Source: Lachnospiraceae bacterium (GTDB lineage: Bacteria; Bacillota; Clostridia; Lachnospirales; Lachnospiraceae). Taken from it: a stretch of DNA of 64,000 nucleotides. Under the pieces are notes generated by a model. It had not been told where the DNA came from, made no database searches, and worked only from the letters and a program-made list of their open reading frames with translations. This document shows, piece by piece, positions 1 to 64,000 of this stretch (position 1 is the first letter of the stretch; each line of letters opens with the position of its first letter). The stretch spans positions 4,836,001 to 4,900,000 of the forward strand of contig AP025576.1 in assembly GCA_022845955.1 (NCBI GenBank), given 5' to 3'. The position numbers and the translations under genes were made by a program.

Positions 1-63
1 CAGCATCGTATCCGCCTTGCGGAAGTTCATTATAGAATCATGTGCAAGCTTCTTTCTATCCAT
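1..63 (-). CDS. Partial gene, N-terminus only; possible MarR-type regulator
   Basis: The minus strand reads ATG at 63-61 and stays open to the window edge. The 21 visible residues begin MDRKKLAHDSIMN and continue FRKADTML. An AGGAGG site at 96-91 is 27 bases from the ATG, but a 6-bp stem (73-78 with 85-90) lies between them; if folded, the effective spacing falls to 9 bases. A perfect 7-bp inverted repeat upstream at 180-198 would suit an autoregulated MarR-family gene. The family call is inference from context and the charged N-terminus. The gene could be something else. Confidence 0.35.
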   Translation of the reverse strand, partial: MDRKKLAHDSIMNFRKADTML

Positions 64-513
64 ATGTTTTACAGCCGCTCTGCGGCGGCTCCTCCTTTTT
101 CTTGTTGTCTGAAACCGTCCAGGTAAATCCGGACTGCCTTTCGCTTCCTCATTAATTAATCGGTTAATGTTTAATTTCATTAACTATTATCTAGTTAACT
201 ATTTTAATCATTCCGCCGCAGAAAGTCAAGCCGCTGCAGGAAACAGGGTGTAGATAAAAAAAGTTGGTGCCGCCATAGTTTCCCCCGGCTGCCATCCCCG
301 AAAAACAACAGCCGCCCGATACGTTTATCCCGATTGCCATATGGATATAATGACAGCATGGATGCGATGCGTCAGCCATTCACAGAATCCGTTCGGACCG
401 GTCCAGGCGCTCACCGTCCAGACGTAACAGTCCGCACAGATCCGGCTTTTACGCTGTGGGGATACGCAGGATTTTTATCTGTCCCCCTCTGTGGGATCCC
501 ATCTTGCCACACA
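64..513. other. Intergenic region between partial gene and nrdA
   Basis: No convincing gene is present. The left part holds the AGGAGG site with its hairpin and an AT-rich operator-like stretch (about 150-210) belonging to the leftward gene. From about 240 to 480 I see nothing recognisable; short open frames on both strands lack ribosome sites. Confidence 0.5.
180..198. promoter_or_regulatory. Perfect inverted repeat, candidate MarR-type operator
   Basis: TTAACTA, five bases, then TAGTTAA form a perfect 7-bp inverted repeat in an AT-rich stretch upstream of the leftward partial gene. Further TTAAT-type half-sites flank it (150-180). Size and symmetry suit a dimeric winged-helix repressor; the regulator is not proven. 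Confidence 0.4.
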
Positions 514-567
514 ACTAGATATAGTATATAATAGATTCAATTCGGCAAAATTAATACTAGCTTTAGT
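514..567. promoter_or_regulatory. Two NrdR-box-like inverted repeats upstream of nrdA
   Basis: Box 1 is ACTA-GATA-TAGT at 514-525. Box 2 is ATACTA-GCTT-TAGTAT at 554-569. Centres lie 42 bp apart, four helical turns, which puts both boxes on one DNA face. NrdR is known to bind paired palindromic boxes of this kind, phased by whole turns, upstream of ribonucleotide reductase genes and to repress them. Box 1 is followed directly by TATATAATAG, a likely promoter element. No nrdR gene lies in the window. Confidence 0.6.
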
Positions 568-639
568 ATCATACATATCCGGGCAGCTTTTTTTGCCATA
601 CCTTTTTTATTTCTGAAGGCCCGGAAAAAGGAGACAGAC

Positions 640-3156
640 ATGGATATCACGAAACGCAACGGCCGTCAGGAAGATTATGACGGTCAGAAAATCATTACCG
701 CTATGAAAAAAGCATTTGAAAGCACAGGGAGTAACCCCGCCCCTTCCGTCATGGCGGATCTGCTTGTATCCGTAGAGGAAAAACTTACCGCCAAAAGCAT
801 CACCAGCGTGGAAGGGATCCAGGATCAGGTGGAACAGACGCTGATGGAGCAGGGCTTTTTCACAGAAGCCAAAAATTATATTCTTTACCGCCAGAAGCGT
901 TCCCTTTTAAGAGACGCCAGAGCCGCTCTGTGCGAAGCCGCCTCCGATCCTGCACTGGAGTTTGTTTTCCGTAACATACAGAAGGATTTTCCCGGTGAAG
1001 AATATTCCCTTCTTCATCTTTCCGCCAAATATAATACGTTCTGCAAACCGGAAATGAAAACGGAAGAAAAACTTACGGCTTTGATTAAGGCTGCCGTGGA
1101 ACTCACCACCCAGGAAGCGCCCCGCTGGGAATTCATTGCCGCCAGGCTTTTGAATTACCAGGCGCATAAGGCAATCGCCTCACGCATGGAAGAGGCCAGA
1201 ATTACATGCTTTTATGAAAAGCTGCGTTATCTTACGGATTTGGAGCTGTATGGAAGCTATATTCTGGAACAATACAGCAGGGAAGAACTGGAAGAAGCAT
1301 CCCTGTTTCTGGATGACACAAGGGACGGGCTGTTCACCTATGCCGGGCTGGATCTCCTGCTGAAACGGTACTGCATACGGACTAAAAACCATATCCTCCT
1401 GGAAACGCCCCAGGAAATGTACTTGGGAATCGCCCTTCATCTGGCTATGAAGGAAAAGCAGAACCGCATGAACTGGGTTAAGAAATTCTATGACTGCTTA
1501 AGCCGCATGGAGGTCACTATGGCCACCCCTACCCTTTCCAATGCGCGCAAGCCCTACCACCAGCTTTCCAGTTGTTTTATCGACACCGTTCCCGACAGCC
1601 TGGAGGGCATCTACCGGAGTGTGGATAATTTTGCCCAGGTGAGCAAATTCGGCGGCGGTATGGGGCTTTACTTCGGAAAGGTACGTGCCACAGGAAGTTC
1701 TATCCGCGGCTTCGAAGGTGCGGCAGGCGGGGTAATACGCTGGATCAAGCTGGTCAACGATACCGCTGTTGCTGTGGATCAGCTGGGTATGCGCCAGGGC
1801 GCCGCCGCCGTATATCTGGATGCCTGGCACCGGGATTTACCGGAATTTCTGCAGCTGCGCACCAATAACGGGGATGATCGTATGAAGGCTCATGATATTT
1901 TTCCTGCGGTCTGCTATCCCGATTTGTTTTGGAAAATGGCAAAGGAGGATTTGAACCAGGACTGGCATCTGATGTGTCCTCATGAAATCCTCACGGTAAA
2001 AGGCTACTCCCTGGAGGACTATTACGGGGAAGAATGGGAAATCCGGTATCAGGAATGTATCCGGGATTCCCGTATTTCCAAACGGTCGGTATCCCTGAAG
2101 GAAATCGTCCGCCTGATCCTGAAATCCGCCGTTGAGACCGGCACGCCGTTTACGTTTAACAGGGATACGGTAAACCGGGCCAACCCCAACGGCCACAGAG
2201 GGATAATTTACTGCTCCAATCTGTGTACGGAAATCGCACAGAACATGTCCCCCATCGAATCGGTAAGCTCCGAAATACGTACAGAAAACGGGGATACCGT
2301 GGTCGTGAATACCACACGTCCCGGTGATTTCGTGGTCTGCAACCTGGCAAGCCTATCCCTGGGCAATCTTCCCGTGGAAAACGATGCTTATCTCTCCGAT
2401 GTAGTGGCAACCGCCGTCCGTGCACTGGACAATGTCATTGATTTGAATTTCTATGCCCTTCCCTACGCCAAGCTCACCAACCGCCGCTACAGAAGCATAG
2501 GCCTGGGCGTGAGCGGCTATCATCATATGCTTGCCAGACATCAGATCCCCTGGGAAAATGAAAACCATTTATCCTTTGCGGACGATGTCTTTGAACGGAT
2601 TAACCACGCCGCCATTGCCGCCAGTTCTTCTCTTGCGGCAGAAAAAGGCAGCTATGAATACTTTGAAGGCAGCGACTGGCAGACCGGCGCTTATTTTGAG
2701 AAACGGGGATATCTTTCCCCGGCCTGGAAGGAGCTGAGGGAAAAGGTCGCTTCCCAGGGAATGCGCAATGCCTATCTTCTTGCCGTGGCTCCCACCAGCA
2801 GCACCAGTATCCTCTCCGGCACCACCGCCGGGCTTGACCCCATCATGAAACGCTTTTTCTTAGAAGAAAAGAAAGGCTTCATGCTTCCCAGGGTAGCCCC
2901 GGAGCTTTCCATGAAAACCTACTGGTACTATAAAAACGCCCATCTCATTGACCAGAGTATGAGTGTGCGCGCCTGCGGCGTGCGTCAGCGTCATATTGAC
3001 CAGGCGCAGAGCATGAATCTGTATATCACTAACGATTATACCCTGCGCCAGGTTCTTTCCCTCTATATCCAGGCATGGGAATGCGGCGTCAAAACCATCT
3101 ATTATATAAGAAGCAAATCTCTGGAAGTGGAAGAATGCGAGAGCTGCTCCTCCTGA
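640..3156 (+). CDS. nrdA: Ribonucleoside-diphosphate reductase, alpha (large) subunit, class Ia
   Basis: Reduces ribonucleotides to deoxyribonucleotides with the NrdB radical subunit. The 838-residue protein begins with an ATP-cone (about 1-90, MDITKRNGRQEDYDG), the allosteric activity site. The barrel follows, with SSCFIDT, NLCTEI, CNLASLSLGNL and APTSSTS, which match the substrate cysteines, the catalytic loop and the phosphate-binding loop of the family. The C-terminus ends in a CESC pair (C833, C836) that would be re-reduced by thioredoxin or glutaredoxin. ATG is preceded by AAGGAG at 628-633. The length is somewhat above that of typical NrdA. nrdB follows after about 139 bp, and paired NrdR-like boxes lie upstream. 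Confidence 0.93.
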   Translation: MDITKRNGRQEDYDGQKIITAMKKAFESTGSNPAPSVMADLLVSVEEKLTAKSITSVEGIQDQVEQTLMEQGFFTEAKNYILYRQKRSLLRDARAALCEAASDPALEFVFRNIQKDFPGEEYSLLHLSAKYNTFCKPEMKTEEKLTALIKAAVELTTQEAPRWEFIAARLLNYQAHKAIASRMEEARITCFYEKLRYLTDLELYGSYILEQYSREELEEASLFLDDTRDGLFTYAGLDLLLKRYCIRTKNHILLETPQEMYLGIALHLAMKEKQNRMNWVKKFYDCLSRMEVTMATPTLSNARKPYHQLSSCFIDTVPDSLEGIYRSVDNFAQVSKFGGGMGLYFGKVRATGSSIRGFEGAAGGVIRWIKLVNDTAVAVDQLGMRQGAAAVYLDAWHRDLPEFLQLRTNNGDDRMKAHDIFPAVCYPDLFWKMAKEDLNQDWHLMCPHEILTVKGYSLEDYYGEEWEIRYQECIRDSRISKRSVSLKEIVRLILKSAVETGTPFTFNRDTVNRANPNGHRGIIYCSNLCTEIAQNMSPIESVSSEIRTENGDTVVVNTTRPGDFVVCNLASLSLGNLPVENDAYLSDVVATAVRALDNVIDLNFYALPYAKLTNRRYRSIGLGVSGYHHMLARHQIPWENENHLSFADDVFERINHAAIAASSSLAAEKGSYEYFEGSDWQTGAYFEKRGYLSPAWKELREKVASQGMRNAYLLAVAPTSSTSILSGTTAGLDPIMKRFFLEEKKGFMLPRVAPELSMKTYWYYKNAHLIDQSMSVRACGVRQRHIDQAQSMNLYITNDYTLRQVLSLYIQAWECGVKTIYYIRSKSLEVEECESCSS

Positions 3157-3167
3157 AGTGAGTATCC

Positions 3168-3219
3168 GGCCCGCCCGCAGGGCCTCGGAAGGGTTGCCGC
3201 AGGACACTGCGGGCGGGCC
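3168..3219. repeat. Perfect 13-bp GC-rich hairpin between nrdA and nrdB
   Basis: GGCCCGCCCGCAG at 3168-3180 pairs exactly with CTGCGGGCGGGCC at 3207-3219 around a 26-base loop. It starts 11 bases after the nrdA stop and lies 76 bases before the nrdB start. There is no T-run, so it is not a classical terminator. It may be a processing or stability element that sets the ratio of the two subunits (inference). Confidence 0.6.
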
Positions 3220-3295
3220 GCATGGCAGCCTCCTTCCAGCTGCAAACCAGACCATCAAATACATTGCGGAATATACACGGAAAGGATACGAAGAA

Positions 3296-4339
3296 ATGAA
3301 TAAACTGAAAAAGAAACCGCTTTTTAACCCCGAAGGGGATACGGATGTACGTCTGCGCCGTATGATAAACGGAAATACCACAAACCTGAATGATTTTAAT
3401 AATATGCGTTATCCCTGGGTGAGTGACTGGTACCGTCAGGCTATGAACAATTTCTGGATACCGGAGGAAATCAACCTCTCCGCCGATGTTAAGGACTATC
3501 CGAGGCTTTTGCCTGCGGAACGGACCGCTTATGACAAAATTTTAAGCTTCCTTGTTTTTCTGGATTCCATCCAGACGGCTAACCTGCCCCACATCGGGGA
3601 ATATGTGACAGCCAATGAAGTGAACCTTTGTCTGTCCATCCAGACCTTCCAGGAATGTGTACACAGCCAGAGCTACAGTTATATGCTGGATACCATATGC
3701 AGCCCGACGCAGCGCAACGCCATTCTGTACCAATGGAAGGATGACGAACACCTTCTGCGCAGAAACACCTTTATCGGAAACTGCTATAATGAATTCCAGG
3801 AGCATAAGGATCCCGTCACCCTGCTCAAAGTGATGATGGCGAACTTCATTCTGGAAGGCATTTATTTTTACAGCGGCTTCATGTTCTTCTACAACCTGAG
3901 CCGTAACGGCAAAATGCCCGGTTCCGCCCAGGAAATCCGCTATATCAACCGGGATGAGAACACTCATTTATGGCTGTTCCGCAACATCATCCTGGAGCTG
4001 CAGAAGGAAGAACCCCAGCTTTTCACTCTGGAAACGATCACGGAACTGAAGGAAATGCTCCTGGAAGGCGTACGTCAGGAAATCGACTGGGGCCATTACT
4101 GCATCGGGAATAACATTCCCGGCCTTACCCGGGATATGGTATCCGACTATATCCATTACCTGGGCAACCTGCGCTGGACCAGCCTGGGGTATGAGCCTCT
4201 TTATCCGGAACACACAGCCGAACCGGAAAGCATGGCCTGGGTCAGCCAGTATTCCAATGCCAATATGGTAAAAACCGACTTTTTTGAAGCAAAAAGTACC
4301 GCCTATGCCAAGAGTACGGCTTTGGTGGATGATCTGTAA
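3296..4339 (+). CDS. nrdB: Ribonucleoside-diphosphate reductase, beta (small) subunit, class Ia
   Basis: Carries the di-metal centre and tyrosyl radical that starts catalysis in NrdA. The 347-residue ferritin-like protein shows family landmarks: an early YPWVSDWYRQAMNNFW segment, ERTAYDKILSFL, ECVHSQSYSY (metal-binding E and H) and a later INRDENTHLWLF metal helix. I chose ATG at 3296 (MNKLKKKPLF) because AAAGGA lies at 3281-3286 and homology begins there; an earlier start at 3158 would read through the GC-rich hairpin. It is separated from nrdA only by that hairpin, so the two genes are probably co-transcribed. Confidence 0.92.
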   Translation: MNKLKKKPLFNPEGDTDVRLRRMINGNTTNLNDFNNMRYPWVSDWYRQAMNNFWIPEEINLSADVKDYPRLLPAERTAYDKILSFLVFLDSIQTANLPHIGEYVTANEVNLCLSIQTFQECVHSQSYSYMLDTICSPTQRNAILYQWKDDEHLLRRNTFIGNCYNEFQEHKDPVTLLKVMMANFILEGIYFYSGFMFFYNLSRNGKMPGSAQEIRYINRDENTHLWLFRNIILELQKEEPQLFTLETITELKEMLLEGVRQEIDWGHYCIGNNIPGLTRDMVSDYIHYLGNLRWTSLGYEPLYPEHTAEPESMAWVSQYSNANMVKTDFFEAKSTAYAKSTALVDDL

Positions 4340-4386
4340 ATAGAGAACCCGCTCCGCAAAACGCCGTACCCTGAAAGAGCTCTTTA

Positions 4387-4429
4387 AAATGCCGTACCGG
4401 CAATCAAACTCCATGCTGGTACGGCATTT
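4387..4429. terminator. Terminator hairpin after nrdAB
   Basis: AAATGCCGTACC at 4387-4398 pairs with GGTACGGCATTT at 4418-4429 (12 bp), 48 bases after the nrdB stop. The arms end in A and T runs and TTTT follows shortly after, so it could act in both directions between the convergent nrdB and phosphodiesterase genes. Confidence 0.65.
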
Positions 4430-4678
4430 CTGGTTTTCTATTTCTCCCGGTTAAAACCTTCATGGGATAATTCCAGGCTTTCAAAGCTCATACCCGCCTC
4501 CGTGCTCCCGTCATTTCCGGTCCCTCTGTTCGAATAGCTCCATTTAACAGGCCATGCATTTATTCCAAAACATCCGGCGAACTGATTTCTTAAAACTTTC
4601 CTATTATTTCCCCATCCGCCCGCACACTATAGTTATATTTTTTAAAAGGATACGCCATTATCATCTCTTCTATTCTTC

Positions 4679-5374
4679 TCATTTTTTTATGGCAGCATTT
4701 GCTTCCATTTTATCTAAAATCCCCGCAGCCGTAACTCCGGGATGGGTTACACGAATACGGCACACCTGCTCCACAAATTTCTCAGGCAGCCTCCATTTTT
4801 CAGCCATTACCCGGATAGTTTCCCCTCTGTCCATTCCCTTGACGATCCTTTTAACGGCAACAGCTCTGTCCATGCCGTATAAGTCCTCCAGCACCGCCTC
4901 TTTCTTACTCCGGTCTTTACAATCTGCCGGTATCAGATCAATCCGCTCCACCTCAATGCCGCCGTTATGAAGCTCCAGCACCGCCATGGTAACCGGCAGG
5001 GTAAACCGCCGTTTTCCGCAGCTTCCCGGGTTAAGCCACAGAGTGTTCTCCTCCTGCCGGCAGGAATAATTATGGGTATGGCCGTATATAACCACATCGG
5101 CATTCCCTCTCCCTTCCGGTATCTCCCTTCTGTTGTGTATCATATAAAAAGATACCCCTTCCAGTTCAAAGGAAAGGGTTTCCGGCACGCCGGCCGCCCA
5201 TTCCCCATCGTTGTTTCCCCGCACCATGTATAACGGTTTTCTCTTTTCCAGCTGTTCCGCCAGCTTCTGCGTATTTACATCCCCTGCATGCAAAATGACA
5301 TCACAGGTTTCTATCAGGTCTGATACTTCCTGCCGCAGCAGGTTATGGGTATCTGAAATAACCGCAGCCCGCAT
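4679..5374 (-). CDS. YfcE/MJ0936-family metallophosphoesterase with C-terminal extension
   Basis: A 231-residue calcineurin-like phosphoesterase. Metal-binding motifs appear in the usual order: SDTHN near residue 8, HAGDV near 30, RGNND near 53, an internal H in MIHNR and GHTHNY near 98. The family hydrolyses phosphodiesters or small phosphomonoesters with Mn or similar metals; the physiological substrate is unknown. The catalytic part ends near residue 155. The remaining 75 residues are charged and helical with no motif I recognise; most YfcE-like proteins stop earlier. AAGGGGTAGGA precedes the ATG. A lipoprotein gene lies 58 bp upstream on the same strand. Confidence 0.82.
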   Translation of the reverse strand: MRAAVISDTHNLLRQEVSDLIETCDVILHAGDVNTQKLAEQLEKRKPLYMVRGNNDGEWAAGVPETLSFELEGVSFYMIHNRREIPEGRGNADVVIYGHTHNYSCRQEENTLWLNPGSCGKRRFTLPVTMAVLELHNGGIEVERIDLIPADCKDRSKKEAVLEDLYGMDRAVAVKRIVKGMDRGETIRVMAEKWRLPEKFVEQVCRIRVTHPGVTAAGILDKMEANAAIKK

Positions 5375-5432
5375 TTCCTACCCCTTTCCGCTATCCTTCA
5401 CAGCCGCCGGTTCCGCCGCCTTATCCGTGTCC

Positions 5433-6494
5433 TTAAAAATTTCCTTTGGCCTCTTCAAACTCCTCCAGGACACCAATCCCTATATCCTTGTAATATCCCT
5501 GCGTTGCCCCGATATAGCGCCCGTTTGCACTGCAAAAAGCCCCTCTGGCATCCGCCCAGGCATCTTCCCCCGACAAAGTGATCACCGTACATTCCCCGTT
5601 TTCAAAATAAAGGGTCCTTACCGACGGGGAGCCTCCGGAGGGTTTATCCTCCGCGCAGACCAGTTCTCCGTTCTCCGGACGGAAATAGAAATCATAATTC
5701 TCATTTTCCCCATGCTGCAGGCTGTCTTTCTGAGCCAGCACCTGTTCCACATAATCTCTGTTATGCCCGGCCGACCGGTTCACATTTGCAAGGAACTGAT
5801 ACCCGCCTTCTTTTTCCCGCAGGCTGACCTCCCAAAGTCCGTCTTCATTGCCTGTGGTATACAAAATCCTTATGATATCTTCCGATCTGGTCCCGGATAT
5901 GCATTCCGCCATTACCAGGTTAGTATCGCCTGCATTCAGATAATAGGCCCTGTATTCCGGCAGATAGTCAAACAGTACTTCCTTCTGCACCTGCTCCAAT
6001 GTAATGCCGAATCTTTCCATGAGGTATTGCTCCATTGTGTCCACCGGGAATTTTACCGCATCCAGGGTTTCCTCCCAGCCGAGAGATGCGACCTCTTCTT
6101 CCGATACGGGTTCTCCTATTCCGTGGAGGCTGTAAAAAATCTCCGACACACTGATCTGCGCAGGCTCTTCATAATAGCAGGTGAGACAATTCCCATAGCC
6201 GGTCTGGTTTAAAAGCTCCCGGAAGCCCTGCAGTTCTTCTTCGGTCAGTGAAACCCGCTCCGCCGGGGCGGCCGTCTGTCCGTCCGGGTTACTGTCTGTG
6301 CCGGAGTTCAAGTTTTCTTCCGGACTTTCTTTGTCCGCAGCTGTTTCCATGGCACTTTCCAGAACAGCAGCGGGGCCTTCTTCCGCCCTGCTGCAGGAGG
6401 CTAAAGCCGGAATCACAGCAATAAGTGATACCGCTATCCACAGCTTCCCCCTGTTTTTTCTCCTCTTTATTCCCTTCTTTTTCTCTGTCGTCAT
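5433..6494 (-). CDS. Predicted lipoprotein of unknown function
   Basis: The 353-residue product has a basic N-terminus (MTTEKKKGIKRRKNRGK), a hydrophobic stretch and a lipobox ALASC, so it should be lipid-anchored outside the membrane. Residues 45-80 are rich in E, S, N and P, as in a flexible linker. The rest is a mixed alpha/beta domain with LNQTGYGNCLTCYYEEP and AYYLNAGDTN; I recognise no family. The start was set at 6494 because GGGAGGG lies five bases upstream; a start 17 codons earlier has no such site and would bury the signal peptide. Confidence 0.75.
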   Translation of the reverse strand: MTTEKKKGIKRRKNRGKLWIAVSLIAVIPALASCSRAEEGPAAVLESAMETAADKESPEENLNSGTDSNPDGQTAAPAERVSLTEEELQGFRELLNQTGYGNCLTCYYEEPAQISVSEIFYSLHGIGEPVSEEEVASLGWEETLDAVKFPVDTMEQYLMERFGITLEQVQKEVLFDYLPEYRAYYLNAGDTNLVMAECISGTRSEDIIRILYTTGNEDGLWEVSLREKEGGYQFLANVNRSAGHNRDYVEQVLAQKDSLQHGENENYDFYFRPENGELVCAEDKPSGGSPSVRTLYFENGECTVITLSGEDAWADARGAFCSANGRYIGATQGYYKDIGIGVLEEFEEAKGNF

Positions 6495-6698
6495 AATTTC
6501 CCTCCCGATCTGTTTAATCTTACCTTTTTCCGTCCGGGGAAGCAATGTGCAGGGCGTGATTTTAAGGAAATTTTAATAACCGTTCAGCCAGGTCTGCGCC
6601 TTTACTGTGCAGATCGCAAGAATACGTTGCGGCGACAATTCCAATTGTTTTACTGTTCCTCTTTTTATCCCCGCAAACTGGCATGGTTAAAAATATAT

Positions 6699-6736
6699 AA
6701 AATGGCACTTTTTATCATGCCACTTTTATGTATAAT
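6699..6736 (+). promoter_or_regulatory. Candidate PdxR-type activator site and promoter of pdxST
   Basis: On the minus strand AAAAGTGGCA and AAAAGTGCCA stand as direct repeats 16 bases apart (6699-6728). They resemble the AAAGTGG-type repeats bound by PdxR, the MocR-type activator of pdxST in Gram-positive bacteria. A TATAAT at 6731-6736 has no good -35 element, and the repeats overlap the place where it would be, as expected for an activator-dependent promoter. No pdxR gene is nearby. Confidence 0.4.
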
Positions 6737-6817
6737 AAGATGCAAGTATATACCGAAATACGGATTACGTTTCGCGGACGTTCCGGCACAAACTATTTAT
6801 AACCGGAGGACATGATA

Positions 6818-7693
6818 ATGGAAAATAACAGATATGGATTGAATAAAGAACTGGCCCAAATGCTTAAAGGCGGCGTTATCATGGACGTCACCACACCGGA
6901 GCAGGCGCGTATTGCCCAGGAAGCCGGTGCCTGCGCTGTCATGGCGCTGGAACGGATTCCGGCAGATATACGGGCGGCCGGCGGCGTATCCCGCATGAGT
7001 GATCCGGAGATGATCCGGGGCATCCAGGAAGCGGTAACCATTCCGGTCATGGCGAAATGCCGTATCGGCCATTTCGCGGAAGCACAGATACTGGAAGCCA
7101 TTGAAATTGATTATATTGATGAAAGTGAAGTGCTTTCCCCCGCCGATGATAGATACCACATCGACAAAACCGGCTTCCGGGTTCCTTTTGTCTGCGGCGC
7201 AAGGGACTTGGGTGAGGCGTTAAGGCGGATCGGAGAAGGGGCTTCCATGATCCGTACCAAGGGGGAGCCAGGTACCGGGGACATCGTCCAGGCCGTGCGC
7301 CATATGCGCAGGATGAACAGCGAAATCGCCCGTGTGGCTTCCCTTCGCCCGGATGAACTTTTTGAAGCGGCCAAAGAGCTTCAGGTTCCCCTTTCCCTTC
7401 TCCGTTATGTCCATGACAACAGGAGACTTCCCGTGGTAAACTTTGCCGCCGGCGGCATAGCCACTCCGGCGGACGCCGCCCTGATGATGCAGCTCGGGGC
7501 GGAAGGCGTTTTTGTAGGCTCCGGCATTTTTAAATCCGGAAATCCTGCAAAACGGGCGGAGGCCATTGTAAAGGCCGTCACCAATTACCAGGATCCCGCA
7601 CTTCTTGCCGAATTGTCTGCCGGTTTGGGCGAAGCCATGATAGGGATCAACGAATCGGAAATCGCCCTTTTGATGGCGGAAAGGGGAAAATAA
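6818..7693 (+). CDS. pdxS: Pyridoxal 5'-phosphate synthase, lyase subunit PdxS
   Basis: Makes PLP from ribose 5-phosphate, glyceraldehyde 3-phosphate and ammonia, the ammonia coming from PdxT. About 291 residues form a single beta/alpha barrel with very conserved segments: [62 protein letters not shown] and [14 protein letters not shown]. The two active-site lysines lie in the MAKCRIGH and RTKGEPG regions. Two ATGs compete: GGAGG (6805-6809) is only 2 bases from the one at 6812 but 8 bases from the one at 6818, so I prefer the latter. pdxT starts directly after the stop. Confidence 0.95.
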
Positions 7694-8350
7694 ATGCCGG
7701 GAACGACACTATCGAAAACGGAAATGAGAATTGGTATTCTCGCCCTCCAGGGGGCATTTGCAGAGCATAAAATCATGCTGGAGAGCCTGGGTGCAACGTG
7801 TTTTGAAATCCGTCAGATTAAAGATTTGGATTCCGGTCCGCCAGACGGACTTGTGCTTCCCGGAGGGGAAAGTACAGTCATGGAAAAGCTGCTCCGGGAT
7901 TCCGGGTTGTTTTCCCCCATCCGGGGAATGTTGGAAAAAGGACTTCCCGTCCTTGCCACCTGTGCAGGCCTGATATTGCTGGCACGGGAAAAAGAAGACA
8001 AAACGCCGCCCTGTTTCGGCACGCTTCCTGTTACGGTCCGCCGGAATGCGTACGGGCGGCAGCTGGGAAGCTTTCAGGAAATGGCATCTTTTCAGGGAAT
8101 CGGGCCTTTTCCCATGACCTTTATCCGGGCCCCGCTGATTGTTTCAGCCGGCGAAACCGATGTACTGGCAATGACCTGCCAGATGGATAAACCCGGCGGC
8201 ATCCTGCGGGAATATCCCGCCGCCGTGCGATACCGGAACCAGCTCGCCATGTCTTTTCATCCGGAATTAAGCGGCAATCCCGCGGTACATTCCTATTTTC
8301 TGCGTATGGCTGAAAACGCAGCCTTCCCTTCGGAAGGAAAGCCCGCATAA
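7694..8350 (+). CDS. pdxT: Pyridoxal 5'-phosphate synthase, glutaminase subunit PdxT
   Basis: A class I glutamine amidotransferase that releases ammonia from glutamine and channels it to PdxS. Of 218 residues, MRIGILALQGAFAEH marks the domain start near residue 11. LPGGEST forms the oxyanion region, ATCAGLILLA carries the nucleophilic cysteine, and SFHPEL carries the catalytic His and Glu. ATG at 7694 abuts the pdxS stop and has AAGGGG seven bases upstream; ATG at 7724, exactly at the domain start, is the alternative. Close coupling suits the known stoichiometric PdxST complex. Confidence 0.94.
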   Translation: MPGTTLSKTEMRIGILALQGAFAEHKIMLESLGATCFEIRQIKDLDSGPPDGLVLPGGESTVMEKLLRDSGLFSPIRGMLEKGLPVLATCAGLILLAREKEDKTPPCFGTLPVTVRRNAYGRQLGSFQEMASFQGIGPFPMTFIRAPLIVSAGETDVLAMTCQMDKPGGILREYPAAVRYRNQLAMSFHPELSGNPAVHSYFLRMAENAAFPSEGKPA

Positions 8351-8372
8351 CCATTATGAGGAGGAAATTAAT

Positions 8373-8975
8373 ATGAGAAATGAAAAAGTCCAGAAGCTGG
8401 TAATGACCGGTGTCTTTGCTGCGCTGTCCTATGTGGTATTCACGTTCCTGCAAATCAAAATCACGCTGCCCGGAGGTGACGCCACCTCTATCCATCTGGG
8501 AAATGCCGTCTGTGTCCTGGGCGCCCTGATACTGGGCGGTCTGTATGGGGGCATCGGAGGCGCCCTGGGCATGACCATCGGGGATATTTTTGATCCGGTT
8601 TATGTGGTCTACGCCCCCAAAACCTTTGTGCTTAAACTCTGCATCGGGCTGATTACCGGTTTTATCGCCCATAAATGCGGTAAAATCACCCAGACAAACG
8701 ATAAAAAGAAGTTATTCCAGTGGACACTTCTCGCCGCGATAGGCGGGCTCGCTTTTAATATGGTGGCGGATCCTCTCGTTGGCTATTTTTATAAGCTTCT
8801 CATTCTTGGTAAGCCTGCCGCCGATATTACGCTGGCCTGGAACATCGCTTCCACCTCTATCAATGCCGTTTTATCAACCATCGTCTCCGTTGCCGTGTAC
8901 ATGGCCCTCCGTCCCGCCCTGCAAAAGGCCGGTCTGTTCTTCCGCCTGGGAACAAAAGGGTGTGCAAATAAGTAA
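8373..8975 (+). CDS. ECF transporter S component, probably for vitamin B6
   Basis: A 200-residue integral membrane protein with about six hydrophobic segments (near 10-27, 42-72, 88-107, 121-143 and 155-186), typical of substrate-binding S components of energy-coupling-factor vitamin importers. The family pattern of glycine-rich turns is visible (LGGLYGGIGGALGMTIGDIFDP). The energising module EcfAAT is not in the window and is presumably shared and encoded elsewhere. It follows pdxT by 22 bp and precedes a pyridoxal-kinase gene, so pyridoxine or pyridoxal is the likely substrate (a PdxU-like role). AGGAGG is eight bases before the ATG. Confidence 0.8.
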   Translation: MRNEKVQKLVMTGVFAALSYVVFTFLQIKITLPGGDATSIHLGNAVCVLGALILGGLYGGIGGALGMTIGDIFDPVYVVYAPKTFVLKLCIGLITGFIAHKCGKITQTNDKKKLFQWTLLAAIGGLAFNMVADPLVGYFYKLLILGKPAADITLAWNIASTSINAVLSTIVSVAVYMALRPALQKAGLFFRLGTKGCANK

Positions 8976-9232
8976 CTCAAACTTCGCAGGAGCAAAATGG
9001 CCTTCCGCCCGCTGGCAGAGCGGTGTCCCCGGGACGGAAAAGGATATTCGCCAGTCCATCAGGCCGGACATTCCGATGAGCCCGAAGGCGTCAAGTGTGT
9101 CAGATGAGGCTGACACACTTGACCGGTCTCATCTCCATAGCCTGAGAGGATCTGGTGAACATTCCTTTTCCGTCCCGGGGACACCGCTCTGCCAGCGGGC
9201 GGAAGGCCATTTTGCTCCTGCGAAGTTTGAGT
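8975..9232. repeat. 258-bp near-perfect palindrome between ECF S-component and kinase genes
   Basis: Bases 8975-9043 and 9164-9232 are 69-base arms that are exact reverse complements as far as I can align them. The 120-base centre continues to pair imperfectly and contains a second perfect 12-bp stem, TCAAGTGTGTCA with TGACACACTTGA (about 9095-9126). The element begins at the S-component stop codon. As RNA it would fold into one very long hairpin. A diverged copy of one arm lies after the kinase gene (10404-10466). It may be a miniature mobile element or a structured mRNA element; I see no transposase or obvious target duplication. Confidence 0.8.
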
Positions 9233-9254
9233 AAGTAATACAAAAAGTCACAAA

Positions 9255-9273
9255 GGGCCGTCTGAACTGTTAC
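9255..9273. mobile_element. Solo IS66-type terminal repeat relic
   Basis: The reverse complement reads GTAACAGTTCAGACGGCCC, matching the left terminal repeat of the IS66-family element at 45296 in all but one base. No partner end or transposase is seen here, so it looks like the remnant of an old insertion or miniature element. It lies 22 bases beyond the palindrome. Confidence 0.55.
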
Positions 9274-9341
9274 CAGAAAATTACAGAAAACATTGTAAAA
9301 AAACAGCGACATTCCGCTAGCCGGATTGCCGTTGTTTTTGT

Positions 9342-9347
9342 TATAAT
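9342..9347 (+). promoter_or_regulatory. Candidate -10 box for the kinase gene
   Basis: TATAAT lies about 110 bases before the kinase start, beyond the palindrome. No convincing -35 hexamer is seen at 17 bases. It suggests that the kinase may have a promoter of its own. Confidence 0.3.
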
Positions 9348-9455
9348 AAGTTTTATGGAATCCCGGCCCGGCCATCTGCCGACGGCCGGACGGATTCTGC
9401 CGGTTGCCAGCAAGGCACCGGCCCCTATATTTCATAAGAAAAGGAAACGCACTCC

Positions 9456-10382
9456 ATGACAGAACAATCCTTATCGGACAAGTCCCGGACAACCTGCCGG
9501 ATTCCTCCCAAAATCGCCATGATCAATGATATCGCAGGCTACGGCCGGTGCTCCACCACCGTATCCCTTCCTATTATTAGTTCCATGGGAATACAAGTAT
9601 GCCCGGTTCCTACTTCCCTCTTTTCCAATCATACCGGTTTTCCGGTACATTTTATGCATGACTGTACCGCGATTCTGCCGGATTACCTGGAAAAATGGCG
9701 GGAGCTTGGTCTGTCCTTTGACGGTATCTACTGTGGTTTTCTGGGCAGTGTGGCCCAAATCGATATTGTCAGAGACTTTCTGGCCTCCCAGCGCAGAAAC
9801 GGCGCCGGTTCCGCATGCTCCACGGCCATGTCCCCCGTTGTCATCCTGGATCCGGTGATGGGTGATCACGGAAAAGCCTACCGCACGGTCACTTCCCGTC
9901 ACTGTTCGGAAATGAAGGAACTGCTGTCCATGGCGGATATCATCACACCCAATATTACGGAAGCCTGCCTTCTTACCGGTGCCGGCTACCGGGAAACCGG
10001 CTGGTCTACGGAGGAACTGACGTCCCTCACCGAACAGCTCCATGCCATGGGTCCTGTAAAAATCGTAATAACCGGTATGCAGGAGGAAGGCGAATTCGTT
10101 AATTTTATTTCCATAAAACAGGAAGAGGGCAATAGCAACGGCTACTGCCACGGCTATTGCCACGGCTATTGCCGTATGCACATCGCCGGAGAATCCCGGC
10201 CGGGCACCGGAGATATCTTCGCCTCCGTTATCGCTGCGGATGCTGTCAACGGCGTCGATTTTTTCCAGTCGGTGGAAAAGGCCGCCGGCTTTGTGCGCAC
10301 CTGTACACAGGCTTCCGCAACGCTGCATATCCCCAGGGAACAGGGTGTCTGTTTTGAAAATTTCCTGTATCTGCTCACCTGA
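9456..10382 (+). CDS. Pyridoxal/pyridoxamine kinase, ribokinase-like fold
   Basis: Phosphorylates B6 vitamers as a salvage step. The 308-residue protein shows NDIAGYGRCSTTVSLPI at the substrate end, GIYCGFLGSVAQI, DPVMGDHGKAY, TPNITEACLLTG and the GTGDIFASVIAADA anion hole with its catalytic Asp. This pattern is that of PdxK/PdxY-type kinases. Residues about 226-238 hold a short tandem peptide, GYCHGYCHGYCR, encoded by near-identical 15-base DNA repeats; it sits in a variable loop and is odd for the family. AAGGAA lies nine bases before the ATG. Neighbouring pdxST and the S component support a joint role in PLP supply. Confidence 0.85.
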   Translation: MTEQSLSDKSRTTCRIPPKIAMINDIAGYGRCSTTVSLPIISSMGIQVCPVPTSLFSNHTGFPVHFMHDCTAILPDYLEKWRELGLSFDGIYCGFLGSVAQIDIVRDFLASQRRNGAGSACSTAMSPVVILDPVMGDHGKAYRTVTSRHCSEMKELLSMADIITPNITEACLLTGAGYRETGWSTEELTSLTEQLHAMGPVKIVITGMQEEGEFVNFISIKQEEGNSNGYCHGYCHGYCRMHIAGESRPGTGDIFASVIAADAVNGVDFFQSVEKAAGFVRTCTQASATLHIPREQGVCFENFLYLLT

Positions 10383-10403
10383 GCAATGATTTTATCGGTT
10401 CCA

Positions 10404-10466
10404 GTCCCGGGGATACCCCTCCGGCAGCGGACGGCAGGCCGGCCGGGACATGCGAAGTTTGAATAA
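10404..10466. repeat. Diverged half-copy of the 9-kb palindrome arm
   Basis: This stretch aligns without gaps over about 61 bases to the right arm of the palindrome (9172-9235). Both begin CCCGGGGA and end TGCGAAGTTTGA followed by A or G and TAA. It lies between the kinase stop and the DUF4317 gene. No opposite arm is present. Confidence 0.5.
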
Positions 10467-10494
10467 CTGAAAAACAGAGAAAAGAGGTAACGTA

Positions 10495-11751
10495 ATGAAT
10501 AAAAAAGAAGTCCTGGAAATCCGGAAACAATATACCCATGAGAAATGCTCCATCACCCGTATCTGCGGCTGTTACGTGGACGGGGAAAAAAACATCAAAA
10601 CGGAGCTGAAAGAAGCCTTTCTTTCCCTCCCGGAAGAAGAAACCTTTAAATATTTTAATCTTTTCAAGCAGACCCTTTCCGGGACCCTGGGAAAGAACCT
10701 GCTCAATCTGGAGTTTCCTCTGGATTCGGAAAATCCGGGCGGCCCCCAGGAATTCCTGCTGAAGCTGCGTGACAGTAAGCTGCAGGATGATGCACTTCTT
10801 GAGGAATTTTACCAGAAAATCATAGAAAACTATTATTTCCCGGAAAATTATTATATAATCCTCATTCATGTGGCCTATGATATTCCCGGTAAATCCACCG
10901 ACGGTTCGGAAATGTTCGACGCCTCCGAAGATGTTTACGAATATCTGCTTTGCAGCCTCTGCCCGGTCAAGCTGTCAAAACCAGGCCTTTTTTACAATGC
11001 GGAAACCAACACAATTGAAAACCGAATCCGTGACTGGGTAGTGGATCCTCCGGTAAAAGGGTTCCTTTTCCCGGCTTTTAACGACAGAAACAGCGACATC
11101 CATTCCATGCTGTATTTTTCCAAATCGGCGGAAGAGCTGCAGCCGGAATTCATCGAAGCCTTGTTCGGCTGCTTCCTGCCGCTCACCGCCGACAGCCAGA
11201 AGGAAACCTTTAATTATCTGATTTCCGACACGCTGGGGGAGGACTGTGATTATGAGGTTGTAAAAAATATTCATGAACATCTTACCGAAATGGTGGAAGA
11301 AACCAAAGATTCCCCGGATCCGCTGGTACTGACCAAACCGGATGTAAAACGCCTGTTTGAGCTGAGCGGCGTGCCCGAAGAGAAACTGGAAACCTTCGAT
11401 CAGACCTTTGAAGCTGCCGCCGGGGAAAAAGCTTCCCTGCTTGCTACCAATATCGCAAGCAGCAGGAAATTCAACATAGAAACCCCTGACGTAGTGATCA
11501 AAGTAAATCCTGAACGCACGGATTTGATTGAAACCAGGGTTATTGACGGAAAAGAATGCCTTGTAATAACGGTAAACGATCATATTGAAGTAAACGGCGT
11601 CAATGTCAGGACGATTGCCCCCACACACGAAGAGGAACCGGCTCCCGATGAGGTTTCCGGTTCCCAGCCTTCTTATGAGGATACGCAAGAGGCCATTCCT
11701 GCTTCCGCCCCCGCTGCATCCCCTGAAGATGACGGTTATTCATTTTCCTGA
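10495..11751 (+). CDS. DUF4317 family protein
   Basis: A 418-residue cytoplasmic protein that starts with the family signature MNKKEVLEIRKQYTHE followed by CSITRICGCYVDGEK. It has no signal peptide or membrane segment. The family is common in Clostridia and has no known function that I can name. The last 50 residues are acidic and rich in Pro, Ala and Ser, so probably disordered. AGAGGT precedes the ATG by six bases. Its last 16 bases overlap the 3' end of the convergent response-regulator gene. Confidence 0.85.
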   Translation: MNKKEVLEIRKQYTHEKCSITRICGCYVDGEKNIKTELKEAFLSLPEEETFKYFNLFKQTLSGTLGKNLLNLEFPLDSENPGGPQEFLLKLRDSKLQDDALLEEFYQKIIENYYFPENYYIILIHVAYDIPGKSTDGSEMFDASEDVYEYLLCSLCPVKLSKPGLFYNAETNTIENRIRDWVVDPPVKGFLFPAFNDRNSDIHSMLYFSKSAEELQPEFIEALFGCFLPLTADSQKETFNYLISDTLGEDCDYEVVKNIHEHLTEMVEETKDSPDPLVLTKPDVKRLFELSGVPEEKLETFDQTFEAAAGEKASLLATNIASSRKFNIETPDVVIKVNPERTDLIETRVIDGKECLVITVNDHIEVNGVNVRTIAPTHEEEPAPDEVSGSQPSYEDTQEAIPASAPAASPEDDGYSFS

Positions 11752-12455
11752 TTTTCATCCTCTGCCATACGGTAGCCCACACCGATTTCCGTAAGGATAA
11801 ACTGAGGTTCTGCGGGATTTTTTTCCAGCTTTCTGCGGATATTGGCCATATTTACCCGCAGGATCCGGTTATTGTCATCCGCATAGGGGCCCCATACGTG
11901 GGATATCAGAGAATCATAGGTAATAACCCTTCCTGAATTCCTTGCGAGACAGGATACGATTTTAAATTCCACCTGGGTCAGATGAACACTTTCTCCATCT
12001 ACAGTAACAAGGCGCTTGTCAAAATCAATGACAAGCCCTTTTGCTTTATAAGGCCTGTCAACGGCGGCCCCTCCGCCCGCCGGCCGGTTGCCGTGCCGCA
12101 GGGCAGTACGGATTCTGGCAAGCAGTTCATTGGATCCGAAGGGCTTGGTAATATAATCATCCGCCCCCAAATCCAGCGCCATAACCTTTTCCTTCTCCTG
12201 CGTCCTGGCAGATATGACAATAATAGGGATGGCGGAATAGGAACGCACCTGCTTGATCACTTCCATACCGTCGATATCCGGCAGCCCCAGATCCAGCAGA
12301 ATCAGCTCCGGACATTGGGAAGCTATCAAAGAAAGGCCGTCTCTGCCGAGCGCTGTGGTGATCGCTTTATATCCTTGTGCCTTTAACGTTGTCGCAATAA
12401 ATTCGCAGATATTTTTTTCATCCTCGATAATAAGAATTGTTACCTTCGCCTGCAT
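11736..12455 (-). CDS. OmpR/KdpE-type response regulator
   Basis: Receives phosphate from the adjacent histidine kinase and binds DNA. The 239-residue protein has a receiver domain (1-115) with acidic pocket IIEDE, phospho-acceptor D55 in LLDLGLPD, a switch serine in VISA and K in TKPFG, then a winged-helix domain (about 135-230). GGAGG lies nine bases before the ATG. It follows the kinase gene by 48 bp. Sequence resembles KdpE, but no kdpFABC genes are present, so a potassium role is only suggested. The gene overlaps tail to tail with the DUF4317 gene. Confidence 0.88.
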   Translation of the reverse strand: MQAKVTILIIEDEKNICEFIATTLKAQGYKAITTALGRDGLSLIASQCPELILLDLGLPDIDGMEVIKQVRSYSAIPIIVISARTQEKEKVMALDLGADDYITKPFGSNELLARIRTALRHGNRPAGGGAAVDRPYKAKGLVIDFDKRLVTVDGESVHLTQVEFKIVSCLARNSGRVITYDSLISHVWGPYADDNNRILRVNMANIRRKLEKNPAEPQFILTEIGVGYRMAEDENQENE

Positions 12456-12503
12456 GCCGTATTTCCTCCGTTATTGGTAACCGCTCAAGCTGTACGCTTA
12501 CCA

Positions 12504-13628
12504 TTATTGTTCGTTGTCCATCCTGCCTCTGGGCAGTGTGAATGCAAATTGTGCCCCATGCCCGAGATTACGCGCGCTTATGGTCCCTCCATGCGCCGTT
12601 ATGATCGTTTTGCATATCGACAGGCCGATGCCCATCCCTTTATGTCCGTCCGAGCTGCTGTTTTCCGTCTGCCCGGTACCATCAAAAATCGTTTTCAGCT
12701 TGTCTTCCGGGATTCCCACTCCCTGGTCGGTCACCAGAAAAGTGACATTGTCCTTCCCTATCTCCGCCCGGCATTCAATTGGATCCACGCTTCCCGCATG
12801 AAACACCGCATTTTCCAGCAGATTCACCAGAACCTGTTCAATTAAAGTGGCATCCATAGGTATCATCACAAATTCCTCCGGCAGAAGGACTTTGATCCTC
12901 GCATCCGGGATCCGCTTTTTCAGCCGGAAGACCGCTTCCGACATAACCTCCTCCACCGGTTCAAGTGACTTATTCACACTGGCTGAATCATTACGAATCC
13001 TGGTGACGGTCAGAAGGTTTTCCACCATATTCAGAAGCCAGTTGGCATCCTCCCCTATATGCTGGACCATAGCCCTTTTTTCATCCGGATCCAGCTTATC
13101 CTCATTCTCCAGATAAGAGCTGCTGGCACCGATAATCCCTGTCAAAGGCGTCCTCAGATCATGTGACACCGCCCTGAGCAGGTTAGCCCTCATCTTTTCC
13201 TTCTCCGCCTCCGCCAGCTTCTTCTCCCGATCCGCCAGGATTCGGGACTGCTGCTTCATATGAGATGCGGATGCACTGGTTATAACGGAAACCACCAGCA
13301 TACAGATAAAGGTCACCGGATAGCCGTCCAGGGTAAAATTGATTTGCCAGTAAGGATACGTAAAAAGATAATTCACGCACACCACGCTTATCATGGCCGC
13401 CGCAATCCCCGGCAGATACCCGCTTGTCTGCCGGGAAATAAAAAGCAGGGCGAGTGTATAAAACATAATTACATTAATATTACTGGCAGATATCCGGTAA
13501 TACACAAAAGCCACTATTGTTGCAACCAAAAGTATCCCGAAGGTTATACATACGTCTTTCCCTGTACATTTGTATATTTCATCCGTGAGCCTGCTTTTCC
13601 TTTTCTGTCCGACACTATCCTTTTCCAT
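12504..13628 (-). CDS. KdpD-like sensor histidine kinase without the KdpD/Usp N-terminus
   Basis: About 374 residues. Four hydrophobic segments in a DUF4118-type membrane region (about 25-125) are followed by a short coiled coil (130-150), the H-box RAVSHDLRTPLTGIIG (H156), the N-box LLENAVFHA, and the ATP-lid motifs TDQGVGIPEDK and GMGIGLSICKT. Full KdpD carries a large cytoplasmic KdpD plus Usp region before DUF4118; here it is absent, so this is a shortened form. The ATG at 13628 has GAGAGGA five bases upstream; a start seven codons earlier has no site. It forms an operon with the response regulator. Confidence 0.87.
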   Translation of the reverse strand: MEKDSVGQKRKSRLTDEIYKCTGKDVCITFGILLVATIVAFVYYRISASNINVIMFYTLALLFISRQTSGYLPGIAAAMISVVCVNYLFTYPYWQINFTLDGYPVTFICMLVVSVITSASASHMKQQSRILADREKKLAEAEKEKMRANLLRAVSHDLRTPLTGIIGASSSYLENEDKLDPDEKRAMVQHIGEDANWLLNMVENLLTVTRIRNDSASVNKSLEPVEEVMSEAVFRLKKRIPDARIKVLLPEEFVMIPMDATLIEQVLVNLLENAVFHAGSVDPIECRAEIGKDNVTFLVTDQGVGIPEDKLKTIFDGTGQTENSSSDGHKGMGIGLSICKTIITAHGGTISARNLGHGAQFAFTLPRGRMDNEQ

Positions 13629-13777
13629 GTCTGTCCTCTCCGCCCGCACATGACTTTATCCACTTCCTGTAATTATACGTTCAGCCATGCCCCTTTGTCA
13701 ACGATGCCGGGAGGGGGAGCAGGATGCCGCAGGGCACAAGGGGCAGGACACAGCAGTAAAGTGGGTGAAACCGGAAA

Positions 13778-13827
13778 AAGCGAAAACCGGAACGTCCATT
13801 CCCTGGACTGTTTCCGGTCTTCCGCTT
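13778..13827 (-). terminator. Terminator after flavin reductase gene
   Basis: A long imperfect stem pairs about 13778-13797 with 13804-13827 around TTCC; on the minus strand it ends in TTTTCGCTTTTT. It starts 16 bases after the stop codon. Confidence 0.6.
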
Positions 13828-13842
13828 TGATCTTACTACTAT

Positions 13843-14349
13843 TTATTGGTTCTGTACCAGGATTTTCTCAATTTCCACCACGTACATGGTATGGAAATCC
13901 TTTTCCCCAAAATACTGTTCCACCAGCCCTTTGTCCAAAAAGCTTTCTTCCGTCATAGGCTGCTCATAAAGCTTCCGGCAAATCAGGGCCATGCGGCTTT
14001 CTTTGAATACCGGGGCACTGTTGACCATTTCCACATGCAGGCCGCTTGCAGCGATTTTATCCTCATCCCGTCCAGAAACCGTTCCCATATAATTCAGCAT
14101 TTTCCGGCTGCTGTCATCGAAAAAGCTGAGGGAGAGCTTTTCGTTGTTGTCAATGAATTCTTTGGTATAACGCTGGGGCCTTACAAAAACAAAGGCTACT
14201 CTTTTTCCCCAGAGGATACCCAGTCCGCCCCAGCTGGCGGTCATGGCATTCACCTTACCCGCGTTCTCCGCAGCCACAAGCATCCAATCCTCATTCATTA
14301 AACGAAATACATTGTCGGTCATTTCTTCGGGTTTGATTTTGTCCCACAT
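13843..14349 (-). CDS. Flavin reductase-family FMN-binding protein
   Basis: A 168-residue split-barrel protein. NAMTASWGGLGILWGKRVAFVFVRPQRYT is split across the FMN-binding strands, and FIDNNEKLSLSFF and YMGTVSGRDEDK follow in the order seen in flavoredoxin-like flavin reductases. Such proteins bind FMN and transfer electrons from NAD(P)H or ferredoxin; the partner is unknown here. AGGAGG lies nine bases before the ATG and a strong hairpin terminator follows. It probably forms its own transcription unit, with the PspC gene 23 bp upstream on the same strand. Confidence 0.8.
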   Translation of the reverse strand: MWDKIKPEEMTDNVFRLMNEDWMLVAAENAGKVNAMTASWGGLGILWGKRVAFVFVRPQRYTKEFIDNNEKLSLSFFDDSSRKMLNYMGTVSGRDEDKIAASGLHVEMVNSAPVFKESRMALICRKLYEQPMTEESFLDKGLVEQYFGEKDFHTMYVVEIEKILVQNQ

Positions 14350-14372
14350 GCTTCTTTACCTCCTGTCTGTCC

Positions 14373-14849
14373 TTACCTCTCCGGCATAATTACGGCCACA
14401 ATAAAGTATGCGATCACTCCCAGGAAGCCGGCTCCTAAAAAGATACTGGCGGCTACCCAGATAATCCGGATGATAGTCGGATCCCAGTTGAAATATTCGG
14501 CAATACCGGCACACACACCGCAGACCATCCTGTTGGTTGCCGATCTTCTCAGACGCCTTCCGGCCTGACGGCCGTTGTCACTATAGCCGCCGCCGTAACC
14601 ATTGTTATTGGAATAGCTGTTATTGCCATAGCCGCCATAGCTGTTATCATAGCTGCCGTTTCCCTGGCCCGCATTACTGTAGCTGTTGTTAAAACCGCCA
14701 TTCTGCCAGTCATTTCCCTGATAGGTTCCATTATTGTTAAAGGAGTTATCGTTTTCTCCATTGCTGCCAAACTGTCCCGAATTCTGATTCCGGGTATTCT
14801 CATTCTGTGCTTCCTGTGTTTTATTTTCATTGTTATTATATCCGTCCAT
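14373..14849 (-). CDS. PspC-domain membrane protein with Asn/Gly/Tyr-rich N-terminus
   Basis: 158 residues. The first 95 are a low-complexity stretch of N, G, S and Y (for example GSYDNSYGGYGNN). A PspC domain follows: RRSATNRMVCGVCAGIAEYF, then one transmembrane helix (IIWVAASIFLGAGFLGVIAYFIVA, split by glycine) near the C-terminus. PspC proteins sense or respond to envelope stress. TGAGGA is four bases before the ATG. It is the last gene of the PadR-led envelope operon, 60 bp after the DUF4097 gene. Confidence 0.78.
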   Translation of the reverse strand: MDGYNNNENKTQEAQNENTRNQNSGQFGSNGENDNSFNNNGTYQGNDWQNGGFNNSYSNAGQGNGSYDNSYGGYGNNSYSNNNGYGGGYSDNGRQAGRRLRRSATNRMVCGVCAGIAEYFNWDPTIIRIIWVAASIFLGAGFLGVIAYFIVAVIMPER

Positions 14850-14909
14850 ATTATCCTCACTTTCCGCCTGTTCAAGGCCGGTCCATATCTTTATTATCAA
14901 CTATCCGCT

Positions 14910-15851
14910 CTAATTTGTAAAGTAAATTTCCATACTTCCCATAGAACAGGTTAAATCAAAATCACTGTCAGCGCCATAATTCATCGTTCTTTCCGATGCC
15001 ATGCCTGCAAATTCATTGTCTCCGATTGACATGCTGCCCATGGAGGTCTCAAGCTGATAGTTATGGTCGCTCTCTTTACCATCAAGATACATGTACACGG
15101 TTCCCATGCCACAGTCGCCTGTTACATCGCCGGTGATGGCGCCATCGTAATCCATGCTTCCCATTCCAACCTCAAAATACATATTGTTGACATTCATCTC
15201 ATAAAAATACAGTTCACCCATACCCAGGTTGAAATTAGCCTCTTCCGCGCCGACTCCCGTAACACTCAGGCTGCCGGCTCCCACATCACAGTTGAATTCT
15301 TCCGTGATAAAACCGGAAAGATCCGCTTCTCCTGCCCCCAGGTCCACATCAACATCTGAAAAAGAAATATTTGCAGGAAGATACAAGTAAATCCTTGTTG
15401 CCAAATCATTGTAATGGCTTTTACTCCGGTTATCCAGCGCTTTGATATAAAGAGTGCCGTCTTCCACATAGTACTGTGCTTTTTTTACATTATCGGCCTC
15501 CAGACGGATATCTCCGTTTGCGGATTCCATGATATAAAAACCGACACCGCCCAATTCCAGATTCAGCCCTGTTATAGAGTTCTTATTCGCTGCATAGGCA
15601 ATATCTGCCTGAAAATCTTTCCCCTGTATCGGATGGCTGTTGCTGAAACTGATACTGTCTTCATCCGTTATCTCCCAGTCTGTCATCTCCCAATTATTAT
15701 ATCGTTCAAAAGGGAAACTAAGCTCATTATTATAATACATATCGTCTACCTGGCGTCTGCCGCCTGCCGCTCTTCCTGCCAGCCCAAGCACCGCACCCAG
15801 CAGCACCATTACCAGTGCGGCCAGAAGAGTAATTTTTAAAAATTTATTCAT
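14910..15851 (-). CDS. DUF4097-type beta-strand repeat envelope protein
   Basis: 313 residues. One N-terminal hydrophobic segment (about 4-28) serves as signal anchor. The rest is a beta-helix-like run of short repeats with G-[MA]-G motifs: DLGAGEADLSG, DVGAGSLSVTG, NLGMGELYFYE, EVGMGSMDYDG and TSMGSMSIGD. This regular pattern marks DUF4097/putative adhesin-type proteins, which often occur with DUF1700 and PspC proteins in Firmicutes. GGAGG is seven bases before the ATG at 15851. It starts 16 bp after the DUF1700 gene. Confidence 0.8.
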   Translation of the reverse strand: MNKFLKITLLAALVMVLLGAVLGLAGRAAGGRRQVDDMYYNNELSFPFERYNNWEMTDWEITDEDSISFSNSHPIQGKDFQADIAYAANKNSITGLNLELGGVGFYIMESANGDIRLEADNVKKAQYYVEDGTLYIKALDNRSKSHYNDLATRIYLYLPANISFSDVDVDLGAGEADLSGFITEEFNCDVGAGSLSVTGVGAEEANFNLGMGELYFYEMNVNNMYFEVGMGSMDYDGAITGDVTGDCGMGTVYMYLDGKESDHNYQLETSMGSMSIGDNEFAGMASERTMNYGADSDFDLTCSMGSMEIYFTN

Positions 15852-15867
15852 TTTCTTTCCTCCATTC

Positions 15868-17349
15868 TCATACCGCATTTTTTCTGGTAAACGGTAATCT
15901 GCAAAGCTTCACAAAAGCGCTGCATACGACCGGAACCACTTTTGCTACCACCCAGATCATAGCTGCTGTCATCGCAAGGCCGATTCCCGTACATATCAGG
16001 CCGCCGCCCAACAGATAAATAGCTCCTGCCGGGAAAAGGAATAATTTCGTAAAGGCTTCTATCACCAGGACTACTCCGACTACCAACACTACTAATCCGG
16101 CTATTACCAGCGATCCGAGAACCGCAACAACAGCTACCACCAGACTGAAAACCACCGCCAGGACAGCAATCCCTATGGGAACAACAATCGGCAGCGCAAA
16201 AATACATAAAAGGACAAATAAGATGATCTCACCGGTAGTACGCCTTTTTTTAGGGGGCCTGCCGTAGGTATTATAGGAACTACCGTATTGGTTCTGGTAC
16301 TGGTACTGATTCTGGTAAGTGTTCTGATACTGGTAAGGGTCCTGGTTATTGTTAGGGTAAGGGCTGCCCTGATATGCCTGGCCCTGCCGGTTCCCCTGGT
16401 ATGGGTTCCCCTGATACTGGTTTCCCTGATAGCGGCTGTCCTGGTTTTGCGTTCCCTGGTACTGGCTATTCTGATACTGGTTCCCCTGATATTGGCTGTT
16501 CTGACTCCGGGTTCCCTGGTATTGGCTGTTCTGACTCCGGTTTCCCTGATAGCGGCTGTCCTGGTTTTGCGTTCCCTGGTACTGGCTATTCTGATATTGG
16601 TTCCCCTGATATTGGCCGCTCTGGCTCTGGGTTCCCTGATATTGGCCGTTCTGGTTCCGGGTTCCCTGGTATTGGCCGTTCTGGTTCCGGGTTTCCTGAT
16701 ATTGGCCGTTCTGGTTCCGGGTTTCCTGATATTGGCCGTTCTGACTCTGCGTTCCCTGATACTGGTTCCCCTGGTACAGGCTGTTCTGATATTGGTTCTC
16801 ACGGGACTGGCCATTCTTATATTGGCTATCCTGATATTGCTGTTCCTGTTCGGATTCTTCCTGCTGTTGACCGGAAAGATCCTGCCGGACGTCAGCAGAA
16901 TCCGCACTCCCCTTATCTTCGGCATCCACGGCAGGCGTTTCCTCTGCCTTTCTTATATTCTTTTCCGCTGCAAATCCTTCCGGGATAGCTTCAGTAAAAG
17001 TGTCATCCAGATGAAGAACTATTTTGTCATTCTGCTCCACAGAAAATGGCACTTCTGCGGAAGGCGCTGTTTCAGTAAAAGATGCCGCTTCTGCGGAAGG
17101 ATTTTCTTCCCCGTCCATCTGAAAACCTTTTTCCGTAAATTCTCCCGCATCACCGCCTTCTTTCAGACCTTCTTTAATATTAGCGGCTACCTGTGCAGGA
17201 AAACCGAGCGTGCTTATCGCATCTTCTTCATTTTCCATGCCTGCATCGTCCAGATAATCATTATAATATTGTAACGCTTCGTCCCGTTCTGCCTGGGAAA
17301 TGTCCGAAAGGAGCACTTCCAACTGCTTCATAAATTCCTGCCTGTTCAT
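15868..17349 (-). CDS. DUF1700 (HAAS) membrane protein with Gln/Tyr-rich repeat linker
   Basis: 493 residues. An N-terminal HAAS/DUF1700 helical domain (1-65, MNRQEFMKQLEVLLSDI) is followed by an acidic linker (65-165). Then comes a long low-complexity region (about 165-345) of QYQGTQSQNGQYQ-like units, and a C-terminal membrane region with three to four helices (about 365-480). Proteins with this domain are typically encoded next to PadR regulators and act in envelope homeostasis. The DNA of the linker (16370-16850) is a degenerate tandem repeat of 15- and 30-base units. The start codon overlaps the padR stop (TAATG), so translation is coupled. Confidence 0.8.
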   Translation of the reverse strand: MNRQEFMKQLEVLLSDISQAERDEALQYYNDYLDDAGMENEEDAISTLGFPAQVAANIKEGLKEGGDAGEFTEKGFQMDGEENPSAEAASFTETAPSAEVPFSVEQNDKIVLHLDDTFTEAIPEGFAAEKNIRKAEETPAVDAEDKGSADSADVRQDLSGQQQEESEQEQQYQDSQYKNGQSRENQYQNSLYQGNQYQGTQSQNGQYQETRNQNGQYQETRNQNGQYQGTRNQNGQYQGTQSQSGQYQGNQYQNSQYQGTQNQDSRYQGNRSQNSQYQGTRSQNSQYQGNQYQNSQYQGTQNQDSRYQGNQYQGNPYQGNRQGQAYQGSPYPNNNQDPYQYQNTYQNQYQYQNQYGSSYNTYGRPPKKRRTTGEIILFVLLCIFALPIVVPIGIAVLAVVFSLVVAVVAVLGSLVIAGLVVLVVGVVLVIEAFTKLFLFPAGAIYLLGGGLICTGIGLAMTAAMIWVVAKVVPVVCSAFVKLCRLPFTRKNAV

Positions 17350-17669
17350 TATTTAATACCTCCCTCAAACATACCCGTTATTTTTGCGGAATATTTATTC
17401 CATTCTTCTTCATATAACGTAAGCTGCGCCATTCCTCTTTCCGTCACCTTATAATAGCGGCGGTTCCTGCCTGCGCATTCCATGTCATAAACGGCAAGGC
17501 AGTCATCTTTTTGTAACCTTCTGAGCACCGGATACAGCGTGGACTCGGATAACTCAATTACCTGCCGTACTTCCTGGGTTATTTTATATCCATAAGTCCC
17601 TTCCGGTTCCTTTGAGACAACAGCGAGCACAATCGCATCCAATAATGCCGCTCCTGTATTGAAAACCAT
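17349..17669 (-). CDS. PadR-family transcriptional regulator
   Basis: 106 residues forming a PadR winged helix: AIVLAVVSKEPEGTYGYKI, ESTLYPVLRRLQKDDCLAVY and RNRRYYKVTERG (the wing) are diagnostic. PadR proteins repress their own operon and respond to envelope or small-molecule signals. The ATG at 17669 was chosen because GGGAG lies eight bases upstream and family homology begins there. It is the first gene of the operon with DUF1700, DUF4097 and PspC genes. Inverted repeats upstream (17700-17755) are likely operators. Confidence 0.88.
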   Translation of the reverse strand: MVFNTGAALLDAIVLAVVSKEPEGTYGYKITQEVRQVIELSESTLYPVLRRLQKDDCLAVYDMECAGRNRRYYKVTERGMAQLTLYEEEWNKYSAKITGMFEGGIK

Positions 17670-17694
17670 AGTCTGCACTCCCTTTCCTTGGGGC

Positions 17695-17760
17695 ATTTTA
17701 TATTATATGATGTATAATATCGTTCTTTAGGTATACTATATGATATATACTATTTTTAGT
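17695..17760 (-). promoter_or_regulatory. Promoter/operator of the padR operon
   Basis: AT-rich region with two symmetrical stretches: TATTATATGATGTATAATA (17701-17719) and GTATACTATATGATATATAC (17731-17750). PadR dimers bind such dyads. An altered copy of this whole region occurs at 24505-24600 without a padR gene beside it. Confidence 0.55.
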
Positions 17761-17830
17761 CAAGGAATAAGCCCGGAAGAAACGTTGAAAAATATTGGAT
17801 AAAAAGCGAAAGAAATTCTTAAGAGCGAAA

Positions 17831-17872
17831 AGAGAACTCCCGCCGGCCTTGCTTTGCCGGCGGGAGTTCTCT
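17831..17872 (-). terminator. Terminator after giant surface protein 1
   Basis: AGAGAACTCCCGCCGGC (17831-17847) pairs with GCCGGCGGGAGTTCTCT across an 8-base loop. It lies about 50 bases after the stop of the large gene. A copy with compensated changes follows surface protein 2 (24647-24689). Confidence 0.75.
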
Positions 17873-17924
17873 TCATTTTCTTATTTTCTAAGAATTAGTA
17901 CGCTGTGATTCAAGGATGAGGGAT

Positions 17925-20900
17925 TTATTCCTCTTCTTTTTTACGTCTTTTGGCAGTAACTCCCAATGTCAGGATTGCTCCCATTATCAGGAATGACCAC
18001 CCGGCTATCGGTGCGGTATCTCCTGTTCCAGGGCCTTTGGCTTCGCCCAGGACGCCTACTTCAGGTGCCAGTGCTTCACCAAGGACGCCTACCTCGGGCT
18101 GTACGGGTGCAAAGGCTTCACCAAGTACGGCGGTTGTTGCAGTAGGAGTTGCCGTCGTCGGAGTTCCGGGGGTCGGGTCGGGAGTCGGATCGGTAGGGGT
18201 TGGGGTATTAGCGGCAAAGTGTGCGGTGTAAGTGGCTGCCACATGCAAACCATTTACTTTGACAGGCACATATGCTACATCCGTACTCACTACTTCACCA
18301 GCTTCATTTGTCCAGTTAACGAAATGATAACCATTAGAAGCTGTCGCTGTGGAACCCTGAGGTTTCCCGCTTACCGCGTGTATTGTTTCACTGGCATTCG
18401 TTACACTTCCGTTTGTGTCGGCGGTGTAATTGATTGTAATTTCATTTTCAGAGTATATTATCTTAATTACCTTATTTTCTTTCGTAATAGTAGTTGGTAA
18501 TACTGGTTCAACCCTATTACGTGTATAACCGGCAGGAAGTGTATCACTATCCGACACATTTTTTACTTCAGGACTTGCCACCAGCACGCTCAGTTGCGTT
18601 GTGATATCAAAAGGAAATGTTTCACCATCTAAATAATGTTCTACACTGTAGTCCAGCTTCTGGCTTTCATCTACTTTATAGTATACTTTGATGACATTGT
18701 CCGTCGCGGTTATGGTTGCAGGCAGTTTCGGGGCTGTTGTGCTCCGGGTATATCCTGCCGGTACGTTACTGCTGTCCGCCACTGCCTTTACTTCCGGTTC
18801 CGCTACCAGGACATTCTGATCCTTTAAGGTATCAAACGGGGCATCCATCCCTTCCAGGTAATACTCTACACGGTAGTCCAGCTTCTGGCTTTCATCTGCT
18901 TTATAGTATACCTTGATGACATTGTTGCTGGCTGTTATGGTTGTCGGCAGTTTCGGGGCGGTTCTGCTCCGGGTATATCCTGCCGGTACGTTACTGCTGT
19001 CCGCCACTTCCTTTACCTCCGGTTCCGCTACCAGGACATTCTGATCCTTTAAGGTATCAAACGGGGCATCCATCCCTTCCAGGTAATACTCTACACGGTA
19101 GTCCAGCTTCTGGCTTTCATCTACTTTATAGTATACCTTGATGACATTGTCCGTCGCGGTTATGGTCGCAGGCAGTTTCGGGGCTGTTCTGCTTCGTGTA
19201 TATCCTGCCGGTACCTTGCCGCTGTCCGCTACTGCTATTACTTCCGGTTTCGCTACCAGGACACTCTGATCCTTTAAGGTATCAAACGGGGTAACCTCCC
19301 CTTCCAGGTAATACTCTATGCTGTAGTCCAGCTTCTGGGATTCATCTACTTTATAGTATACTTTGATGACATTGTCCGTCACGGTTATGGTTGCCGGCAG
19401 TTTCGGGGCAGTTGTGCTCCGGGTATATCCTGCCGGTACCTTGCCGCTGTCCGCCACTGCCTTTACTTCCGGTTTCGCTACCAGGACATTCTGATCCTTT
19501 AAGGTATCAAACGGGGCATCCTTACCTTCCACGTAATACTCTACACTGTAGTCCAGCTTCTGGCTTTCATCTACTTTATAGTATACCTTGATGACATTGT
19601 TGCTGGCTGTTATGGTTGTCGGCAGTTTCGGGGCGGTTGTGCTTCGGATATAGCCTGCCGGTACCTTACTGCTGTCCGCTACTGCCTTTACTTCCGGTTT
19701 CGCTACCAGGACACTCTGATCTTTTAAGGTATCAAACGGGGTAACCTCCCCTTCCAGGTAATACTCTATGCTGTAGTCCAGCTTCTGGGATTCATCTACT
19801 TTATAGTATACTTTGATGACATTGTCCGTCACGGTTATGGTTGCCGGCAGTTTCGGGGCAGTTGTGCTCCGGGTATATCCTGCCGGTACCTTGCCGCTGT
19901 CCGCCACTGCCTTTACTTCCGGTTTCGCTACCAGGACATTCTGATCCTTTAAGGTATCAAACGGGGCATCCATTCCTTCCAGGTAATACTCTACGCTGTA
20001 ATTCAGCTTCTGGTTTTCATCTGCTTTATAGTATACCTTGATGACATTGTCCGTCGCGGTTATGGTCGCAGGCAGTTTCGGGGCTGTTGTGCTCCGGGTA
20101 TAGCCTGCCGGTACATTACTGCTGTCCGCCACTGCCTTTACTTCGGGTTTTGCTACCAGGACACTCTGATCCTTTAAGGTATCAAACGGGGCATCCGTAC
20201 CTTCCAGGTAATACTCTACGCTGTAATTCAGCTTCTGGTTTTCATCTGCTTTATAGTATACCTTAATGACATTGTTGCTGGCTGTTATGGTTGTCGGCAG
20301 TTTCGGGGCGGTTGTGCTTCGGGTATATCCTGCCGGTACCTTACTGCTGTCTACTACTGCCTTTACTTCCGGTTGGGCTACCAGGACATTCTGATCCTTT
20401 AAGGTATCAAACGGGGCATCCGTACCTTCCAGGTAATACTCTACCCGGTAGTCCAGCTTCTGGCTTTCATCTGCTTTATAGTATACCTTGATGACATTGT
20501 TGCTGGCTGTTATGGTTGTCGGCAGTTTCGGGGCGGTTGTGCTCCGGGTATATCCTGCCGGTACATTACTGCTGTCCGCCACTGCCTTTACTTCGGGTTT
20601 TGCTACCAGGACACTCTGATCCTTTAAGGTATCAAACGGGGCATCCGTACCTTCCAGGTAATACTCTACGCTGTAATTCAGCTTCTGGCTTTCATCTGCT
20701 TTATAGTATACCTTGATGACATTGTCCGTCGCGGTTATGGTCGCAGGCAGTTTCGGGGCTGTTGTGCTTCGGGTATAGCCTGCCGGTACCTTACTGCTGT
20801 CTGCTACTGCCTTTACTTCCGGTTTCGCTACCAGGACACTCTGATCTTCTAAGGTATCAAACGGGGTAGCTGTCCCTTCCACGTAATACTCTACACGGTA

Positions 20901-23780
20901 GTCCAGCTTCTGGCTTTCATCTGCTTTATAGTATACCTTGATGACATTGTTGCTGGCTGTTATGGTTGTCGGCAGTTTCGGGGCGGTTGTGCTTCGGGTA
21001 TAGCCTGCCGGTACCTTACTGCTGTCTACTACTGCCTTTACTTCCGGTTGGGCTACCAGGACATTCTGATCCTTTAAGGTATCAAACGGGGCATCCGTAC
21101 CTTCCAGGTAATACTCTACCCGGTAGTCCAGCTTCTGGCTTTCATCTGCTTTATAGTATACCTTGATGACATTGTTGCTGGCTGTTATGGTTGTCGGCAG
21201 TTTCGGGGCGGTTGTGCTCCGGGTATATCCTGCCGGTACATTACTGCTGTCCGCCACTGCCTTTACTTCGGGTTTTGCTACCAGGACACTCTGATCCTTT
21301 AAGGTATCAAACGGGGCATCCGTACCTTCCAGGTAATACTCTACGCTGTAATTCAGCTTAGCGTCTTCATTAAGTGTATAATATACATTAATGACTCCAT
21401 TATTTTCAATCGTTCCTTTTCCAACTAAAGCCGTCCTATTTTTATTGAGCTGTAAATTTTTATCATTTCTTTCATATTTATAGCCGGAATATTTTTTTAA
21501 CTCAATATCTTTAATACCAGCTGCCTCTTCGCTTAAAGCGACTTCCACCAATACCGAATCTTCATCGCAGGTTTCTCCATCCACCCAATGCTTAACTGTA
21601 TATTTGAAGACCTTCTCATTCAGAATATATTTACCATAGTAATCGGTATTTCCAGTGATCTGTCCATTAAAATCGGCTTTTATTGTACAGTTCTTATCCC
21701 TATACCAACCTTCAAAAATATATTCTTTTCCATTAACTACTTTTCTTTCTGTAGGCGGCTTATTTAAATCACGTTCCGCGTATCCGCTTAGCACTCTGCG
21801 GCTATAATCGGACTGAATCGTAAAATCGGAATTTCCCGGTTCCTGAACACGGAAAGTTACCGTATATTTGCTTTTTTCATTCAGCGTTATCTGTCCGTCT
21901 AAATGGAATGTATTCGTTTCAAAAGGTACAACAGGGTTTACACCATTATTCCCTGCATTTGCTCCCCCTGATACAATTGTACGGAACCATTCAATGGTAT
22001 AATAGCCTTCTTTATATGCATTCTCAGATCCTGTGGCCGCATATTTATATGCTATACCACTTACGTTAATATCAGGATAAGAAGAAGGGTAAGTAATGTT
22101 TCCCTGACCTGTTACTATTTTTCCAATACTATATCTGGAAGGAGCGTTCACTCCGCTTATACTGCCGACCCCCATCCCATTCCATACCTGATTCGGATTA
22201 CTGCTTACTCCTTCCTGTAAACCGGGAATTAAGGTATAGCAATATAGTTTATAGGAATTTGATTTTGCATAAGAAGCTATTTCCGTGCTTCCTGCTACTA
22301 TATAGTAAGAAAAACTGCTGGCGGTAAAGCTTACATCTCCGGAGGTTCTGTCCTTAGCAACAATTTCTGCATCGGAACCGCTGTTTTCCATATGAAACAC
22401 AGAGACAGATTCTCCTTCTACTCCTGTACCGCTAATTTCTACTCTTACACCTCCTGCAGGCTGAATTTCTTTTCCATCTTTATCCAGGATTGTGATATCA
22501 AAAGCTCTGAGCTGATTCAATTCTTTTCCTTCAGCTTCCAGCTTTTCTTCCACTGCCCCTTCCACTGCAGATACGTCCAGCTCACTTGCCTTCACCTGGT
22601 AGCCTTTCGGAAGGACACCTGCGGAATAAGTAGTTACTTTTATTGTCACCCCGTTTACTTCTACGGTGTCAATAGTCTCAATATATTCTTCCTCTTCTTC
22701 CTTTTCCGTAAAAGTAACTTTTACTTCTACATCCTTTGAAGGAGAAACTGCATATTTATTATCCGTTCTTGCAATGACGGTTCCATCAATAACAACTTCT
22801 GCTATTTCATAACCCTCATCCGGATTAACATAGAATTCAAGTGCTTTCTTACTCTCAACTTCTGTCTGGTCACCGATTTTGTCTCCGTCCGCATTGGTAA
22901 TTGTGCCTTTTCCTTCTACCAGAAATGTCACAACAAAAAGTTCTTTCGTTCCTTCTTCCGCCTCGGTTTCTTCCAGTTCTTCGGTCTCCGTTTCTGTTTC
23001 GCTTTCCGTTTCTGTTTCGGTCTCCGTTTCTGTTTCGCTTTCCGTTTCTGTCTCAGCTTCTGATTCCGTTTCTGTTTCCGTCTCTGTCTCAGTCCGGGTT
23101 TCCGTCTCGCTCTCTGTTTCCGCAGTGGTTTCTTCTTCCGCTGTTTCCACGTTATCTATTGCCGCTGCTTTCACAGTAACTGTAACGTCCTTATCCGGTA
23201 TAAATTTATAAATCCCTTCTGATGGTACGAGTTCACTATCCCCCGCCTTTACTGTGGAACCGCTTCCTTCACTCATCTCTAATCTGAAAGCAAGTTCTTT
23301 TCCCTTTTCTACGTCGAAGGAATCTTTAACTTCTGTTTCACCTACTAAAATCTTAACGTCCCCGTCTTTCTGAAAACTTACTTTCCATACAGATGACTGG
23401 GTTTCCTCTGATAATGTGCCCTCCGCCTCTTTTGTCTCTTCACCAGGATCGTTTTCTGTCGTGGAAGTTTCTTCTTCCGTATCGATATCCGAATACTCTT
23501 CCGAAAAAGTTTCCTCCACACTTTCTGTTGAGGTTTCCTGCATTCTCTCCGATACTTCCGATTTCTCCTCATTCCCGGAATTATCTGATAGCACAGGTGT
23601 TTCCTCCCCCGTATTATCGTTCTCAGACGCAGCAGTGGATTCCGGTTCGCTTTCCTGCTCTGATGCCGTATTCGCTTCTGCAGCAATAACAGTCAGACCG
23701 TCATTCCCCACTGTTGTGGCAATCAGAACGAAAGCCAACAGGAACGCCCATAATCTTTGTAATGCCTTTACTCTTTTCAT
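17925..23780 (-). CDS. Giant cell-wall-anchored MucBP-type repeat protein 1
   Basis: 1951 residues. A signal peptide (about 1-34, with LWAFLLAFVLIATTV) is followed by an acidic Ser/Glu/Thr-rich region that includes a run of alternating T and E residues (about 200-270). A non-repeat part follows (about 480-760). Next come a Listeria-Bacteroides-type repeat (FEGWYRDKN), 12 near-identical 75-residue MucBP-like units and one divergent unit. The tail is Pro/Thr-rich with three VLGEA motifs, then GPGTGD, a hydrophobic helix and KRRKKEEE. GPGTG is a non-classical sortase signal that keeps the P-x-T-G core of LPxTG. MucBP-like domains bind mucin or other glycans in known adhesins, so gut adhesion is the likely role. 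No sortase lies in the window. The 156-residue gene lies 41 bp upstream. Confidence 0.85.
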   Translation of the reverse strand: MKRVKALQRLWAFLLAFVLIATTVGNDGLTVIAAEANTASEQESEPESTAASENDNTGEETPVLSDNSGNEEKSEVSERMQETSTESVEETFSEEYSDIDTEEETSTTENDPGEETKEAEGTLSEETQSSVWKVSFQKDGDVKILVGETEVKDSFDVEKGKELAFRLEMSEGSGSTVKAGDSELVPSEGIYKFIPDKDVTVTVKAAAIDNVETAEEETTAETESETETRTETETETETESEAETETESETETETETETESETETETEELEETEAEEGTKELFVVTFLVEGKGTITNADGDKIGDQTEVESKKALEFYVNPDEGYEIAEVVIDGTVIARTDNKYAVSPSKDVEVKVTFTEKEEEEEYIETIDTVEVNGVTIKVTTYSAGVLPKGYQVKASELDVSAVEGAVEEKLEAEGKELNQLRAFDITILDKDGKEIQPAGGVRVEISGTGVEGESVSVFHMENSGSDAEIVAKDRTSGDVSFTASSFSYYIVAGSTEIASYAKSNSYKLYCYTLIPGLQEGVSSNPNQVWNGMGVGSISGVNAPSRYSIGKIVTGQGNITYPSSYPDINVSGIAYKYAATGSENAYKEGYYTIEWFRTIVSGGANAGNNGVNPVVPFETNTFHLDGQITLNEKSKYTVTFRVQEPGNSDFTIQSDYSRRVLSGYAERDLNKPPTERKVVNGKEYIFEGWYRDKNCTIKADFNGQITGNTDYYGKYILNEKVFKYTVKHWVDGETCDEDSVLVEVALSEEAAGIKDIELKKYSGYKYERNDKNLQLNKNRTALVGKGTIENNGVINVYYTLNEDAKLNYSVEYYLEGTDAPFDTLKDQSVLVAKPEVKAVADSSNVPAGYTRSTTAPKLPTTITASNNVIKVYYKADESQKLDYRVEYYLEGTDAPFDTLKDQNVLVAQPEVKAVVDSSKVPAGYTRSTTAPKLPTTITASNNVIKVYYKADESQKLDYRVEYYVEGTATPFDTLEDQSVLVAKPEVKAVADSSKVPAGYTRSTTAPKLPATITATDNVIKVYYKADESQKLNYSVEYYLEGTDAPFDTLKDQSVLVAKPEVKAVADSSNVPAGYTRSTTAPKLPTTITASNNVIKVYYKADESQKLDYRVEYYLEGTDAPFDTLKDQNVLVAQPEVKAVVDSSKVPAGYTRSTTAPKLPTTITASNNVIKVYYKADENQKLNYSVEYYLEGTDAPFDTLKDQSVLVAKPEVKAVADSSNVPAGYTRSTTAPKLPATITATDNVIKVYYKADENQKLNYSVEYYLEGMDAPFDTLKDQNVLVAKPEVKAVADSGKVPAGYTRSTTAPKLPATITVTDNVIKVYYKVDESQKLDYSIEYYLEGEVTPFDTLKDQSVLVAKPEVKAVADSSKVPAGYIRSTTAPKLPTTITASNNVIKVYYKVDESQKLDYSVEYYVEGKDAPFDTLKDQNVLVAKPEVKAVADSGKVPAGYTRSTTAPKLPATITVTDNVIKVYYKVDESQKLDYSIEYYLEGEVTPFDTLKDQSVLVAKPEVIAVADSGKVPAGYTRSRTAPKLPATITATDNVIKVYYKVDESQKLDYRVEYYLEGMDAPFDTLKDQNVLVAEPEVKEVADSSNVPAGYTRSRTAPKLPTTITASNNVIKVYYKADESQKLDYRVEYYLEGMDAPFDTLKDQNVLVAEPEVKAVADSSNVPAGYTRSTTAPKLPATITATDNVIKVYYKVDESQKLDYSVEHYLDGETFPFDITTQLSVLVASPEVKNVSDSDTLPAGYTRNRVEPVLPTTITKENKVIKIIYSENEITINYTADTNGSVTNASETIHAVSGKPQGSTATASNGYHFVNWTNEAGEVVSTDVAYVPVKVNGLHVAATYTAHFAANTPTPTDPTPDPTPGTPTTATPTATTAVLGEAFAPVQPEVGVLGEALAPEVGVLGEAKGPGTGDTAPIAGWSFLIMGAILTLGVTAKRRKKEEE
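18660..21358 (-). repeat. Twelve 225-bp tandem repeats inside surface protein 1
   Basis: Twelve units of exactly 225 bp (75 codons) run head to tail. Each encodes a segment from L-[ND]-Y-x-[VI]-EYY through PAGYTRS to VIKVYYK. Units 1-2 and 4-5 in protein order are almost identical, showing a higher-order duplication. A 13th unit (YSVEHYLDGETFPFD) is clearly divergent and ends the block. Such arrays are prone to copy-number change. Confidence 0.9.
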
Positions 23781-23821
23781 TCCTCTTTCTCCTCTTTTTA
23801 AACAGCTCTTATCTAAAACCC

Positions 23822-24292
23822 CTAATTTTCCGTATTATCTTTCCGTTCTTCATCTCCCAGCGCGCTATCGATAAGCTTTAACAGCTCCAGAGCACTTCGG
23901 AAATGTTTTGTGACTCCCTTCTCCGTCCAGGATATGGAGCCTTGCCATGTGGCATTCTGTCTGCTGTTTACCCGGACAATGAAGGAAGCTTTGCGTCCAA
24001 CCTGATTTTTTATATCTTGTTCTTCCCGCACTGCTTCTGCCTCCTTGCCAGTTCCTGTCTGTGTTTTCTTTGGTTTCAGCGTTCTGTCCCGGGTTGATGC
24101 TTGAGGAAAGTTGAGCCTATCATAAAGCGTTTCCATTTCAGTCAGCAGATAAAGCTGGTTGCTGAATGTTACAGGCGCCTCAGAATAGCAATGATACATC
24201 CGTCCTTCTATCAGCTCTTCTTTTATCTCGTCTACGCAGACGCATATAACATTTTTTGGCGTTGGTCCTGCTCTTAATGATGTCTGCTGCAT
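23822..24292 (-). CDS. Uncharacterised 156-residue protein, copy 1
   Basis: Lies directly upstream of surface protein 1 (41 bp) and is probably co-transcribed. No signal peptide or membrane segment is seen. The N-terminal half contains ICVCVDEIKEELIEGRMYHCYSE, split here as a region of about 15-40. The C-terminal part (about 98-147) reads KASFIVRVNSRQNATWQG then SISWTEKG and FRSALELLKLIDSAL, a compact beta-rich motif with a terminal helix. I do not recognise a named family. The second copy (32419-32889) differs at only a few residues. A regulatory or adaptor role for the surface gene is possible but unproven. GGGAGG lies six bases before the ATG. Confidence 0.75.
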   Translation of the reverse strand: MQQTSLRAGPTPKNVICVCVDEIKEELIEGRMYHCYSEAPVTFSNQLYLLTEMETLYDRLNFPQASTRDRTLKPKKTQTGTGKEAEAVREEQDIKNQVGRKASFIVRVNSRQNATWQGSISWTEKGVTKHFRSALELLKLIDSALGDEERKDNTEN

Positions 24293-24336
24293 AAAGCACC
24301 TCCCTTTTACTGTTACTTTGAGTATAAAGGTCAGGG

Positions 24337-24355
24337 TGTAACATCAAGTGTTACA
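24337..24355 (-). promoter_or_regulatory. Operator-like dyad upstream of the 156-residue gene, copy 1
   Basis: TGTAAC, seven bases, GTTACA form a perfect 6-bp dyad. It overlaps a possible -35 (TTGATG on the minus strand), with TATACT about 15 bases further on. Extra GTTACT half-sites flank it. The dyad is conserved in the second copy at 32940-32958. Confidence 0.55.
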
Positions 24356-24410
24356 TTTTGGGAATTAATGTTACTTTTTTTATTTTTTTATTTAAAAACT
24401 GCATAATAAT

Positions 24411-24438
24411 AAAACGCCCGGTTTGTTCTGAGCGTTTT
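24411..24438. terminator. Hairpin with A/T flanks
   Basis: AAAACGC and GCGTTTT enclose a short loop with partial pairing. It corresponds to the hairpin upstream of copy 2 (33013-33038) and to the terminator at 33823-33853. It sits where the 3' end of an upstream regulator gene would be expected. Confidence 0.45.
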
Positions 24439-24466
24439 AATGAGTGGTTATTCTGTTTATTTTTCA

Positions 24467-24600
24467 ATCAGCTCATAGAGAATTGGTCTGGGCAAAGGAT
24501 CTTTCGAGGCATTTTATATTATATGAAGTATAATATCGTTCTCTAGGTATACTATATGAGATATACTATTTTTAGCCACAGATATAAGCCCAGAAGAAAT
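24467..24600 (-). pseudogene. Recombination scar: 3' remnant of BTAD regulator gene joined to a padR-operator copy
   Basis: On the minus strand about 24502-24470 encodes SFAQTNSL followed by a stop. This matches the last residues of the BTAD regulator at 33879 (SFAQTSSLWG and stop), including flanking bases. Immediately beyond, 24505-24600 is a diverged copy of the padR promoter region (17695-17790). The junction near 24503 therefore joins two loci that are 10-17 kb apart and marks the end of a tandem duplication of the 156-residue plus surface-protein unit. Confidence 0.65.
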
Positions 24601-24646
24601 GTTGAAAAATATTGGTTAAAAATAAAAAGAAATTCTTAAAGAGAAA

Positions 24647-24689
24647 AGAGAACTCCAGCAGGTCTTGCTTTGCCGGCTGGAGTTCTCTT
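24647..24689 (-). terminator. Terminator after giant surface protein 2
   Basis: AGAGAACTCCAGC pairs with GCTGGAGTTCTCT around a loop. The copy after surface protein 1 carries different but matching stem bases, so pairing was preserved during divergence. Confidence 0.7.
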
Positions 24690-24740
24690 CATTCTCTTAT
24701 TTTCTAAGAATTAGTACGCTGTGATTCAAGGATGAGGGAT

Positions 24741-27700
24741 TTATTCCTCTTCTTTTTTACGTCTTTTGGCAGTAACTCCCAATGTCAGGATTGCTCCCAT
24801 TATCAGGAATGACCATCCGGCTATCGGTGCGGTATCTCCTGTTCCAGGGCCTTTGGCTTCGCCCAGGACGCCTACTTCAGGTGCCAGTGCTTCACCAAGG
24901 ACGCCTACCTCGGGCTGTACGGGTGCAAAGGCTTCACCAAGTACGGCGGTTGTTGCAGTAGGAGTTGTCGTCGTCGGAGTTCCGGGGGTCGGGTCGGGAG
25001 TCGGATCGGTAGGGGGTGGGGTATTAGCGGCAAAGTGTGCGGTGTAAGTGGCTGCCACATGCAAACCATTTACTTTGACAGGCACATATGCTGCATCCGT
25101 GCTCACTACTTCACCAGCTTCATTTGTCCAGTTAACGAAATGATAGCCATCCGCTGCTGCTGCTGTAGAACCCTGTGCATCTCCATTTACTGCAAATAAT
25201 GTTTCGTTTTCTCTGCTGACGCTTCCGTTTGCATCGGCCTGGTAATTAATTGTAATTTGATCTTCGGTATAAATCACCCTAAGTACATCACCGTTCCCTA
25301 CGGTATTAGGAACGTCTGCGGAAGGCACCAGAGACATTAACATATTCAATATCCCCTGATTTGCTTTTTTGTGTTCTACTCTGTTATAGCTGTATCCGGG
25401 ATATTCTTTTTGCTCAATGTCTTCAACATCCAAGGTATCCGGATCATTTACCCATACCTCTTTGGTTACCTCATAAGCATCTCTTGCATCCGTTTCTCCA
25501 TCTATCCAGTATTCCACTCTGTAAGAAAGTGTTTTTTCTATAGTTCTGTCTTCTTCAAAATGTGCTGTATAGGTATCTGCTACGTTAAGGCCACCTACCT
25601 TTTCAGGTATGAAATGAAGCTCTTCACTTACTATATCGCTCTTACTGTTGGTCCAGTTTTTAAGCTTATAACCATAGTCAGGTGCTGCAGTAGAACCTTC
25701 TGCTTTACCGGTTGCAGGAGCCAAACTTTCTTTTCCAAGACTCACCTTACCGTTTGCTTCCGCAAGATAGGTGATCAAAATCTCTTCATCCTCTTTGAAG
25801 TTTGCAAAGTAAGTTGCTGCTACATTCAGACCATTTACTTTGGCAGGTACAAATGACGCTTCCGTACTGATTATATTTCCCTTTGTATCTGTCCAGCTTT
25901 CAAAGGTATAGCCGGCAGCGGCTGTTGCCACGGAGCCTTTTGCAGTTCCTGTAGCAGGTGCAAGTGTTTCCCTTTCCTCGCTTACACTTCCTCCGGTATT
26001 CGCCACATAGTTGATTGTTACATCGGCATTCTCTTTAAAGTTTGCATAATAGGTTGCTGCCACATTGAGTCCATCTACCTTGGCTGGTATAAACAATACA
26101 TCTGTGCTGACTACATTTTTGTCCTTATCTGTCCAGTTTTCGAAGGTATAGCCAGGGGCGGCTGTCGCCGCGGAGCCTTTTGCGGTTCCTGTAGCAGGGG
26201 CAAGTGTTTCCCTTTTCTCGCTTACACTTCCTCCAGTATTCGCTACATAATTGATTATTACAGCAGCATTCTCTTTAAAGTTCGCATAGTAAGTTGCTGC
26301 TACATTCAGACCATTTACCTTCGCAGGTACAAATGACGCTTCCGTACTGATTATATTTCCCTTTGTATCTGTCCAGCTTTCAAAGGTATAGCCGGCGGCG
26401 GCTGTTGCCACGGAGCCTTCTGCGGTTCCTGTAGCAGGGGCAAGTGTTTCTATTTCCTCGCTTACACTTCCTCCGGTATTCGCCACATAGTTGATTGTTA
26501 CATCGGCATTCTCTTTAAAGTTTGCATAATAGGTTGCTGCCACATTGAGTCCATCTACCTTGGCTGGTATAAACAATACATCTGTGCTGACTACATTTTT
26601 GTCCTTATCTGTCCAGTTTTCGAAGGTATAGCCAGGGGCGGCTGTCGCCGCGGAGCCTTTTGCGGTTCCTGTAGCAGGGGCAAGTGTTTCCCTTTTCTCG
26701 CTTACACTTCCTCCGGTATTCGCTACATAATTGATTGTTACAGCCGCATTTTCTTTAAAGTTCGCATAGTAAGTTGCTGCTACATTCAGACCGTTTACCT
26801 TCGCAGGTACAAATGACGCTTCCGTACTGATTATATTTCCCTTTGCATCTGTCCAACTTTCAAAGGTATAGCCGGCGGCGGCTGTTGCCACGGAGCCTTC
26901 TGCGGTTCCTGTAGCAGGAGCAAGCGTTTCACTTCCTCTGCTTACACTGCCGCCAATATTGGGAATATAATTTATTTCAATTTTACCGTTTTCTTCAAAA
27001 TGGGCCGTATAGGTATCTGCCACATTTAAGCCGTTTACTTTTTGAGGTACAAATTCAGCTTCTGAACTGACTACCGTTCCTTGGCTGTTCGTCCAGTTCG
27101 CAAAATGATAACCATTCGCCGCTTCTGCTGTTGATCCTTCCGCCTCACCTTTCACAGCCTTCAGGGTTTCATTTTCACGGGTAACGCTTCCGTTTGCTTC
27201 AGCCGCATAATTAATGGTAACAACATTTTCTGTGTAAATCACCTTCAGTAAATCGCCGTTTTCAACCGTCTTCGGAAGATCCTCTGAGGGTATCAGGGAC
27301 AGTAACCATGTAAGGATACCTTTGCCGGCTTTCTCATGATCCACCCTGTTATAGCTGTATCCGGGATATTCTTTCTTTTCTATGTCTTCTACATCCAGAG
27401 TATCCGGATCATTTACCCATACTTTTTTCGTTACATCATAAGAATCTCTTGCGGCGCTTTCTCCCTCAAGCCAATATTCTACCGTGTAGGAGATCTCTTT
27501 ACCTAAAGAAGTATCTTTTTCAAAATGAGCGGTATAAGTTTCTGCAACATTCAGTCCATTTACTTTCTCCGGTATAAAATGAAGCGCATCACTTACAATA
27601 GTACCTTCACTGTCGGTCCAGTTCGTAAGCTTATAGCCATAATCAGGTGTGGCTGTGGATCCTTCCGCAACTCCGGTAGCAGGAGCAAGACTTTCCTCTT

Positions 27701-30700
27701 TGGGAGTAACCTTACCATTACCTTCAGCTACATAATTTATGGTGATCTTTTGTTTTTCTTTAAAGACAGCATAATAAGTTGCTTCTACGTTAACACCGTT
27801 AACTTTTTCAGGGACAAATGTAAAAGCAGTTCCTACAATATCACCTTTCTCATTTACCCATTTGTCGAACTCATAACCTGCCGCAGGTATTGCCCTGGAA
27901 CCAGCAGCTTCTTCCGTTACAGGTGCTAAAGTCTCACTCGCAGGTTCTACTTTTCCTCCGACACGCGCAACATAATTAATTGTTACCTTCTCATTTTCTG
28001 CGAAATGCGCCGTGTAGGTTGCCGCCACATTTACACCATTCACCTTTTGAGGGATAAATTTCAGTTCCGTTCCTACTGTATTTCCCTGTTCATCCGTCCA
28101 TTTTTCAAAATGATATCCGGTATTCGCGGTTGCTATAGAACCGGCAGCATTCTGTGAAACAGGTGCTAATGTTTCAGAACCAGGAGTTACACTTCCTCCT
28201 GTCGTTGCATTGTAATGGATGGTAATGGCAGCATTTTCTTCAAATACCGCATAATAGGTTGCTGCAGCATTAACACCATTCACCTTTTCAGGGACAAACT
28301 TCGGATTCGTTCCGACTTCATTTCCTTTTGCGTCTGTCCATCTTACAAAATGATATCCTGCGTCTGGTGTTGCAACAGAACCAACTGCCGTATCTTTAAC
28401 AGGCGCTAATGTTTCATGATCAGGGGTTACACTTCCTCCTGTTTTTGCTTTATATTCGATAGTTACATCATCATTTTCCACATAATAAACTTCTATTAAC
28501 TTATTATTAGAGGTTATTGTGGTAGGAAGAGCCGGTACTATTTTTTCTTCGTGATATCCATTCGGGCATTTATTTATCACCGAACTGATTTCTGTTCCGA
28601 CAGTAACCCCGGAACTCTCGTTCCATTCCGGCTGGTGTACACCATCTACATAATAGTAAATCTGATAGGTTACTTTCTGCTGCTGATACTCAAAAACAAT
28701 TTCATTTTTACTGGAGTCAAGATATATTTCCCTGTAAATACTGGGATTCTGACCTTCTGCCAACAAATACCCACCTATTTCAGGAGCGGAAACCCAAACA
28801 GCCGCTTTTTGAGTGGTGTATTCAGCAGGCCCGTAAATAACCTCCTTTGTATCCTTGTCGATACCGGTAACCGTATATTTACGTTCAACTGCATTTGTAT
28901 AATAGAAAGTTATTTCATTTCCGCTTTGTGCAAGAACTAATGACTGACTTGCTTCTACCGGAACATATCCTTTCTCCTCCAAATCAACGGCCCATTCCGT
29001 TACCGTCTTACCGATTCTTAGATTCGATACTGTTTTAGATTCATACAGTTCCTTTTCAGTACCCTGTTCTAAATATTTTACGGTATAGGAAGTATAGTTT
29101 TTAGGGGACCAGTGCGCATACAATGTAAAACCATTTTTTACCGGCGTGCCGAAATCGTATTTTGTGCCGCTTTCAGCCTGCGTATACCATCCAAGGAAAT
29201 TATACCCTTCTCTTACCGGCAGTTCAGGTTCTCCTACTGTATTTTTATACCCAACATTTACAGTAGTCTTATTTCCGCCTTCATAATTCTCATCGAAGAT
29301 AACGGGATATGTTTTTATCTTCCACCCTGCATACACTGTCATATTGTTTGCAGGCATGGTATCACTTCCCCATTGTACGCTGCTCTTCGCACCCGGATCA
29401 TAATACCATCCGGTAAATTCATAACCTTCCCGGGCAGGAGAACCTTTAGGTGCTGTAATCGTGGCTTCGTATTTGTAAGTACTGGAACCGGGAGCGTTGC
29501 TTCCCCCGTTTGCAGAAAACTCTATCGTATAGGAGTTCCTTGTATAATATAAATAATTATTTGTTTTAAGGCTTCCTCCTATATTGCGGGGAACATTTCT
29601 ATTATCATTTTCATTAAAAGTAAATCCGGTAATCGGATATCTGTCGCCTTTCGTCAACTCCCAACTGTTGGTATTAGACGTAAAGGAATCCAAATGATGC
29701 TCTATATAAGTGTTCCCTGAAACCGGCTCAACCATATAGTACATATTATATTTATATCTTCCTGTAGAGCTTTTTTCAAAGCTCATATTACTTGCCGGCA
29801 TTACCTGCATACCTGCATAAGATTTCCCGTCTCCGCCGGAGAAATTTTCCCAGATACATTCACGGGGCCACTTATCATTAATCCAGGCGCCGTAGCGATC
29901 GGTAATCGTATGGATCGGATTACGATCTCTTTTATTTTCAAAAAATTTCAAGGTAAATGATTTTCTATTATAATATACATTAACAATAGCAGAACCATCT
30001 ACATCAATCGTAATTCCCGTGTCCATCCTGGAATAAGTAAATCCAGCTTTTTCCAGATTAATTTTAGATAATTCAGCCGAACTGATATCCGGAATATCCG
30101 ATGATTTTATTTCCGTCCCAACTTTTCCATTCTTGGACTGGCTGTATAGGAAATCATAATCATTTCCTTCGGCTTTCTGGATCCAGTACATAATCTTATA
30201 ATTGGCTGTAGCGTTTTTATCTACACTCCAGGAAGCTGTAAGAAGCATATTATCTGTTAAGGAAATGCTTGTTACCTTATTTCCGGAATTATTCAGCCAT
30301 CCTTCAAAGATATATCCATCTCTCGCAGGTGTTTGATCTTTTCCCAATGTAACCTGTGATTCAAAAGGAGCTTCTATTGCGGTTACATAACTACCACCTG
30401 CGGAATCGAAACGAATCGTATAATTTAACCGGGTGTACTCAATTACTATAACGGTATTTCTGCCGATTGTTGTATTATCAACAACACCCGCTTCGAATCC
30501 TTTAACTGTTCTCGCCTGCGCTTCGGTTTCTGAACCATACATTCCCTGTTTTGTTTCATTCTCAGTTACATAGCTGCCATCCAGCTGCTGAAACTTATGT
30601 TGTACAGTATAGGATGTTTCCGTAGGATTATACTCTACGGTTATAGTCAGATCCTTATTAGGCATTGTACCCTGTACGATTTCCTGATTTGCCTGAAAGC

Positions 30701-32375
30701 CGCTTATTACCGGGGAGGTTCTCTTGTATACGCTGCCTTCCCTTACATCCACAGAATAAGAATCGGCTGCTGTACGTCCGGCCATAGCCCCTGCATTTTC
30801 ACTATATACATAATTTATCGTAAGTGTATGTATTGGTTTAACAGAGGAAGGATCCAAAACTACTATCTCCTTATGCGCCTGAATCCCATCTATCGTCACT
30901 GTTATATCAACTATACCCTCCGACACACCGGTCACAATACCGTTATCATCTATTGTAGCTACACTTTCATCTCCGCTGTGCCAGGTAATTTCTTTTACTT
31001 CAGCATTTTCCGGCTCATACACTGCATTTAAAGTGATTTGTTTCCCAATATTAACAGTATTTGTACCTTCTATCTTTACTGTTTCAACCGCAACAGGTGC
31101 ATTCTCTACTGTTAAATCTACGAAATCTGTAAATCCGCCTTCCAATGTTGTTACAGTGATTGTTGTATTGCCTGCTGATAACGCAGTTACTTTACCATCG
31201 TTATTAACCGTTGCTACAGATTCATTAGAAGAACTCCATGTAACCGATTTATCCACTGCATCAGACGGCACTACTTCCCATGCATAATTGAGAGTTTTAC
31301 CTACAATAAGCTTACTATCCTTATTAGTGATGGTAACACCAGTAACCGACACAGGAGGTTCCACTATTTGGATATTCATGGTACTCTCTGCCTCGCTTGT
31401 ATTTTCCCACCACATTACCGAATATTTATAATTAACAGTCAGATGTACTTTAACACTCCCAGCTTTCATAGCCTTGAATTTCCCATTCTGGCTGTCTATG
31501 GAAGCGAACTCACTTCCGCTGGTGATTTCCCATGAAACAGACGTTATATCTTCCTCATCAATACCTGTTTTACTGAATGAAAGTGTAATATCCATACCAG
31601 GATACACATCCCCATCAACAGAATTAATTGACACCGTTCCATTTTTCTGAGACGCATATAATGCCGTATTGCCGGCTGCCGTCTCTGTAGATACATCTAC
31701 AGTTACATCGCCGTCTATTTCGCTTACTGTGTATACACCATCTGTTTCCGCGAGGACATTATCCCCCACTTTCACTTCTTTAACGCGATATCCTTTTGTT
31801 CCATCCGCTTCTACAGAAAACTGTAAGTCGTTTCCTTCTTCCACTTCCGTACTGGAAACAGTTTCACCATTTACCTTTACAACAGCTTCTCCTGAAATAT
31901 TGAAATTGACTTTATAAGTCACTTTTTCATTTTCTGTATCTTCGACAGCAGCCGTTTCAACGTCTGTGGTCTCCGCTTCATCCTCTGTGGTATCAGCAGA
32001 CGAATCTATCGCAGATTCCAAGGAAGCGTTTGTACTATCCGTTTCGGCTTCCGAATTATCTGTAGTTGCAAGCGTTGTTTCATCTCCACCTTCGGAAGGT
32101 ACTTCTGCGGGATCCGTCACTGCAGGTGTTTGGGCTCCCTCCTCTACCTCCGCCTTTTCCTCACTTTTTGAAGAATCAGTTGAAGGGGCGGGCGCATCTT
32201 CCTCCACATTCTCCTTATTGGCTTCCGATGCGGATTCCGATTCGCTTTCCTGCTCCGCTACCGTATTCGTTTCCGCCGCTGTTACAGTCATACTGTCATG
32301 CCCCACCGTTGTGGCAACCAGAACGAAAACTAACAGGAACGCCCAAAATCTTTGTAATGATTTTGCTTTTTTCAT
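24741..32375 (-). CDS. Giant cell-wall-anchored multidomain repeat protein 2
   Basis: About 2544 residues. A signal peptide (FWAFLLVFVLVATTV) is followed by an acidic low-complexity region (40-200) and two Ig-like group 2 domains (about 335-505; KSVTWSSSNESVATV and EITWHSGDESVATI). Several Listeria-Bacteroides/InlB-type repeats follow (FEGWLNN, FTGWYYD, FLGWYTQ; about 510-1030), then MucBP-like segments. About 12 units of roughly 80 residues come next (INYVANTGGSVS through NVAATYYANF). The tail, about 100 residues, is nearly identical to that of surface protein 1, with GPGTGD, a hydrophobic helix and KRRKKEEE. The start at 32375 (MKKAKSLQRF) matches that of the sister gene and has GGAG upstream. 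It is probably a wall-linked adhesin. A 156-residue gene precedes it. Confidence 0.85.
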   Translation of the reverse strand: MKKAKSLQRFWAFLLVFVLVATTVGHDSMTVTAAETNTVAEQESESESASEANKENVEEDAPAPSTDSSKSEEKAEVEEGAQTPAVTDPAEVPSEGGDETTLATTDNSEAETDSTNASLESAIDSSADTTEDEAETTDVETAAVEDTENEKVTYKVNFNISGEAVVKVNGETVSSTEVEEGNDLQFSVEADGTKGYRVKEVKVGDNVLAETDGVYTVSEIDGDVTVDVSTETAAGNTALYASQKNGTVSINSVDGDVYPGMDITLSFSKTGIDEEDITSVSWEITSGSEFASIDSQNGKFKAMKAGSVKVHLTVNYKYSVMWWENTSEAESTMNIQIVEPPVSVTGVTITNKDSKLIVGKTLNYAWEVVPSDAVDKSVTWSSSNESVATVNNDGKVTALSAGNTTITVTTLEGGFTDFVDLTVENAPVAVETVKIEGTNTVNIGKQITLNAVYEPENAEVKEITWHSGDESVATIDDNGIVTGVSEGIVDITVTIDGIQAHKEIVVLDPSSVKPIHTLTINYVYSENAGAMAGRTAADSYSVDVREGSVYKRTSPVISGFQANQEIVQGTMPNKDLTITVEYNPTETSYTVQHKFQQLDGSYVTENETKQGMYGSETEAQARTVKGFEAGVVDNTTIGRNTVIVIEYTRLNYTIRFDSAGGSYVTAIEAPFESQVTLGKDQTPARDGYIFEGWLNNSGNKVTSISLTDNMLLTASWSVDKNATANYKIMYWIQKAEGNDYDFLYSQSKNGKVGTEIKSSDIPDISSAELSKINLEKAGFTYSRMDTGITIDVDGSAIVNVYYNRKSFTLKFFENKRDRNPIHTITDRYGAWINDKWPRECIWENFSGGDGKSYAGMQVMPASNMSFEKSSTGRYKYNMYYMVEPVSGNTYIEHHLDSFTSNTNSWELTKGDRYPITGFTFNENDNRNVPRNIGGSLKTNNYLYYTRNSYTIEFSANGGSNAPGSSTYKYEATITAPKGSPAREGYEFTGWYYDPGAKSSVQWGSDTMPANNMTVYAGWKIKTYPVIFDENYEGGNKTTVNVGYKNTVGEPELPVREGYNFLGWYTQAESGTKYDFGTPVKNGFTLYAHWSPKNYTSYTVKYLEQGTEKELYESKTVSNLRIGKTVTEWAVDLEEKGYVPVEASQSLVLAQSGNEITFYYTNAVERKYTVTGIDKDTKEVIYGPAEYTTQKAAVWVSAPEIGGYLLAEGQNPSIYREIYLDSSKNEIVFEYQQQKVTYQIYYYVDGVHQPEWNESSGVTVGTEISSVINKCPNGYHEEKIVPALPTTITSNNKLIEVYYVENDDVTIEYKAKTGGSVTPDHETLAPVKDTAVGSVATPDAGYHFVRWTDAKGNEVGTNPKFVPEKVNGVNAAATYYAVFEENAAITIHYNATTGGSVTPGSETLAPVSQNAAGSIATANTGYHFEKWTDEQGNTVGTELKFIPQKVNGVNVAATYTAHFAENEKVTINYVARVGGKVEPASETLAPVTEEAAGSRAIPAAGYEFDKWVNEKGDIVGTAFTFVPEKVNGVNVEATYYAVFKEKQKITINYVAEGNGKVTPKEESLAPATGVAEGSTATPDYGYKLTNWTDSEGTIVSDALHFIPEKVNGLNVAETYTAHFEKDTSLGKEISYTVEYWLEGESAARDSYDVTKKVWVNDPDTLDVEDIEKKEYPGYSYNRVDHEKAGKGILTWLLSLIPSEDLPKTVENGDLLKVIYTENVVTINYAAEANGSVTRENETLKAVKGEAEGSTAEAANGYHFANWTNSQGTVVSSEAEFVPQKVNGLNVADTYTAHFEENGKIEINYIPNIGGSVSRGSETLAPATGTAEGSVATAAAGYTFESWTDAKGNIISTEASFVPAKVNGLNVAATYYANFKENAAVTINYVANTGGSVSEKRETLAPATGTAKGSAATAAPGYTFENWTDKDKNVVSTDVLFIPAKVDGLNVAATYYANFKENADVTINYVANTGGSVSEEIETLAPATGTAEGSVATAAAGYTFESWTDTKGNIISTEASFVPAKVNGLNVAATYYANFKENAAVIINYVANTGGSVSEKRETLAPATGTAKGSAATAAPGYTFENWTDKDKNVVSTDVLFIPAKVDGLNVAATYYANFKENADVTINYVANTGGSVSEERETLAPATGTAKGSVATAAAGYTFESWTDTKGNIISTEASFVPAKVNGLNVAATYFANFKEDEEILITYLAEANGKVSLGKESLAPATGKAEGSTAAPDYGYKLKNWTNSKSDIVSEELHFIPEKVGGLNVADTYTAHFEEDRTIEKTLSYRVEYWIDGETDARDAYEVTKEVWVNDPDTLDVEDIEQKEYPGYSYNRVEHKKANQGILNMLMSLVPSADVPNTVGNGDVLRVIYTEDQITINYQADANGSVSRENETLFAVNGDAQGSTAAAADGYHFVNWTNEAGEVVSTDAAYVPVKVNGLHVAATYTAHFAANTPPPTDPTPDPTPGTPTTTTPTATTAVLGEAFAPVQPEVGVLGEALAPEVGVLGEAKGPGTGDTAPIAGWSFLIMGAILTLGVTAKRRKKEEE
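25801..26760 (-). repeat. Duplicated 480-bp block inside surface protein 2
   Basis: Bases 25801-26280 and 26281-26760 each encode two 80-residue InlB-like units and are almost identical at DNA level. The period of 480 bp, not 240, shows that the last expansion copied a pair of units. Confidence 0.8.
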
Positions 32376-32418
32376 TCCTCTTTCTCCTCTCTTTTTAAAC
32401 AACTCTTATCTAAAACCC

Positions 32419-32889
32419 CTAATTTTCCGTATCGTCTTTCCGTTCTTCATCTCCCAGCGCACTGTCGATAAGCTTTAACAGCTCCAGAGCACTTCGGAAA
32501 TGTTTTGTGACTCCCTTCTCCGTCCAGGATATGGAGCCTTGCCATGTGGCATTCTGTCTGCTGTTTACCCGGACAATAAAGGAAGCTTTGCGTCCAACCT
32601 GATTTTTTATATCTTGTTCTTCCCGCACTGCTTCTGCCTCCTTGTCAGTTCCTGTCTGTGTTTTCTTTGGTTTCAGCGTTCTGTCCCGGGTTGATGCCTG
32701 AGGAAAGTTGAGCCTATCATAAAGCATTTCCATTTCAGTCAGCAGATAAAGCTGGTTGCTGAATGTTACAGGCGCCTCAGAATAGCAATGATACATCCGT
32801 CCTTCTATCAGCTCTTCTTTTATCTCGTCTACGCAGACGCATATGACATTTTTTGGCGTTGGTCCTGCCCTTAATGATGTCTGCTGCAT
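32419..32889 (-). CDS. Uncharacterised 156-residue protein, copy 2
   Basis: Near-identical paralogue of the gene at 23822-24292; I count changes at only three positions (T/M, G/D and N/D). It also lies just upstream (43 bp) of a giant surface-protein gene. The strong conservation of the small protein, while the large partners differ in domain content, suggests recent duplication or selection on the small protein. A GGGAGG site lies six bases before the ATG. Function unknown; the features are described under copy 1. Confidence 0.75.
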   Translation of the reverse strand: MQQTSLRAGPTPKNVICVCVDEIKEELIEGRMYHCYSEAPVTFSNQLYLLTEMEMLYDRLNFPQASTRDRTLKPKKTQTGTDKEAEAVREEQDIKNQVGRKASFIVRVNSRQNATWQGSISWTEKGVTKHFRSALELLKLIDSALGDEERKDDTEN

Positions 32890-32939
32890 AAAGCACCTCC
32901 CTCTTACTATTACTTTTACTTTGAGTATAAAGAACAGGG

Positions 32940-32958
32940 TGTAACATCAAGCGTTACA
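32940..32958 (-). promoter_or_regulatory. Operator-like dyad upstream of the 156-residue gene, copy 2
   Basis: TGTAAC, seven bases, GTTACA, identical arms to copy 1 with one spacer change. A GTTAC half-site follows at about 32972. TATACT lies downstream as the candidate -10. Confidence 0.55.
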
Positions 32959-33012
32959 TTTTTTGAATTAATGTTACTTTTTTAAAATTATATTGGAAAA
33001 GGCCATTATAAA

Positions 33013-33038
33013 AAACGTCCGGATCGTCCCGAACGTTT
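33013..33038. terminator. Hairpin upstream of the divergent methyltransferase
   Basis: AAACGTCCGG pairs imperfectly with CCCGAACGTTT. It resembles the terminator at 33823-33853, but here it lies between divergent genes, downstream of neither. It may be a relic of a former gene end. Confidence 0.45.
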
Positions 33039-33151
33039 ATCATTGCAAATCCGGCTATTATTTATTACTTTTCAGAAAATGAATGCGGCACTTCTTTTTT
33101 ATGCTGCCGCCTGCTATAATCAAATTAATCTGAACAAAAAGGAGCGATAAA

Positions 33152-33817
33152 ATGAATCTATACAATGTGGTTTCCAAAGCATATGATTTATTGGAGATTA
33201 TATTTTTCTCTGAAAAGGGCAAAAATCCTGTAAATGTCATTCTGGAGATGGTTCCGGACAGAAAAATCCGAGTTTTAGATATGTGCTGCGGAACATTATC
33301 GAATACTATTACTATTGCAAAAGAGAAGCCTGCTGTTAAAGTTATGGGGCTGGATTTGTCTGAACAAATGCTTCGTGTGGCAAAGAGGAAAGTAAACAGG
33401 CAGGGAATGAAGAATGTGTATCTGAAATGTGCAGATGCTGCAAAGACCGGACTGCCGGATAAGAGCTTTGATTATATTATAATCGGATTAGTTTTGCACG
33501 AAAGCTGTCCCGAATTCATAAAAGGGATAATGGCTGAATCGAAACGGCTGTTGAAAGACGAGGGAAACATAGTTATTTTGGAATGGGAGCGCCAAAAAAA
33601 GTTCTGCAAATTCATAAAGTTTGCACCCTTGTATCTGTTGGAAAGCTTACATTGCAGAACCTTTAAGAAATTTTATCTTGCGGATAAAAAAATGTATTTT
33701 GAAAATTATGGTTTTGATGTTACGCGGGAAGAGCATTGCAATTATACAATTGTCCTTAAACTGAAAAAGAGAAAAGGCCGCATCGATAACGGGAACGAAA
33801 CGTCGTCGGGCGTATGA
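33152..33817 (+). CDS. SAM-dependent class I methyltransferase, UbiE-like
   Basis: 221 residues. The SAM-binding loop is VLDMCCGTLSNT (motif I, near residue 48), followed by VMGLDLSEQML, KCADAAKTGLPDKSFDYI and ESKRLLKDEGNIVILEW, the standard order of the family. C-terminal residues 150-205 hold a hydrophobic helix that may contact a lipid or small substrate. The substrate is not evident. AAGGAG lies seven bases before the ATG; TATAAT at 33115-33120 is the likely -10, downstream of a GCGGCA/TGCCGC dyad. It lies between the surface-protein locus and the BTAD regulator. Confidence 0.82.
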   Translation: MNLYNVVSKAYDLLEIIFFSEKGKNPVNVILEMVPDRKIRVLDMCCGTLSNTITIAKEKPAVKVMGLDLSEQMLRVAKRKVNRQGMKNVYLKCADAAKTGLPDKSFDYIIIGLVLHESCPEFIKGIMAESKRLLKDEGNIVILEWERQKKFCKFIKFAPLYLLESLHCRTFKKFYLADKKMYFENYGFDVTREEHCNYTIVLKLKKRKGRIDNGNETSSGV

Positions 33818-33822
33818 AGCGT

Positions 33823-33853
33823 AAAAACGTCCGGATCACTCCGAACGTTTTTT
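33823..33853. terminator. Bidirectional terminator between convergent genes
   Basis: AAAACGTCCGGA and TCCGAACGTTTT flank a 6-base loop with T and A runs outside. It lies 6 bases after the methyltransferase stop and about 25 bases after the stop of the convergent regulator gene. Confidence 0.75.
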
Positions 33854-33878
33854 AGCCGCTTTTTTATCTGTTATATAC

Positions 33879-35129
33879 TCATCCCCACAGGGAACTGGTC
33901 TGGGCAAAGGATATGTCTTCACCCGGAAGGTTGTCTTCTGCGGCAGGCTGTACCTTATATTCGATAGCCGCACGGGCCTTAAGGCCAAAACTGAGAAAAC
34001 ATCCGTCTATCCTGTGCTGAATGATAGCACAGTCCTCCAGGCGGAGACCAAGCAGCAGTATCAGATACTGGTTCATCCCGTAACGGGTGTAAAAATCACC
34101 TTTTCTAAGGGAAGAACCTACTGCCAGTTTCAGCTTTTCCATGTATTTTTCCAGTTTTACTTCGTCCGTAAGCGGCTGTCCTTCCCTGTCCACCATGGTA
34201 CAGAGCATCAGGTAAGCAGACTGTCCATTGCGCTCCAGCATACGGCACACAATATGGTAGCAGTCCGTAAAACCGGGATAGGTACAGAAGTAGGCGCCTG
34301 ATTTGATTTTTTCTTCCTGTAGCCCTTCTTTAATATCGGTCATAACCACCGCATGATACTGTACCTTATCGCTCATGGCATGGAATCTTTCCATCATTTC
34401 TTCCGATGGGGTCAGTCCCAGTTCTTCAAAATAGAATGTGGTGGCTTTTTCGTAAACATCCATGGCTTCCTTAAATCGGCCTAACGTCATAAGGCAGTCG
34501 ATTTGAAGAAGGTAGAATTCTTCATAAGGATATAAACGGCAGGCTTTGGTACTCAGCTCCAGAAGTTCTTCATATCTGTTCTGCTTTGATAGAATCGTTT
34601 CCGCTTCTTTCAAACAGGCAAAATATTTTTTCTGGTAATCTGCACAGGCAACAGCCACCCATTCCTCTCCGCCCAATTCGGGAAGAAAATCTCCTTTATA
34701 TACCTGGCATGCCTTAAGAAGATAGGAAAGCCTGGTTTCCTCCGCTTTTTCTTTTTGAGCCAATTCAATGGATTCCGTAAAAACTTCAATGTCCAGTTCC
34801 AGGGGGACTTCATCCCGATCCCAGAAGTAATTTCCCAGCTTGATACGAATGCAGTCCGAGTCCCCAAAAGCATCCATTTTTTTGAGGTATTTACGCAGCC
34901 GGTGCGCATTCACCCTTAAGGTTACTGCAGGATCCTCCAGCGCATCATTCCCGTAAAGCCTGTCTATCAGCTGTTTTCTGGGAATCCCCGTATTCCCGGC
35001 GGCCAGAACGCTAATTAGAAGCTGGATCATTTTTGTCGTATTCGAATATTCCAAAGGGATGGATTTATCGTCTTTGGAAAGGGTAAAGCCGCCCAGCAAA
35101 TTCACACAAACAATATTTTTATTTTCCAT
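33879..35129 (-). CDS. BTAD/SARP-type transcriptional regulator with degenerate GGDEF-like C-terminus
   Basis: 416 residues. A winged-helix OmpR-like DNA-binding part (about 1-100, LLGGFTLSKDDKSI and RLYGNDALEDPAVTLRVN) is followed by a BTAD tetratricopeptide region (about 105-250, with ELGLTPSEEM). The C-terminal 150 residues resemble a nucleotidyl-cyclase-type fold (KLKLAVGSSLRKGDFYTRYG and QYLILLLGL) but lack a GGDEF-type catalytic signature. It is upstream of the 156-residue gene and reads towards the surface locus, so it may regulate it. A remnant of its 3' end lies beyond the second unit. GATGAGGGG precedes the ATG. Confidence 0.8.
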   Translation of the reverse strand: MENKNIVCVNLLGGFTLSKDDKSIPLEYSNTTKMIQLLISVLAAGNTGIPRKQLIDRLYGNDALEDPAVTLRVNAHRLRKYLKKMDAFGDSDCIRIKLGNYFWDRDEVPLELDIEVFTESIELAQKEKAEETRLSYLLKACQVYKGDFLPELGGEEWVAVACADYQKKYFACLKEAETILSKQNRYEELLELSTKACRLYPYEEFYLLQIDCLMTLGRFKEAMDVYEKATTFYFEELGLTPSEEMMERFHAMSDKVQYHAVVMTDIKEGLQEEKIKSGAYFCTYPGFTDCYHIVCRMLERNGQSAYLMLCTMVDREGQPLTDEVKLEKYMEKLKLAVGSSLRKGDFYTRYGMNQYLILLLGLRLEDCAIIQHRIDGCFLSFGLKARAAIEYKVQPAAEDNLPGEDISFAQTSSLWG

Positions 35130-35462
35130 GGCCCCTCATCATTCCTAATTCTATAGCTGCCTCTATGTAGCAGTATCTTTCATAAGTATAAAAATTTTAT
35201 TCTTTTTTGTCAACGGGAAGCATGATGGGAAAAAGAATAATCTTTCCTCCTTCTGACCGCGACCGTTTGTCATTATACCATGGAATCGCAGAAAAGGTAA
35301 CTCCTTAAAATCTTATCCCTCAAAATCAGTTACCGTTCTTTTCCATCGGCTGTTTTGTAACTGCTTTGCAGCGTTAGTACTGTTGCGATATTTTATTTTT
35401 ACTGACTTTTGTGGTCAATAACGGTATAATAGAAGTTGATTACCTATATAAGGAGGGCTTTT
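35130..35462. promoter_or_regulatory. Divergent promoter region
   Basis: Contains a TATAAT-like box at about 35425 for the VOC gene. I see no gene. AT-rich bases near 35170-35215 probably hold the promoter of the leftward regulator gene. Confidence 0.35.
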
Positions 35463-35843
35463 ATGAAACTGGATACGATACACCATGTAGCTTTGATATG
35501 TTCTGATTATCAAATCTCACGGCATTTTTACGTGGATTTGCTTGGTTTCAAAATCATCCGGGAAAACTACCGGGAAACCCGGGGAGATTATAAGCTGGAT
35601 CTGAAGCTGGGAGATTGTGAGCTGGAGCTTTTTGCCATTCCGGGAAGCCCTGTACGGCCCAGCTATCCGGAGGCATGCGGTCTGCGGCATCTCGCTTTCC
35701 GTGTTCCCTGTATAGAGGATACGATCCGGGAACTGCAGGCATTGGGAATTGAGTCGGAGCCTGTGAGAATTGATGAATTCACGCAGAAAAAAATGACTTT
35801 TTTCAAGGATCCGGACGGTCTTCCTTTAGAACTGCATGAATAA
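35463..35843 (+). CDS. VOC-family metalloprotein, YaeR/SMU1112c-like
   Basis: 126 residues forming two beta-alpha-beta-beta-beta modules. HHVALICSDYQISRHFYVDLLG begins the first module (split here as HHVALICSDY plus SRHFYVDLLG), and LRHLAFRV begins the second. FKDPDGLPLELHE closes it with the expected metal-binding Glu. Relatives include lactoylglutathione-lyase-like proteins, but the true substrate is unknown. The start at 35463 has AAGGAGGG five bases upstream; nine extra residues further upstream lack a site. The gene ends 11 bases from the convergent XRE gene. Confidence 0.82.
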   Translation: MKLDTIHHVALICSDYQISRHFYVDLLGFKIIRENYRETRGDYKLDLKLGDCELELFAIPGSPVRPSYPEACGLRHLAFRVPCIEDTIRELQALGIESEPVRIDEFTQKKMTFFKDPDGLPLELHE

Positions 35844-35854
35844 AAAAGGAAAGG

Positions 35855-36556
35855 CTATTGGACAGCCCCTCCGTGAAATTCACATTCATAAATTTTAACG
35901 TTTCCATAATAAATTTCTTCCCGTCCCTGGAACCATTGCATGTCTCCCCGTTGGAAACAATGGTAAATAGAATCTCCCTTCCGGTAAAGCGCAGGCCCCC
36001 GGAAGGGATTCTCTATTTCCACATGGGACAATGCTTCTTTTAAAAAGCCGGAGTTAAAGTTATCGGCCAGGGTCCTGCCCGTATAGTTCATTGACCAGAT
36101 TGGTATCCTTTTTTCCTGCTGCTTTTCCCATACGGCCTCTTCTCCGGTAAAAAACCTGCCTCCCAAATAAGTATCCATATACCAATACCTTGAATCTTCA
36201 TAGACAAAGTCATGGGCTTCCGGACGGCAGGGCTGCTCTTCTTCCGCACCGTTTCCGGCATAGCTGTTTTTTTTGGCGCAGAGGAGGAATTCTGCAAGCC
36301 GCTGTCCGGATATGGCAGCCGCAGATGGTATTCCTGCAGAACCTGAGCAATCATTCCCATATATCAGGGCATCAACCGTTACCCCATAAAGTCCGGCAAG
36401 CAAAGTAAGGTTAGTAATATCCGGGTAATTGATCCCGTTTTCCCATTTTGCCACGGCCTGGCGGGATATCTGAAGTCTGTCTGCCAGATCCTCCTGGGAA
36501 AAATTGTAGGCCTTGCGGTATTTTTGAAGATTGGACGGCAAGCGTATTTCAATCAT
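35855..36556 (-). CDS. XRE-family regulator with DUF5680 domain
   Basis: 233 residues. An N-terminal helix-turn-helix (about 5-60) shows RKAYNFSQEDLADRLQISRQ and AVAKWENGINYPD, a classical XRE pattern. The C-terminal half (about 90-233) matches a DUF5680-type domain, rich in aromatic residues (YEDSRYWYMDTYLGGRFFTGEE). The ligand of that domain is unknown to me. ATG at 36556 has AGGAGG five bases upstream; a frame extending 21 codons further upstream has none. Confidence 0.8.
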   Translation of the reverse strand: MIEIRLPSNLQKYRKAYNFSQEDLADRLQISRQAVAKWENGINYPDITNLTLLAGLYGVTVDALIYGNDCSGSAGIPSAAAISGQRLAEFLLCAKKNSYAGNGAEEEQPCRPEAHDFVYEDSRYWYMDTYLGGRFFTGEEAVWEKQQEKRIPIWSMNYTGRTLADNFNSGFLKEALSHVEIENPFRGPALYRKGDSIYHCFQRGDMQWFQGREEIYYGNVKIYECEFHGGAVQ

Positions 36557-36658
36557 AACAGCCTCCTGCAGGTAGTTTTTTCTTATATTATACCCGCTCT
36601 TTCTTCCGGGCACCACCAACAGCTGCTTGTCAGACTGTCAACCTGAGGTTCCGTTTTC

Positions 36659-36952
36659 TTATTCTGCTCCACCTGGAGAGGGGAATCCGTTTTCAGAAAG
36701 GGTTATCAGGCTGATGTAATGGCGCGCTTTATCCGCATCTTCCTTTTTTACCAGAACTTCATATTCTTTGGAAAAATCAGAATTCATCCCCAAACTCCCT
36801 GTTACTGCCCGGGATGCTCCCAATCCGATCCCACCCGTCCGGTCACGCACCTTAACGGTATACCAGACATTATTGGCGGACAAAATATCTCTTACTTTCG
36901 TAAAACTGCGCAGGGAGAACCCGGAAAAAACAGTTTCCTTAAACAATCCCAT
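36659..36952 (-). CDS. Small DUF2007-like protein
   Basis: 97 residues beginning MGLFKETVFSGFSLRSF. It has the outline of a small two-strand DUF2007-type fold: TKVRDILSANNVWYTVKVRD followed by EYEVLVKKEDADKARHYI, a pattern often called putative signal-transducing protein. Function unknown. AGAGGGG lies eight bases before the ATG and the gene starts only 5 bases after the GH42 gene, so it is probably in that operon. Confidence 0.6.
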   Translation of the reverse strand: MGLFKETVFSGFSLRSFTKVRDILSANNVWYTVKVRDRTGGIGLGASRAVTGSLGMNSDFSKEYEVLVKKEDADKARHYISLITLSENGFPSPGGAE

Positions 36953-36957
36953 ATATG

Positions 36958-38964
36958 CTACCCCTCTTCTACGATCAGCAGATTCCAGGGCTGAATCCGC
37001 ATTATTTCCCCTTTTTCCGTTTTCCGGCCGGAAAACAGTTCCGTACCCTGATGACCACATGCACATTCCTGAAGTCCGCTGGAATAATTCAGATAATAGG
37101 TTATGCGGTTTCCCTTACAGTTCCTGCCCTCTCTGATAATAAGCGGAAAGGAGTTTTCCTGTTTCCAGGTCCACCAGCCTTTTTCCTTCCAGATTGCCGT
37201 AAGCAGGGCTTTCAGATAGACCGGTGTGGTCATACATCCCATATAAATGCAAACACCTTTGCCTAAGTCTTTTCTGGTAACCGCAGCATAATTTTTCCAT
37301 GCGTAATGATCATAAGAAGCGATCACTTCGGCATCCACATTTTCCAGCAATTCCATAAACAGCGAAACTTTGCGTTCCTCTTGAGAAACCGGAAGCGAAT
37401 CCCCTGTCAGTCCGGCATTAACGGGTGCGGTAAACTGATTATATGTTATGCCGAAGCATTCTTTCAATAAATGCGGCTGTGCATCCGCCCATACTTTAAC
37501 GTGTTCATCCGTAAATGCGGTTTTAAAGGTAGCTAATACACAACCCCCCTGTTCCGCATAATCCCGGATCCGCTGCAGGCATTCTTCCGGCGCGCAGTAG
37601 AGCGCGGGCACAAACAAGATATCATATCCGGATAATTCTGTTTCCTCTGTGCTGACAAAATCGCACTCCACATTCATTTCATAAAGGGCATCGTAAATCC
37701 ACCTGACTACATCATTATAATTTACCGCGCTTCCGGCCGGGAAAGGAAACCATTTCAAGGCAGTAAGCGATTCATTGCTCACCATGATCGCCGCCTTGTT
37801 CTCTTTTTTCAAATGCAACAGGCTTGGACTGAGTTCCCGGAACTGCCTTCCGATACAGCAGGCCTCCCGGTAAACCGCATTTTCTTCCATATCATGGCTG
37901 AGAAGGCCCTTCCAATAAGTCTCGCAGGCATTATGGATAGAATGCCAGTGCCAATACATCACGGAATCCGCACCGCTTGCCAGGTGGCTGAATGCCTGGA
38001 GCCGCAGCTGTCCCTCATAGGGTGTCCATTCGGGAAATCCCTGGGCTTCTGTTTCGATAAGAAGATAATTATCTTTTTTAAGGGAGCGGATGAGATCACC
38101 GCCGAATGCAATCTCTTTTCCCGTAAGGCTGTCCTGTGTGGGATGGTAAATATCACAGCCGGCTATTGTTACCGCTTCTGCCGCCTTAAAATGGTCCACA
38201 TCGGGCTGCACGCCATAGGAGTATCCCTTCCATGCAAAATCAAAATTATGGGTAATAAACTGCTCTTCCCGTTTGTATTCGCTGACGATTTCCGCCTGTC
38301 TTTTCAGGAAATCCGTAACCAGCTGTCTCTGAAACTTTTCAAATTCACAGCCCAGGCTTCCATTTATCGTACCGGCCACACTGGGAAATTCCTCCCAGGA
38401 ATTGATGCGGTTGCTCCAGTAAGCAAGGCCGAAATCATGGTTGAAACGTTCCAGATCCCCATCATATTTTTTTCTGATATATCTGACAAACATTTGCTGG
38501 ACATTTTCACTGCTTGTCCCGAAATGTTTAGTTTCGTTATCCAGCTGAAAGCCTATAACACAACGGTATCCCCTTACCGCTTCCATCAGCCTGCGGATGA
38601 TACGCTCGGCATAGAAACGGTAAGCCGGATGGGTGATATCCATAATCTGTCTGGCACCATAAGGCCTTCTGCCGCTTCGATCCGTTACCATAATTTCCGG
38701 ATAGGCCTTTGCCATCCAGGCAGGTATGGCATATGTGGGCGTTCCCACTATTACATGAATCCCTTCACGCTCACAAGCATCCAGTACCCTTGTCACATGG
38801 GAAAAATCAAATACGCCATCCTCCGGTTCTTCGGTACTCCACGTGGATTCCGCAATCCTGATTACATTAATCCCGGCCTTTTTCATCATGCTGATATCTT
38901 TGTCCAGTCTCTCATAGGGCATATATTCCTCGTAATATGCCGCTCCGTATAATAATTGATCCAT
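36958..38964 (-). CDS. Glycoside hydrolase family 42 beta-galactosidase
   Basis: 668 residues with no signal peptide, so cytoplasmic. The catalytic barrel holds GVNVIRIAESTWS-like strand sequence (GINVIRIAESTWS here), VGTPTYAIPAWMA, GFQLDNETKHFG (probable acid/base Glu) and LLIETEAQGFPEW (probable nucleophile Glu). A trimerisation domain (about 390-590) and a small C-terminal beta domain follow. GH42 enzymes release galactose from plant or milk oligosaccharides. ATG at 38964 was chosen for its AGGAGG seven bases upstream. An 18-bp palindrome lies upstream of its promoter. Confidence 0.85.
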   Translation of the reverse strand: MDQLLYGAAYYEEYMPYERLDKDISMMKKAGINVIRIAESTWSTEEPEDGVFDFSHVTRVLDACEREGIHVIVGTPTYAIPAWMAKAYPEIMVTDRSGRRPYGARQIMDITHPAYRFYAERIIRRLMEAVRGYRCVIGFQLDNETKHFGTSSENVQQMFVRYIRKKYDGDLERFNHDFGLAYWSNRINSWEEFPSVAGTINGSLGCEFEKFQRQLVTDFLKRQAEIVSEYKREEQFITHNFDFAWKGYSYGVQPDVDHFKAAEAVTIAGCDIYHPTQDSLTGKEIAFGGDLIRSLKKDNYLLIETEAQGFPEWTPYEGQLRLQAFSHLASGADSVMYWHWHSIHNACETYWKGLLSHDMEENAVYREACCIGRQFRELSPSLLHLKKENKAAIMVSNESLTALKWFPFPAGSAVNYNDVVRWIYDALYEMNVECDFVSTEETELSGYDILFVPALYCAPEECLQRIRDYAEQGGCVLATFKTAFTDEHVKVWADAQPHLLKECFGITYNQFTAPVNAGLTGDSLPVSQEERKVSLFMELLENVDAEVIASYDHYAWKNYAAVTRKDLGKGVCIYMGCMTTPVYLKALLTAIWKEKGWWTWKQENSFPLIIREGRNCKGNRITYYLNYSSGLQECACGHQGTELFSGRKTEKGEIMRIQPWNLLIVEEG

Positions 38965-38995
38965 GGATCGTCCTCCTGTTATTTCTGATAAGTCC

Positions 38996-39052
38996 ATCAT
39001 ATAAAGGTTCGGGCGAATCTGCAAGGCGGATTTATGTGGACATATGTCCACA
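38996..39052 (-). promoter_or_regulatory. Promoter and 18-bp palindromic operator of the GH42 gene
   Basis: On the minus strand TTGCAG (39024-39019) and TATGAT (39001-38996) are 17 bases apart. Just upstream lies the perfect palindrome TGTGGACATATGTCCACA at 39035-39052, centred near -54, a position that suits an activator. Decayed CRISPR repeats begin about 20 bases further on. Confidence 0.6.
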
Positions 39053-39071
39053 TTGTAAAATGGACTGCGTT

Positions 39072-39227
39072 ATTTCAATACGCCGAGGGTTGCGTAATCT
39101 TGATGACGACAACAATACGGGGACTATATGTTCAATCTATGAGGCTATATATGCCTCGACACAGTCTACATACATGACGATGCAACTGTCCATACATTTA
39201 AAGCCATGAGACTACGCATGCCTCGAT
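39072..39227 (-). CRISPR. Three decayed trailer repeats of array 1
   Basis: Units at 39072-39103, 39129-39160 and 39196-39227 keep the repeat outline (for example GAGGCTATATATGCCTCGAC) with many changes and, in the outermost one, a broken period. They continue the 66-67-bp spacing of array 1 towards the GH42 promoter and mark its oldest end. Confidence 0.75.
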
Positions 39228-39261
39228 TAGGACGAGGCACCGAACCAGCTTCCTTATCCCA

Positions 39262-40879
39262 ATTTCAATTCACGAGGCTACGCAAGCCTCGACGGTATAC
39301 CTTAATGATGCCGCCAGGGTACATATATTTCAATCCACGAGGCTACGCAAGCCTCGACGTAGAATCCGGGGAGTGCCGGGGCAATGGCAAGCGATTTCAA
39401 TCCACGAGGCTACGCAAGCCTCGACGTCCTGGCTCGAGAAGATATATGACAAATTAAAGATTTCAATCCACGAGGCTACGCAAGCCTCGACCACCGTGCC
39501 CTTTCAGCAGGGTTTCACCATTATAGATTTCAATCCACGAGGCTACGCAAGCCTCGACTGTAGAAATAGAAGAGTCAACTGCTTACAATTATATTTCAAT
39601 CCACGAGGCTACGCAAGCCTCGACGGCATAAGTCACAGGGGGACACGGTGGAGTGGTGATTTCAATCCACGAGGCTACGCAAGCCTCGACAATGGATATA
39701 TTTGCGCTTGTCTCCATTGTACCAATTTCAATCCACGAGGCTACGCAAGCCTCGACCAGCGGCAGGATTAGTCCAGGACGGGATCGTAGGATTTCAATCC
39801 ACGAGGCTTCGCAAGCCTCGACGATAAGCGCCCAGAACGCTGCAAAGAATTATCCAATTTCAATCCACGAGGCTTCGCAAGCCTCGACCACAGCTCCTTC
39901 CATGGCTGAATTCCCGAATGGAGATTTCAATCCACGAGGCTTCGCAAGCCTCGACCGTGCCGGTATAATAATACTCCGACACATATCTATTTCAATCCAC
40001 GAGGCTTCGCAAGCCTCGACGTGGATGCGCCGGCAGACGGTGGCATGGTCAAGATATTTCAATCCACGAGGCTTCGCAAGCCTCGACATTGTATGCTAAA
40101 GGCTTTAAATTTTTACATGATATTTCAATCCACGAGGCTTCGCAAGCCTCGACATGTAATCCGGAGGCCAAGACAATGTTTAAATGATTTCAATCCACGA
40201 GGCTTCGCAAGCCTCGACACTTTATCATTTCATCCTGGCTTTTCATGGCGTATTTCAATCCACGAGGCTTCGCAAGCCTCGACCGCCTGATAATATACAG
40301 GTGTTTGGTACACGCAAAATTTCAATCCACGAGGCTTCGCAAGCCTCGACATATATCTTAAAAGATTTTTTTGAGTATTCTAAAATTTCAATCCACGAGG
40401 CTTCGCAAGCCTCGACATAAGGAGACGGGGAGGGAATGGAGTTAATGGAAATTTCAATCCACGAGGCTTCGCAAGCCTCGACCTTATTTTTATGATTGCA
40501 TCACAATTAATCAAATATTTCAATCCACGAGGCTTCGCAAGCCTCGACTTAAAGCCTTTACGCACGGCATTGTCGTGCTTCTTATTTCAATCCACGAGGC
40601 TTCGCAAGCCTCGACAGAGGGCTGTCAATCATTTGGCGATACCCTCAATATTTCAATCCACGAGGCTTCGCAAGCCTCGACTTTGACAGGGTAGTGTTTG
40701 ACGGTTCCGCAGACATTTCAATCCACGAGGCTTCGCAAGCCTCGACGACAAAGTAAAAGATTCCATCCAGGAATATGAGGACATTTCAATCCACGAGGCT
40801 TCGCAAGCCTCGACACCGAAAAATGATACTTGAGGTGGATAACATCGATTTCAATCCACGAGGCTTCGCAAGCCTCGAC
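39262..40879 (-). CRISPR. CRISPR array 1, type I-C repeats, 25 intact units
   Basis: Twenty-five 32-bp repeats with spacers of 33-36 bp. In crRNA sense (minus strand) the repeat starts GTCGAGGCTT, has the stem CGAGGCTT-GCG-AAGCCTCG and ends GTGGATTGAAAT, giving the type I-C handle. The eight oldest units (39262-39756) carry GCGTAGCC, and the 17 newer units (39791-40879) carry GCGAAGCC. The first listed unit also has one change in the tail. The leader is at the right. Spacers run through short open frames by chance because the repeat has no stop in some frames. Confidence 0.97.
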
Positions 40880-41051
40880 AGCAAAACCATGCAAAAAAAT
40901 CACTCAATATACATTTAAAACTATAAACTTTCTACAAACAACTATACTACATCCTATAATAAACTTTAAAAATAATTATGTCCATAAAAATTTTAGTACT
41001 TTTTTTGGTGCGAATCCCCCGGTATTTTCATGTGCACTTGATATTCGCACC
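40880..41051 (-). promoter_or_regulatory. Leader of array 1
   Basis: AT-rich, starting AGCAAAACCATGCA next to the newest repeat. The inverted repeat GGTGCGAAT...ATTCGCACC spans 41007-41051, 128 bp from the repeat. The same elements recur in the three other leaders. Confidence 0.8.
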
Positions 41052-41816
41052 CAGGATTATTATGTACTATAACATGTACTAATAATATTTTTTATAGTTT
41101 ATAGAAACCATCCTCATTTCTTTATCCTGTTTTTCTTATACACCATCACTAAATAAAACATATAACCTTTTCCAATGGTATTATTTGGTAATTCGTATTT
41201 CGGCAGCCGTATTTACATATCTTTTTTCATCCCACGCATATGAATTTTCTTTATTTTTTTCTACAATCGGCTCTTTTTTATAATACCGCATCGGCGGCTA
41301 TTCATTTCAACACATCTTATTGTAATAATATCATATCTCAGCAGTTCTATATGAAGCGGCTGTACCGTTTTTTTTCCTCTGTTCTGATTGTATAACTCAT
41401 TTAGGGCATACACCTCTGTTCCAAAGGTAACAATATCCCTGTTATCTGTAAACAAAATATAAGGGAGGCGGTATAAATTCCTGCTGTCGGTACGTATTTC
41501 CGGCCTTCACTGCAAAACCGGACGGATCCCGCTTCTCTTGTAATCCTGTAACGCATAGATTATCCGAATAACGGTAAGATGAGGCACGGCACAGCCTTAC
41601 TTCTCTATCTCTATCTGAATAGTCCTATTCATTTTCGGAAAAATCCAGAGAAGTTCTGTAAATCCACTTTTCAGACAGATAGAAGAACACATGTTACAAC
41701 AGGAATCATGGATTGGGAATTCCTCCGTGATATTAACCCATTCCTTTTTCCGAAGTTTTGATCAGCGTTGCACTTCCGTTTTTATAAACAGTTTCCTTTT
41801 ATCGGCATAACGTTTT
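41052..41816. other. Gene-free stretch between array 1 leader and GntR gene
   Basis: AT-rich to about 41300, then mixed composition. Short open frames (41261-41455, 41579-41761) lack ribosome sites and family features. I see no RNA gene or repeat here. Confidence 0.5.
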
Positions 41817-42512
41817 CTACGCTTTAAAATTATTTAAAAAGCTCTCATACAGATCTTTCATATGTTCTTCCATTATCTTTTCGGCGGCTTCTTCATCTTT
41901 TTTTTCAAAAGCTTCCACAATCCGGCCGTGGAAATACAGACCGGCCTGGTTTCCTCTTGCCTGTACTACCTTTTCAAAAGAGCTTTGCATTACCTCATTC
42001 ATGATATCATAAATACGGATGATAATGGAATTCCCTGCAATCCGGGCTATCGTGATATGGAACTGGTAGTCAAGACGGGCGAATTCCGGAAGGTAATCCT
42101 TTGCTTTTTCCATTTGCTGAAATAAAGTTTTCAAATCGCTAATATTTTCTGCAGATGCTTTGCGGCAGGCTTCTCTGCATACCGGACCTTCTATCATTCT
42201 GCGCAGCTGAAGGATTTCTTCCATACCATTATCATTTAGAAAAGCGGCAGGTATCAGAGGGCTCATTACGGAGGAGGCATCCTGGCAGCGTACAAAGGAT
42301 CCTTCTCCGAAGTGAGTCTCCAGCAATTCCAGCGCGCATAATTTCTGAAGGGCATTCCGCACGGTTATCCGGCTGACTCCGAATTGCCGGGCCAGTTCAT
42401 TTTCGGATGGAATCTTTTCTCCGGGGGGCCATTCTCCTCTCAGAATCTGTTCTTTCATCTGCGCAAATACCTGATCACTTATACTGTCCCGGCTTATTTT
42501 CTGAATTGCCAT
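41817..42512 (-). CDS. GntR-family regulator, FadR/FCD subgroup
   Basis: 231 residues. A winged helix at 10-75 (SENELARQFGVSRITVRNAL) is followed by an all-helical FCD domain with metal/ligand residues in LDYQFHITIA, YFHGRIVEAF and MEEHM. FCD regulators of sugar-acid operons usually bind the substrate or an intermediate and are released from DNA. It is the last gene of a three-gene operon and is expected to act on the ACCTGTATTACAGGT site at 45201. GAGGGA is close to the ATG. Confidence 0.87.
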   Translation of the reverse strand: MAIQKISRDSISDQVFAQMKEQILRGEWPPGEKIPSENELARQFGVSRITVRNALQKLCALELLETHFGEGSFVRCQDASSVMSPLIPAAFLNDNGMEEILQLRRMIEGPVCREACRKASAENISDLKTLFQQMEKAKDYLPEFARLDYQFHITIARIAGNSIIIRIYDIMNEVMQSSFEKVVQARGNQAGLYFHGRIVEAFEKKDEEAAEKIMEEHMKDLYESFLNNFKA

Positions 42513-42540
42513 ATGTCCCTCTTTCTGTATATGATCTCTT

Positions 42541-43437
42541 TTACAGGATATCTGTTTCCGCTAAAATAGCTCGGATATGTTCTTTTTCAGCTTCTCCTGC
42601 TACGGGAAAGGGTCTGGACGAACAGGGGCTGTCAATAATTCCTTTTATTGACATAGCTTCCTTAATAAAGGGAACAAAGGGCGTCCCTACTTGATAGAGT
42701 TCCATAAGTCGATCTATCTTCTGCTGAAATCTACCGATCTTCTTCATATCTTCACAGGCAAAGGCATCCACCCACGCATGGCACAGTTGAGGAACCAGAT
42801 TGGACAGACCCGCTATACATCCGTCACCGCCTGCCAATATGTTATGGGCAAAGTTATCATCAAAGCCCGAATATATTTCAAAATTTGGAAATTCACCTTT
42901 TATCAGCTTAATCAGCTCTCTGGTGTGATCCATTCCGGGCTGGGTATCCTTGTAGCCGACGATATTTTTATGATTTCTTATAAGACGAAGCGTTATTTCC
43001 GGCGTAAGGTCATAACCGGTACGATCGGGAAAATTGTAGAGATAAATAAGCTGGTCTGACAATTCTTCTGCCAGCATTCCGTAGTAATTTTCCAGGCTAT
43101 CGGCACCGAGCGGAAAATAAAAAGGAGGTAAAATAATAACGGCATCCGCCCCTTCCTGTTTTGCATAGCGGGAAAGTTCAACAATTTCTTCAAATATCAT
43201 GCTGGTGGTTCCTACTATCAGTTGAGTCCTATGGGCAATTTCCTTTACTGCATAGCGTATCAGTTCTTTTTTCTGGGACATGGTAAAGGCAAAGAATTCT
43301 CCGATACTTCCCAGAAGCAGGATTCCGTCCACACCTCCCTGAATCAGATGTTCATAAACCTTTCCGCAGCCTTTCCAATCCGGATTTCCGTTTTTATCCA
43401 TCACTGTAACCGCCGGTGTTATGTATTTTGCTTTCAT
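42541..43437 (-). CDS. DHDPS/NAL-family aldolase, probable 2-keto-3-deoxy sugar acid aldolase
   Basis: 298 residues forming a class I aldolase barrel. Visible family marks are GSIGEFFAFT (usual GTTGE), YNFPDRTGYDLTPE with the catalytic Tyr, and IVGYKDTQPGMD with the Schiff-base Lys. Members cleave or form pyruvate adducts (dihydrodipicolinate, N-acetylneuraminate, 2-keto-3-deoxy acids). Next to an IlvD/Edd dehydratase and a GntR regulator, splitting of a 2-keto-3-deoxy-aldonate into pyruvate and an aldehyde is the best guess. ATG at 43437 has GGGAGGA six bases upstream. It lies 20 bp after the dehydratase gene. Confidence 0.83.
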   Translation of the reverse strand: MKAKYITPAVTVMDKNGNPDWKGCGKVYEHLIQGGVDGILLLGSIGEFFAFTMSQKKELIRYAVKEIAHRTQLIVGTTSMIFEEIVELSRYAKQEGADAVIILPPFYFPLGADSLENYYGMLAEELSDQLIYLYNFPDRTGYDLTPEITLRLIRNHKNIVGYKDTQPGMDHTRELIKLIKGEFPNFEIYSGFDDNFAHNILAGGDGCIAGLSNLVPQLCHAWVDAFACEDMKKIGRFQQKIDRLMELYQVGTPFVPFIKEAMSIKGIIDSPCSSRPFPVAGEAEKEHIRAILAETDIL

Positions 43438-43457
43438 ATAAAATCCTCCCATTCTTT

Positions 43458-45173
43458 TTAATAGCCTGCGCCCTTCATGGCGGAGTCCGCATTTTCCGTA
43501 TATCTTCTTAATACGCCTGTATAGGTTCTTATTTTTATAGGTTTTGCCGCTTTTCTTTTTTCCAGTATTGCTTCTATGCGGGCCGCATCCATCTGCTGTC
43601 CGTCAATGCCTGCAATATCTATGGATTTATTTTCTATATTATATGAAATAAGATCACCTGTTTCAATATAGGCGATAGGGCCCCCGCATGCAGCTTCAGG
43701 AGATACATGACCGATAGCGGCTCCTCTTGTGGCCCCTGAAAATCTGCCGTCGGTAATCAGAGATACCTTACCATTGAGTGCCTGATCACAGCAAATTGCC
43801 TCGGTTGTCATCAGCATTTCGGGCATTCCGCTTCCTCTTGGCCCTTCATAGCGGATTACTATAATCTCACCGGGACGGATTTTTCCTTTTACCACTGCCT
43901 CGTGAGCATCCTCTTCACAATCGAAAACCACAGCTCTTCCTGTGTGAGATCGCATACTTTTTTCACAGGCGGAATATTTCACTACTGCTCCCTCCGGGGC
44001 AAGGCTTCCCTTCAAAACTGCGATGGAACCCATATCTTTCGTTGTTTCCACCGGAGTTATTACATCCTCCGGAGACAAATGGTAATTCTGCAGATATCCC
44101 CTGCCCCTCTCCAGAAAATGATCCTTTCTCAATGTTTCCAGATTATCCCCTAATGTTTTCCCGGTTACGGTCATCACATCCAGATCCAGGTATTTTTCCA
44201 AAAGCATCTGAACTCTGGGAATACCTCCTGCAAACCAGAAGGATTCCGTAAGATGCTGTCCGCTGGGATTTATATTTCCAATATGGGGAATGCAGGAGTT
44301 GATTTCATTAAAAATTTCAGGATCCAGCTCCAGTCCCAGCTCTGCGGCAATAGCAGGCAGATGGAGCAGTGCATTGGTGGAACCGCCGATGGCACTGTGT
44401 ATTACGATGGCATTGCGAAATGCGGCAGGTGTGAGAATTTGGGACGGGCAGATACTTTTTTCCGTCAGTTCCATTATTTTACGGCCGGCTTTCCTTGCCA
44501 AAGAAAGAATATCCCTCATTGTCGCAGGCGCCAGAGCGCTTCCCGGAAGAGCCAGACCCAGCGCTTCCGCCATACATTGCATGGTACTGGCCGTTCCCAT
44601 AAAGGTACATGCTCCCTGAGAGGGACAGCCTGTCAGCTTGTAGTCACGGATTTCATCCGGTGTAATCTCATTTTCCCTTTTTTGTCTGAGAGATATGTCA
44701 CCAGCAACTAAAGAGGTGGTTTGTCCGGGGCCCGGCCGCATACTTCCGCCGGGAATAAAAATAGCAGGAATATTTACCCTGGCTGCTGCCTTCAAATGAG
44801 CCGGTATGGATTTATCACAGGAAGAGGAAAGGATCATTCCATCCCACGGGACAAAACCTGCGTGCATTTCTATCATATCACAAATCACTTCTCTGGACGC
44901 CAGTACCAGATTCATCCCGTCATGTCCCTGCGCGCATCCATCACAGATATCCGTTACATGGAACCTGGCAGGATGGCCTCCTTTTTCATAAACACCGTAT
45001 ACGGCCTGTTCTCCCAGCTGGTTAAGATGGATGCTTCCCGGATGGCTGTCACCATAGGCATCCTCCACCAATATCTGCGGTTTTCCGATATCTTCTTCAT
45101 CCCATCCGCTTCCTAATTGCAGCGCATCAAATTGCGCCCAGGTATTACGTTCCTTTTCACTGCGTATTCCCAT
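43458..45173 (-). CDS. IlvD/Edd-family dehydratase, probable aldonic acid dehydratase
   Basis: 571 residues. Iron-sulfur ligands appear in [25 protein letters not shown] and [16 protein letters not shown]; the C-terminal barrel contains [12 protein letters not shown] and [11 protein letters not shown]. The family dehydrates branched-chain precursors (IlvD), 6-phosphogluconate (Edd) or sugar acids such as xylonate. Without other ilv genes and with an aldolase and a GntR regulator alongside, a sugar acid is more likely. GGAGG is six bases before the ATG. First gene of the operon. Confidence 0.85.
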
Positions 45174-45200
45174 AAATTACCTCCCCGTTTTATGCTGTAT

Positions 45201-45215
45201 ACCTGTATTACAGGT
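45201..45215. promoter_or_regulatory. Perfect 15-bp palindrome, candidate GntR operator
   Basis: ACCTGTATTACAGGT lies 28 bases upstream of the dehydratase start, overlapping GTATAC, which may serve as part of the -10. Position and symmetry suit repression by the FCD regulator encoded in the operon. Confidence 0.6.
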
Positions 45216-45358
45216 TGCCTATTGATAACGTAAACCCGTTTCAAACGGATGTCAAGAGAAAATGAGAGATTTAAGTTATTCCTTGTCTAATTGGAGCAAC
45301 AGTTCAGACGGCCCCATAAAAACATGCTGAATTTTTTATTGCGGAAAACTGTACATCT

Positions 45359-45407
45359 TGTGGATAACAAGCCCTTACAAATAGGATATCTGGAGCATTG
45401 TGGATAA
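45359..45407 (-). promoter_or_regulatory. Two DnaA-box sequences inside the IS left end
   Basis: TTATCCACA occurs on the minus strand at 45359-45367 and 45399-45407, 40 bp apart. Both match the consensus exactly. A third partial match (TTATCCCC) follows near 45480. Chance occurrence of two perfect boxes is unlikely but possible. Confidence 0.45.
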
Positions 45408-45612
45408 CTGAATGCTTAAAGAATGTACCATACTGTTTTTTCTTTGGCCGTTCCTTTTTATTCTGCTGTTTGCTATCAGTTATCCCCCTCTTACCTCTAA
45501 AAACGGTTTCTTTCCACCGTCAAAATGCTGCCCCCGTTCTTCCCTGGGATTCGCCTTTTGGGGTCTTTTCTGATATACTACGTGTATCGGTAATCCGGAA
45601 GGGGGTGTTCCT

Positions 45613-47136
45613 GTGGGTGGCAATTATGAAAAGGGCGTTTACAAGCAGCTGATGGAAGTCATGGAAAAATTAAATGCCATGGAATCCGAGCACTGCCGTG
45701 ACCGCAAAGAGGTAAAGGAACTCACTTCTGAAGTGACGGGGCTACGTAAAGAGAATGCCCATCTCCGGGAAGAGGTATCCCATCTGAAACAGAAAACCAC
45801 TTCCCTGGAGGAAGAGAACACCGGTCTGAAAGCGGAAAATCATCTCCTTCATGAAGATAATGAGCGCATGAAACGAATCCTGGACAATGACAGTTCCAAT
45901 TCTTCCATCCCACCCTCCAAAGATCAGCCCGGAAAAGCCCCCAATACGTTTAACAGCAGAAAACCCACCAAAAAGAAACCGGGAGCCCAGCCGGGCCACA
46001 AAGGAAGCGGCTTGTCAAAGACGCAGGTGGAGCAAAACATCCGGGAAGGGGCTTACCAGCATCGTATAGAGCAGCTGGGTACCCCGGGCAGGGTGTATAT
46101 CACACGGTACCGTCTTGATCTGGAGGTCACCCCTGTTGCAACTGAAATCCGCATCTATGCGGACCAGAATGGGAAATTCCAGGTCCCGAATGAACTCAAA
46201 GCCGATGTTTCTTACGGAGGGACAGTCAAAGCGGTTGCCGCTTTTGTGTATAGCGAAGGAGTTGTTGCCAATGACCGTATCTGCACGTTTATTAACTCCC
46301 TTTCCGGAGACAAACTCCACCTTTCGACCGGGAGCGTATACGGATTCTGCCGGAAATTTGCCCAGTCCTGTTCCACCGCGCGGCCCGCGATTATACAGGA
46401 GCTTTTGAATGCGGATGTCATCTGTACCGACGCAACCCCAGTCAAAACAGACGGAAAGCAGACCCATATCCGGAACTTCAGCACAGAGTCCTGCGTGCTG
46501 TATTGCAGTTCGGAAAAGAAAGATCTGGAAACGCTGGGGAACTTTAAAATCCTAAAGGAATTCACAGGGGCCTTGATCCATGATCACGAAACCGCACTCT
46601 ATCATTTCGGTACCAGGCATGGGGAATGCAACGTCCACCTGGAACGGTATCTGTTAAAAAACACCGAAGAAACCGGAAACCCATGGAGCCATAAGCTGAG
46701 TTGTTTTCTGGAAGGGATGAACCAGGCCCGGAAAAAGCGGATTCTTCAGGGGAACGAATGCTTTACCCCGTCAGAACTGGAGCGCTATGGTTTACGGTAT
46801 GAGGAACTCCTTGCAGAGGGATTGGAGGAGAACAAACATACCAAAGGGCGGATAGCAAAAAAGGAAGAGAAGGCGTTACTAAAGCGGCTGAAGAAGTACA
46901 GGAAGAATCACCTGCTGTTCCTGTACGATTTCCGAATACCTTATAGCAATAACCGTTCGGAAAAAGACCTTCGGATCTGCAAAAACCGCCAGAAAATGGC
47001 AGGCGGATTCCGTACCGCAGCCGGACGCCAAATGTATTGCGACATCATGAGTTTGATAGAAACCATAAAACGTAGGGGATTAAATATTTTTCAAGGTATT
47101 ATTGCCTTGATGAACGGTGTACCAGCCATAAGATGA
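45613..47136 (+). CDS. tnpC: IS66-family transposase
   Basis: 507 residues starting at GTG with AGGGGG seven bases upstream. A leucine-rich coiled coil (about 10-90) is followed by a basic linker with SNSSIPPSKDQPGK. A short zinc-finger-like part comes next, and then the DDE core: CTDATPVKTDG (first D), LIHDHETALYHFG (second D) and YSNNRSEKDLRICKNRQK (E). FRTAAGRQMYCDIMSLIET is the usual C-terminal block. It appears intact and may be active. Confidence 0.9.
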   Translation: MGGNYEKGVYKQLMEVMEKLNAMESEHCRDRKEVKELTSEVTGLRKENAHLREEVSHLKQKTTSLEEENTGLKAENHLLHEDNERMKRILDNDSSNSSIPPSKDQPGKAPNTFNSRKPTKKKPGAQPGHKGSGLSKTQVEQNIREGAYQHRIEQLGTPGRVYITRYRLDLEVTPVATEIRIYADQNGKFQVPNELKADVSYGGTVKAVAAFVYSEGVVANDRICTFINSLSGDKLHLSTGSVYGFCRKFAQSCSTARPAIIQELLNADVICTDATPVKTDGKQTHIRNFSTESCVLYCSSEKKDLETLGNFKILKEFTGALIHDHETALYHFGTRHGECNVHLERYLLKNTEETGNPWSHKLSCFLEGMNQARKKRILQGNECFTPSELERYGLRYEELLAEGLEENKHTKGRIAKKEEKALLKRLKKYRKNHLLFLYDFRIPYSNNRSEKDLRICKNRQKMAGGFRTAAGRQMYCDIMSLIETIKRRGLNIFQGIIALMNGVPAIR

Positions 47137-47190
47137 CTGGTTTATTAGCTGTGGGAATTCATGGGCTGTCTGAACTGTTACCTAATTGGA

Positions 47191-47295
47191 GTAACAGTTC
47201 AGACGCCCCTTTGTGTCCCGCGGCATCCCCCTCCCCTGCTTTTTCCTGGGGCGGCGGTGCTGTAAGGTACCTTCCAGGGGCGTCTGAACAGTTAC
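47191..47295. mobile_element. 105-bp miniature relative of the IS66 element
   Basis: Ends GTAACAGTTCAGACGCCCCT and, read inward from the right, GTAACTGTTCAGACGCCCCT (one mismatch). TAATTGGA flanks both sides (47183-47190, 47296-47303). It carries no gene and abuts the full IS, sharing a flank copy with it. Confidence 0.72.
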
Positions 47296-47303
47296 TAATT
47301 GGA

Positions 47304-47732
47304 TAAATATAGGTAATATTAATTCAGGCAGAAATCATTTGATTTCGCTTAGAAGATGGCAATAATCCGTACAGCATTATTGTTTAAAATTTCTCTACGG
47401 CAGATTAATTACAAACGTTTACAGGCTGCCGCAGGCAGTATACAAATCAATGGCTCCTATAAATAGGAGGCTCTTATCTGTTTACGATTCAGCCATGTAA
47501 ATAACGATTATACAAACTAGCCATAAACACATGCTTCCTAAGTTTAGTTTGTACAAACATTCCCCTAAGACGGGACACCTGACAAAAATAATGCAAGGCC
47601 ATAAAAACGCTCATTATCTAATACGTTTATTTGGGGGAGATTATGAATAGCATAGCCCACCAGGAACCGCATGCGGAAAGTATCAATCCGGCTGATAACA
47701 AAACGTTAACTGTTTTTAGAAAGGACGAAAGT
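47304..47732. other. Gene-free stretch right of the IS cluster
   Basis: No gene is supported. A hairpin GGCTCCTAT-AA-ATAGGAGGC lies at about 47452-47472 and a smaller one, CTGCC-G-CAGGCAG-like, just before it. The minus-strand open frame at 47627-47878 has no ribosome site. Confidence 0.4.
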
Positions 47733-48432
47733 ATGGAAATATGCAGATAGTATGGTATACCCCCGTATAAAGTAATAGTATTGCATGGAGGACCTGGCGC
47801 TCCAGGATGTGCAGCAGGTCTCTGCAGAATTCTTGAGGAAGACATCGATGTACTTAAACATTTGCAAAAAGCCTGCACTATTGATGGATTTATGGATGAA
47901 ATATTATACCTGATTAGAATATATGCTCTTTCACAGATTATTCTTGCAGGTCATTCTTTTGGGGCATGGCTGGCATTGTTATTTGCGGATAAATATCATC
48001 TTCTTGTTTCAAGAGCAATTATTATCGGCTGCGGACCATTAAAGGCCAAGTATCTCCCCGAAATCATTCAAACCCAAAGGAGCGGGCCGAACAGGGGCTT
48101 TCCGATATGGATAATTATCATTCATTACCTGAAACCAATACGGACATGCTGTAATTTGATGAGGAACAGCATAAGGCATTAATGGCTGCAATATTTTCTT
48201 TACGCGAAAGCGGGAACTCCTCGACCGGATACTGCATGTTACCTGTCCGTTAACTGCCTTTCATGGAAAATACGATCCTCCTCCGATTCGGGGATTGAGT
48301 GTACCTCTGGAGGGAAAACTTCCGAATTTACGGCTTATCATTTTGGAAAATTACGGTCATGATACATGGAAGGAAAAATACGCAAGGGAGGAATTCCTCC
48401 AATTAATTCGTAGCGAGCTTGAGATAAACTGA
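47733..48432 (+). pseudogene. Decayed alpha/beta hydrolase (proline iminopeptidase-like)
   Basis: The ATG at 47733 gives MEICR, then an in-frame TAG, then YGIPPYKVIVLHGGPGAPG, the usual HGGPG oxyanion motif. ILAGHSFGAWLALLFADKY carries the nucleophile Ser. The frame is lost near 48090. In other frames the sequence resumes (NYHSLPETNTDM) and ends with TAFHGKYDPPPI, LEGKLPNLRLIILEN and YGHDTWKEKYAREEF up to a stop at 48432, which supplies the catalytic Asp and His regions. So the gene has at least one nonsense change and a frameshift. Confidence 0.72.
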
Positions 48433-48448
48433 GAAAAAGATTTATTAT

Positions 48449-48482
48449 AAAAAAACTATTAACTGTGGTTAGTAGTTTTTTT
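48449..48482 (+). terminator. Terminator after the hydrolase pseudogene
   Basis: AAAAAACTATTAAC pairs with GTTAGTAGTTTTTT around TGTG, 16 bases after the pseudogene stop, with a full T-run. Confidence 0.75.
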
Positions 48483-48675
48483 GTGCTTTTATGGGGTAAT
48501 ATTGGCTGAACAGATAACAGTTTTTGTTTATATATATCATGGGTAATCTATTCGTGCTGCTTTAGTGGTGGCCGAAAAGGATAACCGTGTATCGGAAGGC
48601 GGCCTGTCATTTCTTATTGTGCTGCTGTAAAGGCGGTGACAAAGACGAGGATATACGAAACAAGATTTAAAGGGA

Positions 48676-49452
48676 ATTTCAACCCGCACCACCGCAAAGG
48701 TGGTGACTGGCTGCTCCTATGAAACGGCAGACATTGAGTTTATTTCAATCCACATCACCGCAAAGGTGGTGACAATTCTTCTTATTAGCAACAGCACAAA
48801 TATCATTTCAATCCACACCACCGCAAAGGTGGTGACCGGCTAGTAGCCCGGGAATATGGACTGTCCGATATTTCAATCCACACCACCGCAAAGGTGGTGA
48901 CTGTTGACCGGGGCCCGGTAAGCACCACTGCGGAATCATTTCAATCCACACCACCGCAAAGGTGGTGACCATTGCAACGGCTTTATCCTTTTCTTCATTT
49001 TTAGATTTCAATCCACACCACCGCAAAGGTGGTGACTGAAATTCATAAAGCAAAAGTGCTGCTGACACTTATTTCAATCCACACCACCGCAAAGGTGGTG
49101 ACTCCCTGACATTGGGCGGCACGGTGTATAAGCAGGATTTCAATCCACACCACCGCAAAGGTGGTGACCACATAAGAGATATGCTGATTAAGAGTGTACG
49201 ATTTCAATCCACACCACCGCAAAGGTGGTGACAACCCGGCAGGCGGTAAAAGACCCAAAATCTAAGCATTTCAATCCACACCACCGCAAAGGTGGTGACA
49301 CCACCGCAAAGGTGGTGACAAACCGTTCACAGCCCGAATATATGGTACAAGACGCAAAGGTGGTGACACCACCGCAAAGGTGGTGACTAAAAAACTGGTT
49401 TCCGGCGACCCGATGCTTGTGAAGGTGGTGACACCACCGCAAAGGTGGTGAC
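48676..49452 (-). CRISPR. CRISPR array 2, adjacent to cas2, with aberrant newest repeats
   Basis: Ten units (48676-49299) have the 32-bp repeat that, in crRNA sense, starts GTCACCACC, has the stem CACCACC-TTTGC-GGTGGTG and ends GTGGATTGAAAT. The two outermost old units have one to three changes. At the leader end the pattern breaks. The tenth unit is preceded by a 20-bp extra GTCACCACCTTTGCGGTGGT (49300-49319). Two further units (49356-49387 and 49421-49452) are 32-bp strings made of that block plus GTCACCACCTTT, so they lack ATTGAAAT. Spacers between them are 33-36 bp, as normal. Confidence 0.95.
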
Positions 49453-49622
49453 AGCAATTTTGCATAATTACTACATACTTTCTTCCTTTCTCTCTACACA
49501 ACTATACTAATATTTAACTTTCAGTACCCCACAAATCTTGGAATACATATATATTCAGACGCCATATTGACATTTTCTGGTGCGAATCCCCCGGGGATTT
49601 CATGTGCACTTAGGATTCGCAC
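49453..49622 (-). promoter_or_regulatory. Leader of array 2
   Basis: Starts AGCAATTTTGCATAA beside the newest repeat. The GGTGCGAAT/ATTCGCAC inverted repeat lies at 49579-49622, about 127 bp away, and overlaps the stop codon of cas2. Confidence 0.8.
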
Positions 49623-49912
49623 TAAAATATCAAAGGCTTTTCCACATTAATCCCTTTGTTCACTCCTACATGCTCCACCCGTGCTTTTTTTTGATTTCCC
49701 AAATAATAAAATCTGAGACTGTCCACCTTTTCATCAATCATCTCTGTTAATGAAGCTTTCAGCATTAAACATTGCCCGGGATCCAAAACACATTCAAACA
49801 CGGAATTCTGTACTCTGGTTCCATAATTCACACATTGCTTCGCCACTTTTCTTAACCGGGATTTACCGGCGGCTGATTCCGTGTTGACATCATATGTAAT
49901 TAATACCAGCAT
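49622..49912 (-). CDS. cas2: CRISPR-associated endonuclease Cas2
   Basis: 96 residues with a ferredoxin-like fold: MLVLITYDVNTES supplies the metal Asp, followed by NYGTRVQNSVFEC and DSLRFYYLGN. With Cas1 it forms the complex that integrates new spacers. It lies 9 bp after cas1 as the last gene of the operon. Its stop codon lies inside the inverted repeat of the array 2 leader. Confidence 0.95.
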   Translation of the reverse strand: MLVLITYDVNTESAAGKSRLRKVAKQCVNYGTRVQNSVFECVLDPGQCLMLKASLTEMIDEKVDSLRFYYLGNQKKARVEHVGVNKGINVEKPLIF

Positions 49913-49921
49913 AACCTCCTC

Positions 49922-50953
49922 CTATTTCCAGAAAAAAGGTGGGTATTCATCCAGATCTCCCCTAAGATATCTTGCCAGCAGCATGGATTGCACAAAAGGA
50001 ATCATGCCCCACTCCACTTTTTCTCCCAGATATGGGTGCGTGATTACCTCTTTCTTTTTATTCTGCCATTCCACCAACAAATCCTTCCTGGCATTATCAT
50101 TTAACAGAACGGCTCCATCCTCTTTGTGGGTAAAATCTTTGCCCGTAACCATCTTTTTATTAATAAGAGTTAAAACAAACCGATCCGCCAGCACAGGCCT
50201 GAGTTCCTCGATTAAATCTAAAGCCAGGGATGCCCTTCCGGGTCTGTCCGTATGCATAAACCCTACATAAGGATCCAATCCCACCGTTTCCAAAGCAGAC
50301 GCAACCATATTGGTCAGTAAGGTATATACAAAAGAAAGTAAGGCATTTACATTATCTAAAGGCGGTCTTTTATTCCTGCCTGAAAACACAAAATCCTTTT
50401 TCTGCTGTAAAATCAACTGATTGAATACACCAAAATAGATGCTTGCCGCTTCTCCCTCAAAACCTCTCAGTTGTGCCGTTTCCGTACTTTCCTCAATATT
50501 TTTCAGAGATTTCTGTAAAAACAGAGAGGCCTGCCTTACTTTCTCCGTATCTACCTGCATACTGTGATCCCGGACAGCACGTTCCAAAACCCAGCGGGAA
50601 TTATATACTTTCCCTAATATACAATTTCTGGCAATCCCCAGAGACAATGCAGCATCCGCAGAAACCTGGTACTGCTTTTTTCTTAATACCACATTTCCCC
50701 GGACACTTCCCGTCACTCTTGCCAGGAATTTTCCCTGGGGAGTAAGAAAGCATAAAGATATATTCCTGTTTGCACAGCCACCCATCAACGCAGGGCTTAC
50801 TCCCCTGTATCCAAAGGAAACGATAGCCTCCAGATTATGCAGCGGAATCCGTCCCACTTCCTGATCTTTGTCAAGAATAACCACATTTTCACCATCTAAA
50901 GAAAGATAACTGTCAGGGGAGGTGATGTACAAGGTATTTAAAAGCTTCTTCAT
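49922..50953 (-). CDS. cas1: CRISPR-associated integrase Cas1, type I-C
   Basis: 343 residues. MKKLLNTLYITSPDSYLSLD opens the beta domain. Metal ligands are E166 (LRGFEGEAAS), H234 (GFMHTDRPGR) and D246/E249 (LDLIEELRP). It joins prespacer ends to the leader-side repeat. The ATG overlaps the cas4 stop by four bases (ATGA), so I chose 50953 and not a longer upstream frame. The protein appears intact, which matters for the irregular repeats of array 2. Confidence 0.95.
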   Translation of the reverse strand: MKKLLNTLYITSPDSYLSLDGENVVILDKDQEVGRIPLHNLEAIVSFGYRGVSPALMGGCANRNISLCFLTPQGKFLARVTGSVRGNVVLRKKQYQVSADAALSLGIARNCILGKVYNSRWVLERAVRDHSMQVDTEKVRQASLFLQKSLKNIEESTETAQLRGFEGEAASIYFGVFNQLILQQKKDFVFSGRNKRPPLDNVNALLSFVYTLLTNMVASALETVGLDPYVGFMHTDRPGRASLALDLIEELRPVLADRFVLTLINKKMVTGKDFTHKEDGAVLLNDNARKDLLVEWQNKKKEVITHPYLGEKVEWGMIPFVQSMLLARYLRGDLDEYPPFFWK

Positions 50954-51618
50954 TCGCAATCCTCCGTTATGGCAGCATGGATATACTCTTTTACCGCAGG
51001 TGCTTTTCCCAGCTTGGGTAAACAAATATCTTTTAGGGAACAGGCATTGCAGCTTTTAGACCACTTCACCTTTGGAGTATACCTTTTGTCATATAACTGA
51101 TGCATTTCGTTAAAATACGCTTTCACCTTATCCTTTCGCTCATCCGTGAAAAGAATAGTTTCCCTGCGTCTGGTTTCACCATAAAATACGGCTCCTTCTT
51201 TAATCTCGGCGGAAAACATTTCTTCGAGGCAAAGGGCCTGGGCGGTTAACTGCAGAATATCTATATCGGTGGCTTTCGGGCTTCCTTTTTTGTACTCTAC
51301 GGGAAAAACCTGATAGCAACCGCGGTGCCCGTGGAGCGATATTCCATCCGGCACCTTCCTGAATTCCACAATATCACATTCTCCGCTGACCCCCATACTG
51401 CGGGATACGACTGGCATGGCCCTGCTGATAATGACATCCTTCCGCTTTTCATTAAAATAAGGATCATGTGCATTTTTATGCAGCAGTTCCCCTGCTGCCG
51501 TATACTCATTATCCGCCCATTGCTGCTCAATATGTATCAGAGCCCACTGTCTTCTGCAAAAAGCGAAATGCTGGATTCCTGACAGCATAAGATAATCTTC
51601 TTCCCGTATTTCCATCAT
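50950..51618 (-). CDS. cas4: CRISPR-associated exonuclease Cas4
   Basis: 222 residues. C21 (FCRRQWALIH) and C190, C193, C199 (SCNACSLKDIC) bind an iron-sulfur cluster. GECDIVEF and FPVEYKKGSP form the RecB-type nuclease core. Cas4 trims prespacers and selects PAM and orientation in type I-C. It overlaps cas7 and cas1 by four bases each. Confidence 0.93.
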   Translation of the reverse strand: MMEIREEDYLMLSGIQHFAFCRRQWALIHIEQQWADNEYTAAGELLHKNAHDPYFNEKRKDVIISRAMPVVSRSMGVSGECDIVEFRKVPDGISLHGHRGCYQVFPVEYKKGSPKATDIDILQLTAQALCLEEMFSAEIKEGAVFYGETRRRETILFTDERKDKVKAYFNEMHQLYDKRYTPKVKWSKSCNACSLKDICLPKLGKAPAVKEYIHAAITEDCE

Positions 51619-52505
51619 ATTTTTCTCGATATTTCCACCGAATCCGGAACCTGATCCTCATGTATGGTAACCGAATAATCTTTATATTGTCTGGGGTAGA
51701 GCACATCTTCCCTTTTTTTCACTTCAATGGCGTCAAACAACTTATAAGCCGGACAGTCGCCCAGTTCTTTGCTGTGCCGGAATACAATCAGTTCTCTGAC
51801 CGCCATCTTTCCCCTGGCTGCCGAATGATCAATTTCAAACATATTGATAATGGCATCCCAGAGCAGTTCCAAATCCTCCTCCGAAAATCCGGTTACCTTG
51901 CGGGCCAGATTGGCGGAAATATAACCTTCTGCACGATATAGGGCATATGGCACAATATTTTTTCTTCCCATTTCCGTACTTTTATTTTCCGCATCCTTTT
52001 CTGTGGTGATGGCCACACGGGTAATCGTGACTTCCTGGCTGATAATGGGGTCAATGCTTCTGGCAAATCCCAGCTGTACCGGCCCGCGTACCTGTCCGCA
52101 ATTTAATGCGGCCTTGACAAAAGTTGTCATAACCGCCCCAAAGGTTCTGATATCAAAGAAGTTTTTACACATAAAATCCCTTATTTTCCTGTCCACATCG
52201 GGATCCTTCTTCTTTAATTCCTTTACATCCTTTTCATTGGTTTTCAGATATTCGTATGCCGTATTATCACTCCGGTTTAATGGAACATCCTCTTTAATAT
52301 AAATCTTATACCCTTCCGCATCCTCTTTTACTGTTTCCACATAATTTCGTATTTTTCTTTTCAGGCAGACATCAGTAACAATTCCATAGCCGCTTTCCGG
52401 ATCTATTCTGGGAAGATTCCCGGCATCCGGATCCCCATTGGGGTTCCCGTTCTCCACATCAAACAGCACAACAAATTCATATCTGTTTTTAATTGCTTCT
52501 CCCAT
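51615..52505 (-). CDS. cas7: Cascade backbone protein Cas7c (Csd2)
   Basis: 296 residues. NRYEFVVLFDVENGNPNGDP is the classic start of Csd2, followed by GYGIVTDVCLKRKIRNYV and FGAVMTTF. Several copies bind along the crRNA spacer. ATG at 52505 has GGAGG six bases upstream (a codon-level overlap with the end of cas8c). Confidence 0.94.
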   Translation of the reverse strand: MGEAIKNRYEFVVLFDVENGNPNGDPDAGNLPRIDPESGYGIVTDVCLKRKIRNYVETVKEDAEGYKIYIKEDVPLNRSDNTAYEYLKTNEKDVKELKKKDPDVDRKIRDFMCKNFFDIRTFGAVMTTFVKAALNCGQVRGPVQLGFARSIDPIISQEVTITRVAITTEKDAENKSTEMGRKNIVPYALYRAEGYISANLARKVTGFSEEDLELLWDAIINMFEIDHSAARGKMAVRELIVFRHSKELGDCPAYKLFDAIEVKKREDVLYPRQYKDYSVTIHEDQVPDSVEISRKI

Positions 52506-52506
52506 G

Positions 52507-54279
52507 TTATTGTTCCTCCTTTTTTTCATATCGTTTTTGTGTCTGGTGATAATATCCCAGAATAAACATTCCCTGTTCCTCCAAAGACAGCCTTCTCGGA
52601 TACGCGGAGCTCATTTCATCCGGCGCTTTGATTTTATCCTGCAGTCCCACCAACAGCTTTTCGTAATATATTTCTTTTCCTCTGTTGTTCAGCTTTCTTG
52701 TATGGCTGTTTTTCAGTTTTAACAAAATAGGGAAAATAGAAGCCGGTGTGGCACAGGCCGAATTGAAATATCTGTCCTTTATCGTGGCGTTTATCCCCGG
52801 ATTGGCATCCTCCTGAATCGCCTCCAGTACGGCAAACATCCTCCCTAATGTATAAGCGGTATTATTGCTGTCCTCATTAAGCGCCATAGTGATTTCCTCC
52901 TTATCACAAGTTGTATTTCTCAGCAGGAAGGCTTTAATAATCGCGGCTCTGCCACGTGTGATTTTATAAATACCGCTGCTGCTGTCATCCTGTTCCGACC
53001 GGATTCTTCCCATGACCGCCTGAAACAGGGAATTAGGATACCTGTCCCCCGAAATAACCGCCCGGTAAACCGCACCTGCCATATTGGGAGCCGGCTTTTT
53101 ATCCTTTGACTTTTTGTTTACTGTCTCCATCAGCATACGCCACACCCCCAGGTATCGGTTTTTATCCATCTGAGGTCTGACAATATCCATCCGATCGTAA
53201 TGTGCTTTCAGATTTTGCAGGATACTCCCAAAGCTATCCTGATAAAAAAAACGCACGGCAATTCTGGCCGCATTCGGAGCGAGTCCCAATATATAAAATC
53301 TTTGGGATAAGGAAATATTTTCGGCAACTCCTGAAACATGAACTGCCTTTCCCTCCTGCAGATTTTTAAAAACCCCATCCACAATCTCACAGTTGTCAGC
53401 TGTCGGTTCCGACATATTCAGGAAAATATCCTGATAGGCTTCCTCTCCGTCTTCCGACCAATAAACAATGGTCGTATCACCAATCACAGTGACATGCCGC
53501 CTGTCCGCCAGCAAATGATTCAAAGCCGTCGTATAGGCATAAACCGCATAACTGCCCACCGGCGCATTATAGCTTTGCTTTTTTCCATAGGACTCAAAGG
53601 CAGACTCGTTAAAAGATATCAATGCTGCCCCGCTGGGCTGTGCGCCCTGCACCCCCTTTATATTTCCATGAATCCGGGCAATTTCCGTTTTCTGCCCGGT
53701 TACCAGACAGGTGCCTGTGGCACCCTCGGCGGCGTTCGACCGGTGATCTTCCCATGCCCGTATTATGGAAATGTCGGTATGCGCATACCCATCCTCTGCC
53801 CAGAATACCAGATTGGAACCTGCCGTAATCTCGTCCAGTATTTCTGAAACACATGGATTTTCTGCCGCTTGATCCGGATCCCACCGTTCAAAAAACCGGA
53901 TTACTGCCAATGCCGCAGGACAATCTGCTTCCTTCAGGATATCCAGATGCTTCTCTTTGGCGCATAGAAAGCATTCTTTTGAGCGCTCCGGTTTTCCTTT
54001 ATTGTCAATTCCCAGAAAATAGCTGGAATTATCACATAAAAAATTAGCGGCCACCCCTGAAGATCGGGTTACCATCTGGGGAACCTTCAGGTTCTGTGGT
54101 TCCCAGACGGTTTTCCTTCCTTTCTGCTTTTCTTCCTTCAAGGAAATAACCCGCTTTAGCTCCCCATCGGGAGATAACTCCAGCGCAAAGGATACCCTTG
54201 CATTACACCAGCCCGGCCGGGTAATTTCTCCCCTTTGCTCAAGAGCTTCATAATATTGCACCAGCGACTGCAATATCAT
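52507..54279 (-). CDS. cas8c: Cascade large subunit Cas8c (Csd1)
   Basis: 590 residues. MILQSLVQYYEALEQRGEI is the typical beginning of Csd1; an internal CFLCAKEKHLDIL segment and C-terminal helices (about 430-590) follow. It recognises PAM DNA in the type I-C effector. In this type a small Cas11 is often made from an internal start within the 3' part; I did not find a clear ribosome site that would prove it here. It overlaps cas5c by four bases. Confidence 0.92.
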   Translation of the reverse strand: MILQSLVQYYEALEQRGEITRPGWCNARVSFALELSPDGELKRVISLKEEKQKGRKTVWEPQNLKVPQMVTRSSGVAANFLCDNSSYFLGIDNKGKPERSKECFLCAKEKHLDILKEADCPAALAVIRFFERWDPDQAAENPCVSEILDEITAGSNLVFWAEDGYAHTDISIIRAWEDHRSNAAEGATGTCLVTGQKTEIARIHGNIKGVQGAQPSGAALISFNESAFESYGKKQSYNAPVGSYAVYAYTTALNHLLADRRHVTVIGDTTIVYWSEDGEEAYQDIFLNMSEPTADNCEIVDGVFKNLQEGKAVHVSGVAENISLSQRFYILGLAPNAARIAVRFFYQDSFGSILQNLKAHYDRMDIVRPQMDKNRYLGVWRMLMETVNKKSKDKKPAPNMAGAVYRAVISGDRYPNSLFQAVMGRIRSEQDDSSSGIYKITRGRAAIIKAFLLRNTTCDKEEITMALNEDSNNTAYTLGRMFAVLEAIQEDANPGINATIKDRYFNSACATPASIFPILLKLKNSHTRKLNNRGKEIYYEKLLVGLQDKIKAPDEMSSAYPRRLSLEEQGMFILGYYHQTQKRYEKKEEQ

Positions 54280-54935
54280 CGAACCACCTCACAATCCCTT
54301 ATATCCAAAACACCGTCCCTCAGTTCAGCCCTGAAAAACATAGGCTGTATTTCTTCCGGGTTGGAATAATCAAAATCATAAAGCATATATCCCAGATCCT
54401 TTACCTCTCCCGGATAAGCCGTATCTATTTTCTCGTCTTCCCATAAAGCAAAATTGGCGGGAAACTCCCTGCAGCCCAGATACGGCATGTGATAACACTC
54501 CCCTTTACGGAGACGCCGCATGATAATATCCTTAAATTTACCCGGATTATCGCTGCCATTGGCCTGTTCCGTCATTTCAAAATGTGCTTCTATCACATAT
54601 TCCACTTCTCTCAGCAAAATAGCGGCTCTTTGCACAATTTCTTCCTTACTGCTGATATAGAGCGGCTTATCTCCCCCATTCATGACTTGTAACACATTGC
54701 TTGCCAGTACCTTGCTTTTTACCTCATTCCTGCGGACACTGGTAAAACAGATCGGCTTTCTGACATGGATTTTATCAATCACCCAACGCAGTCCGGGATG
54801 CCAATAAATCGCTTCCAGTATCCCTCTGGCCGCAGAGGGTGTCATCACATCGTAGCTGCACCGCTCCACCTTCATTTCCGGGCGGGAAAAAAGTGCCAGT
54901 TCCCCCCACACCCGTACTTTTACACCATGGCTCAT
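54276..54935 (-). CDS. cas5c: Cas5c, repeat endoribonuclease of type I-C
   Basis: 219 residues with RAMP-type folds: VRVWGELALFSRPEMKVERC, YDVMTPSAARGILEAIYWHP and FPANFALWE. In type I-C, Cas5c replaces Cas6 and cuts the repeat at the base of its stem to leave the 11-base handle ending ATTGAAAT. The unusual variety of four repeat stems in the window must be handled by this one protein unless another enzyme exists. GGAGG is six bases before the ATG. Confidence 0.93.
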   Translation of the reverse strand: MSHGVKVRVWGELALFSRPEMKVERCSYDVMTPSAARGILEAIYWHPGLRWVIDKIHVRKPICFTSVRRNEVKSKVLASNVLQVMNGGDKPLYISSKEEIVQRAAILLREVEYVIEAHFEMTEQANGSDNPGKFKDIIMRRLRKGECYHMPYLGCREFPANFALWEDEKIDTAYPGEVKDLGYMLYDFDYSNPEEIQPMFFRAELRDGVLDIRDCEVVR

Positions 54936-54964
54936 GTATGTCCTCCTCTCCTTATATTAGTATT

Positions 54965-57103
54965 TTAAAATATGACTGCTTCCCCTCTTTCCACCTGTAT
55001 CTGAAGCCCCATTTCTTCCGAATACTGCTCTTTATTTCTCAATACATAAAAACCAGGCGCAATGGCCTCCAGCCTGCCTGCACCATTTAATTTATCAAAA
55101 TCCTGCTCATACACATTGACACAATATTGTCCCGTATCTCTGATAAGCTGACGGGAATATTCCCCTCTCCGGATGCGCTCCGCCAGTAATTGAGCCTCCG
55201 GTTCCCGGTCTATCAAAATAGTTGTTGTATCATTTTCAATCAGACGGAACTGTTTTGCCACCGTTGCAAAAGGAAATAACAAGGATCTTCGTCCTTCTTC
55301 CATCTGTCCAACAATATTTTTGGCATCCAGTCCTTCTCCCCGAAAATGATACAGACGGCTAAAATAATCTGCTATTGCCTCCAAGGAAGCGATATCATCA
55401 TACGTTTCCGCCACCTGTCCCGATATGGAAACCGGCAGCTTTAATGACTGTGGAATGTGATTTTCCTCAGTCTTATCCAGGGTGAAAATCGTTGTCACAC
55501 AAGTTTCTTTCTGTCGCCTTCCTTCCCTGTTGCATCTTCCCGCAGCCTGTATCATCGAATCCACACCAGCCAGCTCCCGGAATACGGAAGGAAAATCAAA
55601 ATCCACGCCGGCTTCTACCAAACTGGTGGCGATAAGCCTGCAGGGAAGCCCCTTGTCCAACCGGTCTCTGATAATTGTAAGAAGCTTTTTCCGGTGCCTG
55701 GGATACATAAAAGTGGACAGGTGATAAGTACCTTCTTCTTCCTGCAGCATTCCAAAAATCCGCTGAACACCTTTTCTGCTGTTCAAAATACAAAGTACCT
55801 GTGTATGTTCCTTAAGCTGCTCTGTCAGCTCTGCCTCCGCGATTTCTCCCACATTCCGGAATACGGTCCGCCTGAAAAAGTCATATTGCTCCTGAACCCT
55901 GGGGCATATTTCAGCCACATTCAACTGGGGCGGGAAAAAGGACTGCAGGGAGGGCTGGGTGGCTGTACAAAGCACCACCGTACTATGATAGTTATATACC
56001 AGTTCACTAATGGCCTGAATACAGGGCTTTAAATAATTGACCGGCAGCATCTGTGCTTCATCAAATATAATAACACTGTCAGCCATATTATGAAGTTTTC
56101 TGCATTTAGTAGATTTATTGGAAAATAAAGATTCAAAAAACTGAACATTAGTCGTAACCACTACAGGACAATCCCAGTTTTCAGCCGCAAGCTGAATCTT
56201 ATTCAGTTTATCCGGATCTTCATAAACAACATTGCAATGATCCTCCAGAACATTTCCGTCTCCCAGAATTTCCTTAAAAATCTGCGCATTTTGTTCAATA
56301 ATACTAGTGTATGGAATTACGTATATAACTCTAACCAATTTATGCTTCCGGGCATGTTGAAGGGCAAATGCAAGGGAAGACACTGTTTTCCCCCCGCCTG
56401 TAGGAACGGTCAGCCGGAATATTCCCTGCTCTTCCTTTCCCCTCTCCAGGCATGCTTTCAATATTTCTGTCCTTCTGCCGTTCACAGTGGAAAGCTCCTC
56501 ATTTTTGAGCCAGGATTCCACATACAAATACAACCGTTCAAACAAAGTCTCTATGGAGTCAAATTTTCCTCTGCCTGCACATCCGTCCGTCATGAATGCT
56601 TCTGTATCCAGGTAATCTGCATCAACCAAACAGGAAAATAACATACGAATAAAAAAAGAGAGGCTGAAACCTCCTTTTCCCAACGGTTTGAGCGGCGGCG
56701 CTTTAAACGCAGGAATCGTAACCTCATTACGAAATTCCTGATAATCATCCAACTCTTTCTGCATTCTTCCTTTTAATGTGGCCTCTCCGCCTGTATCGGC
56801 CGCACTTCCCCCGTCTAAAAGACCGGAATGATGGCCCGATATACAATAGGCGCCAACGTAATTGTTTTTTTGATACAATTCTTTAGCACCGGCAGTGGCG
56901 TGGTCGGTTATCTTACCTCCATGAAGACGCTTTTGAAAACCGTCTGAATATTTTCCGATATCATGCAGCAGGCCACAGCCATATCCCCAGTCCCCTGAAT
57001 CGAATGCAGATGCAAATCTGCATGCTAAATCTGCGGTTCCTTTCAGGTGTTCCAGAATACTTTGTTCCCGCAGGCCGTCTTCACTAATATGTGCTAAGAA
57101 CAT
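54965..57103 (-). CDS. cas3: CRISPR-associated helicase/nuclease Cas3 (HD plus helicase)
   Basis: 712 residues. The HD nuclease domain (1-200) has H19, HD at 47-48 and HH at 91-92. The SF2 helicase follows, with TVPTGGGKT (233-240), IIFDEAQML (DEAQ 348-351) and AAGRCNREGR. It degrades target DNA after Cascade binding. It is the first gene of the seven-gene operon, with 29 bp to cas5c, and all domains appear intact. Confidence 0.95.
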   Translation of the reverse strand: MFLAHISEDGLREQSILEHLKGTADLACRFASAFDSGDWGYGCGLLHDIGKYSDGFQKRLHGGKITDHATAGAKELYQKNNYVGAYCISGHHSGLLDGGSAADTGGEATLKGRMQKELDDYQEFRNEVTIPAFKAPPLKPLGKGGFSLSFFIRMLFSCLVDADYLDTEAFMTDGCAGRGKFDSIETLFERLYLYVESWLKNEELSTVNGRRTEILKACLERGKEEQGIFRLTVPTGGGKTVSSLAFALQHARKHKLVRVIYVIPYTSIIEQNAQIFKEILGDGNVLEDHCNVVYEDPDKLNKIQLAAENWDCPVVVTTNVQFFESLFSNKSTKCRKLHNMADSVIIFDEAQMLPVNYLKPCIQAISELVYNYHSTVVLCTATQPSLQSFFPPQLNVAEICPRVQEQYDFFRRTVFRNVGEIAEAELTEQLKEHTQVLCILNSRKGVQRIFGMLQEEEGTYHLSTFMYPRHRKKLLTIIRDRLDKGLPCRLIATSLVEAGVDFDFPSVFRELAGVDSMIQAAGRCNREGRRQKETCVTTIFTLDKTEENHIPQSLKLPVSISGQVAETYDDIASLEAIADYFSRLYHFRGEGLDAKNIVGQMEEGRRSLLFPFATVAKQFRLIENDTTTILIDREPEAQLLAERIRRGEYSRQLIRDTGQYCVNVYEQDFDKLNGAGRLEAIAPGFYVLRNKEQYSEEMGLQIQVERGEAVIF

Positions 57104-57399
57104 AGTCCCTCCTGTAATTCAGCGTTACTCTTTTGTTTATTTTTACATGTTTTATTTTATCACGTTACTATGATTTTGTCTATTATGAATAATTAAAAAT
57201 TATACCAAAAAACAATTACAGGCATTACGTACACTGTGCCACTTATATACTGTTACTTCAAGAAAAATAAGAAATGGGTTTACTCCCGGGATTTGGACTT
57301 CTGAAATTTAGGGAACTTAGCTCTAATTAAATGAGGGTACTAATATCCATGGCAATCGAGTAATGGCTAAACAGAGGCAGGAGATTGCTCTGGATTTAG
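57104..57399 (-). promoter_or_regulatory. Presumed cas operon promoter region
   Basis: AT-rich stretch between cas3 and the trailer of array 3. No gene. The cas promoter should lie here, but several AT-rich candidates exist and none stands out. Confidence 0.4.
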
Positions 57400-59012
57400 A
57401 TTGTAATCCGGGAGGCCGCGAAAGCCTCAAACCGGCTGTCATGAAGGGCGGCGGTATACTCCTTATTTCAATCCACGAGACCGTGAAAGCCTCGACCTGA
57501 TTTTTATGAAGTGCAGCGTAGATCAATTCTATTTCAATCCACGAGGCCGTGAAAGCCTCGACATATAAAACCGTGCAGCGACGCAGAAGCAACTTCAATT
57601 TCAATCCACGAGGCCGTGAAAGCCTCGACGTGGTTTACAGTGGCACACAACCGTATAAACATATTTCAATCCACGAGGTCGTGAAAGCCTCGACGACTTT
57701 TGGGGGGGCATTCCTGACGCGTTCCGAAAATTTCAATCCACGAGGCCGCGAAAGCCTCGACCGGATCCGGACAGGCCGGTAGAAGGGCTGTTTAAAATTT
57801 CAATCCACCAGGCCGTGAAAGCCTCGACGGTATGAACACAGAGTATTCTGTTGTTGCCAAGAGATTTCAATCCACGAGGCCGTGAAAGCCTCGACCAAAT
57901 GTACAGTCTGCAGGTGGAGCTTGCCAATATTTCAATCCACGAGGCCGTGAAAGCCTCGACCGCAGTTCCGGGGCATTATAAACATCTGCCATACATTTCA
58001 ATCCACGAGGCCGTGAAAGCCTCGACCATCCGCATTGCTCGCAAAAAACGTACCGATAACATTTCAATCCACGAGGCCGTGAAAGCCTCGACAAGGTCAC
58101 TTCCTTTAATTAGGTTGTGTGGATTATTTCAATCCACGAGGCCGTGAAAGCCTCGACATGGAACATTCAGGCAGACAGCTATTTCCAGTTGGGATTTCAA
58201 TCCACGAGGCCGTGAAAGCCTCGACCCAATATTACTTCAGACATTGGTATAGATAATGATTTCAATCCACGAGGCCGTGAAAGCCTCGACCGATCCTCCT
58301 TTTCTTTTGGTACTATCGGAAGAATTTCAATCCACGAGGCCGTGAAAGCCTCGACAGATATGGAAGGGATAAAGGATGCAGAAATCAGCATTTCAATCCA
58401 CGAGGCCGTGAAAGCCTCGACTATATAAATATTTATATCGGAGTGATAAATACTATTTCAATCCACGAGGCCGTGAAAGCCTCGACGATGCCATTAAGGC
58501 AGAAGCGTACTACCGGAGAATTTCAATCCACGAGGCCGTGAAAGCCTCGACGAAAAACTCCTGTGCCTAATTCCTACTGAAAAAGATTTCAATCCACGAG
58601 GCCGTGAAAGCCTCGACATATGTTATTCTCACGTTTTTTCCTCCTTAATAATTTCAATCCACGAGGCCGTGAAAGCCTCGACACAGATTAATCAACTCGT
58701 CTTCCGGCAGTTCCATATTTCAATCCACGAGGCCGTGAAAGCCTCGACGTTGATAGCGCCAATGAATGCGTTTTTAATTTTATTTCAATCCACGAGGCCG
58801 TGAAAGCCTCGACTCGTGGAGGATTTACAACTGCGGTGCAGAGTCTATATTTCAATCCACGAGGCCGTGAAAGCCTCGACTGACGGATTACAAGACAGCG
58901 TGCAGGTTAATCCGGATTTCAATCCACGAGGCCGTGAAAGCCTCGACGGAGTTTTTCCGGCATGAGCGTAGTCAAATGGCATTTCAATCCACGAGGCCGT
59001 GAAAGCCTCGAC
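57400..59012 (-). CRISPR. CRISPR array 3, 24 intact units and one decayed unit
   Basis: 32-bp repeats with, in crRNA sense, the stem CGAGGC-TTTCACG-GCCTCG and the same GTGGATTGAAAT tail. The outermost unit (57400-57432) is decayed, and units at 57465, 57663, 57730 and 57797 have single changes. Spacers are 33-36 bp. The trailer lies 300 bp upstream of cas3 and the leader is at the right. Confidence 0.97.
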
Positions 59013-59182
59013 TGCAAATATCACCAAAAATAAAACCACAAAAAGTATAATACTATACTTTTTGCACAATTCCATTAACTATATATAAAAATAAGTTTCT
59101 ATAACAATTATATCCGCCCACTATTCAGTATTTTCACGGTGCGAATCCCCCTATGTTTTTATGTGCACTTCACATTCGCACC
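59013..59182 (-). promoter_or_regulatory. Leader of array 3
   Basis: AT-rich; the GGTGCGAAT/ATTCGCACC inverted repeat lies at 59138-59182, about 125 bp from the newest repeat. A strong local dyad, AAAAAGTATAATACTATACTTTTT-like (about 59038-59062), is peculiar to this leader. Confidence 0.75.
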
Positions 59183-59604
59183 ATAAAATCTTCTATCCAC
59201 TTGAGACTAAAATCACCATACTTTCCTATCTTTGCTCGATTATTTACTCAAAAACTAATTTATTCTTATTATACCACAATATTATTTGCTTCTTTAGTCT
59301 ATATTTTATCATACTATAACGAAATATGTTTGAATATATTGCAGGTGAAATAATCATAATAGGTTCGCTTAAAAATTCCGTTTATAAGAGGTCAAAACAC
59401 ATTTTAAAATGTTGTATTGCGCCCTTTTGAAAATATGTTCTGCAAGCCGCTTGCTGCAATGCCAATTTTATCCCTACTGAGTAACAAGAAAGCATCATAA
59501 TTGAAGAAAGAACAAAGAAAATCAAACTTTTCGATAGCGGCGTACCTGTTCACTTTATTGCCCGCAAAAACGGCTGTTCCTGCTACACTCGTTTCGCCAA
59601 ATAC
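59183..59604. other. Gene-free stretch between array 3 leader and phosphoesterase gene
   Basis: No gene is supported. From about 59490 to 59600 the plus strand reads RTKKIKLFDSGVPVHFIA and further residues without a start or a recognised family; it may be a fragment of a lost gene. The 59153-59353 open frame is AT-rich and has no ribosome site. Confidence 0.35.
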
Positions 59605-60519
59605 TTATTTTGCAATATAAACAGATGAAGTTTTTGGCTCAATAGAAACTCCATTCCATGTATTCCCCATGCCAATATCTTGAGGAGTGGTATCTAAATA
59701 TTGTCCGTCCATTCCTGAAATTGTTACATTAAACTCCCCGTCCACAGACACGATAATATGTAATGCTTGCTTATAAAGTATCAGGTTTTTAAGATATGGA
59801 TATTTAGCATGTATTTCATCACTGTAACGATAATTTCCCTTTATCCCTTGCCAAATGTACGAAGCAGAGTTTAGTGAATAATAGCAAATACCGTTAATAG
59901 TTATGACTGAATCACCATGGTCATTCCCATTTAAACAGAGCAGAACTTTCTTGTCTATTACATTTTCATTTTCTAAAATAGTACGGATTTCACCTCTATT
60001 AACGATTCCTCTTGACGTTGTACCAACCATATGGTCGTTTGATAAACTTTGGTGAGTACAAATAATATAATGATATCTCTCGTCAGAAAGTTCCTTTTTT
60101 AACCAATCAATTTGTTCAGGTGGAAGATATGGACATTGATCTTTTGCTTTTCTCTTATTTAATTTACATTCTGGCAATATTCCGTTGCTTGTTTTAACAT
60201 AATTTGCATCTAAAAATATAAACTTTACATTTTCATGTACAACTGAGTAGTACCCACTTGATAATCCTAAAAAATTTAAGGCTACTTGCGGTAAGCAAAA
60301 ATCTGTATTATGGTTTCCAATACTAAAATAACATGGAATCCCCGAATTAGAAATTTTATCAATTAAATGTCGATTTCCAGAAATAGGATTACAAAGATCA
60401 CCTAATTCTATAATAAAGTCAACATTATTTTCTTTGAAATCATTTAATAATTCATCTATTCGTTTGTCGCCATCTGGAATTACATCATAGTGTAAATCTG
60501 TAAAAACACCAAATTTCAT
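59605..60519 (-). CDS. Calcineurin-like metallophosphoesterase
   Basis: 304 residues. Motifs in order: FTDLHYD near residue 6, IELGDLCNP near 38, SIGNHNTDF near 67, an ICTHQSLS histidine and GNDHGD in place of the usual GHxH. The fold is that of a class III phosphodiesterase; no signal peptide, so cytoplasmic. Codon use is strikingly AT-rich compared with the flanking non-array genes, suggesting transfer. It stands alone between CRISPR arrays 3 and 4 on the same strand as the cas genes. I see no link to CRISPR function beyond position. GGAAGG lies 11 bases before the ATG. Confidence 0.78.
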   Translation of the reverse strand: MKFGVFTDLHYDVIPDGDKRIDELLNDFKENNVDFIIELGDLCNPISGNRHLIDKISNSGIPCYFSIGNHNTDFCLPQVALNFLGLSSGYYSVVHENVKFIFLDANYVKTSNGILPECKLNKRKAKDQCPYLPPEQIDWLKKELSDERYHYIICTHQSLSNDHMVGTTSRGIVNRGEIRTILENENVIDKKVLLCLNGNDHGDSVITINGICYYSLNSASYIWQGIKGNYRYSDEIHAKYPYLKNLILYKQALHIIVSVDGEFNVTISGMDGQYLDTTPQDIGMGNTWNGVSIEPKTSSVYIAK

Positions 60520-61049
60520 TAAGAACTTTCCTTCCCATTATATACATTTTCTATAGATTTCCTCAACAAACTTAACATTAATTTCACCTTTATTTTACCC
60601 TATGCTTACTATTCAATTTTCTAATAACAATCAGGAAAAGAATGTTGGGAAGCGAATAAACCAGATTCATAAAGCAGATATAGTCAACACGTATTCCGTT
60701 AAATCATAACTTACACTTTATCTTAAATTTTTTGAAAGCATTCATTGAGCAGGGGTGTTAAAAAGTGTCAAACCGAATTTTTAACTAAATAATTTGGAAC
60801 TAGATAGACCATGTAAGTCAGTATTTATATGTTCTTTCAAAGTTTCACAATTTTTTATGACTCAAAATTAAATACATACAAAAATTCAAAAATATTTATT
60901 TTAAATAATTATCTAATTTACCATTTTTTAATGCTTATTATACTACTTAACAGTTATTTTAAGGACTAATCATAGTTTATAACTTCTAAAATACAAGAAT
61001 AAATACATTTAATAATGAAGATTTTCTTCAACTTTTGATTAACTAAATT
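60520..61049. other. AT-rich stretch without genes
   Basis: Very AT-rich. No open frame with a ribosome site, no repeat and no RNA gene recognised. It holds the promoter of the leftward phosphoesterase gene near 60540-60600. Confidence 0.45.
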
Positions 61050-61691
61050 TTTTCATTCCATAAAGCATACAAAGTTTTCGACGGTATACCGTGTATTCCA
61101 ATTGCTAAAAAATGCAGGTTTTCATTCCACGAGGCCCGCAAAGGCCTCGACATCGGAAAACGACTTGTGGCAGAAGTACTGTACATTTCAATCCACGAGA
61201 CCCACAAAGGCCTCGACACTGATTGCCGCCAATACATACCGGGATAAGACGATTTCAATCCACGAGACCCACAAAGGCCTCGACGGTGTAGTAAAGGTAA
61301 ATACCATGTTGGACAATGATTTCAATCCACGAGACCCACAAAGGCCTCGACTTTACGGACAAAAAACAGACCTGGGATGGTTCGACATTTCAATCCACGA
61401 GACCCACAAAGGCCTCGACGCATACCGAGTCCGGCAGGACAAGCCGGCAATGTAAATTTCAATCCACGAGACCCACAAAGGCCTCGACAAAAATGCTGGA
61501 ACTGTACGGGTATGCCGACAGCATTTCAATCCACGAGACCCACAAAGGCCTCGACCGGCGGTTGCGCATGGTTACGCATGGTTTCGCATATTTCAATCCA
61601 CGAGACCCACAAAGGCCTCGACGTAAAAATGCTGGAACTGTACGGGTATGCGGACAGCATTTCAATCCACGAGACCCACAAAGGCCTCGAC
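61050..61691 (-). CRISPR. CRISPR array 4, eight intact units and two decayed units
   Basis: 33-bp repeats. In crRNA sense the stem is CGAGGCC-TTTGTG-GGTCTCG with one G-T pair, and the tail is the same GTGGATTGAAAT. The two oldest units (61050-61082, 61119-61151) read TTTTCATTCC in place of the handle. Spacers run 34-36 bp. The spacers at 61489-61522 and 61623-61658 are nearly the same sequence. The leader is at the right. Confidence 0.95.
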
Positions 61692-61863
61692 AGCAAAAAT
61701 ATGCAACAAATCTTCTCGTAACCCTAAACAAACTATCTACTTTTCACATATTATATCATCTTTCTATCCATATGTCATGCAGCAACAAACCATATTATAA
61801 CATTTCTCCCCTTATATTGGTGCGAGTCCTCCCGTAATTTCATGTACGCTACCCATTCGCACC
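61692..61863 (-). promoter_or_regulatory. Leader of array 4
   Basis: Begins AGCAAAAATATGCA. The inverted repeat, here GGTGCGAGT and ATTCGCACC, lies at 61819-61863, 128 bp from the newest repeat. One arm base has diverged. Confidence 0.75.
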
Positions 61864-63001
61864 AACGATTTTCCCACCTGATTATATAATCAATTATATT
61901 TTTATACCAGCTTCCTTCTTTTTCCTTCTCTATAATCCAATTATTCATTTCAGTCACGTTTTCTTCCGCTGCTCTCTCCTGCTTAATTTAGATGGAAAGC
62001 CTATGCTCCTTAATATCAATACCATAATGTCTCCCTTGCATAAAATTAAAGGTTGTATTGTAGAATTTTTATTAACGCAATAACATTTTCCAGCCCATTC
62101 CCCGCCGCTTTCCCATTCCCTCCTCTCCCTTCTTATCTTTCTTTCCTAGACCCTCTACCAAATTAACTACAGATCATTTTTAATATCCACCTTTTATTGC
62201 AAGTTAATTTGCTGATTGAAGAAACAGTCCGCTTATAATTAACATACTTGCCTGGTCTTTTGGATTTACAACTACTATTAAAATTCAGGATTCCGGACAT
62301 ACATCAAGTTATATCGCAACAGATATAACAAAAGACTGTGTTTCCCCTTTGAAAGAGAAGAACCGGTACATATGCTCTCATAATGTTAATCGAATATAAC
62401 CAGAACAAATGATTCAGTAAGAGGATGATTTCTGAAACTTTATGGCGAAAGAATCACCTATAGTTAGCCGATTAAAATAATATAAGCCTATCAGATAACA
62501 TCCTATTATGAACTATAGGATTAACAGAAACAGAAAAAGATTGCAATGTATCAGATATCATAACCTATATTCCCGATTAACACGCGGTAAAAATAATAAA
62601 AAACTTTTACTGCATCATTTTTTTAGTAAGCCAAGCCAATACACCTCGCCAAATAAAAATAACTATATAATAAAATATAAAATACGTTTTATCAATAATA
62701 TTTTTTTATTTGCAAAGCCTGGATTATAGTATGGGCAATCAAACCAATTCAATAAAATTCCAACAGCAATTAGTTTCACCCACGCCATATAACAAAACCT
62801 TTACCAACTCCGGAGCCACCTCCCGTCAAAAAAACTCTCATTCACTCCCGTTTTCTCCTCTTCACTCTTACCAAGAATTTCCTTCCTATTTTTCATATGC
62901 AAGTGTATAATTAATGTAGATTTCTTCGTAATAAACTAACTGTTCTCCAATAAACAAATATTCGTGTCCCCATTATCACGAGCCACTATGAGGTGTAATA
63001 T
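61864..63001. other. Long gene-free AT-rich stretch
   Basis: About 1.1 kb with no supported gene. Open frames at 62508-62729 and 62710-62910 are AT-rich, lack ribosome sites and resemble nothing known to me. The last bases contain AGGTG (62991-62995) for the next gene. Confidence 0.5.
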
Positions 63002-64000
63002 ATGTCTGCCGACAATCTTGTCAACCTGCTGAACGCTTTGACGGAAACAAGCATTTATGTCATTGAGGAAAACAGCCATAAGCTGTTGTATTTTAACCAG
63101 CGCTGCCGGGATACCGGGCGGGGAAAAGCCGTTCTTGGTGCAAAATGCCATGAAGTCTGGCCTGAGGTCTGCTCCAACTGCCCTCTGAAAGGAATGGGGA
63201 CGCAATCCTCCAATCATATTGTCTGTTATGATCCCCTGATGAAAACCACAGTGGATGTCACAGCCAACCGCATCATATGGGATGGATACATTCCGGCCGT
63301 TGTAATTACGGCAACTCCTCACCGGCTGAATTTCGAGGAGGAACAGGGCCTTCAGAAAATCGAAAAAATGTATGCACAAAGCCTTGTTACCGTTTTTGGG
63401 GAATGCATTATTGCCAATCTGACTTCTGATTATTATGTCAACTGTCAAAAGGATTCCATGTGGACAACTATTCCGGAGCAAGGCAATTTCGGAGAAGAAA
63501 ACAGAAAATATTCCAGATTGGTCATACATCCGGAGGATTTGGATACCTTCCATGAATATTTTTCCAGGGAAGGGATGCTGCGTATCTTCGGCCAGGGGAA
63601 AAAACAAATTTCCCAGAGACTGCGCCGCAGGAGCAATGACGGCAGCTATCATATGGTGGAATTCACTTCGGTAAGAATTGAGCAGCTGGGTAATGATGAA
63701 TGCTGGTGTGTGCTGGTATTTCGGGATATTCAGGATGAGTTTCTGCAGGAACAGCAGCGGAGCGTGGAGATCAGCCAGCTTGCCACAGCCGCCAAGATCG
63801 CTTACCAGATGCTGATTTCCGTGAATCTGACACAGAATACCTTCCACATGCTGGAATATGACCGTCAACCCATAAAAAATCCCGGAACCCAGGGCCGTTT
63901 CAATACGCTGATTGAAGAGGAGCTTTCCACTGTCCATCCTGATTATAAAGAAGAGTTCAAACGGAAATTTTCCCGGCAGTCGCTGATTGATGCTTTCACA
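63002..64000 (+). CDS. PAS-domain signalling protein, N-terminal part (runs off window)
   Basis: 333 residues without a stop up to the window edge. ATG at 63002 has AGGTG six bases upstream. Residues 5-110 form a PAS domain (TETSIYVIEENSHKLLYFNQ) with a cysteine cluster CHEVWPEVCSNC, seen in PAS proteins of Clostridia that may bind metal or sense redox state. A second PAS-like part spans about 125-240 (RRRSNDGSYHMVEFTSVRI), and a third seems to begin near 255. The output domain is missing; GGDEF/EAL or a kinase is likely in this architecture. A long frame on the opposite strand is its shadow. Confidence 0.75.
   Translation, partial: MSADNLVNLLNALTETSIYVIEENSHKLLYFNQRCRDTGRGKAVLGAKCHEVWPEVCSNCPLKGMGTQSSNHIVCYDPLMKTTVDVTANRIIWDGYIPAVVITATPHRLNFEEEQGLQKIEKMYAQSLVTVFGECIIANLTSDYYVNCQKDSMWTTIPEQGNFGEENRKYSRLVIHPEDLDTFHEYFSREGMLRIFGQGKKQISQRLRRRSNDGSYHMVEFTSVRIEQLGNDECWCVLVFRDIQDEFLQEQQRSVEISQLATAAKIAYQMLISVNLTQNTFHMLEYDRQPIKNPGTQGRFNTLIEEELSTVHPDYKEEFKRKFSRQSLIDAFT

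Follow-up and report, generated by a model that had tools for sequence, protein, structure and literature searches.

A type I-C CRISPR array whose two newest units appear to be length-measured copies of a damaged leader-end repeat

What sets the far end of the repeat that a type I-C integrase copies, its sequence or its distance from something else, and can a repeat that has lost its crRNA handle still be handed on to new spacers? Both questions are raised by array 2, a type I-C CRISPR array on the minus strand (48677-49452) directly downstream of cas2, in the 64,000-nt stretch of a Lachnospiraceae genome that we analysed (the window, to which positions refer unless stated otherwise). Its normal repeat, R, is 32 bp long (GTCACCACCTTTGCGGTGGTGTGGATTGAAAT in minus-strand reading), and we number its bases R1 to R32. 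From the leader, the order is U2, S2, U1, S1, R1-20, R, then nine older spacers with normal repeats and a degenerate terminal repeat; U1 and U2 are anomalous units, jointly called U where they agree, and S1 and S2 are the two newest spacers:

49453..49621, minus strand: array 2 leader, flanked by cas2 and the newest repeat, reading ...AAAATTGCT at the repeat junction
49421..49452, minus strand: U2, the newest unit, R1-20 + R1-11 + C, adjoining S2
49388..49420, minus strand: S2, the newest spacer, 33 nt
49356..49387, minus strand: U1, the second-newest unit, exactly R1-20 + R1-12
49320..49355, minus strand: S1, 36 nt, presumably the first spacer gained after the lesion
49300..49319, minus strand: the 20-bp block, R1-20, a nested partial repeat taken as the footprint of the lesion
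49268..49299, minus strand: the first normal 32-bp repeat
48677..49267, minus strand: the older part of array 2, nine spacers, each with a normal-handle repeat upstream, and the degenerate terminal repeat last

A recount bore out that the 20-bp block (49319-49300) has precisely the sequence of R1-20 and adjoins the first normal repeat (49299-49268), and the coordinates that a preliminary description had given for the block and both units proved correct. Its statement that the units are exact 32-bp copies holds for U1 (32/32) and falls one base short for U2 (31/32), which has C instead of T at base 32 and thus matches U1 over 31 bases. In U1, identity with the template continues for three bases (GCG) beyond position 32, for 35 bp in total, and these three may match by chance. 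The same would not hold for R1-12 standing in place of GTGGATTGAAAT, for which our own arithmetic gives chance probabilities of about 4^-12 (U1) and 4^-11 (U2). The two spacers (36 and 33 nt) are unrelated to each other, and their lengths are in keeping with those of the nine older ones (31-36 nt). U2 directly follows the leader (TTGCT, then GTC); in the seven other arrays of the genome, GTC is preceded by TTTGCT or TTTGCA.

A scan of the array 2 leader for promoters and terminators found nothing. In seven of the eight arrays of this genome, the upstream region carries an element TGCGAAT...ACA...TCGCAC that starts some 170-180 bp upstream, and a similar element lies upstream of array 2 at about 49579-49622. 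At the other end, just past the old end of the array, there is what appears by eye to be a broken alpha/beta-hydrolase gene (47781-48430). Farther on (45287-47209), a 507-aa ORF (45613-47136), which we take to resemble an IS66-type transposase, sits between direct 28-bp repeats (at 45287 and 47182, 93% alike).

Repetitive loci such as CRISPR arrays invite errors of sequencing or assembly, in which repeats are collapsed or mis-joined, and a contamination of 9.46% is listed for this genome. We nevertheless consider an artefact hardly credible: the genome is a single contig of 7.29 Mb (7,291,680 bases), U1 and U2 follow one rule and border two spacers, each unique and of ordinary length, and the seven other arrays look normal at their leader ends.

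The account that we propose, and hold with good confidence as a whole, is that a lesion fused R1-20 to a repeat in an array that looks active, that two length-measured copies followed, probably made by a ruler anchored on the repeat hairpin, and that the crRNAs of S1 and S2 are probably poor. A rearrangement at the leader end would first have joined R1-20 straight onto a full repeat. One candidate is a 20-bp tandem duplication between matching TGT triplets (3-bp homology) that lie at R20-22 and where the leader meets R1. The other is a deletion in which R21-32 and one spacer would be lost between GT dinucleotides (2-bp homology) at R21-22 and R1-2; with the spacer lengths of array 2, it would remove about 43-48 bp. 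The two would leave identical products and be indistinguishable here; an insertion or slippage, as had been suggested for the nested repeat, fits, but a deletion accounts for the 20-bp block equally well. A target of the form leader, R1-20, R is needed before S1; inserting S1 into it yields the observed leader, U, S1, and U followed by R13-32. As the sequence strongly implies, Cas4-Cas1-Cas2 would then have placed S1 next to the leader and made the second cut at a set distance past the leader-adjacent hairpin, so that R1-20 + R1-12 became the copied unit. A second acquisition, that of S2, is implied just as strongly and would have recopied this unit to within one base. The unit copied for S2 holds no native repeat end anywhere, and since it was recopied all the same, the second cut seems to be independent of the normal 3' sequence of the repeat. 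Seen in a single genome, the lesion would be handed on whenever a further spacer is acquired at this leader, barring its loss by recombination.

Recombination or template switching between repeats might also be held responsible for the units themselves, with no length-measured integration involved. In its favour, the repeats share one sequence, which includes an inverted repeat, and the 20-bp block requires a rearrangement in any case. Homologous exchange between full repeats preserves register, however, and does not yield R1-20 + R1-12 together with a new spacer twice; moreover, the two events would both need a nearly identical end base. We judge this explanation very unlikely.

If length-measured integration made the units, the product can be used to ask what was measured. 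A far cut set by the sequence of the repeat end (ATTGAAAT) was rejected: it would have given S1 flanks of 52 bp, which are not seen, and distance rather than sequence must therefore have placed the cut. This supports the order of events already put forward, a nested repeat first and later acquisitions that copied by length and not by end sequence. Also rejected was a 20-bp duplication at each acquisition (R1-20 only being copied), which would give 20-bp flanks. Judging from the product sequence, the new repeat kept its length whatever the sequence at its far end, with at least 32 (U1) and at least 31 (U2) template bases copied.

Inside array 2, a ruler anchored on the hairpin and one anchored on the leader predict the same product, and only a comparison across arrays separates the two. 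The cas operon beside array 2 (cas3, cas5c, cas8c, cas7, cas4, cas1, cas2) is complete, with 7/7 proteins over curated cut-offs, six of them matched nearly end to end and Cas3 through two domain models (NCBIfam scores, with cut-offs in brackets):

49622..49912, minus strand: cas2, TIGR01573, 66.9 bits (24.5)
49922..50953, minus strand: cas1 (type I-C), the only Cas1 detected in the genome, TIGR03640, 490.2 bits (385), and PF01867
50950..51618, minus strand: cas4, TIGR00372, 114.2 bits (65)
51615..52529, minus strand: cas7 (Csd2), TIGR02589, 348.4 bits (182.25)
52507..54279, minus strand: cas8c (Csd1), TIGR01863, 463.9 bits (218.65)
54276..54935, minus strand: cas5c (Cas5d), the type I-C crRNA-processing nuclease, TIGR01876, 168.1 bits (85)
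54965..57103, minus strand: cas3 (HD nuclease and helicase), TIGR01596, 90.8 bits (43.45), and TIGR01587, 118.8 bits (102.45)

A search with the Pfam Cas1 model (PF01867) hit one place in the genome, and we infer that one Cas1 built all eight arrays. Four of these lie in the window (39271-40880, 48677-49452, 57465-59012 and 61185-61691), two in locus L039, one in L040 (5055-5352) and one in L168 (1007-2014). The genome has 114 exact copies of GTGGATTGAAAT, all of them in the eight arrays or at two lone sites outside arrays; arrays with a different repeat end would escape this count. The repeats of the eight I-C arrays have diverged, and their lengths are 31 bp in array 8, 32 bp in arrays 1, 2, 3, 6 and 7, 33 bp in array 4 and 34 bp in array 5. 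In all eight, the repeat is predicted to fold as 2 nt, a hairpin and 11 nt.

The same layout is found more widely. Our survey comprised 108 rows of type I-C arrays from 95 loci, with 2754 full repeats; they came from the window, from relatives of it and from loci found by scanning a genome collection. A consensus repeat could be derived for 99 of the 108 rows, and 90 of these 99 have an 11-nt tail, with lengths of 31-34; the other nine are six truncated consensuses and three with tails of 9, 10 or 12. Because repeats of 31-34 bp share an 11-nt tail under one detected Cas1, a hairpin-anchored ruler is favoured, and so it is by U, which keeps hairpin + 11 though the handle sequence is gone. We conclude, with moderate confidence, that the ruler probably measures from the inverted repeat (hairpin + 11) rather than counting 32 bp from the leader. 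The constancy of the tail may also be imposed by the effector, since the tail is the crRNA handle. Rulers of the kind proposed are described, in the part of PMC6895254 drawn on here, for types I-E and I-B, where they are anchored on the inverted repeat, and for type II-A, where an internal motif is followed at a fixed 8-10 bp by the second cut, irrespective of sequence. The preliminary description had proposed a flat 32-bp ruler that starts at the leader junction. This is consistent with array 2 but fits poorly with arrays 8, 4 and 5, which keep repeats of 31, 33 and 34 bp in a genome with one detected Cas1 and would need another explanation; a flat count thus appears improbable to us.

The two units differ in how they end. 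U1 closes with CTTT before G and U2 with CTTC before A, versus AAAT before any base in normal repeats. The final C of U2 is unusual because T is the last base in 2525 of 2526 copies from arrays whose repeats end in AAAT. It may be a point mutation. It may also be a remnant of the PAM of the S2 prespacer, that is, a 31-bp copy plus one untrimmed base, in which case the altered tail would make the cut or the trimming slightly less exact. The match of 35 bases in U1 against 31 in U2 can be put in the same terms: a wrong tail may let the cut wander, or a point mutation may have arisen in U2.

Whatever its origin, this C creates a feature absent from the preliminary description. The last three bases of U2 (49423-49421, minus strand), right before S2, read TTC, and TTC is given as the type I-C PAM in passages of PMC7913775 and PMC8406640 (as GAA on the other strand for B. 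halodurans in an excerpt of PMC6519985). None of 3059 surveyed repeat copies, in a scan allowing up to 3 substitutions, has TTC as its last trinucleotide. From array 2 itself, the PAM evidence is one plasmid match: its oldest spacer matches the relaxase gene of a Monoglobus plasmid at 31/34 positions, with TTC as 5' flank. The same spacer has two imperfect matches in its own genome, 31/34 (2871281, L171) and 30/34 (395820, L172), in ORFs that by eye resemble the plasmid relaxase and with the flanks GCC and TTG instead of TTC. TTC on the plasmid copy and none on the genomic copies fits what a working PAM-dependent system would tolerate, in small numbers. In type I-E the array is spared because the PAM is absent from it, as the portion of PMC3764190 used here explains. 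With TTC before S2, the array that encodes the S2 crRNA would itself be a target if that crRNA worked; the survival of array 2 is in line with the crRNA being inert or with interference being switched off, and S2 is probably inert.

The state of the handle points the same way for both spacers. Its identity to R is 2/11 positions in U1 and 1/11 in U2, and while normal repeats follow the type I-C handle plan, these two have the handle sequence replaced. In the B. halodurans scheme, as outlined in part of a review (PMC5965380), the crRNA has an 11-nt 5' handle and a 21-nt 3' part. On that plan, the predicted handles are UCACCACCUUU for S1 and UCACCACCUUC for S2, of the right length, versus UGGAUUGAAAU normally. 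In its predicted fold, U shares the 7-bp stem of R, and G21 and U22 are retained, so the earlier claim of "no normal handle" applies to the sequence, which is lost, but not to the hairpin, to G21-U22 or to the 11-nt length, which are kept. The model also places an additional outer pair, G1-C23, around the cut site, and in a fold of U1 with S1 part of the tail pairs with S1; cutting of U by Cas5c is for these reasons not assured. As the last step of the account, Cas5c may still cut after G21, releasing S1 and S2 crRNAs that would carry UCACCACCUUU, or its variant ending in C, for UGGAUUGAAAU and would probably be badly assembled into Cascade. In cryo-EM of the D. vulgaris type I-C Cascade, in the section of PMC7684278 considered here, Cas5c holds the handle through conserved contacts near U5, and the authors describe the 5' end of the handle as critical. 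Position U5 is C in U (by our own numbering), and we infer that the S1 and S2 crRNAs are poorly used.

The same copying may nevertheless have produced crRNAs that work, if the cut falls after G21 and Cascade accepts an odd 11-nt handle on account of its normal length, first base and following hairpin. The retained 7-bp stem, G21 and U22 would indeed yield an 11-nt handle, Cas7.7 of type I-C contacts the handle backbone non-specifically (same section of PMC7684278), and in type I-E, repeat changes at -1 to -3 left crRNA processing unaffected according to a data-not-shown remark in the portion of PMC3764190 cited above. That portion also reports, however, that few changes at -1 to -3 retain full resistance in type I-E. 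The match to R is just 2/11 and 1/11, with R23-R31 each 97.9-99.9% conserved in the surveyed repeats (partly owing to the way repeats were selected), and the Cas5c contacts lie around U5, C here, near a 5' end described as critical. A working S2 crRNA would, besides, face a perfect match flanked by TTC in array 2 itself. We see working crRNAs as unlikely, with a small but real chance, and loss of S1 and S2 crRNA function as the outcome to which the handle sequences point.

Slightly better than even, in our estimate, are the prospects of a more specific reading, a self-perpetuating dead repeat: a hairpin with the wrong tail that is still copied by a type I-C ruler of hairpin + 11 bp that ignores the tail, leaving new spacers without a handle and S2 unsafe. 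If it is true, array 2 still acquires yet cannot use what gets written, and with a tail that ends in TT, one more base (C) makes a PAM beside a spacer within the array. To call the array dying, as had been done, is too strong, since 9 of 11 spacers have normal handles and the seven other arrays look normal at their leader ends; functional decay is plausible and so far limited to 2 of the 11 spacers.

Neither of the two spacers led to a source. For S1, there is no convincing match among phages (one 22-nt match at E = 5, discarded), viral contigs (no 19-20-mers), 299 family genomes (up to 3 mismatches; its own place only) or plasmids, where array 2 hit five records and no matched range touches S1 or S2. 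S2 gave one 22-nt phage match at E = 4, also discarded, none but its own place in its genome (up to 3 mismatches) and nothing in a search with a degenerate back-translated pattern. Its 20-mers found one viral contig, with the first 21 nt identical, 24/33 overall and the flank GAC instead of TTC, inside an ORF encoding ...SGDPMLV...; this phage contig would be a homologue at best and not the source. Array 2 as a whole hit two phage records, one of them an unrelated CRISPR array on a metagenomic contig and the other at E = 0.8. No match was found for array 1 and most of array 3 among phages and plasmids, for arrays 5 and 6 among plasmids, or for two further array 2 spacers among viral sequences. 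Outside arrays, a search of the genome itself with arrays 1, 2 and most of 3 returned nothing beyond the two relaxase-like ORFs and, at 4983916, a lone degenerate repeat. This last (genome positions 4983916-4983947, in L040) lies about 560 bp past the array 7 leader end and is perhaps a relic of an older array. In array 4 (61185-61691), two spacers are near-identical (GCTGTCCGCATACCCGTACAGTTCCAGCATTTTT and GCTGTCGGCATACCC...), as if one target site had been sampled twice from variant elements.

How rare is such a lesion? Among the 108 survey rows, an unpaired repeat start at the leader end (the first 14 bases, at most 1 mismatch, within 450 bp upstream) occurs in array 2 only, and none of the 107 other rows has a nested leader-end repeat; in 103 rows, the first full repeat had 150 bp or more of upstream sequence. 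These numbers refer to arrays with an I-C-like repeat end, which the survey was confined to; L001-L028 were dropped as short or repeated places, array 8 lies outside the 108 rows, of the 45 genomes that passed the Cas1 cut-off, 40 supplied new stretches, two were already included and three were unused, and some arrays split across loci count twice (Eisenbergiella tayi in L029, L030 and L083). An exact 31-mer of U occurs in 0 stretches of a one-genome-per-species collection, from which its own genome was possibly excluded. Oddities inside arrays were not propagated, namely a degenerate repeat in L091 and one-base deletions in L065, L121 and L146; in L065 and L121, the deletion sits in a lone internal repeat and is absent from later repeats. 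The portions of the open-licence literature that we covered hold no natural nested repeat, and no natural, inherited, handle-destroying type I-C case with a PAM inside the array, while copying by a ruler is already known.

In other subtypes, engineered repeats have already revealed rulers for repeat length, and array 2 seems to be a natural test of the principle in type I-C, with two successive products kept. It sets the requirements of the integrase (leader junction, hairpin, distance) apart from that of the effector (handle sequence), suggests that the handle goes unchecked by the integrase, and offers a concrete route by which an array stays active in acquisition while its new memories turn inert or self-directed.

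A normal counterpart is the I-C array of E. tayi DSM 26961 (same genus, with a Cas1 89% identical to the array 2 cas1 product), which lies at the same site by cas2, has a leader end reading ...GCAAAATTGCT and repeats of the form 2 nt, hairpin and 11 nt; unlike array 2, it is normal and has no nested repeat. Degenerate terminal repeats, one of which closes the old end of array 2, resemble U in their damaged 3' end, but they are leader-distal and uncopied, whereas the lesion of array 2 lies at the leader end and was copied. A further likeness is to ruler-controlled duplication (types I-E, I-B and II-A, engineered), as presented in the cited part of PMC6895254 and the studies it cites: there too, the distance from an internal element fixes the second site, irrespective of the sequence that is cut, and changes downstream of the ruler alter the copied repeat. 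Compared with these engineered cases, array 2 is a natural type I-C lesion that has gone through two successive acquisitions, with nearly the whole handle sequence replaced.
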